Assembly (NCBI GenBank): GCA_019059635.1
Contig: JAGVRJ010000002.1
Coordinates: 806,001-870,000 of the forward strand
Direction: 5' to 3'
Length of the DNA: 64,000 nt
From: Proales similis
Taxonomy: Eukaryota; Rotifera; Eurotatoria; Ploima; Proalidae
How positions within the stretch are numbered: position 1 is the stretch's first letter; each line of letters begins with the position of its first letter. Below, piece after piece: positions 1 through 64,000 of the stretch. The position numbers and the translations under genes were made by a program. The notes under the pieces are model-generated. The model was not told the DNA's origin. It saw only the letters and a program-made list of their open reading frames with translations, and searched no databases.

Positions 1-1055
1 CTGTGGGTGAATAGAGAAAAGATGGAAAAATTAAATGAATCACGAAGTCAGAAATTGGATTTCAAGGCTGGCTTTTGGAATCCAAACGTTGTGCTAATGG
101 GAGGCTTGGGCAAAGAGCCTGAGCTCACTGACAGCGAGGATCCGATAAAGAACCTTCAACGGCAGCTCGAAGCAGAGAAAAGCAAATCTGTGAGAATAAG
201 CTTTTTCCATTCAGGAAATGACGACCGAGCAGAGAGGTATGACACGCAGTCTTAAGTCATGATTTCAAAAGCTGATCAAATTGCACATGGAATACAGAGA
301 TGAAATTCTTGATCGAATGATTGGCGAACTCAACGAAGTAAGTCAACTGGGACTGGATTTGTGGTTTAGTGAAATTTTACAACTCTGATGCTCAAAATTG
401 AAGAAACGAGACGAGCAGCCACAACAGCGACTGGAAAGGGTCTGGGCTTTACTTCGAATGACAGACATGGAGAAGCTAGACATGGCTGTCAAGTATTCAT
501 CAGATCAATACATTGGTCAGCTCTTGGAGGTTTGTTGCATTTTGGACTCGATTTGAACTGGACCATTTAAATTGCTTTCCAACTTCCTAGGCCATTAACA
601 TGTGGGAACAAGTGACTTTTATGATCGTGAACCGAGAGCGGCTTATTTTTGATTTGGAGAACTTTGAGAGATTTGCCTGCGACCCGAATCGATTCTTCAT
701 TAGAGGTCAGAATTAAATGCCGACCTTCTAAAGCTGAAAACTTGAACTGTGCGAAAATTTGATGAATAAAGGACAACGCGGAAGTTCGGTGGCTCGATTG
801 CAGGAGGCTCAAAAGCGCGATAATTTGTACAAAGAAATTGACAGACTCCAAAGCCAAATTGAGCCACTTCTGAAGCGAATTGAGAAAAAGTTTGGCGACC
901 GTGTCAGCTACAATGGGCGACTGTATAAAGCTAAGATGAAATCAGATCGTATCGAAATGCTCAACTGGCTCACTGAAGAACGTCGAAGCAAGTACTTTCG
1001 ACACGAAATCAAGCAAAAAGCTTTGAATCCCAGGCTAATCGAACTTGCCAAATAA
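1..1055 (+). CDS. CCDC87-like coiled-coil protein, 5'-truncated
   Basis: The reading frame is open from the first base, so the 5' end lies outside the window. I model exons 1-189, 272-337, 404-529, 591-705 and 772-1055; all phases agree and leave 259 residues ending in TAA. The visible part is charged and helical. It includes RLERVWALLRM, a stretch reading FERFACDPNRFF, and RGQRGSSVARLQEA followed by a basic, Trp-containing tail. From memory this order (Leu-rich helix, DPNRFF, GSS-ARL, long coil) resembles the C-terminus of CCDC87, a sperm/acrosome-associated protein, but I cannot align it here. Coiled-coil and partial are certain; the family name is tentative. It converges on the SUMO gene, about 250 bp away; AATAAA-like signals follow the stop. 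Confidence 0.6.
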
Positions 1056-1306
1056 ATTTTCTTTTCTTATTTTCATTTCTTTTTGAATGAAAGAATATTA
1101 CATGATTCAACTTTCAGCTAATCTAAATCTAATAAATCTCAAAAGCCCTTTAGAGGTCATAATTTCTGCTGATTTTTTATCGTACAATTTATTGTTTTCC
1201 TTGAACGAACATTTACTAAATAGAGAAGTAAATCCAAGAGAAGGTAATAGGAAAAGAGGGGAAATGTGTGTGCTGCTCTGAGTAATTCTCCGATAAGTTT
1301 GTTGAT

Positions 1307-1594
1307 TTAGACTCGGCCACCAACTTGTTCCTGGTAGACCTCAATGACATCATTATCTTCCATTTCGAGCTGTTTAGGCGTCTCGTCATCATTGATTCGA
1401 CGCCCGTCGAACAAGAAACGAAGCGAGCTGACTGGCACCCCCTGGCGATCGCTGTACGATTTCTTTAACTTGGCCATGTTGGTTGTCATTTTAACTTTGA
1501 AATGCACCTCACTGTTGTCTTGGCCGACTACCTTAAGTCTGATGTACTCGTCGCCTCCCTCAGGCTTAGCGCTTGCATTGTTTTGGTCAGACAT
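1307..1594 (-). CDS. SUMO1: SUMO, small ubiquitin-like modifier
   Basis: An uninterrupted 95-residue frame matches SUMO1/Smt3 along its length: MSDQ start, a short flexible N-terminus, [37 protein letters not shown] and the C-terminal [10 protein letters not shown]. The di-glycine is followed by only two residues (RV) that a SUMO protease must remove before the E1/E2 cascade can attach it to target lysines. It acts mainly in the nucleus. The N-terminal tail has AKPE but no clear VKxE site of the SUMO2/3 type, so poly-SUMO chain formation is less obvious. No intron interrupts the frame. An AAG preceded by a purine/T-rich stretch lies 9 nt before the ATG, so a 5'-UTR intron or trans-splice site is possible. 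Confidence 0.95.
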
Positions 1595-2110
1595 TTCGGT
1601 TCCTTAGTTTTTTTCGGGTCGGCTTCTCTTATGATAAAGTAGACGATGTTCTCAATGTCTCAGCTCGATATGTGTGAATACGATGCTGTTCAAAACGACT
1701 GAAAACGAAAACCTAATGTTAGTGCTTGTTGGACCATGCATGTACTCGCATTATACCATGTCCGCAATTCTATCATTTCCTAAATGGCGACCGGGAAAAA
1801 GGATGATTAAATGACGACCCGCGATATATAATCGACATATAAATGAAACTTTAAACGAAAAGTATTTTAATGAGAGGAGAATTAATTGATCAAAAGGTAA
1901 TTAATATATCAAACGCGATGTATTAATAATCATGAAATAAAGTATAAGACGTAAAATTAAATTAAAACAATAAAAAAAGGCTACTATGATCTAAATCGGC
2001 TGAAATAAAAAATGAATATGAGGCCTAACCTCTTTAATTATTAAATGATAGTTAAGAGTTTTTGAAAGAAAATTGAACAAAATGCACAACTAACGCGACG
2101 TTTGTTGTAT
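1595..2110. other. Intergenic AT-rich spacer, SUMO 5' side
   Basis: AT-rich DNA between the SUMO start and the U6atac promoter. It should contain the SUMO promoter. I see no open frame, RNA gene or repeat here. Confidence 0.6.
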
Positions 2111-2170
2111 AGATGGCGCTTGACGGTGCACTACCATTCATTAGCGCCGAAGTGGCATCACCTATATAAA
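2111..2170 (+). promoter_or_regulatory. Pol III type-3 (snRNA-like) promoter of U6atac
   Basis: TATATAAA at 2163-2170 lies 24-31 bp before the predicted +1 G at 2194, the spacing used by U6-class promoters. A TACCATT-containing stretch from 2132 (about -62) is where a proximal sequence element should lie. AGATGGCGCT at 2111-2120 (-83 to -74) recurs in inverted orientation at the same distance from the RNase MRP RNA gene in this window. The TATA assignment is strong; the roles of the other two blocks are inference. Confidence 0.7.
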
Positions 2171-2193
2171 CGAAGAGCTCTCTAGTAAACATC

Positions 2194-2316
2194 GTGTCTA
2201 ATGAAAGGAGAGATGGTTAGCACTCCCCTTGACAAGGACGGATTAGATCTGCGGGTCTAAAATATTAAAAAGCGGTCCTGGGCACACCCTGAATAAGGGA
2301 CACTTGACCGCTATTT
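2194..2316 (+). ncRNA. RNU6ATAC: U6atac snRNA of the minor (U12-type) spliceosome
   Basis: The 5' half is almost identical to the U6atac I know from human: GTGT start, ATGAAAGGAGAGA, then GGTTAGCACTCCCC and TTGACAAGGA. This covers the 5' splice-site pairing segment, the catalytic AGC and the U4atac pairing region. Downstream, TTAGAT can pair with GTCTAA as the internal stem-loop. AGCGGTC (2271-2277) pairs with GACCGCT (2306-2312), enclosing CCCT/AGGG, as the 3' hairpin. A T6 run follows. Length is about 123 nt, near the usual 125. The sequence departs from ordinary U6 (no ACAGAGA), so it is not a U6 copy. It implies that the organism keeps U12-dependent splicing. Confidence 0.95.
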
Positions 2317-2319
2317 TTT
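2314..2319 (+). terminator. Pol III terminator of U6atac
   Basis: Six consecutive T residues follow directly after the 3' hairpin, the standard RNA polymerase III stop signal. Confidence 0.85.
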
Positions 2320-2467
2320 CCTCCTTACTTATTCACCTTGTTAAAAATAAAATCACAATGATTTACATTTTGCATGGTGCTGTGTATAATTTTTAATTTT
2401 CGAAGTTTGGTTGCTTTATTAACTGAGCAAAATCTCTAAGATCGCATTTTTATCGAACAGTGAATCA

Positions 2468-3661
2468 ATGTCAAATCTGCGTCAGATTCCAATTACTTGC
2501 AGTGGGCACACCCGCCCTGTTGTGGATCTTCGCTTTAGTGATGTCACTCCATACGGATACTTTATAATCAGTGCATGCAAAGGTAGGCGAATGTATTGCA
2601 CGCGCAGATTTCTGGTCTCTTGAACTGATTCTTAGATGGAAAGCCGATGCTAAGAGAGGGTGATACTGGTGACTGGATCGGAACATATGAGGGCCACAAA
2701 GGTTATACCTCACATTTTAAACCACTTGAACCTCTTGATTCCAACCCAGTAAACAGGTGCTGTTTGGGGAGCCACATTAAATCGAGAAGCCACCAAAGCA
2801 GCCACGGCCGCTGCCGATTTTACTGCGTAAGCCACAGCGCATTAATTTCTCGCATAGGCAGTTTAAATGCAAACAGAAGGAAATAAGTAAAATCTGGAAC
2901 GCGGTTGAGGGCCAAGAAATTCACTCATTTGCACATCGACACATTGTTAAGAGTGTCGATTTCTCGCAAGATTCTAGCCGACTAGCGACTGGATGCAATG
3001 ATAAGCATTTGAGAATTTATGACCTCAGCAATTATGACACTGAGCCGATTGTGTTCACAGGACATACTTCAAACATAAAAAAGTGTCTTCTCTCACACGA
3101 TTTAAAGCGTTTGTTCAGCATATCAGACGACAAGACACTTCGAATGTGGGATGCTTCAAACGGCCATGAACTCAAGCAGCTCAAGTTTGATTCTGAGCCA
3201 TCCAGTATTGAGATATCGAAAGATGGCAACAGCCTGATCGCAGCTGTGGGCAAAATGGTCAACATCTACGAAAGCGAAACGCTGGAACTGAAAAAGCAAT
3301 TCGAAATACCAACATCCATGGTCACTTCGGTCTCTATCCACCCAAATAATTCAACGTTTGTTTGCTCTGGAGGAGACTTCACTCTCTACAAATACAGCAT
3401 TGACAATGGAACCGAGTTGGGTAGAGCAAATTGATTTGAATGCAGATTTTCTTCTGCCTACTGAGCTTTTTTTAATCGGCGCCAATTGTTTTAGAATCAT
3501 TCAAAGGCCATTTTGGACCCGTTCATTGTATACAGTTTTCCCCCGACGGTGAACTCTACGCAAGCGGAAGCGAAGATGGCACGCTGCGTCTGTGGCAGAA
3601 CACAATCGGCAAAACATATGGTCTCTGGAAATGCATTGAATCTAACTCTACTTCCGAATAG
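2468..3661 (+). CDS. STRAP: STRAP/UNRIP WD40 protein
   Basis: Five exons (2468-2582, 2636-2701, 2757-2826, 2888-3420, 3495-3661) join in phase to give 316 residues. The N-terminus ([12 protein letters not shown], then [16 protein letters not shown] and [15 protein letters not shown]) and the last repeats ([33 protein letters not shown]) are diagnostic of serine/threonine kinase receptor-associated protein. STRAP is a seven-bladed beta-propeller that joins the SMN complex for snRNP assembly and binds UNR and TGF-beta receptor components. The human protein is about 350 residues; the acidic C-terminal tail is mostly missing here. A CAG acceptor-like site lies 7 nt before the ATG. U6atac is the upstream neighbour, which may be coincidence. 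Confidence 0.95.
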
Positions 3662-8719
<5,058 letters not shown>

Positions 8720-8991
8720 CAAGCTTTGGTTTTTCTTTTTTTATTTGCAATTAGCTTTAATGCGCATCCCGTCTGCAGCTGGTCAATTTTTGACTAGCGC
8801 GCTTTGAAATGGATTCTTTTATTTGGTTATCATTTTTTTAACAGCTGTTCATCTGGCCAACGGATTTAATCAATATTAACAGCTAATAAACTAATGAAGA
8901 AAGCAAAGCTCCAAGGTCTACTCACTCGATTAGGAAACATTTTATTGATCGAAACCGACACAGATAAAGGACAGAATTTAAAGAAGAATTT

Positions 8992-10900
8992 TTAATCGAT
9001 CAAATTATCGCGGCTTTTTTCTAAAACCCTTTGAAGGCGTTTGTGCTCTTTTTCGTGATTCTCGAGCTGAAATTTGTCTTCTTTGACCTTTTCTCTATGG
9101 CTGAGCAGCTTCAAGTAAACGTCTTCCCTCTCCGCCTGGTGTCTATCTAATTTTGCCTTTTCGCGCAATATCCTCTGCTCAAGGTCCTGCTCTTGGGCAT
9201 GCGCCTTGGCAATCATTTCCTTTATTTGGGCGGCGTTCTGCTTCTTGAGCTCGTTGAACTCGTCTTGAAGTTTGCGCAGATCGTTGTCCTGCTTCCGTCG
9301 CAGACTCTCTGCTTCTTTCACCGTTCTGTACAAATCCTTTTCGAGCTCGTCGTCCTTCTGCACCAGCCGCTGGAAATGCTTTAAATGATCTTCATGCTCT
9401 CTCAGCTGGAGTTGACTCTGCTTGTGCGACGCTTTCGCTTTAAATATTCGCTCGTGCTCTTGGTTCTTCTGCGTTCGCTCGCTCGCAAGCTGTGATTGCA
9501 GTGCACTTCTTCGCTCAGTTATTTCACTGATTTTCTTTTCGATCTCGCGTGCTCTCGCCTCTTGCTCGGCAATCTGGGCCGCTTCGTTCAGCATGTGCTG
9601 TTTATTGTAAATTGTTTCCAGCCGGTTGCGCGTGTCAACCATTCTTCTGCTTGCTTCTCTTTGCTTCAGCGACCAGTGTGCTCGTTCCTGATCCGACTCC
9701 ATTGACAAACGCCGCCGAGTCAAGTCGTGCATTTTCACGTAGCCGTTCGTTTTGCTTTATGTTCGACGACAATTAGTTGAAGAGCAAAATGAATTCGAAG
9801 CAAGTCTCGAAATCTGTCGACCTACGCCATTTTCTGATCCAGTTCCCTATTATCGTTCAGATCCACCTTGATTTGCTGCAGTTGATTCTCCTCGACCGCT
9901 TTTTTAAACGAGAACAAGTCATTCTTGGCTTTGATGGCCTCCATGTTGAGCGCGAGTGCTATTTCGGCCAATTCTTTCTTGACTTTGGTTTCCTCTTCCT
10001 CTTTGCGTCTGAGCTTTTGCTGATATTCACTCTGCAAGGTGTCCAATTCGGTCTGCATCAAATCGAGCTCGTTCATTTTGGCCCGGTACTGTCGAGACAA
10101 GTCGTTGCAGACCAGCAATGTCTTTCGCTCTTTGTCTTTTGTTTGAGTCAGATTCTCCAAATTTCTCGTCTTTCTCTCTTTTGTTTTCTTCCAACACAAA
10201 CACGTTTCAAAGTTCTGTCCGTAATCGTTTCAATTTTTACTGAAAGCACATACCTTCTCGTTCAGCAACGCATTCTCAACCTCAAGCGCCTGCCTCTCTT
10301 CAAGGTTTTTGGCCAAATTCTTTTCCGAGTCAAGTCGACGTTTCGTGATCGCTTTTGATTATTCAAACGTTTAAACTCAAATATGCAAATGCCCGCCTAT
10401 CTCACTCACATTTGTCAAAAGTTCGAACTGCCGAGCGAATCTGCTGCTGCTCTTTTTTCACGTCTCCTTCTTGCCGTTTAAGAGCGCGTTCTTGTTGCTT
10501 GCTTCTTATCATTTGCTCTTCGATCAGTCGCATGTGTCTCTCTTTCTCCTTGTTGCGTTCAGATTCAAGAGCTGCGACGTCCACCGAAGAGAATGCCAGG
10601 CCTATTTGTGATGGAGAGGAAGAAGAAATCGATTTTGACTTTTGAAGTTGACGTTGCTTTAAATTGGCCCTGTGAATGGCCTCTTGAGTCTCAACGTAGC
10701 CATCTTTGGTTATAAAGCGGCCGAATTTCCTTTTTTTGGTTTTAAATTAATTTGCCGGCATTTATCACGCAATCAAAGTCAACTCACTTTAAAAAGTCGG
10801 CGTATGATGTCAAATTCTCATCGTCGTAAGTGTAAATGCTGGACGAGGCGAGCAGCTGATATCGATTTTGCAGAAGGTTTCGATTAGAGTAAACGGCCAT
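8992..10900 (-). CDS. Long coiled-coil protein, probably cilium/flagellum associated
   Basis: Exons read on the minus strand 10900-10788, 10729-10410, 10351-10254, 10187-9826 and 9754-8992 keep phase and encode 551 residues. A short N-terminal part (MAVYSNRNLLQNRYQLLASS) precedes KKFGRFITKDGYVETQEA. Nearly all the rest is Glu/Lys/Arg/Gln-rich heptad sequence without Pro or Gly, a continuous coiled coil. Length and composition resemble CFAP/CCDC axonemal proteins, but I do not recognise the family. All four of its introns end in AAG. It is tail-to-tail with CaMKK (271 bp apart). Confidence 0.75.
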
Positions 10901-11234
10901 GGTGCGTAACGGCGCGTTTTAATTTCCCAAGCAGATCCTTCAAACGCAACGCTTGGCTTAGAATTGAGTGAAAAGCTAATTAGAAACGGTTTAGAAATAG
11001 TTGCCACGGTAACCTTTTCTAAAACGCATTGGTGTGTGTTGACGTCCCTGCGTGTAATAGTGTTGAAGCTCGCTCTCTTATTTCAAGAGGGGGGTTTGGC
11101 CGCGTCGCCTACCCTTTTGCTTCTCGTCTTGGCTGCCGCTCAAGCAGCACAAACAACTCTGGGCGGTAAATAGAAAGAATTTATTGGAAACTTTTTCTAT
11201 CTGAATTTAAAACAAGACGAACAAGTAGAACAAT
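10901..11234. other. Spacer between coiled-coil gene and helicase
   Basis: Both flanking genes are on the minus strand, so this holds the helicase 3' UTR and the coiled-coil gene promoter. I see no other feature. Confidence 0.5.
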
Positions 11235-13412
11235 CTAATCAAAACGAATACGCTTATTGGGCGCCGAGGCTGCATCAAATTTTCGTTTGTTATTATTAAA
11301 AGATGAATCTTTGGAACGATCGCCGTTGCGGAATCCACTGCCGAAGCCGCCATCTTGTCGGCGGCCACCGAAACCACCTCCGCGGCCACGTCGATCGCCA
11401 TTTCTAAAACCACCGCCGCCGCCGCCGTTTCCATATCCACCGCGTCTATCACCATTTCGGTAGCCACCACCAGCACCACCACCGCCACCGCCGCGCTCTT
11501 CTTCGAGCTCAGGCAGTTCTGTGAGTGGCTTAAGCTCCATTGACTTGGTGTTGAACCATTTCTCTTGAATTTGGTCATCGTACTCGCTCGACACGTCGAA
11601 CACGAGCGCTTTCTTGTCCTTGGTGAAGCAGATGCGGTTTATAGCGTTCTCGGCGTTCTCCTCGCCGATAATCTTCTTCATAATCACATAGGCGAACGAT
11701 TTTCCTCTTATGTCATCCTCTGTCTTGGTCAGCATGTAAGTGGTCATGTTCTCGCGACTAGTCAGCAGCGAGCGTTGAGTGACCTTGGTGCAGCCAGAGA
11801 TTACTGCCAGAGCAGCAGCCACCGCGCTCACCGCATCCTTCTGCTTGAGCACCTCTTCGGCTCCCTCTCTGAATCTTTCAATTAAATCGTCGCTGACGGA
11901 ATCGAGCGATTTAACAGCGTCGGTTGTAGACGCCTCGACAATATCTGCGCTGGTCGGCGCTCCCACTCGCTTGAACTTGATGCCTGTATTTCTCTCCAGT
12001 CCCAAAAGACCGTTCAGTTCTTGAGGCTTGTAAAAGCATACGCAAATTCCGGTGCGTCCTGCGCGCCCTGTTCGGCCAGATCGATGAACATACGACTCAT
12101 AGTCCTTGAATATGTCGGTTCTCATATGAGATTTGCAAGTGGTGCAAGTTTAGATTTAATTACCTTTGGTGGTGATACGCAAATGACGAGATCTACTTCA
12201 GGAATATCAAGTCCTCTGGCGGCCACATCGGTTGTAATGAGAACGCGATATTTTCCTTCGCGGAATTTCTAAACGTCAATCACAACAATTAGCGTTCTTA
12301 GGCTGCTCAGTAGAGAGCGTTAGGCTGCAAGTCACCTGCAAGACGAGCTCTCTCTTATCCTGGGGCACATCGCCATGGAGCACATGCGACTCTTGCTTTA
12401 TTTCCGTGCTGCAGGCCAGCTCGTCGGCGTCTTTTTTCGTCTGACAAAATATCATGGCTCGACCGTGCTTGCCGCTGTAAACTTGTAGCACACTGCCGAT
12501 TGTAGATGCTCTGTCCTGGTAGCTGCACTGAATTGCCAAATGCTCCACTGTGGTCGCTGTTTTGAGCTTTGAATCGCCGATCAAGTCGATGAATTTGAAG
12601 TTATCGCCCATATATTTCTTGGCTATTCGCTTGACCCAGGGCGGGCATGTGGCCGAAAAGAACAAAGTCTGCGCCTTGTTCGATCGTGTCTCAGTGTAGA
12701 CGTGCTTAAGAATTTCCTCCACCGAGTCCTGGAAGCCCATGTCGAGCATTCTGTCGACTTCATCAAGAACCACTTGCTCCACTTCGCTCATGTCGATTTG
12801 ATTCGAATCGATGAGGTCCTTGATACGACCTGGCGTACCGGCCAGCACATCCACTCCTTTTCGAATATCTGCCGCTTGCTTCTCGTACGGCACACCACCG
12901 TACACACAACAGGTGCGGACATTTGTGGAAATTGACTGAAAGTCATCGCCTACTTGCTTGGCTAGCTCCCTAGTCGGCTCCATAACGAGCACTTTGGGCT
13001 TCTTGCAGACAGTTCCTTTCGTTTTGTTGTTTTCCAGACGCTCGATGACCGGAATGCCGAAGGCCATTGTCTTTCCGGTACCAGTGCGCGCCTGGGCAAT
13101 CACATCTTCGCCAGATCTAATGTGCTTGAGCGTTGCAACTTGAATCGGGTAGAGGTAGCTTATTCCTTTGGCTTTCAGCTTCTCGACCATGTCGGATCTG
13201 AGATCAAAATTATCAAAGTCCCCTTGCTTCATCGCTTCTTCGGACTTGACATCGCTGATGCGCAGTTCGGCCACATCGACTTGCTTTGACTCGAACTCAC
13301 TGTTCAACTTTGGCTTACTGTGGATCACAAGCTCTTGGTCATCCGAGTCGTTTTGAGACGCGTCCGCCTGCTCGTTGTCGCTCTTCCTTTTCTTAAACTC
13401 GTTCTTTACCAT
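11235..13412 (-). CDS. DDX21: DDX21-type DEVD-box RNA helicase with GUCT domain
   Basis: Exons 13412-12336, 12268-12164 and 12104-11235 give 683 residues. An acidic/basic N-terminus (KKRKSDNEQ) precedes a full helicase core: Q motif around [10 protein letters not shown], Walker [29 protein letters not shown] in place of DEAD (usual for DDX21/50), FFSATCP, then [14 protein letters not shown] and [16 protein letters not shown] domain ([13 protein letters not shown] to QEKWF) and a Gly/Arg tail with three RNGDR repeats follow. The family acts in nucleolar rRNA processing and Pol I/II transcription. ATG 13412 ([10 protein letters not shown]) is chosen over an earlier ATG at 13436, which starts with an atypical hydrophobic lead. 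Confidence 0.93.
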
Positions 13413-14006
13413 TTTTGCTTGACCTATAGCCACCATTACAAATATAAATTCTAAAACCAAACAGTTGTTAAACAATCAAATGATCAAATGACGAAGCCGG
13501 TAGACAAGGCCAGCAACTGAGTAGACTGAGCCAGTCGATTTACGCTAGACGGCCTCGTGGCGCATGCTGCCGCGCTTTCGCCGATTCGTTGTTATCTTCA
13601 ACAGCATGCTCTCTTCGACTCGGTCCTCGTTTCGCTCTCGTCTCTCTTTCAAATCCATGTGCGCGCGATTGCATATCGCTTCTAATCGCTGCTCAAATTG
13701 TCCTGTTCGATGTTCAACTTTGCATTGTCTCGTTGTCTGTTTGCGCATTTGAATCGTTCTGGCATCAAATCGAAATCTTCTTCTCTTCAATCGCTTTGAG
13801 TAAATGTCTAAACGCTGAAACTTGCCAACGTGACGCCCTAACTTGGCATTCTGATTCCGTTCTAATTTTCAATCCAGTTTTACGCCGTGCACGTGACCTC
13901 AAGCCAGCGCACACAGAATAATGCTTTCACTTCATAATTTAAGAGATTTGTGTGACGAGCATTGAAATTTTCATTGTCAAATTACTTCAAGTTTAGCCGG
14001 CAGGAA
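13413..14006. other. Divergent promoter region, helicase and HBS1/SKI7
   Basis: Head-to-head spacer of about 590 bp. Short open frames exist on both strands (for example minus-strand 13545-13790, Arg-rich) but lack family resemblance. It probably holds both promoters. Confidence 0.5.
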
Positions 14007-15806
14007 ATGTCGAGGCATCGAAACATGCGCAAAGTGTCGTTCGGGGACGACGGTAAATTGCCTTATTTGTTGCTTATTTCGATCACCTAGCCAAACGAGC
14101 TGTTTTACTCTTTGTTCAGACTACGATGACGACTTTGGACAGTCTTACGATGACAAATACGCCATATCGCCCGGAACTTGTAAGCAACAAACTGGACAGC
14201 ATGATTCATTTCAATAGCTTAACGATCGATTTATCTCATTAGCGGAGATGTACATCTACAATCGAGGAAATATTCAAAACATGTCGGAATTTCTGAAAAT
14301 AGACGAGGACGAAGATGGCGAACTGGCAGCGGCCAAAAAGGAGCCGAAAGCACCGCAGGCGCCTGTTGACGAGCCCTCCCAGGCAAATCGCTCAAAGCTG
14401 AAGATAGTCGACGAGGATTTCATGTTTCAAATGGACAAACGTAAGAGCAAAGATGTTTACTCGTTCAGCAGCATTCTTGAAAAGTCCATTTAAACATTCA
14501 AGTGGAGCCGATAAAGATCGGAGGCCAATCGAAACCAGGTAATCTTGGCTTCTTTTGTATTCTGTTCATTTTTCATTCAACCTTGTTCTTTGTTCTGATT
14601 CTTTTTCGTTTCCTCCTTGCGCTTAAGCGTGTGAGTGTGTGCTTCGACTTTGCCCGCTTGTTTGAGATTAGTACTAATTTTCACCTGGCAAGGTAAGATG
14701 ATCTTGAAAGTCTTTTACAAAGCCGTCGATTCACGTTCGAGGGTGACAACGAGCTTGGAGCCAAGTTTAATCGTCGAGGCGCGAATGAAGATGAAAGAGA
14801 AGAAGAAGATGAAGAGAATGAAGAGTTTGACTTGAACGCGTTGGCGATGAAATATCAAAAAGGCGTTGAGCAGCCGGCAAAGCAGCCGATGGCGAACAAA
14901 TCTCTCGAGCAGCTGAAGAGTGATGAGCACATGGCCAGTTCAATAGATCGACTCATTGACAGCTTTTTCTCCGAATCTAAACCTCAACAGCATAAATCAG
15001 AGCAGTCGACTCAGGAAGAAGGACTCAGAGCGCTTTCGCTCAGCGACTTGGCCAATCAGTATCTGAGTCAGCAAACACCAAAGAGTTCAGTTAATGACGC
15101 GACTGATTCAAATCTCTCCGAGCTGATTGAGACTGAGTTTTGCGAACAGTTCAGCAAGAGCTTCGGCCAGCTAAGTGATCAAGCCGTTTCGTTTCAGGGA
15201 ATCAATCTAACCGACGAGAATCTCTTTCTCTCTCGACAATCACTAGAACTCAAGTCGCAAATCGATATGGCCTCCTCAGCCAACTCGTCTATCGCCTCTT
15301 CGTGGCAAAATACGACTCTACGAGAGCAGAAAAAGTTCCAGCTCATCCCTCCTGAGCCTTTAAAAGCCAGCGACTGCTTGTTCAATTTGGCAATCAATCC
15401 CTCATGGAGTCGATTTCTTGAGGTTGAGTTCGAGTTTGATGAATGCAACCTAGGCGAGAGTGAACAGCAAGACAAGTTCGATTTGAAAAAACAATATGAG
15501 CTTCAAAAGCCCAGTTCTCATCGACGCTGTCTGGTTATCGATTCGCCTGAGAGGGGCAAGAAGCGTTCAATTAGCTCCAAACTGCTTATTTCCCATTCAT
15601 TCTCGCCGGTCCATGTGAGCTCAATATCGTCATCGGCTGCTTCTGCTGCTGCTTCTTCTTCTGCTGGGGGTCTTGTGAGCAAAAAAGGCAAACGACCGAA
15701 GCGTGCGGGTCATGTAGAAAAGATCAAAGCGTTTGACTTTTCAATTCCGTCACCTGACGACGTCGTGTTTGCCAAGCAAAAGCTCGCCTTTAAGAGATTA
15801 AAGTGA
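14007..15806 (+). CDS. SKI7-like exosome adaptor (short splice form of the HBS1 locus)
   Basis: The same first four exons can join a long terminal exon, 14723-15806, giving 469 residues. The exon starts after an ACAAAG acceptor and needs donor phase 2, exactly like the first GTPase exon at 16214, so the two 3' ends are interchangeable. The exon is Ser/Gln/Glu-rich and mostly disordered, has spaced hydrophobic patches ([20 protein letters not shown]) and ends [18 protein letters not shown]. The FDF-PSPDD ending matches the C-terminus of the short human HBS1L form that bridges the exosome and the SKI complex. A TGA stop and AATAAA at 15848-15853 give it its own 3' end. No RNA evidence is available; the phase match and motif are the support. 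Confidence 0.8.
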
Positions 15807-17745
15807 CTCCACACCAACATCAACATCAAGTATCATAGATCGAAACGAATAAAAAGAAATCACTTCTTACTCGTCTCTCTTGCAGTCATCGCATTTGAAT
15901 GATTTGATTACTCAAACTCTTACCGTCAAACGCTTCTTCTAACCTCATTCTTAAGCAGTTTTGTCAAGCGGGACTCCAAAAACGGCCGTTCAAATCAGCC
16001 AGAGTAAATAGAATGAAATTTTTTATTCCTCTATACAGCCGACTGGTAACGATTAGCAAAATAGCGCCCAATCGCGATAGCTCAGGCACAAGAGTCAAGA
16101 CGAGCAAGCAACAAACTGAGACAAAAACGGGCGAAATTAAACTTGAGTAAATGCTCTGTTCTAATTCGGTCACAAGACTGGCATGTGTTAGATAAGAGGT
16201 GCATTCTATTCAGAGTTGATAGAGAAAAGCTGTTGATGCAATACGCAGAGCATACGAAAGGAAAAGATGTGATTAACTTGGTGGTCATAGGACACGTAGA
16301 CGCCGGTATGGGCCAAGTTTCGAATCTTCCAGTCTGTCGACCAGTAACCCTCTGGTGCGCTTTCTTTAGGCAAGAGCACCATTATGGGCCATCTGCTCTT
16401 CCAGCTGGGCCAAGTGAGTAGCAAACAAATGCACAAGTACAAGCAAGAGTCGCAAAAAATGGGCAAAAGCTCGTTTGCCTTTGCCTGGGTTCTAGACGAG
16501 ACAGAGGAGGAGCGGTCACGCGGTGTGACCATCGATCTTGCGAATGTGAAATTTGAAACCTCTAAAAAGGTCATTTATCTGATGGACGCGCCAGGCCACA
16601 AGGATTTTATACCGAACATGATCACGGGCACTGCCCAAGCTGAATCTGCCATTCTGGTCATAAACAGCGTGAAGGGCGAGTTCGAGAGCGGTTTCGAAGC
16701 CGGCGGACAAACTCGAGAGCATTCCATGCTCGCCAAGTCACTTGGCGTCTCTCAATTGATTGTGGCGGTCAACAAGCTGGACATGTGCGATTGGTCGCGT
16801 GATCGATTCGACGAGATCTGCCAGAAGCTGGGCAATTTTCTCATCAAAAAAGTCGGCTTTAAGGAGTCTGACATCTTATTTGTGCCTTGTAGTGGCCTAG
16901 TCGGCGAGAATCTCACTACCAAGTCGAGCGCGCCCACACTTGTCAGCTGGTACAATGAAAATCTTCAAAGTAAAAGTGTGAAGGGCGGAGAGACACTTTT
17001 AGGAGCCATTGACTCTCTTCGACCAGCTGAGCGCTCAATCGACAAGCCACTTCGCTTTTGTGTGAGTGACATTTTCAAAAGCTCGCAGACCGGTGGCATG
17101 TCGGTGGCAGGCAAGGTTGAAGCTGGCTGCGTCAAGCCGGGAGATAAAATCTGTATTCTGCCTTCGAACCAAACTAGCTACATCAAGTTCATGACTGATC
17201 CAGAAAATCAGCCGGCCAGTATTGGATTTGCAGGTACGAGACACTTGATTCGATCCAGCAGTGAACATTGAGATGAGATAAACCGCATTTAAGGCGACTC
17301 GCTCATCCTCAACGTTCCAAACATCGATCCGACTGATCTGGGACCTGGCAACTTTGTTTGTGATGCCAATTCTCCTCTAATGCCGATCACAGATCGCATT
17401 CGAGCTAGAGTGCTTCTCTTCAACCTTGAGCATCCGTTGATCAAAGGTATATCAGTCGAGTTCCATTACAAATCGCTGAACGAGTCAGCGGTGGTCAAGC
17501 GTTTGATAAGCGAGATAAACAAGAGCACCGGCGAGGTGGTGAGAGAGAGGCCTCGCTTTGTCAACAACGGAATGAGTGCCGTAGTTGAAATAAAAATCGG
17601 TCGACCAATCTGCTTGGAGCTTTTTCAAGACTTCAAAGAGCTTGGAAGGTTCATGCTCAGGCAGAAAGGCAACACGATTGCCGCCGGACAAGTGATTGAG
17701 GTAAATAACGTTAATCTCAACTCAAGAGGCAAACAAGTGTCTTAA
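14007..17745 (+). CDS. HBS1L: HBS1, ribosome-rescue GTPase (long splice form)
   Basis: Exons 14007-14052, 14120-14179, 14243-14440, 14517-14538 (a 22-nt microexon), then 16214-16305, 16370-17233 and 17294-17745; phases agree and give 577 residues. The N-terminus MSRHRNMRK followed by [18 protein letters not shown] is the conserved HBS1 N-terminal domain. The GTPase shows GHVDAGKST (split by an intron after the third Gly base), [31 protein letters not shown] and CSGL. Beta-barrel domains follow, ending [16 protein letters not shown]. With Pelota/Dom34, HBS1 enters the A site of stalled ribosomes and promotes subunit splitting. The human protein is 684 residues; the linker is shorter here. The first four exons are shared with a SKI7-like form. 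Confidence 0.95.
15807..16213 (+). other. SKI7-form 3' UTR / HBS1-form intron
   Basis: About 400 bp between the SKI7-like stop and the first GTPase exon. AATAAA at 15848-15853 is a polyadenylation signal for the short form. The segment ends in TTCTATTCAG, a good acceptor. No other feature seen. Confidence 0.6.
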
Positions 17746-17966
17746 TTAGTTCTAATCAGATTGTTCAGAAAAGTTAGAACTTTTTGATAAATCTGCCGTC
17801 AAATTGATCTGTCAATCTTATAAAGCCTTAAACTCTCAATAATCTGATTTGTTCATTCAAGTGCCGGCTTAAAAACCGGTTTGATGTGGATGTTGAGCAT
17901 TTTGCTGAAATTTTAATTGAAGATAATTAACAGTTTGTTGATTTTTTTTGTTTATTTTGCACCAAG

Positions 17967-19556
17967 TTGAGAAATGAGATGTCGCTAAAAGTCTCACTCG
18001 TATCTCATGACTTGACGCGTGAGGAGGCCATGTGTCAGTTGGCCGACTCGCTACAGCAACTGGAGAGAGTATGCGACCAAGTTTTCGAGCAAATAAACGG
18101 CTCGATTGAGAGCGCGCGAAAAAAAATCCACAGCTTTAACGATAGAGTAAAGCTGATCGATTTGAAAATAAGCAAAATAAAAGGCTCGAAAAAGGCTATT
18201 CAGATATACTCGAGCGCCAAGTACCCGATTAAATATGAGAACTTCGAAATACCGGACACAGCCGCAGACCCCGACAATTTTTACTTTTCGGACACATACG
18301 CGGACTATCGGTCCAAATTGGATGAAAAATGGAAGCATTTGTTCGTCGAAAAGGAGCAAATTCGTTCAGGTCCAGACAGTAGAGCCAGGCCCAGGAAATA
18401 CCTGACGCCCTACGCTACTTTGGATGAGATGAGTTTTAAGGAGAAACTGCAGGAATTCACCGCCAATGGTGTTTTCAAGACCGAAACGCTCGATATGAAC
18501 ATCGACGGCCTGGGCAGCATTTTAAACGATCACATCGAATCTATTTCAAGTCTTTTACTTTTTAACACGGCCCAGCATGTCTACAAGCAGTACGAAATTC
18601 GGGATCCACTTGCTGAGCTTGAGCTCAAGAAAAAGAAAGCCGCGCTCGGTCAAGAGGAGCAAAAAGATTTGTTCGACGCTCCACTTTCAATACTCAAGGG
18701 CGAACAGATGGAAGCGGCCAAACGAGAGAACATCGCTTTCAAACCGAAGCTCGGAGATGTACCGGACTTTAATGTGCCCTCATTTTTGCCAGACTTGGCC
18801 GGTGTTGCTGATATATCTTACGTAGAGGAGCTGCCTTCGATTGCGCCATCGAATCTGATCACCGACGACTTGCCAGACATTCTCCCTGAGGTCGGAGGAG
18901 CCGCCTCGAATGCTGAACTGCCACCAGATATCGCAGTTGCATCTAAATCAAGTGACATTTTGCCTTCGCCTAGTACGTCTGTTGCGGCACCCCCTCCACC
19001 GCCACCACCTCCGCCGCCACCGCCTCCGCCTTCTCTAGGATTAGAAACACCATCGGGTCCGGGAAGTGGGCCTCCTCCTCCCCCTCCTCCTCCACCTCCG
19101 CCGATGGGTGAATTAACTCCGAATTCCTCAATGCCACCTCCGCCTCCACCACCACCATCAGCTGAATCTGCAAAGGCTTCGGCTCCTGCTAGTGATGCGC
19201 GCTCTGATTTGCTGAGTCAAATTCGAAATTTCGGAGGTGACAAGTCCAAACTGAAAGGAATCGAAAACAGAAAGGCTGAGAGCAAGAAAAAGAAGCAAGA
19301 AGTCCAAGAGTCCGGCTCTGCGATAAGTGTAACGGATGAACTCAAGCGAGCACTAAAAGACAGACGAGGATTCATGGCCGGCTCAAAGAAAGATGAGAAG
19401 CCTAAGAATCCTATTCTTGAAACGCCGGTTGCCCCATCTGCTTTCGTACCAGAGCCAGTGTCAGGCGGTGGTCTGATCGATAACATATCGAAAATGATTC
19501 CTGCTCCAGCAGAAAAAGCTGATGACAGCGACGGCTCTGATTCAGATTGGGAATAA
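17967..19556 (+). CDS. WASHC1: WASH complex subunit 1
   Basis: A single uninterrupted frame of 529 residues. The N-terminal WAHD1 region reads LTREEAMCQLADSLQQLE with LIDLKISKIKGSKKAIQIYS. A central disordered part leads to two poly-proline blocks (about 18987-19160), then the WH2/V motif (RSDLLSQIRNF), a basic connector, and the acidic end DDSDGSDSDWE with the terminal Trp that contacts Arp2/3. WASH nucleates branched actin on endosomes within a pentameric complex for retromer-linked sorting. Human WASHC1 is about 465 residues. A second ATG (17979, MSLKVSLVSHDL) fits family starts better, so the first four residues may be untranslated. It lies 221 bp after HBS1 on the same strand; a T-rich tract ending CACCAAG sits just before the ATG. 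Confidence 0.95.
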   Translation: MRNEMSLKVSLVSHDLTREEAMCQLADSLQQLERVCDQVFEQINGSIESARKKIHSFNDRVKLIDLKISKIKGSKKAIQIYSSAKYPIKYENFEIPDTAADPDNFYFSDTYADYRSKLDEKWKHLFVEKEQIRSGPDSRARPRKYLTPYATLDEMSFKEKLQEFTANGVFKTETLDMNIDGLGSILNDHIESISSLLLFNTAQHVYKQYEIRDPLAELELKKKKAALGQEEQKDLFDAPLSILKGEQMEAAKRENIAFKPKLGDVPDFNVPSFLPDLAGVADISYVEELPSIAPSNLITDDLPDILPEVGGAASNAELPPDIAVASKSSDILPSPSTSVAAPPPPPPPPPPPPPPSLGLETPSGPGSGPPPPPPPPPPPMGELTPNSSMPPPPPPPPSAESAKASAPASDARSDLLSQIRNFGGDKSKLKGIENRKAESKKKKQEVQESGSAISVTDELKRALKDRRGFMAGSKKDEKPKNPILETPVAPSAFVPEPVSGGGLIDNISKMIPAPAEKADDSDGSDSDWE

Positions 19557-19788
19557 AATGCTATTTATTAAAATTAAAAAGTTTACTTAAAAAAGCCGCT
19601 CTAATAAATTGAGACAAATCAAACGTTTTGTTTGTCCTTTATCAAATAACGAAATTATCAAAGCACTCGCCAACATGTATGCAGAAAAAATTTAATTCAC
19701 ATCTGCAAAGCTTAGTAGTCATTGACATGAAATAATTCACCTGCTAAAGAGGTTGAGTTTTTCAACATTTTCAAATTAAGGGGACAAT

Positions 19789-21699
19789 ATGGAGACTCAA
19801 ACTGCTCTTAGTTTGGTCTCTGGATGCTGCTTGGCAATTTGGCTTGTGTTTGCCTCGCGATGGATTTATGATTTTGTCTACAAGCTCGTCTTACTTTGGC
19901 GAGCCAAAAGCATACCGATCATACCATTTATCGCCAACTCCCATTTAGCCGAGCCTGGTTACGGTATGAATAAGATACATGGCTCTTACGAGTCTGTTAT
20001 TTCACAGTATATTTTCCTACCCAGAACAGTACAAACTCATCAAAGAAATTTCAGAACGTTTTAAGAAAGAACCCTTTATTGTATGCTGGATTGGTTTGTA
20101 CCCATTTTTTCACGTTGATTTCGACTCGAGAAAAAAATAATTTTTCCGAAAGGAACGGTGCCATTTTGCGCGATTCACCGTGCAGAGCATCTCGACGTAA
20201 GTAATGGCAACGATGTTTATCTTAACTCTAACAAAAACCAGAATAATTTTAAGGCACTTTTCAGCAGTTCAAAACACACGAAAAAATCAATGGTGTACGA
20301 GTTTCTTCGACCTTGGCTAAAAGAGGGGCTGCTAACCAGGTACCGAGTATTAAACAGTTAAAAAGTCGAAAAGAGGCTAAAACAAAACGCCTGAACAAAA
20401 AGTTACGGCGAAAAATGGATGAGCAGAAGAAAGCTTCTGACTCCCGCGTTTCATTTTCAAATCCTGACTAAATTCCTCGAAACTATGAACGATGAGGCGA
20501 CTATAATGACGGAAATGCTCAGGAAAGAAACGGGCGAAGAGCTTGATATTTTCAAGCGGTTATCGCTAGTAACTCTCGATACGATATGTGGTAAGATTTA
20601 AATGAAAAAGACCGAAATTGAACTTGCCGAGCAATAAGCAATGTGATTAGATACTGCAATGGGAGTTGATATAGACGCCCAAAGAAATGAGTCGAATTAT
20701 GTGAAATCAGTTTTAAGGTATTTTGAATGAAAAGCATTTATACGCACCCAAGTATTCAAGTGTTTGAACAAGAATTTCAGAACTTACAACCAAAAGAATG
20801 TTTAATCCTTTAATTTGGAGCGACAAGATTTACTCGCTGACTAGTGAAGGTCGCGAGTACGCCCAGTGCCTCAAGCTCCTCAAAGAGTTCACTCGAGGTG
20901 TGATCGAAGAGCGCGCCAGGGACTTTGACCCAGGCTCGCTGGCAGGCGAGCGACGTGTCGCTTTCCTCGACCTCTTGCTCAAGGCTCGGCACGAGGACGC
21001 TTCGCTCAGCTTCGACGACATCCAAGAAGAGGTGGACACGTTCATGTTCGAGGGCCATGACACAACCGCAGCAGCCGCCTCCTGGGCCTGCCAGCTCATC
21101 GGCTCACACCCGGACGTGCAGCGGCGTCTTCACGACGAGGTCGATGCGGTGCTTGGCCAGACCGAGAGGCCTCTCTGCGACGACGACCTAAAGCAGCTCA
21201 AATACCTCGAGTGTGTGATCAAGGAGACGTTAAGGCTTTTTCCCTCCGTTCCTTATTTTGGTAGAATCCTAACCGAAGACGCTGAGATCGGTAAATTTTA
21301 AAGTATAAACCTAGCAGAATGCTTCTATCTTTAATATCAATTTTTGCAGGGGGATTTAAATTGAAAAGAGGAATGATGGTAACTGTACTGACTTTAATGG
21401 TCCATCGACAAGAAGACTACTTCCCCGAGCCAGACAAGTTCGACCCAGACCGTTTTCTGCCCGAAAACTCGAATGGTCGGCATCCATTCGCCTTTATCCC
21501 TTTCTCTGCCGGCAGACGCAACTGCATCGGACAGCGGTTCGCCATGATGGAGCTCAAGGTCATTCTCGCTTCTTTGTTGCGATGTTTCACAATCGAGGCC
21601 ACTCGATCCATAGATAAGCTTGAACCATCAGCCGAACTTATTCTGAGGCCAACCAAAGGAGTTTGGGTTTATCTAAGAGAAAGAAAATCACCGGAATGA
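19789..21699 (+). CDS. Cytochrome P450, CYP4-like
   Basis: Eight exons in phase (19789-19963, 20025-20093, 20153-20196, 20254-20339, 20403-20590, 20651-20717, 20773-21290, 21350-21699) give 498 residues, a full-length P450. An N-terminal hydrophobic anchor (LVSGCCLAIWLVFASRWIY) points to the ER membrane. The C-helix reads WMSRRKLLTPAFHF, the I-helix EVDTFMFEGHDTTAAAASW (the Glu before the oxygen-activating Thr is typical of CYP4), the K-helix ETLR, then PDKFDPDRFLPEN and the heme loop PFSAGRRNCIGQRFA with the Cys ligand. CYP4 enzymes omega-hydroxylate fatty acids and related lipids; the substrate here is unknown. The CYP4V-like subclass is a guess. Confidence 0.93.
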
Positions 21700-21965
21700 A
21701 TTCTTGCGAAATGATTGAGTTCAAGTTCAAGCTTGAAAATTACAAGTATAATAAATGCTTATAATTGATTCATTTTTAAAATGAACGATAGTTCCTTGAT
21801 TTTCTTGAGCATCTTTTTTCTGTTGTTTGATACATCTACAATTCGCTGGTTATCGAATTATCTTGTTCTGCGTCCGAACAAAAGCAAATCGATTCGGTTT
21901 ATGGCTCGTTGATTATCTTTTTCTTCTGTGATCGATCGATAGAGCTTTCAAAAACTCAAACACTG
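21700..21965. other. Spacer after the P450 gene
   Basis: P450 3' UTR (AATAAA-like near 21750) and distal upstream region of the RNase MRP RNA gene. No other feature seen. Confidence 0.5.
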
Positions 21966-22034
21966 AGCGCCATCTGTAGCTTTAGCTTGTTTGTTACCTT
22001 CGCATATTTTCGGCGCGTGCTCTCTTTTAAATAG
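21966..22034 (+). promoter_or_regulatory. Pol III type-3 promoter of RNase MRP RNA
   Basis: A TTTTAAATAG TATA-like box at 22025-22034 lies about 20-28 bp before the predicted start. TACCTTCGCATATTTT from 21995 (-58) is in the position of a proximal sequence element and shares TACC-TT with the U6atac promoter. AGCGCCATCT at 21966-21975 (-87 to -78) is the exact reverse complement of the U6atac -80 element. Confidence 0.65.
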
Positions 22035-22052
22035 GCCAAGTGATTTGAAATC

Positions 22053-22316
22053 GGGTTGTATGGTTTAATAGCTTGCTATCTGAGCTACAAAATGAACATT
22101 GTTTCATGCAGTCTTTTCAGGGGAAAGTCCCCGGACCTTGAGGTAGAGAGTACCTGACTTGAATAGGTCAAAACTCATTTTCAATGCTCATCTAATTCAG
22201 CCATGAAATAAGCTGTTGAGCGAGAATGGGCCCTTGTCGTCTATTCACAGTAATGCAAGCCCATGCTTTAATTGCCTGGGAACTCAATGGGGCTTACTAT
22301 GCGAACCATACATTTT
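22053..22316 (+). ncRNA. RMRP: RNase MRP RNA
   Basis: GGGGAAAGTCCCCGGACCT at 22120-22138 followed by AGAGAGTACC is nearly identical to the CR-I/P4 core of human RMRP and differs from nuclear RNase P RNA. TGTATGGTT (22057-22065) pairs perfectly over 9 bp with AACCATACA (22304-22312) as helix P1. ACAGTAA at about 22246 and GGGGCTTAC near the end fit CR-IV and CR-V. Total length is about 264 nt against about 267 in human. A T5 run follows. The RNA is the catalytic part of RNase MRP, which cleaves pre-rRNA at ITS1 (A3 in yeast) and some mRNAs in the nucleolus. Confidence 0.94.
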
Positions 22317-22317
22317 T
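22313..22317 (+). terminator. Pol III terminator of RNase MRP RNA
   Basis: Five T residues directly after the P1 3' strand, the expected Pol III stop. Confidence 0.75.
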
Positions 22318-22468
22318 GTCCAGTCCAAGACACTTGAGTTCAAGCTGCTGTGCCTCTTGTGCTACTAGAATTCACAATGCTAGTAAAGGCCAAGTCTCGA
22401 TTTTATTTTATTAAACGATAAATTTGTACAAATTAAACCAAAAAGCCTCACGAATCGATAAAGAAATT

Positions 22469-23329
22469 TCATCTGCGGGAAGTTTTGCTCGTCGTCTTTT
22501 CGAACTCCTTGCGCGATATCAACTCTGTTAGACTTTGCAAGATGCTTATTGTCTCGCCTGAACGCTCTAGCTTGACCAGAATGCGATTTAGGCCGTCGTC
22601 AAAGCTAACCAAAGTGCCCGGCTCGTCAGCGTGTTTTCCGTGAAGAATTCGCAAGAATGCTCCTTTTCTATAGGTCAACGAATCGTTGCGTTGGCTCGAG
22701 CTATCGGTTTTCTGCTTCTTCGAGTTGAATCCAGCTCCCAAGCCAAGACCCTTGGGCCGCAGTTCGGGCTCAAAAATAGTCGCAGATCTCTTGTTGGTTA
22801 GACCGACTCCGCTCTTCTCCGACCATCCCATGCCTCTGATGGCGGCAAGTCCGAATTTTTCCAGATCAACTTCTTCATAGTTGGGCTCTTCAATTTCCTC
22901 CGCTTGAGAATTTTGACGATTGCCGTCCAAAGGAATGCTCAAGTCTTCCTCCTTTTCTTCGTCTTTTTTATGCTTGCCACCAATCAGGGCTCTAACCGCT
23001 GCCAAATCGTCAATCTTCTCTTCTGTGCTGGTTGTGTTTTTTCCATCTCGATTGCCCTCGTCCGAAGTAGACTGTTTTTCTCGCTTCTCCTCAATTTTAA
23101 TCTGAAGTAAATGACGGTTCTGCTGGCAAGGAATCACCAGTGGCTTTCGAGGCTCATCACTGCCGTTTACCGACTTTAAGCGTTTGCCTTCTATGCCAGT
23201 GATGAGTTCGGCGTCTTTTTTCTCCTCTTTTTTCGTATCGTCAAATAGCTTGCTTGTCTCTGTCTTGGCAACACTCAACTTTTGCTTGGTTTTTGAAAAA
23301 CCAAACGAAAAGGCTTTCTTCTCCATCAT
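22469..23329 (-). CDS. GPKOW: GPKOW/Spp2-like G-patch and KOW spliceosomal protein
   Basis: An intronless 286-residue frame. The start MMEKKAFSFGFSK plus a Lys/Glu-rich linker matches the SFGF-type N-terminus of GPKOW. A G-patch (FGLAAIRGMGWSEKSGVG, with RPKGLGLGAG) lies at about residues 160-205, and one KOW motif (GAFLRILHGKHADEPGTL) at about 225-255. GPKOW/Spp2 binds and activates the DEAH helicase DHX16/Prp2 through the G-patch to remodel the spliceosome before the first step. Human GPKOW is about 476 residues with two KOW motifs; the second KOW and the tail are absent, so this protein is shorter, between yeast Spp2 and the human form. It is tail-to-tail with the RNase MRP RNA gene. Confidence 0.9.
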   Translation of the reverse strand: MMEKKAFSFGFSKTKQKLSVAKTETSKLFDDTKKEEKKDAELITGIEGKRLKSVNGSDEPRKPLVIPCQQNRHLLQIKIEEKREKQSTSDEGNRDGKNTTSTEEKIDDLAAVRALIGGKHKKDEEKEEDLSIPLDGNRQNSQAEEIEEPNYEEVDLEKFGLAAIRGMGWSEKSGVGLTNKRSATIFEPELRPKGLGLGAGFNSKKQKTDSSSQRNDSLTYRKGAFLRILHGKHADEPGTLVSFDDGLNRILVKLERSGETISILQSLTELISRKEFEKTTSKTSRR

Positions 23330-23797
23330 CCTGCTTGAGGGACTGCAGCCGGATGATACTTAATTTTCTCTATTTATGCTCCTGTTGGATTTTGTTGGCT
23401 ATTGCTCAATAGTACGGCGCCTTGTCGAACAGAACCAACTTGACAACACGACCGACTCGGCTTTTTGAGCACTTAAATGCAATCACCATCAAAGCTGATT
23501 CATTTCATTACTTTACGGGTAATGGTATCAACTTGCTTTTAGGTTTAATGTTATCTCAAGGATCTTTAAATTCCCGATTCCTGAAGTAAATGGCCTGATC
23601 GATTGAGGCTGGATAGCTCGCCCCCCTTTAAGAATCATTCTGCTGCCCTTTTTAAAGCGACCAATCTGCTTCCAATAAATTGAGCCTTTTAAAATGTCGA
23701 ATCTGTTTCCGATTTACTATTTAAATCGGCTCTTAAGCAACGGTTAGGTCACACATTCGAGTGAAAACGATTTTTAAAAGGCAAAAGATTCTGAACC
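23330..23797. other. Head-to-head spacer, GPKOW and WSC/VWD gene
   Basis: About 470 bp with divergent promoters expected. No open frame, RNA or repeat recognised. Confidence 0.5.
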
Positions 23798-26700
23798 ATG
23801 AAAGTGATCGGAGTTTGGTTCATACTCCTTTTAAATGGAGCATACGGCCAAATATCTACTCTTCCTCAAGTCGAGTACATTGGCTGCTTTACACATTCGA
23901 GCGAGTTGACTCTGGAATTTATGAGTAATGAAAGCATGACCCAAGAGATGTGCTTCGAATTTTGTCAATCCAAACAGCTGCCCTACGCAGGATTAAGAAA
24001 AATGTAATTTTTGCCAAAAAGAAGCTGTGTCCAATCAGACACCAGCTCAAAGTGATTTCTTCCATCAGGAAAGAGTGCCGTTGTGATTTCGGCTACGGGC
24101 CTTCCGGAAACGTGAGCGAGAGCCGCTGCAATAGGCAATGCGCCGGCAATAACCAACAGACGTGCGGAGGATGGAACCAAAATAGCGTTTATCGATTGCT
24201 AGCCAGTAAGTCGACTTTTCCCTCTTTTCTCACCGGTCTCGGCAATTTAACAATTTTAACGAAAACAAAAAGTTGCGATTACGCCGTCGCCTATCACACA
24301 AGGGGCTGAATACTTGGGCTGCTATGTAGACCAGGGAGTGCGCGATTTGGACGGAAAATTTATTGCAAATAATTCAATGACATTGGAGATGTGCGTAGAG
24401 TACTGTCGGAGTGAAGGCTATCCGTACAGCGGACTGCAAGCATCTAGGCAATGCTTCTGTGGTTTCGAATACGGCAAATACGGACAAGGTGATGAGACCA
24501 GCTGTAACAGAGTCTGTGCTGGAAACAATCGTCAGACGTGCGGAGGAAGCTGGAGAAACAGCATCTTCAAACTCGATGGCGGTAAGCCCATTCCGAACAG
24601 GGAATCATAAATCACCGTTGCACTAAAGTGTCTGTTCTGTCGCAGTCACTGTCACTCCCATTCCCATGGCGTCAGGTGCAGACTACATAGGTTGCTTTGT
24701 GGACGTCTCGAACGAGCGCGATTTAGACGGCGTGTCCTCTTCCAATAGAGATATGACCATTGAAATGTGCGTTGAGGAATGTCAGACCCAAGGATTTCCG
24801 TATGCTGGTCTTCAGGCCAAGTAAGGCAGTGGAAGAAAATGAATCAAAAGCGCTTCAAACATTTGAAAATTATTTCACAGCCAACGATGCTATTGTGGCT
24901 TTTCGTATGGCCGTCACGGAGAAGTGGACATCAGCGAGTGCAACCGAAAGTGCACCGGAAATATCAAGCAAAATTGCGGAGGCACATTGCGCAACAGTGT
25001 GTTTAAAGTGCACGGAGGTTTGATCATCAATTCACTTTGATTTGGATTTGATTCGATAAACGAATGAGTAAACTGAAGTTGAAACAACCTTGAGTCCTAC
25101 AATTGACGACGCTGAGTACCTTGGCTGCTTTATAGACAATGGAGACCGCGATCTCAATGGTTATCGAACATCCGACGCGCTGATGACTTTGGAAAAGTGC
25201 GCTCAGATTTGTAAAGACAAGGGCTATCCGTTTGCTGGAGCGCAATCTTAGTAAGAAGCCGACTTTTCAGCATAGATTGGCCAACCGTGTGAGCACATTC
25301 TCGAATTTAGCACCCAATGCTTTTGTGGGTACTTTTATGGCAAGTACGGAGCCTCAGATGAGTCTGACTGCAACGCCAAATGTCGAGGTGATCCAACCCA
25401 GAACTGCGGTGGCTCATGGCGAAATAGCATATTCAAGGTTGGAGGTAACGCAATCGTTCAGCTCAAAGCCGATCGAAAATAATGAGCGAATCATTTGCAG
25501 AGCAAAAGCCGATCGAGGATAAATTGGGCGCAAAATATGTTGGCTGCTTCATTGATCGACCCAACAGAGTCCTAAATGAACTTGATCGACCGGTTGAAAC
25601 TAGCGAAATGACGCATGAACTTTGCATTGAATATTGCCGTAGCCGAAACATTACCTATGCAGGAGTTCAGTATTCGTAAGCAAAATGCCACTCGGACTCT
25701 AATTTTCCGCACTGATTGAGAATTTGCTTAGCTCCCAGTGCTTTTGCGGCTGGTCAATAAACTTAGAAGAGCAGGTCGATGACCGACAATGTTTGAGAAC
25801 TTGCAGCGGAAACAACTCTCAGGTTTGCGGCGGTTCGTGGAGAAACAGTGTTTTCAAAGTCGGAGGCAAGTGTTCAGAGCAAATTGCCTATGTGCTGTTC
25901 GAATCATTCAGCGTTTCAAAGACTTTGTCAATCCATGCCTTGCTTCGCCATCTCCTTGTGGGGTAAGTGGGAATTAAATTTTCTATCACCTGAATCATTC
26001 CTCTTAAAAATTAACCAAACAAAGGTGGGCGCCATTTGTGAAACCAAAAACGGCCAAGCGATTTGCTCATGTCCCAGAGGAAAAGATGGCAATCCTTACA
26101 GTCGATGCTGTAACTACATTAGTTGCGGGCATGTGTCATTTATTCCTCATTTAAGAACATGGGCTCTAATTTGACAATAACAGTTGCTGGGGAGATCCTC
26201 ACTGCACATCGTTTGACAATGCACCGTTCGAGTTTCAAGGAAAGTGCAAATACCAGCTTATCGGTACAGACTGTTTCAACCAAACCCTGGTAAGGCAGTA
26301 GTTTTCAGGCCCAAATTCGAACGCTTTTTTTCATAAAAAGCTGCAATTCTCTAGGCGCCTGGCCTCGTACCGTTTACTGTTTATCAGAAGCAGGAGCAAA
26401 GAAATGCAAATCCGGCGGTCGCTTTCATTCGTTTCCTCGAAGTGCATGCTTTCGGGGACGAGTTTGAGCTGCGTCTAAAGGACAACGGCTCCCATGTGTT
26501 TGTTATGAACAATATTAGAATGCCGCTGCCTTATTCAAGTCGCAATGTTAACGTCACTCTGGTGGGAAGCGATTTGCTCTTCAGTACATCGTTCGGCTTA
26601 AGCATCAAATGGGACGGTAGCCATCGATCAAACGTTCGACTTTGTGACGCTTACCGTGGCTTTGTGTGTGGCCTGTGCGGCAACGCCGATGGTTTGGCTC

Positions 26701-29700
26701 TCAAAACTAATGATCGTCAATCTTGATCGCCAATTTAAATCTCTTAAAAGGAAACAAGACGAACGATTACGTAAATCCCAAAAATGAGTTGATTCCACTT
26801 GAAGGAAATCGATACACGCAATACTTCGCATGGGGCAGCACATGGCGAGTAGAAGACGAGGAGGATGCCGCTAATCCACTGTAAGGCGAATGTAAAGCAA
26901 GAAACTGCATGAAAATCAAGAACTCTCAAAACTAGATGCAACCCACAGCATATGGCCGGCGACCCTCCGAGTCCAGTTTGCCAGGATCCTACAATCTACG
27001 ATCAAAACGATTGGTGCGGTTTATTGAGCAGTCCGACAGCCCCCTGGGCCTTGTGTCTAGAGGCAAGCTTTTTCTATTTCTTCGATTTCTCAATAGCCCA
27101 TCTGATCTGAGCATGAATTTGAGTTCAGAAAATAGATGCCGACTTGCTTAGCGGGCTCATTAGAGGCTGCAGTGTGGACATGTGTGCGCTAGAAGGGAAG
27201 CCGAATCATAGAGATTATCTCTGCGCTGCGTACGATGAACTGGTTAATGAGTGCTACTCGTTGGCCGCCGATCTGAAGTTGAATTGGCAATTCGATTGGA
27301 GAACAGTGACCAACTGTCGTAAGCTTCAGAGTTCATTTTTTTCCATTTTGATTTTACCTTGAAATTCGCCTGATCAGCCAAGACATGCGGTGAAAATGAG
27401 ATATTCACAAGGCGAAGTGGCTGTCCAGCTACTTGTCTCTATCCAGACGGAGTCTACGACTGCGGCGATTTTGTGTCGAGCGAGGATTGCTTTTGCAAGA
27501 GTGGCTTTGTTCTGGACAACAGCGGTAAATGTGTGAGGCCTGAAAGCTGCGGGTGTGTACTTCCCGATCATTCGGGCGTTCTTCCGGTAAGTTTCTATAT
27601 TTAGCTAGCAAGCAAGCATATTCTTAAAATGAATACCTAATTTAATCTCAAGCTGAATGAAACCGCCATCAGCGCTGATTGCACCAAAGAATACATCTGC
27701 GAGCTACCACAGACCACGCCACGCGTACGAGTGCTCCCCAGCTGCCACAAAAACGCCGAGTGTGTTGCAGATGCGGATAATCAGCGTCACTGTCAATGCA
27801 AGAAAGACTACGAAGGGGATGGATTCGACTGTAGATTCTTTTTTTACGGCTCATTGCAAACGTTTGCTCCAATTTCAAGTTTTCATTTACAGGCACATTG
27901 AAGTTCGTGGCTCCTGTTATTTCAGGCGCTGAATATTTGGGCTGCTTTAGTGACAAAGCCCAGCGCGATTTGAATGGGACTAAAACCTCGAGCAGCTCAG
28001 CCATGACTTATGCGTATTGCCTTGGCTTTTGTCTAAATAAGGGATACACCTATGCTGGCCTTCAGAACAGGTTTTTAATCGCTTTTTATTCTTGTCATCT
28101 GCTTTTGAGGCTTAATCATTTAAATCAGAAACCAATGCTTTTGTGGTAATGACGTTGGTCGATATGGCCAGTTGGAAGACCATAAATGTTGGATGAAGTG
28201 CTCAGGAAACTCATCCCAGAGCTGTGGCGCCGGCTACATAAACACAGTGTTCAAGATCACTGGTGAGTGCGCCATTGTCTCGATTCCGATTCAAACGCAT
28301 TTTCGAGATTTTGCGTTTCAGATGCAGAAAAATTGGCAATCAGTTTGGATCCTTGTATTAGCCAGCCGTGTGCAGCTGGATCGATTTGCGAGAACAATAA
28401 CGGAATGGCACAATGCTCATGTCCCGCTGGCTCACACGGGGACGCTCGACAGGGCTGTTGCAAAACTCTTGAATGCTTGTAAGTTTCTCAGCTCAGACTT
28501 TAATTTGCAACTTGCTTTAAGCCTAATTTAGCTGCTGGGGTGATCCTCATTGCACCACATTCGATCGAAAGAGACACGACTTCCAAGGTCGCTGCACTTA
28601 CGATCTCGTCACCACTGATTGCTACAACCAGACACTGGTAGGCGTATTGAAAGCCCAATTGGTTTGCACCAAGCCTTTTCAACTGTGTTGGATAATAAGC
28701 CGGAGGGCTTGCCGCCATTCAGAATAACTCAGAAGCATCAAGCGACTTCGAATGGCAAACCAGTTTCAATCGTTCGAAATCTCACACTTGAAGTCTACGG
28801 CAACAGCTACTTCTTAGGAAGAGTGAAAAATTCCAGGCCTGAGGTTCTTAAAAACGGCCAGCCAGTCGCTTTCGGAGTTCACAGCGACGGAGTGATCGTT
28901 AATTTGGATCGCAGTAAAGTCGAACTTCTCACTGACTTTGGCCTCCTCATCAACTGGGACGGCAGACACTACGTGATTGTCAAACTGTGTAACTCATATG
29001 CAACTTATGTCTGCGGCCTGTGCGGCAACGCCGATGGTAATCACATGCGACTAAAGTACAGAAAATGATTATTAAGCTCAAGAATGTGCAGGTAATGCCA
29101 ACAATGAATTTTTGAACCGAGAAGACCAACAGATCGCCTTGGAAGGCAGAGGCAACTCCAAGTACTTCAAATGGGGCACAAGCTGGAAAGTACCGGTTCC
29201 TTACGATTCAACGCTAGATCTAGACGGCTCAAGGTTTGTGAACAGTTCAAGTTTAGCCAAGTTCGCCTCTATTAAGCTTTGATAAGTTGCTCGAACCTTA
29301 CCGAGGCTGGCACCTACGAGGACAGCTCATGTGCTGATCAAACAAAGTATGAGGCCGAGGAATGGTGCGGCATCATGAAATCATCTGACAGTCCTTGGAA
29401 AGAATGCTGGGCGGTAAATAAAAGTGAACCGAGTTTTAGAGCTGACCTCAGCTAAGCAGCCTGAATCGAATAGCTTCCTTGGCAGGAAAAGCTAGCAATC
29501 TTCGACAACTGTGTTTCTGACTTGTGCGCTCTGGAAGGCAATCGAACTGAACAAGATGCTGCTAGATGCGAATATCTCACAGCACTCAACAGTAACTGCA
29601 ATGAAATCGGTATGCCAAGCTCAACTTGGTCTTGGAGAAACACTACTGGATGTTGTAAGTAACAGCTCAACAAGCTCTTAATCGACCAAAATGAGCAGCT

Positions 29701-31043
29701 CGCATTCAAATAAACAGATGAGAAATGTCCACTGAATATGGTCTACGATCGACGTGCTGGATGTGAACCGACTTGCCGTAATCAGCTCGGCGGTGAATGT
29801 GGTGAGAGTCAAACCATTAAGGAAGGCTGTTTCTGTTTGCCTGGTTTGGTACTCAATTCAAACGGCGATTGCATCGCGCCAGCTCAATGTGGTTGTCTCC
29901 TGTCAGATGGCTCGTATCTTGAGGTATTTTTTATTCAGAACCTTCTCTGAAAATGAAATCGGGTGAGTCAAGCGATTGAAAATAGCCAAGTGAGAGGTTC
30001 GTCGACTCGCTTTGCCAGTTTGAATACTTTTGTCCGGACTACGAATCCGAACCAGTGGTCAACTCGACCAACTGCTCTGAGAATTCCAAATGTGTTGATC
30101 ACGAATGCGTTTGTGCAGATGGATTTATGGGCGACGGAGTCGACTGTCAGCCAGGTAATTGGTTCGGCCTAAAAACAGCGAATATTAGACTTGAATAATC
30201 TGCCTGTGCCCAGTGCCTGCCCCTCTGCATCATGGTTCCCACTTGGTCGACGGAGTTTGCTCCGGTGAGTCTAGAACTGATAATCCTCCTATTGCAGACC
30301 GATTTTCATGTTATTCTTAAATTTGTAAAGAAAACGGAACTGACACTTGGTAAGTTGAGTTCAAGGCATGAGTCGAATAGAAAAGAGCTGAGAGCTGTTT
30401 TAGCTTCGTGTACGGAGATCCACACATGATTCGATTCGACAGATCGAGCATTCTGATCGAAAATGACTGCCAATACTTGCTGGCCACCGATAGCTGCTCT
30501 TCAACGCAGGTCAGAGATTGGAGCTTTATATTTGTAAATTTTGCTCAACTAAGATTCAATTGGTCTGCAGGCTCCCAGATTTCAAATAGTCAGCGTACAA
30601 GAATACCGAGAGCCAGCGCCCTATTCATATCTTTCGAGTATTCTTCTCTACTACGGAAGCAGCGTTTACCGAACAGGCCGAGGCGAATTTTATGTGAGTA
30701 GTGCCCGATCAAACGAAAGGAGATTCGCTTTGAAAAGAAAACAAAATCGAAGGTCGATGGAGTGTTGACTGCACTGCCGTACAATGGACCCGGTGGATTG
30801 AAAGTGACCAGTGATGGACGTTTCATTCATATTCACTCGAGTCTATTCGCTTTCGCATTTGACGGCGACACTCTTAGACTCACGTACTGCACCGGGCAGA
30901 TATGTGGAATGTGTGGAAACAGAATGGCACAAGATTCTGCATACTTCCATGCCAGCAGCCTTCTCGCTTATCTTTACGGAGTAAGCGAGAATTTGGCTTG
31001 CAATGGTGCAAACCAGTTTCCAACCGTGCTTCCCAGCTTCTGA
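23798..31043 (+). CDS. Secreted WSC and VWD-C8-TIL mosaic glycoprotein
   Basis: ATG 23798 opens a signal peptide (MKVIGVWFILLLNGAYGQ). Tracing about 30 short exons gives, in order: five WSC domains (about 23864-24205, 24309-24575, 24680-25015, 25112-25440, 25525-25862; each YIGCF-like start, YAGLQ, QCFCG, CAGNN-Q-CGGSWRN); an EGF-like unit; VWD (from 26184, CWGDPHCTSFD to CGLCGNADG); C8; TIL; EGF; a sixth WSC (about 27925-28255); EGF; second VWD (28532-29036); C8; TIL; EGF; and a third VWD (YGDPHMIRFD, 30405-30930) ending at TGA 31041. WSC binds carbohydrate; VWD-C8-TIL forms disulfide-linked multimers in mucins, tectorin and FCGBP. No transmembrane segment was found. Likely an extracellular matrix, mucus or cuticle protein. 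I know no named family with this order. The exon end near 26135 (between EGF and first VWD) is uncertain. Confidence 0.88.
25501..30155 (+). repeat. Tandem duplicated WSC-EGF-VWD-C8-TIL-EGF module
   Basis: The block from the fifth WSC to the EGF ending near 27820 recurs from the sixth WSC to the EGF ending near 30155. Introns sit at the same points and phases in both: phase 2 inside WSC before QCFCG, phase 0 after NQTL in VWD, phase 1 within the Asp-Gly codon of CGLCGNADG. Shared intron positions show exon-level duplication rather than independent assembly. Confidence 0.8.
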
Positions 31044-31437
31044 TCTCCGATTGCTCTATCTCTCTCTTAGTGGACTTGACTGACGTTAATAAACTGCATT
31101 CAAAAAAGCAAAACATTTTTCCTCTGAAAAATGAGCTCCTTGATTTAATTGAGAGCGAATATCTGCTCTCGATGGCGAACAAATTTCTTCCAATCAGACA
31201 ATAATCAAGGCTGGCTATTTTTAATTTAAGCAAGTCTGCGCATAAGGAGAATGCCTCTATTCATACAAGAGGCGAGTTACATTTGAAATAAACTTTACGC
31301 TCGAATGTTTGAGAGCGTGCACCGCATTCTCTTATGCAACAATCGGTTGTTTCAAACCGTTCAGGGTTAGAAAACGAGAATAGGAACGAGTGAAAGAGCT
31401 GTGGCAAGGACACCAAACGAATTGGGAATTTGCAACC
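31044..31437. other. Spacer between WSC/VWD gene and POLRMT
   Basis: AATAAA at about 31089 is the likely polyadenylation signal of the upstream gene. Nothing else recognised. Confidence 0.5.
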
Positions 31438-34400
31438 ATGCTCATCAATCGTTTAGCGAGCAGCGGATACAGTAAGCATTTAACAATACGAACTCATTTG
31501 TGATTAAAACTTGAACAAAAATCAAGACGCCCAAGTAGCTCTAAAGCTCTGCAGAGTGCTCAACAACCGTCAGCGGCATTTACACTTGAAGATCAATGAC
31601 GAGTTGAAAGCGCGCCTGAACGCGGAGAGTATTAAGCGAAAAGGAGGCGCTACCAACCAGCTGAAGCAGAACGGCTACTACGATTTGCTCAAGGCGTTGA
31701 ATTTTAGACAAGATCAACTTTCGCGAAGGGCCGATGCAAATCGTAATGAGACAAAGCAAACATCTCTGATCGATCTGAACGGTCACCGGACGAAGAAGAG
31801 CAAGCTTAAGTTTCTCAAGAGCGTCAGCCAATACCAGACAATGGCAAACAACGAATCACTGCATTCATTGGCCGATCAAGTCTCGCAGAGGCTCAATTCA
31901 GCGCTCCAAGAGACAGAAGAGGCGAAGAGCGATGAAAAAGTGCCCACTGCTGTCGAGCTCATAAACAAAGCCAAAATTCAAATGCAGCTATTGAATCAAT
32001 CATTTGAACAACTTATAGCCCACGAGCAAAGCAAACGCATCGACAAATCGGACGCATTCTCTTCAAAGCTGCGCCAAAAGCAAGTCAAGTTTAATCAAGA
32101 AATGAAGGCCTATGTTGACGTGTGCTGTCACAATCCGAAGCTGGTCGACGAAGCGTTCACGTTGCTCGAACGCTTGACGATCAGAGCAACTCAAACTGAT
32201 AATAAAAAGAGCAAAGCCAAAATGGTCACCGATATCGAAGCGTTCAATCGAATCATGTTCGAGTATGCCAAACGTGGCCAAACCGGCAAGATAATGTTGC
32301 TGTTCAAGAAGGTTCGCTCAGTGGCCGATTCAGCACTCAAGCCTAATCTGAACTCCTACGTGGCTGCACTCCAGTCGCTTGGATTCGAGCTGAGTGAGCA
32401 GAAAGCTCATGCTAATCCAACTCAGTTCGCTCGACTCAAGCTTCAGGTCGAACGCATCCTTTGGGATTTAGAAAAATCCATGGTAAGTTAACCGAATGTC
32501 ACTGAATTTCCATCTCAGTGATTTATTTTCTCGTTCAATTCTTGCCCGGGTTCAGTTGTCGGTCGAGAAAATCGCCAACAGTCTCGAATATTCAACTGAG
32601 CAGCGAGTTTTAATCAAAGCGGTAGGCAAGAGCAACTATTTGTTTATTTAAAATAGCTCATTTTCGATTGAAAGGCGCTGCAAACTGTGCTTCCTGAATT
32701 CGATTTCAAACAAGTTGAAGACTTGTCTCGTTCCAACTCGCTGCTAGCTGAGCTGAGCCAGGAGAGCGTACAAGTACAGCAGCAGCGGGCCAGTTTACTA
32801 TGCGACAAAGTCTTGCCGCCCGAACTGGTCGATCACAGTCTGATGATGGAGAATTTCCAGAAGCAGCTTGAACTCGAACGCGAAATGTACATCGAAGTTC
32901 CGTCTGTTGTGCCCTTGGAAGAGGCCAACGAACAGAATGAGAGCGTCCGGGTTAGACTAATGCGCAGCTTTCGCGATCGCATGGAACGAAGTTTTGCCAA
33001 GCACTTGGCTCTGCTGAAAAAGTCCTCAAGTAAGCTCTTGAATGAATCAAACTGATTTGAGATTGAGAATTGAGAAATCTGATCGCTTTAGAATGGGACG
33101 ACTCGTTCGTTTATCCGTTCTTGACCGCCATGGATTCGTCTGTTTACATGGACATACTTTCCAAAGAGATTATTTCGCTGGCGCAGCATTCGCAGTTTTT
33201 CTCGCCCAGCATAAACCGACTGGCACATGACCTTGGCTGTCGAGTGGAAAGAAAATTTCTCGAGCAGTCGTTGTCAATGAGCGGCGATTTGGACAAAGTC
33301 AAACAACTCTACAGTCAGTACTCGGCAGAACGGGTCAGTCGACTGGAAAATCCGTTCGGCAGCATTTGGCAAAACGGGCGCCAAGACTGGATGAGTATTA
33401 TGCACGAGAAGAATTTATTCCCAAATCTGACAGACAAAAGCTGGCCCTCATCAGTTCGAACCAGAATAGGCAAGCAGCTGATTGACAACGTCCTCCTCAA
33501 GTCGTGTGTGATATCGGGCAAGAAGCAGAAGCCGAGCGGTGCCCAGAACGATCAGGAGATCGAGTACGCGTTTCATAAAATCTACCGAGTGACCGGCGTC
33601 TATCGAGAGCAGCAGCTCAAGGTCCATCCGATGCTGACCAGACTGTTCGGCTCAAAATTGACATTTGAAACTGATCGAATGCCAATGCTCGTCTCGCCTA
33701 TGCCTTGGTTCACACCCGAGCACGGCGGCTATTTCCTCTCCAAAAGCAACCTCCTGCGCCTGGACGAAAACATGAACGAGCAACGACTGATGGTGGAAAT
33801 GACTCACCCGTCAAACATGTATCCGATCTATGACTCGTTGAACGCGCTATCGGCTGTACCATGGCGCGTGAATACTTCAATATTGGACCTCCTCATCCAT
33901 GTGTTCAAAAACGGAGGCGACAAAGAGCTGGAAGTTGCCGAGCCCGCGTCCAGTGGTCCACACATACCCAAATTAGAAAAGTAGGTTCAAACTCTTGGCA
34001 TCAGATAGCTGATCTTGATCCATCTAAATAACTGGCCATCAACTAAGGGAGATGAACAAAGAAGAGTACAAAAGGACACTAAGGGAGATCGCGCAGGCGA
34101 AGAAAGTTCGCGCCGAAATGCACAGTCTGTGGTCAAGCGAGCTCTATCGTCTGTCCATCGCCAACATGTACAGGGATAAAGTGATCTGGTTTCCGCACAG
34201 TTTAGACTTTCGAGGCCGCTGCTACCCGATTCCGCCTCATTTCAACCATTTGGGCAGCGACATTGCGCGAAGTTTGATTTTACTGGCCGAGGGAAAGAAG
34301 TTGGGACCTAATGGCCTCGACGCTCTCAAACTGCATCTGATGAACTTGACTGGCACCATGAAAAAGGCGTCGCTCAAAGAGAGAATTGAACACGCCAATT

Positions 34401-35668
34401 CAATATTGCCGGAGATTATTGATTCGGCAGAGCGACCGTTCGACGGCAAGCGCTGGTGGCAGAAATCCGAGGAGAAATGGCAGACGCTCGCGTGCTGCAT
34501 AGAGATAGCCCAAGCGCTCAAGTCAAACAACCCGTCAGAATTTGTGTCACACTTTCCGATCCATCAGGACGGCTCTTGCAATGGCCTACAGCATTACGCA
34601 GCTCTGGGAAGAGATCAAAACGGCGCAGTGTCCGTGAACTTGCATCCGTCCAATCGACCACAGGACGTTTACTCGACTGTCTTGGATCTTGTCGAGGAGC
34701 AGAGAAGAAACGAGATTTCAACAAACGAAGTCGCTCGTATTCTGGAAGGCCATGTGAAGCGAAAAGTTATAAAGCAGACTGTGATGACCACGGTCTACAA
34801 TGTTACATTCTACGGCGCTAAATTGCAAATACTGCGTCAACTCGAAGACCTGAAAGAATTTCCGCAAGAGCAGGCAAAAGCAGCGGCCGAATACTTGGCC
34901 GGCCAGACATTCTCCTCGATCAGACGCCTGTTCAAGTCGGCCAGAGAGATCCAGGACTGGTTCAGTGAATGCGCTTATCTAATCACTCGCATTCGCAACT
35001 GCTCAATCAAATGGGAGACGCCGTTGGGTCTGCCAGTTTCGCAGCCTTACTTTAGAAGTTGCCCGCAAAAGGGCCAACACAGGTACCATATTCAAGTAGT
35101 TCTTGTTTCAACTTCAACTTGGTCTTTAACTGCGAAACTTAATAGCAAGCCAGACTCTGTTAAGCAGAGAAACGCCTTCCCGCCAAACTACATTCACTCA
35201 CTCGATTCGTGTCACATGATGCTCACCTCTCTGTTCTGCGAGAGAGCGGGAATCACGTTCGTTTCGGTGCACGACTGCTTTTGGACGCATCCGAGCTGCA
35301 TGGATCTAATGAATAGAATCTGCCGTGAACAATTTGTGGCCTTGCATTCGCTTCCGCTATTGCACAAGCTTTCAGAGAATTTCCTCACCAACTACTGCTT
35401 CACTCGAACGTAAGCCGAATGATTTTTTCTTTTACTTGAGCGACGAACGAGGCCTAAATATTATCACAATCAAAGTGAAATAGACCAACAGCTCGATGAA
35501 AATTTGAAAAGTTTGATGCTCAAATTCAACGAGAAATTGACTCAGATCCCTCAAACAGGTGAGAAGAAACTCTTTTGAGTCACGTGAAGAAACGTGCGTC
35601 TAAAGCACTTAATTCAAGGTGACTTTGACCTCCGTAAAGTGAAAGAATCTGTCTACTTTTTCAGCTAA
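31438..35668 (+). CDS. POLRMT: Mitochondrial RNA polymerase
   Basis: Nine exons in phase (31438-31471, 31527-32482, 32556-32621, 32675-33029, 33092-33980, 34048-35082, 35146-35409, 35476-35558, 35619-35668) give 1243 residues, close to human (1230). The N-terminus MLINRLASSGYNAQ is a basic mitochondrial presequence. PPR-like helices occur around EAFNRIMFEYAKRGQTG. The T7-type core shows DFRGRCYPIPPHF, motif A QDGSCNGLQHYAALGRD, motif B KRKVIKQTVMTTVYNVTFYG, motif C VHDCFWTHPS and the C-terminal SVYFFS typical of single-subunit polymerases. It transcribes mtDNA and makes replication primers with TFAM and TFB2M. Five of eight introns end in AAG. Confidence 0.96.
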
Positions 35669-36335
35669 ACATTCACGCACTCACATCTCGGTTTTCACTC
35701 TTTTCTTTGACTTTTTGTAAAAATTCTCCTCTTCCACTCAAGTGTGCGAGAACAGCTGTCCAGGCCGCGGTTCCTCTTCGTTTTTTTTTGTTTTGATCTA
35801 GTTTGTTTCCTCTTTATCCCTGCTGCTGAGTTTTAGTTTTAATTGACCTTCCGATGGAAATAAAGCAAAGAGAACAAACTGTGCGGGTCATCGAGATAAC
35901 TAAGCATGGGCAAAGCCATTCGCTATGGACATGCCGGCTGATACAGAACGCTCGGGCATAAATTTTAATAATAACTCGCTTCAGCGACGTACACTTCTTT
36001 TGCAAGGCATTCGATTGAATTAGCATTTCGAATGTGAATTCTTTGCCTGGAAAGCAGGCTTCTCGACATATCGCCTGAATTAATCGAGTTCAAATGGGGC
36101 GTGTTCTTGAGCCAGGTCTTGGCTGGCAACGGCCTCGGCTGCCTGATATAGATGCGTTTAGTTTAGCCTGTCTGGCCTACTGCCTTCTTGAGTGTTTTGA
36201 GATTCATGTCTAGACTTGAGCAACCAAGACGTGGGCTGGATTAATTTTAGCGCCTTTTTGCTCACTTAGATTTCATTCAAACGCATGTAAAGCTCAGCGT
36301 ATCGGGCTCTGCCTAGGAAAAGAAACCAAACAAGC
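35669..36335. other. Spacer upstream of EEF2K
   Basis: About 670 bp between same-strand genes. Holds POLRMT 3' UTR and EEF2K promoter. No motif recognised. Confidence 0.5.
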
Positions 36336-38369
36336 ATGGAAGTCGACGAGCACAGCGAACACATATTCTCACTGTGCGAAGATCTCAGCGAGGCTTGTCA
36401 AGTGAATCCGAACGATCTCATCGATGAGTCAAAGAGTGAAGAGAAGCCGATCGGCATGGCCAACTTTCGATCAGCCTGGAAGCGTAAAATTGACTTCCAG
36501 CCGATCAAGTCGGCCAAGCTCAAGTGGAAGAACGCATTCAACAAGATTAAGTTAATGAAGGACCCGTGGCGCGAGTTTCAGCTCGAAAAGTATCCCGTCG
36601 AACGCGTTGTTAGACACAGGTACAATCCGGCTCATAAACGGTGGAATAAAGACGAGTGTTTTGTAAAAATGGAGCAGAAGCAGTTCGCCAACGGTGCAAT
36701 GAGGGCCTGCTTTCGCCTCAAGAAGCTGTCAAATTTTCTGCACAACGAGACTTGGGCACACGCGTCCAACTATGTGGCAAAATGCTACAAAGATGAACAA
36801 ATGCCTCGAGAGCGTTACTTTAACGATGTCGAGCTGCAAATGGACGCCAAGCTTTGGGCCGAGCTCTACAATCGTCTCAATCCGCCCAAGAAGATCGACA
36901 TCATTCAAATGTGCATACTTGAGTTTATCGATCGACCCAATTCGCCCCTTTTCCACCTGGAGCATTACATTGAGGGCAAATACATAAAATACAATTCAAA
37001 CTCGGGCTACGTGGATGACACCCACATGCGCTACACGCCACAGTCATTCAGTCATTTCTCGTTCGAACGCTCAAATCACGAGATCATTGTGGTGGATATC
37101 CAGGGCGTGGGCGACCTCTATACCGATCCGCAAATACATACGGCACGCGGCAAGAGCTACGGCGACGGAGACCTGGGCATCAGAGGCTTTGCACTCTTCT
37201 TCTACAGTCATGTGTGCAACGATATATGCAAACGGCTGGGTCTGACTCAGTTCGATTTGGCGCCGAGTGAAATAAGCGAACATGACGCGTTGATGGAGAG
37301 ATTTTGTCGCAACTCAAAGTTGACAAAGAGCAACGGTCGAGAGCTGCCCATTATCTACCAGGGTTTGATGAACGGCCGTCCACTTAATAGACTAACTAGC
37401 ATGGAAGATGCAGATGAGTTGATGGAGGACTCCGAGGGCTACTCGTCTACTTCGCCCACACCGACGAGTGTGCTGCAATTTAACCTTGGCACTGACTCCA
37501 GAGACCACAGCTTGTACAGTTTTGTGGTCGGCTCACCAAGCGTCGTCAACTCACAGGATCTGTTCGGCTCTTACTGCAAAAGCAATCCCAGGGCTTATAG
37601 GCCGTCGTGTGTTTACGACGAACGTCTGGCGATATTCAGCTCTGACTCACAGACGTGTCGTGAGCAGCTCATCGACAACTGGGAGTCCACGCTGGGCAAA
37701 ATTCATTTGGAGCTTTGTAAATACCATGAAGTGGGCCGTTTTGCCTCTGAGCAAGGAGAGATCGACTACGAGTCGGCGTTCTTCCATTTAACTCAAGCGG
37801 CCAATCTGGGCCTAATCGACGCATTGAATAACATTGCCAGAATTTACATGCAGCTTCCACGAGACATGCTGCCCGAGTATTCGGTCAACGATTGCGACGA
37901 GAATTATGACACTGGCTTCGACTACATGGTCGAAGCGGCAGAAAAAGGCGAGAAGAGCGCACTGTACTTTGTAGCGCAAGCCTACGACACCGGAGTCGGC
38001 TTGAGCCGTCACAGGTAGACATTCAGCTTTCTAAATCGAGCAATTTCCTAACCGCCTGTGTGGCAAAGGGTTGTGGACTGGTCTAAAGCAGTCGACTACT
38101 ACAGACGCATTGTGGCGCAGACCGACGAAGAAAATTCAGAAGATGCCGGTTTCGTTGAGATGAGCACGGACTGCGAGCCGTCTTACAAGCTGATGGCCCG
38201 AATGGCTCAAATGTACTTAGAAGGCGAGAATGGTCTGGAGAAGAACGCGCAGGAAGCGACCGACTTGTTCAATGAAGCGGCCGAGAAAGCAATGCATTTG
38301 GGCCAGGGTCGACTGGCGAACAAATATTTCGCGATGGCCGAAAAAGCGCAGGTGGAATGTGCGGCGTGA
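36336..38369 (+). CDS. EEF2K: Eukaryotic elongation factor 2 kinase
   Basis: Two exons (36336-38014, 38069-38369) give 659 residues (human 725). A calmodulin-binding helix (LKWKNAFNKIKLMKDPW) precedes the alpha-kinase domain: FANGAMRACFRLKKLS, ASNYVAKCYK with the ATP lysine, ILEFIDRP, HLEHYIEGKYIKYNSNSG, FSHFSFERS, VVDIQGVGDLYTDPQIH and GDGDLGIRG. A shorter Ser/Thr-rich linker leads to C-terminal Sel1-like repeats (FFHLTQAANLGLIDA, GFDYMVEAAEKGEKSA) and the end region needed to bind eEF2. The kinase is switched on by calcium/calmodulin and phosphorylates eEF2 on Thr56 to slow elongation. The single intron splits the Sel1 region at HR|VVDW. Confidence 0.97.
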
Positions 38370-38925
38370 TTGCGGTCAGCTCTCAAGAGACCCAATGCAC
38401 ACCAACTTGCCGTTGTCTCAATTAATTTGAATCATCATCAACAACATCAGCCTCATCATAATCTTGGTCCTTCTCAGCAACAGGATCTTCATCAACTCAC
38501 TTCACACTCCTGAACGCAAGAGCTCAACTTAATAACAAAAATAGACGCGCTTTAGTGGTGCTGCTAGCGAATTTAGTTGTGTATTCGAGCATCCACTTGG
38601 TTTTAGACACAAGCAAAAGAAAGAGGTCGTGTAGAAACAAATAAAATCGCTCATTTTTGTAGGAAATAGAGACCAGCCAAAGGATCGTAGACGCATGCGC
38701 CACGGTGCCCACTATGAGTATTTTTCTTGTCTTTTATTAACCTCTCACAATTCGAAGCGAAAATATTAAATAAACTAAGAAAACGAAAAAAGCTGAATGC
38801 ATTTACAATTCAGAGAACATTTGCCTTCCTGAGGTGAACAAAACTATTTAAATAAAAGCCGCGCGACGCGATTGGTCCCGCAAAACGCCAATGTACGATA
38901 CGAACGAGCGAGTCAAATTAGCCAA
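38370..38925. other. Convergent 3' UTR region, EEF2K and PRDM1
   Basis: Tail-to-tail spacer with CAT/CAA-rich text after EEF2K and AATAAA-like signals near 38768 and 38852 (read on either strand). No gene seen. Confidence 0.5.
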
Positions 38926-41900
38926 TCAGGGCGAAGATGGTTCGTCTGTAGAGCTGTCCAGCAGTTGCCGCTCGTCTGTGCCTGCTTTGCAGAACGAAGA
39001 GCCCTTTGAGGATAGACAGGAGCTGCTCGACGAGCCTTCGAACATTTGAGTTGATAGATCGAGCTCGCTCTTATCGCTCGGCTCCGGGCTCTTGGAGTCG
39101 TCGCGCTCTTTGCAGCAGCTTTGCATCGTTGGGTCGGTGTGCAGTCGCTGGTGCAGTTTGAGATGGACTAGCTGAGTAAATCTGGAGTCGCAGACTGAGC
39201 ATATGAACGGTCGATCGCCGTTGTGTAGGCGAAAGTGCGTTTTCAGGTTGGAAGTAGAAGAGAATCGCTTGCCGCATGTGGGACATGGGAACGGCTTTTC
39301 GCCCGTGTGCACCAGAATGTGTTTTTGCAAATGTGCGAGCTGAGTGAAGCCTTTGGAGCAGGCGTCACATTTGAACGGACGCTCGCCGGTGTGGACGCGC
39401 AAGTGAACTTTCAGATTCGACAGTTGGCCGAACGTTTTGTTGCACTCTTTGCACTCGTAGATAATCTTGCCGTTCTCTTTTCTCAACGGATAGGGCAAAG
39501 CTTTGTGGCCGCGAGGCATCGACCCAGAGAGGCTGCTCGAACTGCTCGAATTGGCACTGGTTCTCGACATGGTCAACGATTGATCGTTTATCTCCAATCT
39601 GACTTCTCTCGGCTCGCATTCGCTCTCTTCCTCGCTGCTGTTTGTTGTTTTGCCTAAATCACGTGACAAGTTTTAACGAACGCCTGGATAGAGTAAACAC
39701 GGAGAGAGAGAGGGCGCTTACCGTTGTCGGACACGTTCGACGAGTTGACGGTCGGGCTCGCCTTGAAACGCTTCTTGCTCGGACGCACGTGAGCTGGCCG
39801 CGATCCTCGACGTTTGCTTGCGTCCGAGTCGAGCGTCTCGCCCAGCAAACTGCTAATTGAAAACTTGCTGACCTTCGACTCTGCTGTGTTGGGCGACTTT
39901 TCGTTCACAACATCGCCAATGTTAAACACCATTCGAATGTTCTCGTACAAGGGCCTGCAGTTTCCTATTAGAAAACGAATGCCGTTATCAATATCTTTGA
40001 AATTGGAAATTTTTCTTAAACAGATCGGCCACTTACGCTTTATGTTTGACAAATAGGCCGGTGCGAACCAGCAGACAAGCGGCTCGCCGGACGCTAGCTT
40101 CCGACTGCTGACCAACTCAAGCAGACCCTGAGAGTTGCTCTCGATCAAACAGTTGAACAGTCTGGGACTGAAGTTCTGCTCGTTGGAAACAAATCGGTCA
40201 ATCTCGTTTAGGCGCTGGCTAAAGTCCATGCAGCCGAGGAAACGTTCGTTTATGAACATCTTGAAAGAAATGAAGATTGACGCGCGAACGGGCGTAGACT
40301 GTGTGTTTGCCTGCTTACCGGAAGGATGGGCGCCAAGCTATGCTTGAGCGAACATTGATTCACAATCGACTCCATGCACGTCGCAGTCACTTGAGTGCCG
40401 AGAAAACTTCCGCTGTTGAGAGCGAGCACTATGGCGCCTGAGGCGAGCTCGTTTCTACAAACTAATCGTCCGTTCTTCTGTTCAATTGACGTCAAAACAA
40501 ATTAGCAATCCGGATCGAGCTAATTGGGTCAAATGCAACGTCGCTCACTTTTTCAACTCCGCCTGGCAAATTGCTCGCGCAGCTTTTCACCGACTCGGCC
40601 TGTTGTTTCAGTGCATTCACGTAGCTGGTCAAGTAGCTGTTTAATAGAGCGCTGCTATAGCTCGAAATCAAATCGGCGTTGAACGGCACGCCGAACAGAT
40701 TCATTTTGCTTGCCGAGCTGAACAGCTCCGGAGCAGTGTTCCATTCGGCTGAGGTGGCGTTCGGTTTTCCACTTGCTTTGGTTGCTTTGACAAACGCGCT
40801 CTTCGAAGCAGCAGCAACGGCAGATTGGTCCAACTGCGTCATGTAACTGGCAGACATGAACGCCGGCAATGAGCTGTACACTCCTGTCGGTGCAGGTTGC
40901 GAGTGCTGATTGTGGTGGTGTTGATGATGATGATGGTGGTGGTGATGCTGCTGCTGTTGAGTTGGGTTGTAAACCACATTCGGATACATGATCATATCCT
41001 TGCTCTGCTGTAGTAGACAAAATAGCAATGGATTAGAAGGAGAAATCAAAGTGCAAACATCTTATCTATGAAGCTAGGCGTGATATAAAGAGTCTTAATG
41101 AAACCTCTCAAGACGAGAACGATGATGTTGAGTTTTTTTTTTCACTAAACATAAAATGAATGAGCGATTGTCGTCTTTATCTCTCACACTCTTAGCGCTA
41201 TTTAACTCACCAAAAAAAAAAGCTATTTTGAGACTGCAGCATGCCATAAAACCGTAGGGCGAAAATCGAGGAAGACGAGTATGAGGAAGGAGATGCACGT
41301 CAGAGTTGACAATCAATTGATTAGCTGCTTTATCTGAGCACTAAACGATCGCCCCTGGACATTTCTCTTTGCTTCTCCTCATCTCTTCCTCGCTCTAATC
41401 AATACTACTCTCGCTTGCGCAATTTAGATTAGCCAATCTACTCTCGGATCGTGTGTTGCAATAAAACAAAAACGTCCACCGACGGTCCACATCTGATTGT
41501 TTATCTCTCTGTCTTTTTCTTCTTTTTCGTAACACAAACACGCCAACAGACACACGCACACAATCGGACAGAAATCGAACTGATATTCGCTGACTTGTTC
41601 GGGTCGGTGTCGCACTGGATGTCGATTAGCGTAAATTGTCCACTAAAGTTGACATCAAGTCTCACATTGTTACTTTTCCTCTTAGAGCCTATTTCTGTTC
41701 ATGTCTCTCACTCAGCCTAGCTGAGGCATGCGCCACTCGCACTCTTGATCTGTCGCTTTTATTATATTTACGTGGCTAAGTTTTATTGAGGCCGGCTTGT
41801 TTGCTCGGCACTCTTTCCGACTACTCGGGCGGCTCGAAAGCGATAAAGATAGACTCTCTCAAAGCTCTTGACTAAACGCCAAAAGAAGAGAACGCCTAAT

Positions 41901-44103
41901 AAAATAAAATAGTTTGGCGAGTAGAGGACAAAGAATTGAAATGAAACGGGCTTTATAAAGTGCCGACCGATTGTCCACAAGAAGCTGAGTTTGACCCGTG
42001 ATATTGAAAAGATAAAATGAAAATCGAGTCGTCGTAGCCTGAGAGGCGAAGAGAGACAAAGAAAAAGAGATAGAAAGCTTCTTATCTTCCACTTTGACGA
42101 TGGAAATTTCATAGCCGTCGTAGAACTGACGGCCACTGCCTCTTGCTCTGTCTTAAGTCTCTCTTTCTCTCTCTCTTGTTCTCCCTCTCTCTTACTAAAC
42201 CTCTCTCTTGAGTTCAATCACTCCTTGCTGCCTCTTTTCTTTTTGATTCACCTGAGCTAGCAAAAAAGCCAACCCAATCAAAAGCACTCAACTGAAGTAA
42301 AAGTCACAATGATATACGCCAAGAGACCTGAATCTCGTGAGCGTCTTTTAAGTTCACTTATTGTTCTTCGTTTCATTCGTTGTCGTTTTAGTCGGCGGCG
42401 CAGTCGTAGCCAAGCGCCGCATGGGACCACAACGGTGAGTGAGGAGTAAAAAAAAAAGAGAGACGCAAATGCCTAAAAGAAACGAAGAACAGTTTGAAGC
42501 TTTGGCCTCATTCTGCTCGTCTCCAGCTCCCTTGTTCTAATTAACTTTTCTCCGTTCATTTCGAAAACAAAAAATAGCACACACACACACACACCAAACA
42601 CGCGCTCTCTCTCTCGCGCGCGCCCGCATAGTATGAATTCTGGCAGCTTAAAGGAGAGCCGAATATGATTGGCCAATATTCACTATCGACCGAAGACAGC
42701 CAATTAGATGAAAGCCTTTTACTTATCAGCATGTAAAAGCGCGCTTAAATGCGCCCAGACTCGCCCAGTTCGCTTGCCTAGCTAGTGAATTGTAAACCCT
42801 GTAATTATAGAGTCGCAAAAGTTTTCTTATTTTTTCTCTCTCTCTTTTTGATCGACCGAGCGACCGGGTCGAATACGGACGATGAAGCATGCTAACTGAT
42901 GGTGCGTCGAATTCGAAGCGTTCAAATGACCAAAAGTAATTCGGCTGCGATAAACAAAATAAAACGGACCGGGGCGATCGGTGACGATTTTAAGGAATGT
43001 GCTACTTCATGCGTGTTATCTGCCTCAATCGTCCTGGGTCTGCAGAGCGCCCCTATTAGGTTACACAGAAGCAAGGCCGATTGCACAATTTTTCTGCAAG
43101 ACGCGCGAGACGTTTAATTTAGGCATTCTGCCGCACAGCCTTATCTCTGCTACGATACTCGAGACGCGAGTTGGATGACGAGATTAATTCATTCATCCAT
43201 TTCTAGACCAGATTCGTCTCTTAAAATAAACACACACACCCACATTTTGTGTCCACCATCTCATTTGAGAATGATGCAGAGATGGTATTAAATTGCGGCC
43301 ATTCAGACCGAGCGGCCAGTGCGAGAGTGTCGCCCAACTAAAGAGGAGGTCGACAATGACGACCGGTCATCAGGCACTTGGCAGAATGAAAGAAAATAAG
43401 CGAGTGAGTGAGTTTAATTAAACACGCGTCTTGGAGTTGTCGCCTATTTTGAATGAAAACAACGTTTTCCTTCCGTTATGTGTCGTCGTCGTCGTCGGCC
43501 GCGCTTCTTGTCCGATAAAAACGAACGGCTCGAGACAGGCTGACATTCGAGAAATGAATGCAGTGTTGAACGAATCACGAGAGAGTCGTCATGTTTACTT
43601 GTTGGAAACATTTTGACAATCGAACTTGTGATGAGTAGCGATTTGGGAGATTAATCGAACTGCTGCTGCCGCTGCTTAGCCGCACAGATTGGCCCGATTA
43701 GAAGCATGAGCATGAAATGGAACATGAAAAAAAAATTGAAGAAGAAATAAAGAAACTGCCGCCAGCCGGACACGCATTGCACAAATCAAACAGACGCCAA
43801 GTGCGTTGATGAAATGCGGCCGATTGAGGCGAAATTTCATTCAACGCAGATTAGCAAGGCAGAAATGAAATGAAAGAAAAAGATGAGGCCGAAAGAAAGG
43901 TGAACTCAGGAAAAAATGGAAATAAAAGGACAAAGTAGCGGTGATAAACGACTTACCTTATCAGGGAAGAGCGATCGAAGAATGAAGGCATTTAGCTCTG
44001 TTTGATTAGGCTGACTGGTCAATGGCGATGAGAACAATGGCGAAGAGGAGCCCGACGAGCACGACAGAGTGCTCGAGTTGGCCGAATCAAATTCACAATT
44101 CAT
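38926..44103 (-). CDS. PRDM1: PRDM1/Blimp-1 zinc-finger repressor
   Basis: Six coding exons in phase on the minus strand: 44103-43957, 41007-40549, 40477-40319, 40259-40037, 39964-39722, 39653-38926; 652 residues. The N-terminus is Ser-rich, then Gln/His-rich (an 8-His run). A divergent PR/SET domain spans roughly [12 protein letters not shown] to [37 protein letters not shown] starts four C2H2 fingers with the Blimp-1 linkers ([37 protein letters not shown]). Blimp-1 binds DNA through fingers 1-2 and recruits co-repressors to direct cell fate. Vertebrate PRDM1 has a fifth finger; here it is replaced by a Ser-rich tail. A 5'-UTR acceptor (TTCCCAG) lies about 37 nt before the ATG, so an upstream non-coding exon is likely. 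Confidence 0.92.
41008..43956 (-). other. First coding intron of PRDM1, 2.9 kb
   Basis: By far the longest intron traced with confidence, about forty times the local norm. It holds poly-pyrimidine and GA-rich tracts, CA and CT/CG microsatellites (42578-42624) and a possible pair of plus-strand exons near 42309-42434. A 144-codon minus-strand frame at 41783-42217 has no family resemblance. Long introns in compact genomes often carry enhancers of developmental regulators. Confidence 0.75.
42578..42624. repeat. CA then CT/CG microsatellite
   Basis: (CA)8 at 42578-42594 followed, after CAAA, by alternating CGCGCTCTCT and CTCTCGCGCG, inside the PRDM1 intron. Confidence 0.9.
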
Positions 44104-45012
44104 TTCAAGGCTGACTTTCTCGTTCACTACTGGGAATAAGGCGAAGCGTTTTATATTCAGTTTGGAATTAAGAAAAAAACGTAAATAAAGTGCGAGCCGA
44201 AATTGTCAGCAAGGCGGAATTGAATTAAACAATTAAAACAAGCGGCGCTTCAATTCGAGCAACACGGATCGGGCCCTAATCTCGTTAGTGCGCCATTGGG
44301 CGGCAGCATCATGCGCTCACATGGCCCCTATCTGATTAGGGAAACGATGGAAAAGTCGAACGGATGAAAGCGTAAACAATTGAGCTGTTGTCAACTTTTT
44401 TCCTCTATTTTCGATTGGAAACTATAAACTGTTGCCACCGATCGGCATGAGGTTCATTTCATGGGCGTCGTCGTTCGCTGCCTTCATGCTGATCGTTCGA
44501 ATCAAATTAAAACACCTCGCTTGCTTGGCTCTTTTCTAATCGCCCGTCGTCTGTTCTCCGCCACGCATGTCCACAAACCAACGCAATTTGGCTACTCTCA
44601 GAGCTAATCATCAATTTAATTAAGTATCTAACTGACTGAGGCCTATCTATCTCGCTTGCCGCCTCTATTCTCTGTCTCTATTTTCCCGCTTTGTTTTGTT
44701 GTTCGCCGCCAAGACAGAGTGTTCGATTGCTCACGTTGCTTGAGAAAAGATACAGGCGGTCGGCCATCAATCAAGTACACTCATTTCTCCCCATTTAGAT
44801 TAGACAGCTCAGGCAATCGATCGATAGCCACTTTGATAAACTCTTCATTTTTGCAAAATTGTCGCCTCGATCTGTCTGCCTGCGTGTTTGACCGATTACA
44901 CAATATCGTCGGTTGTATATCTTGGATTTTATTTAACCGGGCACCGGTGCATAGACGAGAAGCAGAGTCGAATGAGAAACAAAAAAATTAATTAAATGAT
45001 GAGAAAGCAAAT
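44104..45012. other. PRDM1 upstream region / CNBD2-like 3' side
   Basis: About 900 bp containing the likely PRDM1 5'-UTR exon edge (acceptor near 44131) and promoter. No other gene recognised. Confidence 0.45.
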
Positions 45013-47010
45013 TCATATCTTCTTGCCGGGCTTGGCATTGCGTTTCATTGACGTCTGCAGAACTTTGCGAGCGTACTGGCGCCAACTTAAATGATGCTTG
45101 AGTTTGGTGCTCACGCTCTCGTGGTTGGGATACGGTGTCTCACTTCGACGCAGCTCGCGCAATTCGTCAACGTTCAGATTTTCCAAATAGACTTTCTTTG
45201 ACAATAGAAGACAAGTGCAGCCGTTGCTAACCAGTCGAAGGTTTGGCTGGCCGTCAAATAGAATGTTGGCCAAACCAAAGTGCTCGCCCTTTTCGAGTCT
45301 CTTCACGTCTAATTGCCGCTCGGTCCAAGTATGAGATCGCTCACTGAGCGAGCCGTTGCTCTTCACCTGCGACACTCTCAATTCACTGCGAGTTCGACGC
45401 GGACCGCCCAAATGCGGCAGCTTGAACTGATCGGTGGATACACTTGTGAAGTTTTCATTTGATTTGTTGTGTTCGCGTAGCTTAGGAAGCTGAAGTTTGC
45501 TTTTGTGCGGAACAAATGTGGCCCGTTCGATTAGCATCTTGACCGCCTGATTTCTCTCTTTTCCTTTGTCCACTGTTTCTGCGTTTACTTCTTGCTCTGC
45601 TGAGCGAATTGAGCTCAAATATTCCATCAAATGATGTAACCTCACTTTGGCTTCGATATCCTCATTCTTCTCGTGCAGCTCACACTCTGACTTGCTGCCT
45701 TGTCTTAAATCGTGCGCGTGCTGCTCAAGCGTCTGATTGCGCTCGAAGAGTCCGTCATTCCGCAAGTCGGGCAGCTCTTCGCCGAGCTCCTCTTCTTCGC
45801 CGCCTTTTTCCACACTTATCTTGGCTGTCATTGTTCCCTCTTTGACGAAATAGATGAACTCGTTCCTGTTCGAATTGTTCACAATGACCCGGCCGCGTGG
45901 ATACGCACAACATTCGACGAGCTGGGGATTTCTCTCAATTACTTCGAACGGCCAGTTTCGAAATAACGGCAGACGCTTGAGAAATTGAATGTTTTCGTTG
46001 CGAAATGCGGTGCCCGCCTCAGGCTTTGTCTGTCCGCACGCAAACACCTGATAGAACTGTTGCTTTTCCAACACAAGCAGCAGAGTTCTTTGTCGCGTGG
46101 CCACTGTGCATATATGTGGACTCGACGTCTGCAGCTGCTTCTCGCCGAAGGTCATTCCTCGCTCCAGAATGCAAAGCGTCTGGCTTTTCCGCTCGTCTGG
46201 ACTTTTATATGTGCAAACCAGCGAACCGTTCAGAATCATGTAGAAACATTCAGGCGGCCGATCTTGAACAACAATCACTCGTTTCGCTTCGTACTCTTCC
46301 AGTCGAGCGTGTCTGATCAGCTCGTTGCGTGTATGCTCGTCGAGAGAATTGAAAAATTTCAAATGCAACATGAGCCTGAACGCCTGCTTGACTGCATCCA
46401 AGTCATTTTGACTTCGGTCGGCCGCGGCGAATACCTTGCGCACTGTTCGGCTGAGTTCAAAGTTGAGTCGTTCGCTGGGCTTGAAATAGTTGGTGTCGAA
46501 ATGCATCATCTCCGCTCTTATCCTGCCCGCCTGTAAAAGTTCGTCGGCCGAACTCTGCTCTTCTGAGACAATTATCTCCGGCGTTCGACTCTCTTCAGCA
46601 TACTGAGTGAACGAGAGATATCGATGCATTTTGACTGCGTAGTTTGTCTTGGCCCATGAGCACCATCGGCAACAGAACATGACCAAGTGGACACTTTTAA
46701 TCAGCTTCTTCTTCAACTCACTCCAATGGAGCTGGCTCGAAGAGCTCAAGCTGCTAGCCTCATCAACATCGGTATCACTCTTCAAAGACGAGTGGCTCGA
46801 ACCGAGCTCATGACTGAACGCGTAGTTAAAGCTGTTCTCTCGATCGTAGATCGGCCGGGAAGTGAACTGTGCTCGCAGCTTAACTGAATTCTTGCTCGAT
46901 TTAACCAACAGCTCTTTGGCGTTTTTTGATTGTTTTTTTGAAGCGACTTTTGACTCGGCCAATTTAATGGCTGTGTCGGCCACTCCTCCTACTGACGTAC
47001 GGTTCAGCAT
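45013..47010 (-). CDS. CNBD2: Cyclic nucleotide-binding domain protein, CNBD2-like
   Basis: A single uninterrupted frame of 665 residues. After a basic and Ser-rich N-terminus comes a Cys/Trp-rich helix (VHLVMFCCRWCSWAKT), then a cNMP-binding fold: LKFFNSLDEHTRNELIRHARLEEY, VIVVQDRPPECFYMILNGSL, GMTFGEKQL and VATRQRTLLLVLEK. A second partial fold follows (FLKRLPLFRNWPFEVIERN to EFIYFVKEGTM), interrupted by a long Glu-rich insert, and resumes near EKGEHFGLANILFDGQPN and SNGCTCLLLSKKVYLENL. This resembles CNBD2, a testis-enriched cAMP-binding protein of sperm; a regulatory-subunit-like role is possible. FGEKQL lacks the FGE-(L/A)AL and Arg of the PKA phosphate cassette, so nucleotide binding is uncertain. 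Confidence 0.8.
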   Translation of the reverse strand: MLNRTSVGGVADTAIKLAESKVASKKQSKNAKELLVKSSKNSVKLRAQFTSRPIYDRENSFNYAFSHELGSSHSSLKSDTDVDEASSLSSSSQLHWSELKKKLIKSVHLVMFCCRWCSWAKTNYAVKMHRYLSFTQYAEESRTPEIIVSEEQSSADELLQAGRIRAEMMHFDTNYFKPSERLNFELSRTVRKVFAAADRSQNDLDAVKQAFRLMLHLKFFNSLDEHTRNELIRHARLEEYEAKRVIVVQDRPPECFYMILNGSLVCTYKSPDERKSQTLCILERGMTFGEKQLQTSSPHICTVATRQRTLLLVLEKQQFYQVFACGQTKPEAGTAFRNENIQFLKRLPLFRNWPFEVIERNPQLVECCAYPRGRVIVNNSNRNEFIYFVKEGTMTAKISVEKGGEEEELGEELPDLRNDGLFERNQTLEQHAHDLRQGSKSECELHEKNEDIEAKVRLHHLMEYLSSIRSAEQEVNAETVDKGKERNQAVKMLIERATFVPHKSKLQLPKLREHNKSNENFTSVSTDQFKLPHLGGPRRTRSELRVSQVKSNGSLSERSHTWTERQLDVKRLEKGEHFGLANILFDGQPNLRLVSNGCTCLLLSKKVYLENLNVDELRELRRSETPYPNHESVSTKLKHHLSWRQYARKVLQTSMKRNAKPGKKI

Positions 47011-48409
47011 AGCGTCCGAGCAACTTGTTTGGCCGTAGTCGTCTCTCTGGCAAAGTGATTTGTTGTTGAAATGATTTTCAGAAGCTTGTCGTTTAGCAAT
47101 GCATTAGACGCCCACGTCTGAAAAGCGTTCGTGTGTATCCGATCTGCTTAGTTTTCCACCTTGAGCACGCACACGAATTCAAAACTTTTACTTGTTTGCC
47201 TCGTTTGCTCCTGCTCAAACGATTTCAATTCATTCTCACTAGCAGAATTCTAAACACCCAAACGTCGAAAAAAAGCCAAAACGAATTAAAGAAGCCATGC
47301 AAAGTTAAGAAATGAGCTGCAGAAGGGAATAGAAAATAACAGCCGACTGACAGCCGCGCTCTGTCAATAAATTTCCTAACGCCTCAAATTTAGTTGACAA
47401 GCGTTACTCTGTCATGGCAGGCTGGGAGGCGCGACAGCAACTTGATTCGGCTAAATTCGTCTTTATACGATGATGACGCGCGTACGCCTGTAAAATAAAA
47501 CCCCTAATTACAGCAAGCGGGCGGGCAGCGGATTTGAACGCCGAAGAAACATTCAGCGGCGAAAAGAACTCATTCGTTGTGTAGCCAATTAAATGTTAAA
47601 ATTCAATAATCACTTTTGCATGTGTGTGTGTGTGGGGTTCAAGCAGCGAAATGTAGAAATTCAATTAATTAGGTCTTTTAATTTCCGCTTCTCTCGCGTC
47701 TCAATGATCGACGACAATAACTCGCTTCACTTCCTCAAATGTGAGCGCCAAAGTCAAATGACGAAAGCAGCATTTCCTCTTTCTTTGTTCTATCCACTTT
47801 GACTCGAACAGAATCGAATGTGCCAGAAAGGTTGTTGGATGTGAACAAGTGAACACAAGCGTCAAATGTTACTCAGAGAAGAAAAACGCTCGACGCCGAG
47901 TCTCGATTTGATTTTCATTAAATATTAAGCATTCAGCAGCAGCAGCAGAAGCAACAGTAAGAGCAAAAGCAGCGGCGGTTTTGCTCAACCCGACTTGCTT
48001 TAAATACACGAGGATCTTGTTTGTTTGCTTGGAGAAAGCAGCGCCCAATTGAAAAATTGCTGCATTTGTCCATCAATCTCGTCCCAGTCGTCTATTGTTT
48101 TTGACTCAAGCAAATAAGCTTGCCGATCGTCATCGTTATTGTCGTCGTCGACATAGTCCAACTTGCGAGCAAACAAAACCTTGGTTTCTATTTCAGCAGA
48201 AAATTCTCTCTTTCATTTTTATTTTCTCTTTATTCGCAGTTTAATTTTTTTCCAAGTTAAACGCGCCGCTCGGCTAGAATCTCACGTCCTGTTCTCAACG
48301 ACTTTTTTCTTTTTAGAAAGGTAAACGCCCTCGCGTCGCAGATCGTTTTTAACCATCGCTGAATCGGTTTGGCTTTTTAATTTCTCTTTAATAACTGTCT
48401 GCAATGTTT
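47011..48409. other. Sparse spacer, CNBD2-like 5' side / transporter 3' side
   Basis: About 1.4 kb. Contains a TG microsatellite (about 47622-47635) and a CAG/AGCAAC-rich stretch (about 47936-47980). No conserved frame. A GATTTGAAC near 47531 recalls a tRNA B-box complement but lacks tRNA stems. Confidence 0.5.
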
Positions 48410-50181
48410 TCATTTACCTGTGAGAACTAATCCGATAAAGAGCAGGCACGAGATTATTATTTGTGACTCGATTACGCCAATTTTAACAATTATATACTCT
48501 TGAAAGTAGATGAGCACCAGGCCGGCCATCTTGTAAAGCGAGTCGATTAGAAAGGTTTTTTTAAAGGCGAAGCCATATGGGTTGGCGTTGTGCTCTTTTA
48601 GAGCTCTACTCACGGTTGCGGTTAGATTCAAGAGACCGCAAGCGGCTGAGGGCGAGAACGGATATGTGAGCTCGGCAGCAAACTCATAGCAAACCGAGCT
48701 GAATGCGGCAAAGAGAACTCTGCATAAATCAAAGCAAATTGAAGCCCTGAGTTTTGTAGAGATGGATTATTTGCTTACCCGAGCACTGAGCTCCACACGA
48801 GCGAGAACCAAATGCTCACTTGGGCCGTGAAAACCTGAATAGTGAACACAACTGAGACGCTAGCGTAGATTGTCAGTGCTATTGGCCTTGATTGCGGGTT
48901 TCAAAAGATCAGCTTGTCGAGTCTGAGCTTTTAAAGTTTACTTGAACAGTTTAGTCGAGTCCAATAGAACGCCCGAGGCGGCAAGACCAATGAGGCCGGA
49001 GGCGATTATGAGCAAGTCAATCACCGCTATTTTCGAACCTTGAGCCTGAGAGACTAGAATGAAGCTGGTTTAAGCCCATTCTAAGCGGATTGTGTGATTA
49101 CCGGATGATAGAAATAGAGTATCTGATTGATCAAAAACGAAAGTGAAACAAAACAGCCGGAAATGATTGCTTAGGAAGGAAAAAAGAATTAAGGTTGCGA
49201 TAAATTTTAAAGGCCATTCGAACATCTACCGTTGGCGCACATTAGAAAAATGAAATTTTTCGAATGAATTAAAGCCTTGATTGAATCAGTGGTGCGAATA
49301 AGCCGCTTCTTGATGCTCGATTCGTAGTTTTTGCTAGATTTTCTAATGTCATACTGAGCTTTGCTTGGCACAGTCATCGGCTTGGGCTTGATCGCTTTTC
49401 ATGCTAAGCTCAAACGTTTGTGTTCAAGTTCTCTAGCAGTGAACTTACCCACAATCGACTTGAACAGCATCGAAGTAGAGATGATTGCAGTGCAGATGTA
49501 CAAGAAATAGAAGTTGATGCGGCTCATTTCAATCGAATCTCGCCGATAGATGAGATAGGGTGGAACTATGAGGCCAATAAGGCTGCCCAGACGAGCGCCA
49601 ATAATGAACAAGGAAATCGCTTTGGCCTGCTCTTTACGACCAAACCAAACGGCTGCAAGTTTCATCGCGCATGTTTGAATGAACGCCTGTCCGACTCCAC
49701 AAACTATCTGACCAAAAATGAGCACTGCGAATAAATTCGGCCGCAGCGAAAAGCATTTGATCCACGAGCCGATGCTTGTGAGTGCGACGCTTATCGCACA
49801 AGTCCATCTGAGCCCGATTGAGTCAAGAACAAACACTGCGGGCAAAATGAACACCAAATTTGTGATGAAAAATATCAACGACGGCCAATTGGCAGCATTC
49901 TGCTGTGAGTGAAGATCGGCCGGTAGACTCTGGTAGTAAAAGTTTACCAAAAAGTCTTGCAGGTCGCCATATTCGCTCTGATTGAAGCAGGTGAGACCGT
50001 TTGCCACACAGAACAGACCGAGCACGAGCCAGCGTTTGGGGTAGAGGATAGACTCGAAGTTGTCATCCACAATCTCAAAGCTCTCTTTGCTTCGCCAAGA
50101 CGCCATCGAACTGTTTTCTTCATTCTCCGATTGATCTGCAGTGGAAGGCTCCATCGAGCTCCGACCATCCAAAGCGGACAT
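48410..50181 (-). CDS. SLC49/FLVCR-family MFS transporter
   Basis: Six exons on the minus strand (50181-49449, 49394-49230, 49169-49102, 49045-48942, 48886-48779, 48719-48410) give 495 residues. A Ser/Glu-rich cytoplasmic N-terminus leads to KRWLVLGLFCVANGLTCF, then alternating membrane segments. FLVCR-type signatures are NWPSLIFFITNLVFILPAVF with VLDSIGLRWT, GSWIKC, GQIVCGVGQAFI, LAAVWFGRKEQAKAIS, GLIVPPYLI and, in the C-terminal half, FAAELTYPFSPSAACGLLN. Family members export heme or carry choline/ethanolamine across plasma or mitochondrial membranes; which one applies here cannot be read from sequence. It ends VLTGK; a short further exon is possible because GGTAAATG at the end could act as a donor. 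Confidence 0.88.
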
Positions 50182-50401
50182 TTTCTTCTATTTCTCTTAA
50201 AAATGTTCTAAATGCTGACACGTTCGACTTTCAACGCTCTCGTCCAGGATCCAGCAAATGAAATTAAAGCAAATCAAATTTCGGTTCGTCCGACAAATTT
50301 AATCACAGAAGACAAAATTGAATTGAAACCAGAATACTGGTCGCGCGTAAATTTTTATTTCCTCTTCGCTAAATTTTCGAATGAAAAACTAGAAAAGCTC
50401 T

Positions 50402-53400
50402 TCAGCCGATTAGAGTCGAGAGAACTGCGGAAGGAAGCTGTACAAAGAATATAACCACTCCGATCAAGAGTATCAACAACATCGCAAATATGACTATTTG
50501 CTTCCAGTAGTTTTTCCAGATTATCAGCTTGAACGTTTGCAACGGCTGAGTGAACCAAAGAAATGAAGTTTCTGGTCGGCTGAAATTGAAAAAGAATTTT
50601 GTCAAGTTTTTTTCCGAAATTAGATTTGCACACAATCGCTTACTTTGGCTCGGGCAGCGGGTCTGGCGCAGAACGACCGATGCCGACTGGCTGCTCTTCG
50701 GCTTCCCTTTCGTTTAAAAGTCGAAATTCGGCCTCAACTTTTCCGGTCAATTTTGATGAATGAGCGCCTGTTTTGATTGTGAACGGCCACCAGCCGCGTA
50801 CTTGTCTCACTTTGAACAAGTTGAGTCGAGGCCATTGATTTTCTTTTAGAATCTTGGGGCTACACTTATCGGGCGTGACCGAGCCCTTGGGAAAGCTGCA
50901 AAGGTTAAGCTCTAGTTGGCCAAGAATATCATCGGCAGTTAGCTGGTCGGCATCGTAGCAGTGCAAATTGATCACTGGCCGCATTTTCTTTTCCACATTC
51001 ATCAGACCAAAGCGAGCTCGATGAGAATAGACGATTTTCTTCTCGGCCGGCAAAAAGTCAAAATCAAACACAAATCGCCAGTTGAAATTGCCCTCTCCGT
51101 CCAGTGAACGGTAGTGGACATCCGTCTGCTGACTCTCGCTAATCATGTCACACATGAAACCTTTTATGTAAATGTCGCTGGTTTTCTCGCCTGTCAGCGG
51201 GTTCGTGTCGTCGAGCGTAACTTCTTTTGTGTTGTAAATAATGACCCTGAGTTGAAAGCGTTTGGGCCTTCGAACTGTGATGTCAATGGGCTTGGGTATG
51301 AGTTCGGCCTGAAAGCTGCTTGTGGGAAATAAGTCGATCCACATCTGCACTTTGCCTTGCTCAAGCTCCTCGCCTGAATCCGGATTGAAAAGTGAACGTG
51401 TCTCGACATGCTCGGGCACAAGTTCAACATTCGATATCCAACTCCAGTTGTTGAGTGCGTCCAATGCAAGCTGTTCGTCGTGCTTATTTATCTTTGGCAT
51501 TCTGATTTCCTCGCGAGTCGAGCTAACTGTGGTCTCAGGCTCACTTGATTCATCCTCTTCGTAGGTCTCAATGCTGCCACCAAACAGGTTGTCCTTATCA
51601 CTCGCAAAGTGGTCAGGAAATTCGGCTTTCACTTTGCCGTCTGTATCGTAGATGGTCAACTGTCCGTTGAAAAACTTAGGACGAGGCATGCCATATTTTT
51701 TACACAACTTGTAGAGAATCTGTTTGGGGAGAAGAATGTCGCGCCAGGCGTTATAGCCGCTGAGTTCAAATTTTTTCGGCAATCCACAAGTCGCGTAGCA
51801 GTTTGAATAGAACCGATCCTCGAGGTCGATTTTGGTCTGTCCAATCAGATCAGTGCCTTCGATTAGATTCCAGTTCTTGATCGATATCTTAAGCTGCGAC
51901 TCGTTCGGAAAATGAGCCTCGAACTCAAAACATTTGCCAATCAACGGCTCAATCGAACTGCTTTTGAACTTTTCCGATATTTGGATATCGCCGCACTCCA
52001 AGTGTATGAAGGGCTCAAACTTGCCAATCATGTGTATTGGATTCACAATTGAAACTTTGACCACGTAGACGTGCACTTTGACCTTGATGGGCACATTGGC
52101 TGGCATTCGCTTTAAAAAACCTCCGTTCATATTCAAAACGTTCCTCAGAGTTCCGCTCAGCTCATTTTCATCGTACAGAAGAAATTTGCCTTTGAACTGA
52201 CTGAGATTGCCCTCCTTAAAGAATGGTCGGTTTTTGCCAATTATCAAATTGAACGTGTCTAGTGCCTCGTTCATTCGAAATGCCCTCTCTAGTTCACAGT
52301 CAAGTATCTTGGAAACAAAATGGTCAAACTTTATCACAATCACACAATCACCACCCGACTCACTTGAATTTTCTGCAGTGGGCTCTTGACCTGTTGATCG
52401 ACGATTTTCTTCCGCGACTCAATCCGCTTGCGAACTTAGAAGCAAAGAGTCAGGAATTAATAAAATTAAATCGTTTGCATGCGCCCAGTTACTTTTTTGC
52501 GAAATGTAATTGAACGAGGAAGTTCGCTTTCGGTACTTGCGAGAACTGTTCGATTCGCTGGTCGCACGAGATGGCTCTTCCGAGGACAGGTCTGAGATGT
52601 CCATTTGGCTGCTAGTTGACAACTCGTCATCAAGTGCTTGAGTCGTCGATATGCGTCTACGTGAGTATGGCATGCTGACCGAGGCAAAGTACTTTGACCA
52701 CCAGTCGAGATAGTCCAAGTCCGACTCGACTGTGCTCTTTTTGGCCTTCCTGGCTTCTTTGTTTCGTTTCTTTCAAATTCAATAATCACCTTAGCCTATA
52801 GCTCGATTTAAGCGACGAGTAGCTGCATTTACTTTTTGAGTTCCGATTATCACGCGACTGGTCGATTCCTCGAACATGCTCACCGCGTGAAGCATATTGT
52901 GCGAGTCTTGATAAATCAAGGTTTCAACACAAGATTTGCCTTTAGCTGTTCTAAATTTTTGCTTACTCTTCTTGCAGAACTCTTCCAGACGTAAATTGTC
53001 CATGAAGAAATTGCCTATCGAACGAATTGTGCAGCTGCCGACTAGAATTTTACGACTGAAAGTCTTCTCTATCGTCTCGAGTTGTTTGTGCATTGCCGAA
53101 TAGAGGAACAAAGACCCGTAGCACTCGCAGCGCAGGTTCAAATGCGGCTTGTATTCGTCCTCTTCTGGCAAGAACTAGGACAACAAATCTTGATTAGATG
53201 CTTTCGTCGAGGCAAAAAAAGCAATGCCGGTTACGATTGTGTGTTTTTGATGCATGATCACGAAATTTCCGTCCGAGGAGCAGTTCTCAATTACATTCGG
53301 ATCAAGAACCTTGTCACCGATTTCTATTTTCAGACTGACTTTCTGCTGACCGAGGCCGATGAAGCTGTGCTCTTTTAAATTTCGAAGGCCCCAATACAAA

Positions 53401-56400
53401 ATCTGCGCAAAACGTTCAGTTAAAGGCAAACCTCTTAAAAACGAAAAGGATTACCTCGAACACGTAGGGACGAGTATGCGGCTTGATGGAGGCCGGTATC
53501 TCAACAGTCGGATCGCGCCCTTTGAGTACTAGAGGAAGTCCTTGAAGTATTTGTCGGCTCGATGGCCTCTCTGCTAATTTTGTCCGCTTTCTGTCCTCGT
53601 TTTCATCTTCCTTAAAAAAGAATAAGAATTAAGTAAAAACGAGCAGTTGGAGTAGGGCCGGTTAGACCTGAATGCTGCATCGCACCTGAATTCGAACCAT
53701 TTCAAATGAAGCCAAAATATCACCGGCATGCTCGTAATTGTTGAATATCTTGAACCATTTCAGCTTGGGAGGATCAGACAGGCCATCGCTCACGTCTGGT
53801 CGTATGTATGCGCGTCCCATAAACTCACGTTTCTGGTTGACAATCAATTCAATGCTTTGTGAATTGTTATGAAAGAGCTTACGTTCAGCGGATCTTCATC
53901 GAATATATCGACGACGATTTCCGGTGGATTCGAGACAATCTCGTCGAAGTCGCCGTAGACGTTAAGCTGCTTGATGCGCAGCGATTGATTCCACGTCGGG
54001 TTTACCGTGTTGCTTATGGTTTTTGAATAGGCTGACTGATTGCCCACCGATATTCGCGCGAAAGGATCCGACTCGCCCGCAATGTCGAGCAGCAGCATTT
54101 CGCGACCTTGATACAAGTAAGCGTTTATCTGGAAAGTGTACTTTTCTGCGCAGTCAATTTAAAAACGTTTAATCTAATTTGGAATTGCTAAAGCTGGCAG
54201 AAGAACTGCTACCTGGGGTGTAGAGGCGCCGTGGCAGCACTAGTTCGTTCATGTCATCAGATGAGAAACGAAAACTGGCCGGGAATCGATCCTTTTTAAA
54301 CATTTCGTCCATTTGCTGATGTAAGCCGAACCAGAAGTAAATGCGAATGCGCGCGATACATTGGCGTTCAGGATCATCTAGATCGGAAGGAAAAATCGAC
54401 TAGAACGAGAAATGATTTTGAAGCCGAATTAAACAAGTTGAGTTCAGTATGGCGGTCTCTTACTCGAATTTCGGTGCAGAATGCTTTCCCGCTCAGCTGA
54501 CCTTTTTCTTGCGAATCTGTTGACCAAATAGCGTCACTCGAGCGAATTGTGCAGGCGCCCACAGGCTCTTGGTTGTGAAGCATCCAGACTGTCAAGTCAG
54601 GAAAGTAGCTGAGCGGCTCTTTTAAACAGATTTTGATGTTCGCAATGCTGTTCTTGACAACCATGTCAATGTAGAAGCGGAACGTCTCGTTCGAGGCCGA
54701 ATTCTTAAACTTGTCCGTAAGTGCCAGCAGCAATGCGAACACTTTTGTTATTATTGAGAGCTGTTCGATTATCATTTGTGAGCGTTGCCGATCCAGCTCG
54801 CTGATGAACACATTTTTCAAATAGATGTTGTTGAGATAGTTGCCGACTTGATCTGATATTTCGTTTGCTTTTTCTCTTTCTTGATTAACCAGCTTAAGGC
54901 GATAGTCGCTGACATTCTTGCTCCAGATTATCGAGCGAATGCTTCTGTAAATTACACCGAGCTCTTTTAGCTTGTTCTCGACAAAGTTCGTTTTGAACAT
55001 TATGTGCCGCATGTCTTCGATTTTGAACTTGAGATTCATGCATGGCTTTACTTTGTCCAGAGGCAAGTAGATTGGCGTTTTAGAGTCAAGCTGCACTGGA
55101 CAGTAAGCTTCGGTGCAGTTCATGCTCACTTCACCGACTTTTTTCTCATAGCCGTGCGTGCCTTAAGTATACGATTAACAAAGTCAAGTGAGTGCAGCTT
55201 GAATTTGATCGTTCTACTCACCGCAGCAGAGTTTGAAGCTTACGGTACCATTTAAATATCTTGCATCGATCATGTTCACATCGCTGAGTACGCAGAATGC
55301 CAAGAAATCGTTCAGCGTCGGTTTAGGGTCCAGACGGGCAGGATTAAGCGAATTGATTATCGAACTGCGCTGGTTCGTCTCAAACATTTTGCGTGACGAC
55401 ATGCTCAGGTAAAGACGAGCGGCATAAAATGCGCCGTTCAATGGCACGTAGTGAAGTGTATCGCTTAGTTCATGCTGAGCCGAGTTGTTACGGCTCGTCT
55501 GATAGATTTTTTGTATTCGCATGTTGTTCGGCTCGTCGTACAAGTCAATCAGACGGGGCCCATACGTTGGCAAAAAGGTCGGCTCATCTGTGAAACTGGA
55601 TATCTCGTCTAGTGACAAATATTCGCTGGCGATTATTTGCTCGCCGGAGGTCGTCTCGTTACACAGTTCGATTTTTATCAACCGAACGAGCGGCGGGTGT
55701 CGATAAAAAAACTCGAGTGAATGATTCCAATGCGGATGGGTGGTCACTCTAAGGGTAGGCGTCCTTTGCTTTGAAAGGAAAGCATTCAAATAAAATTTGA
55801 ACCAATTCAAGAGGTTCGGAAGGCTTTTTTACCGTTACACCGGCAAACTTAACTCGAACGAAAGGATTCAAGTCCTGAGCGGCTTCAAAACTGTTGAGCA
55901 TTATGTCACGCTCGTCAACTCTTCCTTTCCTCAGATTGTTTAACGCGCCTAATATTGTGATCTGACGTCTCAGAAGAATTTGCGCATTGTAGATGTGAAC
56001 TCGTAGACAGCAGAAATGCCTCAACTCTCTTAGACCATAAGGCAGAAGCAGATTGCTGTCAATGTTTGCTTAGTCGCTGGCCCAGATTTGAAATCAATAA
56101 TCGTTTCAAAATTACCTTTCAATGTCATCCATTTCATCGGGTCGATTTTCTTCGTAGTGAATCTAAGCCAACTTAGCGAATAAATCCAAGCGAATTAGGA
56201 TTGTGACTTACAGTAGCCTTGTCACCACGCGATTGCAAAATGATGTCGAATTTCACGAATCCCCTGGGTGAGAACTGATCAGACATGGAGCCTTTGTTGG
56301 CGCTCTGCTTGGGCTCTGGAATGATCTCTCCCCATTTGTGATAGACTTCATGACCTTCCAAAACCAAATAATGTCATCGGTGAACTGAACAAGAGGAACG

Positions 56401-57967
56401 ATCAAATAGCCGATGGCTTATGCCAACTCACCTGGGTGCTCATAAATTGTGCCGAAATCGGTTTCAAAACTTCCGACTAGAGAATCCGGATAGATGAGAT
56501 TTTTTATGAAAACCTTTGAATCAGAGCTTGAAATTTTGTTGCTTCTCAAATGTGCGTTGATTTGAAATTTTACTTCGATTCTGATTTTATAGTTGAAAGC
56601 CTTTTGAAAGCTGATTGATTCGAGCCGAGCGATGAATACCTTGGAGAAAATTGCCGCATTATAGAACTAAGAGAACATGTTTGAAGGGGACTAGAGCAAC
56701 CTGGTCGTCACTAGAATAGTTCAAGTCTTGAATAGACCGCTCATTGGTTTTGAAACGCTGGTGACCAATGTGAACCACGCAGTAAATTTTCTCGTTTATG
56801 CCGTTCAGATGGCGAATTTCAATTAGACGCACTCTGACTTGCCAGCTGGTTATTTTCTCTTTTAACTCTTCTTGATTCAAAAGCTGATTGAGCAAATAGT
56901 TCGACTGAATCTCAAATGCGTCCAAGTCATGTTCGTATGGATTGAACTGCATCAATGCCTTCTTAAACACAGCCTTCTGATCCGGGTTGAGCTCGAATGA
57001 CATAATTAAACTCAATGCCAGCTTGAGTGTGGCTGGATTGTGTCCAACTATGTGAAGAAATTTCTTTATTTGTTCTGGATCGAAGTTGGGTGCAGATATT
57101 CTGGGCACACTTTACAAACTTGATTATTCACTCTGTGCTCTAACTAATTGTTAATTGAAAATGGCGCCTCACCTGTCTGGTCCACTGTTAAGCTGAAAAT
57201 GCTGCGAGGCGAATTCACCGCATTTTAAAATTGTGGCCACCAGATCCATGGCTCTTATTTGTTCCTTGTTCGTGTCCCAGTAGTCAAGCGAAGGCAGCCC
57301 GTAAAGATTGGCTTTGTTTGGATTTGAAAAGTCCAATATAAGCTGGAATCTGATTCTGGCCTGAGCAAATCTCACATGCTGATTGATTTTCGAATAATTA
57401 TGATTTCATTAATTACTTTGATGGTCGCGTTAGTTTTCGGATCGACCAAATAGTCGTCGATGAATATTCTCGACTCTTGGCTAAACTCGCTCTGCATTTC
57501 CAGCAAGCGATCCATGAGCATTGCAAATTTGCCAAAAGGCCTAGTTTTTTTTTAATACATCAGCGGTCAGAGAGAGAGAGAGATAGAGAGAGATGAGTAG
57601 AAAGATCGAAACAAATTAGAAACCTTTGGAAGAATCTCGAGGGGAAGAAGCAAAGTATTTCGAGTCGATCGCCAAACTTGGGCTCAGACACAGCAGTAAA
57701 ATTGCGAACAATCGGTTTGGGTTTAACCAGTGGACTTAGTTCAAGCTCGTTTGTAGATAGACTTCGACTCCGGCCGATTTCGTCCGGCCTGAACTGGGCC
57801 CATCCGATGCGTTCTGTGCCGCGAGTTGAGCTAACATGGTAAATGCGGCACAGCAGCTCTTTGCGAGTGTCTGCCTTGAATTCGGAGGCCAGCTCAAACG
57901 ATTCGATTACCACAGAGAGCTTCATGCTGGATGACAACGTGCCACGGTTAGCTCCTGTTGCTGGCAT
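50402..57967 (-). CDS. OTOF: Otoferlin-type (type II) ferlin
   Basis: A multi-exon minus-strand gene from MPATGANRG (57967; [12 protein letters not shown] at 57925 is an alternative start). Order seen: C2A (57925-57390); C2B with [11 protein letters not shown] (56900-56180); C2C (about 56030-55215); FerB-like ([16 protein letters not shown], near 54590); C2D (54116-53660: [24 protein letters not shown]); C2DE-like ([13 protein letters not shown]); [13 protein letters not shown]2E (52340-51700, [17 protein letters not shown]); [14 protein letters not shown]2F (51260-50880); RGWWPF; and a C-terminal anchor in [13 protein letters not shown] plus a hydrophobic helix ending at 50402. No DysF domain was found, placing it with otoferlin/FER1L4/FER1L6. 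Ferlins drive calcium-regulated vesicle fusion and membrane repair. C2E lacks most acidic ligands; C2D and C2F keep theirs. Exon edges were checked only in part. Confidence 0.93.
57569..57594. repeat. GA microsatellite in ferlin intron 1
   Basis: AGAGAGAGAGAGAGATAGAGAGAGA, just after the donor of the first ferlin exon on the minus strand. Confidence 0.9.
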
Positions 57968-59992
57968 GCTCGCTGCTTGAATACGAGGCCGCTCCTTAAA
58001 GAGGCTTCTGTCTCTGCTTCCGTGCGCTCACTGATTGCTACCTCTTCTTTTCTTTTTCGCTTTCTTTTTCAGCCGCCGTCGCCGCTGCTGCTGCTGCTTC
58101 TACTGCCTCTTACAATGGTTGTAGCAAGTGGTTGGGAAAAATATAAAAAAGAAGCATTTCGGCTTAATTCAACACCGAATGCCTTGCAAGTTGCTTAAAG
58201 CACATAATCACTTTTCGCCCAATAAAACAAGGTTAGCATAATAGAATTTAATGAAAATACTCGAAATATTCAAACTTTACGACCAAAGCGGCGTATTTGA
58301 ATGAGCCGAGTTGACGAAAGGAGCTAGCTAAACTAACGAAGCTTGAGCTAGTTACTCAGTGAGTAAGTGTGTGTGTGTGTGTGCCTAGGTGCGTGCTTCT
58401 ATGAACTATTGAATGGGCGACAGAAAAAAATGAACTTGGTCGTCTTTTCTTGACTTTCAATCAAAACGCCGACAATAAACGCGCAAACAAAACACGCTTT
58501 TATCAGGTCACTTTCATTTTATCGAGCACATTCAAGCGAGCCGAGTGACAATTCTCTTCTCCTCATATATATATTTATTTTATTAAACTATTAAAAAAGC
58601 ATTTCGCTTCTCTTGTTGCCGATTCGTCATTTATTTTAGTTTCGAGCTATCTCACCATCTGATGGTTGATCATGACTAATCGTGACTTGATATCACATGC
58701 GAACCGCCTTTTGCCTGCTCGTTCGCTCGTTTGCTTGCCTTCTATGCGCCAAATGAGGTCATGACCATTTATGCAACCTAGCATCTGCATTTGACTTTTA
58801 TCTCTTCTCACTAGCTGATCAAGAAAAACCCGCAACGGCTGCCACTTCACCAGAGTCGGGCTGGGCGAATTTTTCAGACAACTTGAAGGCGCAGTAATAT
58901 TCAGCCGGGAAAAGCGAATAAAAAGTGCGAGCAGCTTGATTTTTGAATTTTTTTTCTTACTCGGACTTGGAGCCTTCGTGGTTCAATTTAACGCGCTTTT
59001 TGCTTTTGTTGCACAATCTAAGATAGCGACCTAATTAAATGGATCGGAACCCTTCTTTGTCCTCTGACTCTAAGCAAGTTTGCATTTTCATCAACAAGTG
59101 CCAAGCCCTGTGTTTACCCGACCCTTATTGCCTCCAGGCTCCATCTGTCAGTCAATCGAATATCAATATTCAATAAAATCTCGTATCATGTATCACGCTC
59201 GAGTTGGATAATATTTGCATCAACAAATATAAACAATCTCGGTAGCCTTTTGGTTGAATTTCTGACTCTCGTCACTGTATGCCTCTCTGTTTAGAAGCAT
59301 TTAGTCAATCATATTTGTTCTCTTGCTCTTGTATGCTTTCATTCATCTACATTAATACAACTGGCTAATATAAGTCGATCATCTATCATCGCAGTGCATC
59401 AACGGGGTGTCTGCTCTATCTCTCTAAATCTCTCTCTCTGTCTACTTAAATCAAGTTCCGTTCGAAGAACCTAATTGGTTGAAGAGTTCGAGTACTCTAC
59501 TCAGCTCATTCACTCGTTAATTTGGTCTGGAAGGACACTTGTGATTTTTATCCTTCAATTGCTGACTAAATCAAATGTGGAAATGCTGTTCATAGACGCC
59601 TTGTTCTGCGCACTTTTGAACTCTTACATAATTTTAGACTGATGTCTAAAAAGCCTGAAATTGAAGATGAGGAGAAAAATCTCTCATGACCAAATTTTAT
59701 CCCGTTTCAATTTAAAAGAAACTTTGATTAAATTGAAACAAAACAAAAAAAATTAAAAATAAAATCATCAAGTAGATAATTTTAAGAGAAAGAGACGGAA
59801 AGAGAAAAGATGATGAGGAGAAAGTTGCAGACAGTTGCTTAAATTCGCATCGTGCGAATCAACAGCTGGCAGAAGCGGTCGAAAGAAGACAAACAAAAGA
59901 AAGTGAATAGGAAGTAAATCAGTAAAATAAATTCAAGCAAATCGATGCTCATATACTCTCGGCTGCACTTTAGATTCGTCAAGATGTGCACG
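57968..59992. other. Non-coding region between ferlin start and membrane-protein 3' end
   Basis: About 2 kb. Expected to hold the ferlin promoter and the 3' UTR of the next minus-strand gene. A GT microsatellite lies at 58367-58383. Short frames (for example 58647-58850) show no family. Nothing else recognised. Confidence 0.5.
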
Positions 59993-60510
59993 CTAGACTT
60001 TGTTCCGCCCGGTTAGATCAGACCGACTGTTGTACTTGGAATCATCTATGAACGGTATGTCTGAGAGACTGACGCCTAGGAAGCGTTGAGCCGATCCGTT
60101 TTGTTTCGTGTGCTCAACACTCTGCATAAGTTCAGTATTAAAACGACGAGAACCAAAATTAAGAGAAAAAAAAAAGAGAAAGAAGCAAGAGTACAAGCCG
60201 AGATAAGAAATAGAGATTAGAATATTTCAACTTACATAGTCGCCTGACTCGACTTGTTCGTCATTCACTTTGATAATGGGCGCTCGTTTGTAGTCGGAGG
60301 GTCTCCTTTTTCTAATGGCCAGTTCAATTATCTCTTGTCTGTTCAAAGAGGCGCAATGACGAAGAATGAAATTACCTGAGACATACAACGACTGCGATGA
60401 TCACTATGAGCAGTGATATGATGCCTATAAGAACAGCGGCGGCGATTATAATCGTGTTGCGGTCCATTCCTATTTCTCTGGATACTTTGGCTGACCAATC
60501 TAATTGTTTG
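59993..60510 (-). CDS. 3' exons of a single-pass membrane protein (5' part missing)
   Basis: Three phase-consistent exons: 60510-60376, 60338-60236 and 60121-59993 (stop TAG). They encode a juxtamembrane stretch (KQLDWSAKVSREIGMDRN), one strongly hydrophobic helix (TIIIAAAVLIGIISLLIVII) followed by a basic stop-transfer segment (CLRQEIIELAIRKRRPSDYKR), and a cytoplasmic tail of about 80 residues ending SDLTGRNKV. The layout fits the C-terminus of a type I receptor or adhesion protein, with the ectodomain encoded beyond the right edge. The first exon needs incoming phase 2. No domain is recognisable in the tail, so the family is unknown. All three acceptors are CAG. Confidence 0.7.
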
Positions 60511-62295
60511 CTGCGAATCCCAAATCACTGTCCGTTAGAATAGAGCAAATCGAGCCGTTCGAATCGATTAGTTCATCTAGGCAGATTGAGTAAAAAAAAT
60601 GCAAATTACTTGGTAAATAAACGCAAAGCTGTTGGACCAGCCAACCGGATTAGGAGAGCAGACTCTAATTCAAATCGGACGTTCATTAGGAATGGCTGCA
60701 CAAATGGCTTCAGATCGCTCTGAGTGATATGATGCATTAGGAGATGACAATGCACACTTTAACAACTGCTCTCCTCGAATCTTATTCCTCTTTTGTTGGC
60801 CCTTACTCACTCACTCATATACCACCATCATCATCGTAACCATCATCTTAATTCACGCACTCACTAGATTGTCGGTTGCATGCTCACGCGGTCAAGGTAA
60901 TGAATATGATCGAACGAGAATCTCGTGCAAGATTGAACTACGCTCAATTCAACGGTCGTCTAGTTGTGTGATCGCTATTATTTTAAATTCGTCGCCACTC
61001 AAACGATTTTAGCTTCACCTCCTCTTCACACTCGGCACGCTTGTTGAATTATGAAGCTATCTCCATTATGTCACGAGCCGTCGTTTGTGTATTATTTCAT
61101 AAAAAAAAAGAGGCAAAGAAATAGAATTTAAATTACTTGGCGGCGCGAGTTGTTGATAAATATTTGAATGTTATGCCGAATAGACGCACACAGAAAAGGT
61201 GGCCGAAATGTTACAAGCGATGAATCATCAAATAGCTCATACGTTCGAATTAGTTTCTCGTGTGTGTGTATGTGTGTTTGCGGGCGGGTGGTTAATGAAC
61301 GTTCAAATAGCTCTTCTTCAAGGGGAGCCAGAGGAGAGAAAGCTAGATCTGAGCACAGGCTTGATTCTAGTTTATCACCAATTGTGGCCGGCATGAATAA
61401 TTATAAAGGCATTCGACGAGTGAATAGAAAAAAAGGAGAAGGCGGGAGAGCAAGAGAACACTTGAGTGAAAGAGAGAGAGAGAGATCGCAATGCAACTAT
61501 TCGAGAGCGCGTGAATAGAATTATCACGCTGGCTCTTGCTTCAGAGTTGATTGTAGTCAAGCAACCGACAATGAACGAGCGATTACTATTTTTAATCAGG
61601 ATGTGATCACTTCAAGGCTACGAATATCGATTTTCAGCTTAGCTTTCATCTCTCTCAAGCGCACGTTGCTCAATAATTTAATTATTAAACGCTCGCTGTG
61701 AATTAATGAACGAGAGATAGTTTCTAAAAGTCGAGAAAATGAAGAAAAAACCTGAAAAATAAAGCTGAAGCCCACACATGACTGGATCTAGCCCGGCTGG
61801 TTTAATTGACTCTTGTATAAAGAGATTATGCAAGAATTAGAAAGGGAAAAGGTTTCGTTAGATCGCTCGTGAATGAATTAAAAAAAAAAGAACAAAGTTA
61901 AAAGCCCTAATCTGAAAATGGTTCATAATTTATTGTATTTATCGCCCGAGGTGACGCGTTTCGTCTAATGCAAAAACGCCTCGGCCAATATACATTACAT
62001 CTTAACCATTTCTCGTCGGCCTGCAAGCAAAAAAGAAAGTAGAATGCTCGTGTATTACTTATGACATGGCGTGCAAATTCGCGAGAGCGATCGCGATTCG
62101 TAGCCTCGCTCCCTCCCTCTCTTCGTGTGGCAGATGATGACAAATACGAAGCGAAACTGATAGAGAGGCAGAATTCTTCGCCGCAGACCCTAAATCAGAC
62201 GGTTGCCGAGTTATTAATATCGATCGCCTCCATGTCCACATAAAAGCAAATTTAATTACCATCAAGCGAGTCAATTGGGCTCTTCAAAGTACGCT

Positions 62296-62296
<1 letters not shown>

Positions 62297-62334
<38 letters not shown>
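62297..62334. repeat. (CA)19 microsatellite
   Basis: Nineteen uninterrupted CA units, the longest simple repeat in the window and likely polymorphic. Confidence 0.97.
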
Positions 62335-62338
<4 letters not shown>

Positions 62339-63516
62339 AATACAATTTGCACGCGCTTTAAGGCTAGCGAGGCAAGCGGAGCCGAATTGGCTTTGACAAA
62401 CGCGATTGCGGCCGACTAATAATTTATTCGAGCGATTCACTCTTCGATTACGACTCGCTCGAATGTGATAGAATGTGGCGCATCGATGGGTTGCTTGTTG
62501 CGCACGAGCGTCTAATCAAGCGATAATCATTGCCAGAGACTGATGCTTGAGCTCGATACAATGCCGCAGCTCAATCGAAATGCTCTTGGGCGCCCATATG
62601 TTTCTGTGTGCGCCTCATTGCTATTCAGGAATTGGCCAGACCGCCGACACCGGTAGCCATCTCGCATTCTTTTCTAATCGAGCGTACGAGCCCAGAGCGG
62701 AATTTTTGCGCAGCGTCGAATTCTTTCTAATGTAAGTCTTGTAAAGTTGATGCTGGCTCGCTCTAGTTATGCCAAATAGCTAAAGGCCTCTGTCGACTGA
62801 AAATAAAGAAAAGGAAAACTACAATCAGCAATAAACTGAGTAAACCTAATAATAATAGCTACGATACAAGCGAAGCTCAATGGTGCCCTCTTCTCTATTG
62901 CCATCACATGCCGCATGCAATTTTGCTTACCGTATTATCAACAACTTTTTTTTTCCATCATAATCAAGATTGTTTAAATAAACTGGAAAGCGAGCATGCA
63001 AAGTACAATTGAAGATAAATAGACAAAGAGGAACAAAACTTGAAATAAAACTTGCCAATCTAAAAATAGAAGCGAAAAAAGCGCAACAAAATACAAGAGT
63101 TGAACGGCAAAAGGAAAAAACATTTGCAAAATCAACTCTAATAGTCTCTCTCTCTTTCTCTCTCTCGGTGTGTGTGTTCATTTGTACCAACTAATAGATG
63201 GGCTTGTTTCATTGACGTAAGATGTTGGGCAAACATGAGTCTTCAGACTTGACAAATGCGCCCCCTCGGGGCTTGGTAGCGATCGATCCTCAGCACACGT
63301 TTAAAGGCCTAAAATTTACCTTCCCTCTAATATTTATAAACTATCCAGCGAGGGCTTGTGCTTTTCGTCTCCTATTGCCTTTTTCTTTTGCTGTGCAAAT
63401 TAGAAGATGCAAAGCTGAGCGGCACAAAAGGCCGATTAAATGTGAGCTTTTGCATGGAAAATAAAAATGACAGCTGTCTAATAGTTATCGTTCAATGTCA
63501 CTGTTGGTAATGTCAC

Positions 63517-63700
63517 CAAGTGTAAGTCAGCTCAAACGAGCCTGACAAGCGTCTGTCTGAGTGGAGAGTTGACTTTATTTTCTTGTTGACTCCGTTTTGC
63601 TCGATATTGAATGAAGCGATATCAGAAAAGCTGCGGCGCAGTCGAGTTTTGATTAATCTTCTGCACAAGGCGCGGATTAATTTCGTCAGTCTTTTGCAAC
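63517..63700 (-). CDS. Candidate upstream exon of the membrane-protein gene
   Basis: A minus-strand frame reads RRSFSDIASFNIEQNG, then LHSDRRLSGSFELTYT, and ends in TTG|GTGACA, a usable donor in phase 2. That phase is what the exon at 60510 requires, and joining creates TYT-C-KQLDW. The left (5') edge is unclear; several AGs near 63700-63718 could be acceptors. No protein family supports it. Confidence 0.3.
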
Positions 63701-63866
63701 ACAAAGCCCCTCAGAGAAATCACTATGCAGATTTTCTCATTTTTTTAAGTCTGGGACTCTCGGCTTTGACTTCTTTTTCAGTTAGCTTTACTTTAGAGGC
63801 TGCTGCTGGTGCTTCTGCTGCAGATGCAAAGGACAATTTGACTCTGTCGCTTTGAGAATGAGGCGG

Positions 63867-63881
63867 GCGCGCGCGCGCGCG
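63867..63881. repeat. GC dinucleotide run
   Basis: Fifteen bases of alternating G and C, a sequence able to take the Z form. Short and otherwise unexplained. Confidence 0.85.
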
Positions 63882-64000
63882 TGGTTCTCCTCAACCAATT
63901 TCTATTATGTTTTGATAATTTGCAAGAAATTATTCATCTCCGGCAAATACAACATAATAATACACAACTCGGAATAGGGATACGTTTTCGGCCAGTTTTG

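What the first reader, a model, noticed from the sequence alone, without database searches (positions are those of the whole stretch)
2111..22034. Shared inverted 10-bp element at about -80 of both Pol III-type RNA genes
AGATGGCGCT at 2111-2120 is 74-83 bp before the U6atac start. Its exact reverse complement at 21966-21975 is 78-87 bp before the RNase MRP RNA start. With flanks the match is TA(T/C)AGATGGCGCT. I found no other copy in 64 kb; chance predicts about 0.1 copy. Both genes also have TACC-TT near -60 and a TATA box near -27. This looks like an orientation-independent distal element for this animal's type-3 Pol III promoters. It recalls the AGRTGGCGC core bound by insect CTCF, which is an alternative reading.
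Basis: partly seen in the sequence, partly recalled or inferred. Interest (0 to 1): 0.8.

Follow-up and report, generated by a model that had tools for sequence, protein, structure and literature searches.

The report
CTCF-like element before small-RNA genes
In a tiny rotifer, many of the genes for the RNAs that run splicing share a short upstream DNA tag that looks like the heart of a CTCF binding site, and the animal's reduced CTCF-like protein has kept the four fingers that would read this tag while losing the next ones.

Summary
In detail: AGATGGCGCT occurs twice in 64 kb, 74-83 bp before U6atac and, inverted, just before RNase MRP RNA. Genome-wide the 10-mer is not over-frequent (62 copies; 70-127 expected), yet it precedes U6, one U1 and one U2 gene too; one-mismatch forms precede U2b, U4 and both U5 genes. 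At -150..-51, 9 of 15 snRNA-class genes have it with at most one mismatch; background is 9 of 2,082 windows. A de novo word search ranks it first. It is a real distal promoter element, but of Pol II- and Pol III-type genes alike, and not universal: U3b has none, and U3a, U4atac and RNase P have only weak or misplaced copies. The extended form GYA-GAT-GKC-GCT fits the triplets read by CTCF fingers 6-5-4-3; the finger-7 triplet is missing. The one clear CTCF-like protein found keeps fingers 3-6 with nearly the same contact residues and lacks 7-11, as does a Brachionus protein; a bdelloid one has 11. Best reading: a reduced CTCF is the distal activator of snRNA-class genes. Binding and activity are inferred, not shown.

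The parts
2109..2120 (+). Distal element of U6atac, ATA-GAT-GGC-GCT (CTCF-core-like; 10-mer at 2111-2120)
2130..2135 (+). Start of the proximal sequence element (ACTACC) of U6atac
   Evidence: position -64; not tested statistically
2163..2170 (+). TATA box TATATAAA of U6atac, 30 bp from the A of ACC
2194..2319 (+). U6atac snRNA gene, ending in a T run
   Evidence: Rfam RF00619, 81.3 bits
21966..21977 (-). Distal element of RNase MRP RNA, inverted; ACA-GAT-GGC-GCT on the minus strand (10-mer at 21966-21975)
21993..21998 (+). Start of the proximal sequence element (GTTACC) of RMRP
   Evidence: position -65; not tested statistically
22026..22033 (+). TATA-like box TTTAAATA of RMRP, 30 bp from the A of ACC
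22058..22310 (+). RNase MRP RNA gene
   Evidence: Rfam RF00030, 118.8 bits
22313..22317 (+). T5 run after RMRP, presumed Pol III terminator
   Evidence: sequence

Best explanation
The shared 10-mer is the core of a ~12-bp distal promoter element, consensus GYAGATGKCGCT, used by snRNA-class genes of Proales similis in either orientation, upstream of a PSE (TTACC-like near -62) and a TATA-like box (near -31). It most likely works as a binding site for the genome's reduced CTCF-like protein, whose fingers 6-5-4-3 would read the triplets GYA-GAT-GKC-GCT; bound there, it would help SNAPc and the polymerase load, as Oct-1 and ZNF143 do at the vertebrate distal element (recalled). Shown here: the element, its position and enrichment, and the reduced protein with its conserved contact residues. 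Inferred: that this protein binds the element, and that binding activates transcription.
For: Enrichment: AGATGGCGCT with at most 1 mismatch at -150..-51 in 9 of 13 genes vs 9 of 2,082 background windows; with U3a and U3b added, neither of which has it, 9 of 15. Among the 12 genes that whole-genome family searches return without use of the motif (U1 x2, U2 x2, U3 x2, U4, U5 x2, U6, U12, RNase P), 7 of 12, p about 5e-14. De novo: the 10-mer shared (within 1 mismatch) by most of 13 promoters is AGATGTCGCT, in 10 of 13; 200 random sets of 13 windows reach 4-6 and once 7. Not a common word: 62 copies vs 70-127 expected. CTCF: the base before the core is a pyrimidine in 11 of 13 promoter sites vs 20 of 57 other exact genomic sites, p 0.0014 (the U4atac site was in both groups; without it 11 of 12 vs 20 of 56, p 0.0005). 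The clear CTCF match in the genome is C13:706027 (61% identity over fingers 3-6, E 6e-45; next by E-value 4e-21, 38%); a PDB search puts CTCF chains first. Helix residues -1,2,3,6 are TGER/ESKR/DFKR/QNSL for fingers 3-6 vs TGER/ESKR/DYKR/QGTM in the human query; no finger-7 (RSDV) equivalent. CTCF core cytosine 12 is contacted by ZF4 and cytosine 2 by ZF7 (PMC10325916, passages), which agrees with the triplet register and the missing 5' triplet.
Against: Position 11 is T, not G, in U1a, U2b, U4, U12 and the weak RNase P copy (5 of 13), which vertebrate CTCF is not known to favour (recalled). At position 4 the expected G/C is no commoner than at control sites (8 of 13 vs 34 of 57, p 0.58). U3b has no copy, U3a only AGATGTCTCC at -160, U4atac only one at -236, RNase P, U1a and U12 only 2-mismatch copies. 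No binding, expression or second-species promoter data were available. The protein search admits only candidates of 0.55-1.75 times the query length, so a separate full-length CTCF in Brachionus would not have been seen.
Confidence: 0.6

Rival explanations
1. The element is a genuine snRNA distal element, but another factor binds it (another C2H2 protein, a YY1-like or a ZNF143-like one).
For: The enrichment needs no particular protein. Many other C2H2 genes exist (65 matches to the CTCF query). The G-to-T variants at position 11 fit CTCF poorly. Presence of YY1 or ZNF143 in the genome was not searched.
Against: The CTCF-like fingers 3-6 match the site triplet by triplet; YY1 needs ATGG (recalled), which the AGATGTC variants in U1a, U2b, U4 and U12 break.
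Confidence: 0.33
2. The sites are CTCF boundary or chromatin sites that flank snRNA genes and play no direct part in initiation, comparable to the CTCF site beyond the 3' box of the human U2 gene.
For: CTCF controls NELF recruitment and termination at human U2 (PMC5493778 and PMC4802788, passages).
Against: The sites are upstream, at -74 to -141 in the 12 genes that have one there; the exact motif is not over-frequent genome-wide, as one might expect of a widely used architectural site.
Confidence: 0.06
3. Chance or base-composition artefact.
For: Two copies in 64 kb alone would be weak evidence.
Against: 0 of 100 shuffles reach 2; 5 of 13 genes with an exact copy vs 0 of 2,082 background windows, p 3e-14; 10 of 13 de novo vs at most 7 in 200 random sets.
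Confidence: 0.01

Closest known systems
Vertebrate snRNA distal sequence element (octamer for Oct-1 plus SPH for ZNF143/Staf; recalled)
   Same: Upstream of the PSE, used by Pol II and Pol III snRNA-class genes, found in either orientation; here too an octamer-like TATG element lies nearby in most Pol II-type genes.
   Different: The second element is CTCF-core-like, not an SPH site, and lies mostly at -74 to -141 rather than about -220 (recalled).
CTCF core motif and CTCF zinc fingers 3-7 (PDB 5KKQ, 5T00)
   Same: Contact residues of fingers 3 and 4 identical, finger 5 differs by Y to F as in a midge; sites match core positions 5-15.
   Different: No CCA triplet for finger 7, no fingers 7-11; T at position 11 in 5 of 13 sites.
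Drosophila snRNA promoters (PSEA and PSEB 8 bp apart for Pol II; PSEA and TATA 12 bp apart for Pol III; PMC4227766, passage)
   Same: Longer PSE-to-downstream-box spacing in Pol III-type genes (30-31 vs 22-29).
   Different: Here Pol II-type genes also have a TATA-like box, and there is a distal element.
Type-3 snRNA promoters of Hymenoptera and Lepidoptera (PMC9841428, passages)
   Same: PSE plus TATA before Pol III snRNA genes such as U6 and U6atac.
   Different: The word 'distal' occurs 0 times in the main text, so no distal element is described under that name.

Membership tests
snRNA-type distal promoter element | Shared by several snRNA-class genes, upstream of the PSE, above chance | tested here: met
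   9 of 15 genes with at most 1 mismatch at -150..-51, background 9 of 2,082 windows
snRNA-type distal promoter element | Raises transcription | not testable with these tools
   no expression data
Type-3 Pol III promoter element only | Confined to Pol III genes | tested here: not met
   present before U1, U2, U4, U5, U12
CTCF core binding site | Matches core positions 5-15 (YAGRKGGCRSY, consensus recalled) | tested here: met
   fully matched in U6, U6atac, RMRP, U1b, U2a; the other promoter copies depart at one or more positions
CTCF core binding site | G at position 11 (recalled) | tested here: inconclusive
   G in 8 of 13, T in 5 of 13
CTCF core binding site | 5' CCA triplet read by finger 7 (recalled) | tested here: not met
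   0 of the 13 promoter sites have CCA there (read by eye); expected if finger 7 is lost
CTCF core binding site | Bound by CTCF in vivo | not testable with these tools
   no ChIP data
CTCF protein family (canonical) | Fingers 3-6 with conserved contact residues | tested here: met
   identical in fingers 3-4, one change in 5, three in 6 vs the human query
CTCF protein family (canonical) | Eleven-finger array including 7-11 | tested here: not met
   7 fingers in one ORF; P0001 and P0002 also 7, P0003, P0004 (Brachionus), P0005, P0007, P0008 8 with one more at the N terminus; 11 in bdelloid P0055
YY1 site | ATGG core kept in all copies (recalled) | tested here: not met
   AGATGTC in U1a, U2b, U4, U12

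The most novel reading that the evidence does not exclude
In monogonont rotifers CTCF has lost its outer fingers and has been turned from a genome organiser into a dedicated activator of snRNA-class genes, serving Pol II and Pol III promoters through a four-finger site that takes the place of the vertebrate ZNF143 site in the distal sequence element.
Probability: 0.3. Interest if true: 0.85.

Novelty: new variant of a known kind. Interest (0 to 1): 0.7.

Why it matters
snRNA distal elements and their activators are known in detail mainly in vertebrates (recalled). The papers listed by my searches (25 of 60 listed; 12 of 23; 10 of 1,179; 8 of 139; openly licensed papers only, titles and abstract starts) include none on a rotifer snRNA promoter or on a CTCF site as a distal snRNA element; the 10-mer itself gave 47 papers, 20 listed, none on snRNA promoters or CTCF by title. 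A spliceosomal-RNA promoter element read by a stripped-down CTCF would give CTCF a core gene-expression role apart from loops and insulators, and would make the question 'what is CTCF for when a genome is tiny?' testable with one protein and about a dozen promoters. It also maps U6-type promoters for rotifer gene tools.

Tried and rejected
I first took the genome for that of the mite Aculops lycopersici (32.5 Mb) because of its size; its scaffold lengths do not fit, and the Brachionus hit and the exact contig statistics showed Proales similis. Notebook entry 1 still says 'mite-size'; entry 3 corrects it.

The 62 exact sites were looked at for RNA genes. Rfam over 59 of the 62 loci plus L070 found U1 x2, U2 x2 (one of them in L070) and U4atac only (the 3 loci not given hold the two window genes and U6). 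ARAGORN found no tRNA in the 60 loci given (L066 and L067 were not given). 35 of 62 sites fall in ORFs of at least 100 aa, one of them the U1b site. Of 10 exact YGYAGATGKCGCT sites, 4 are the U1b, U2a, U4 and U6 promoters, 3 lie in such ORFs, and the last 3 (L076-L078) gave no RNA family at E up to 1. With one mismatch there are 313 sites against 212 for the reversed pattern; only 100 places were listed and I did not study the one-mismatch ones.

The family searches score only the best candidates, so gene counts are lower bounds.

The reversed-pattern control (28 copies) makes the motif look twofold enriched genome-wide; the Markov expectations (the window-only models include the two copies themselves) show that this is composition, so I do not claim genome-wide enrichment. 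The background contained the motif-bearing loci and the U2a, U6atac and RMRP promoters (conservative); leave these out. The K at position 11 was defined after seeing the variants, so the 12-of-13 figure for AGATGKCGCT with one mismatch is post hoc; the 9-of-13 figure is not. U4atac was found only because its locus carries the motif, and its copy at -236 may be chance. The U1 genes were first seen in a motif locus and then returned by an independent genome search.

One search printed U4 and RNase P in the wrong orientation; one search corrects this. I did not run a structure prediction: it would not discriminate between the explanations.

Full report
What is there. AGATGGCGCT occurs at 2111-2120 (+) and 21966-21975 (-) and nowhere else in the window; shuffles give 0.17 on average and never 2. 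Rfam gives U6atac (2194-2319) and RNase MRP RNA (22058-22310) as the only matches above cut-off in the window.

Which animal. The window lies at C2:806001-870000 of a genome of 32,716,893 bases in 15 contigs; C1 is 3,837,811 bases and C6 2,428,301. The published Proales similis assembly has 32,722,929 bases, 15 contigs, largest 3,837,811, N50 2,428,301 (PMC11954553, table passage): about 6 kb more in total, the two lengths identical. The animal is thus this monogonont rotifer (taxonomy).

Genome-wide test of the claim. The 10-mer has 62 exact copies. Markov models of order 2-5 expect 70-127, so the word is not over-frequent. Family searches returned U6 (1 gene), RNase P RNA (1), U2 (2), U1 (2), U5 (2), U4 (1), U12 (1) and U3 (2); U4atac came from Rfam on the motif loci. 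With U6atac and RMRP that is 15 genes. U11, 7SK, SRP and tRNA-Sec were not searched.

Positions (relative to the Rfam start, U3). Exact: U6 -84..-75; U6atac -83..-74; RMRP -92..-83 inverted; U1b -133..-124; U2a -136..-127; U4atac -236..-227. One mismatch: U2b -139..-130 (AGATGTCGCT), U4 -92..-83 inverted (AGATGTCGCT), U5a -102..-93 (AGATGGTGCT), U5b -140..-131 (AGATGGCGCG). Two mismatches: U1a -122..-113 and U12 -90..-81 inverted (both AGATGTCTCT), RNase P -141..-132 inverted (AGTTGTCGCT). U3a has AGATGTCTCC at -160 (3 mismatches); U3b has nothing within 2 mismatches of AGATGKCKCT from -400 to -10.

Statistics. At -150..-51, exact copies are in 5 of 13 genes against 0 of 2,082 background windows of 100 bp (p 3e-14), copies with at most one mismatch in 9 of 13 against 9 of 2,082 (p 1e-18) (before U3 was searched). 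Adding U3, 9 of 15 (p 7e-18); among the 12 genes returned by whole-genome family searches without use of the motif, 7 of 12 (p 5e-14). Without a preconceived word, the 10-mer shared within one mismatch by most of the 13 promoters is AGATGTCGCT/AGCGACATCT, in 10 of 13; 200 random sets of 13 windows of 160 bp give 4 (114 sets), 5 (78), 6 (7) or 7 (1). In one search forms of this element rank first at k = 8, 9 and 10, ahead of TATA.

The rest of the promoter. A rule-based scan places a KTTACC-like PSE start at -59 to -68 in all 15 genes, but with 0-1 mismatch in only 7 of 15 and 2-3 in 8 of 15; I did not test it against background. A TATA-like box at -29 to -35 has 0-1 mismatch in 14 of 15 (U4atac 2). 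The A(CC)-to-TATA distance is 30-31 in the four Pol III-type genes and 22-29 in the eleven Pol II-type genes (one-sided Mann-Whitney p 0.002; for U2a and U5a the rule anchors one base early, and re-anchoring leaves p 0.002). This parallels Drosophila's 12 against 8 bp (PMC4227766, passage). Polymerase class is assigned by gene identity. Within 30 bp of the 3' end T5 runs follow all four Pol III-type genes; of the other eleven only U3b has one, about 24 bp downstream. Nine of 11 Pol II-type genes have [AT]TATG[AC] (either strand) at -120..-71, 0 of 4 Pol III-type, background 299 of 4,280 windows (p 2e-9); this pattern was loosened by eye, and the stricter TTATGC gives 5 of 11 (p 5e-7). It resembles a POU/octamer site (recalled). 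Both U3 genes, found after AATTATGCAA had come up, have TTATGCAT.

Who could bind. A CTCF query finds one outstanding place, C13:706027-706368, 61% identical over fingers 3-6 (E 6e-45); the next by E-value is 4e-21 (38%), and a few shorter matches reach 49% (65 matches in all). The ORF (L081:1189-2181) has seven fingers: one like ZF2, then ZF3-6, a ~55-residue linker and two further fingers not like ZF7, then a stop; no other finger pattern is on that strand of the fetched stretch. P0004 of Brachionus calyciflorus (annotated as partial) and the unnamed P0001-P0003, P0005, P0007 and P0008 have the same plan, some with one more finger at the N terminus; P0055 of the bdelloid Didymodactylos carnosus has 11 fingers with a ZF7 of the RSD type. 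So the reduction looks real and shared by at least Proales and Brachionus. The search admits only proteins of 0.55-1.75 times the query length, so it cannot exclude a second, long CTCF in Brachionus. A review states one CTCF orthologue in rotifers (PMC10658182, passage).

Fit of protein and site. In CTCF, cytosine 12 of the core is contacted by ZF4 and cytosine 2 by ZF7 (PMC10325916, passages); ZFs 3-7 bind the core and 9-11 an upstream motif (PMC9004084, abstract passage). With that register the promoter consensus reads GYA (ZF6), GAT (ZF5), GKC (ZF4), GCT (ZF3); the assignment beyond C2 and C12 is my inference from standard C2H2 geometry. The contact residues are TGER, ESKR, DFKR, QNSL in fingers 3-6, against TGER, ESKR, DYKR, QGTM in the human query and TGER, ESKR, DFKR, QNSA in the midge P0022. 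The CCA triplet of ZF7 is absent from the 13 sites, and ZF7 is absent from the protein. The base before the core is a pyrimidine in 11 of 13 promoter sites against 20 of 57 other exact genomic sites (p 0.0014; p 0.0005 when the U4atac site, which was in both groups, is left out); position 4 shows no such difference (8 of 13 vs 34 of 57).

Against. T at position 11 in 5 of 13 sites is unexpected for CTCF (recalled); U3a, U3b and U4atac have no good copy at the usual distance, and U1a, U12 and RNase P only 2-mismatch ones; nothing shows binding or activity; no other rotifer promoter could be read.

Verdict. A site for a reduced CTCF is the best-supported identity (0.6), with another factor as main rival (0.33). 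In the passages seen, CTCF at human U2 acts at a site beyond the 3' box, in termination and NELF/P-TEFb recruitment, not at the distal element (PMC5493778, PMC4802788). In the compact annelid Dimorphilus a CTCF motif was the most abundant in open chromatin and was proposed to regulate genes rather than architecture (PMC10658182, passage), which fits the trend.

Noticed in passing
Promoters of U1a, U1b (L029), U2a (L069), U2b (L070), U3a (L087), U3b (L088), U4 (L075), U5a (L073), U5b (L074), U12 (L080), U4atac (L040) vs U6 (L035), RNase P (L068), U6atac and RMRP (window): Pol II-type snRNA genes also have TATA-like boxes; the PSE-to-TATA distance is 22-29 in them and 30-31 in Pol III-type genes.
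   Followed up: partly
-120 to -71 of the Pol II-type genes in the same loci: An octamer/POU-like [AT]TATG[AC] element in 9 of 11 Pol II-type genes and 0 of 4 Pol III-type genes.
   Followed up: partly
window 2194-2319; L040 1737-1872; L080 1501-1665: U6atac, U4atac and U12 RNA genes are present, so this very small genome seems to keep a minor spliceosome.
   Followed up: no
window 39100-39459, minus strand: A C2H2 zinc-finger stretch in a 248-aa open frame, second-best CTCF-finger match of the genome by E-value, 38% identity.
   Followed up: no
L081:1189-2181: A seven-finger CTCF derivative with the same plan as a Brachionus protein; bdelloid Didymodactylos has 11 fingers.
   Followed up: partly
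L076 350-362: An exact CGTAGATGTCGCT with no RNA family found in the 711-base stretch; the stretch begins with TGGTCACACT, which recalls Drosophila core-promoter Motif 1 (recalled).
   Followed up: no
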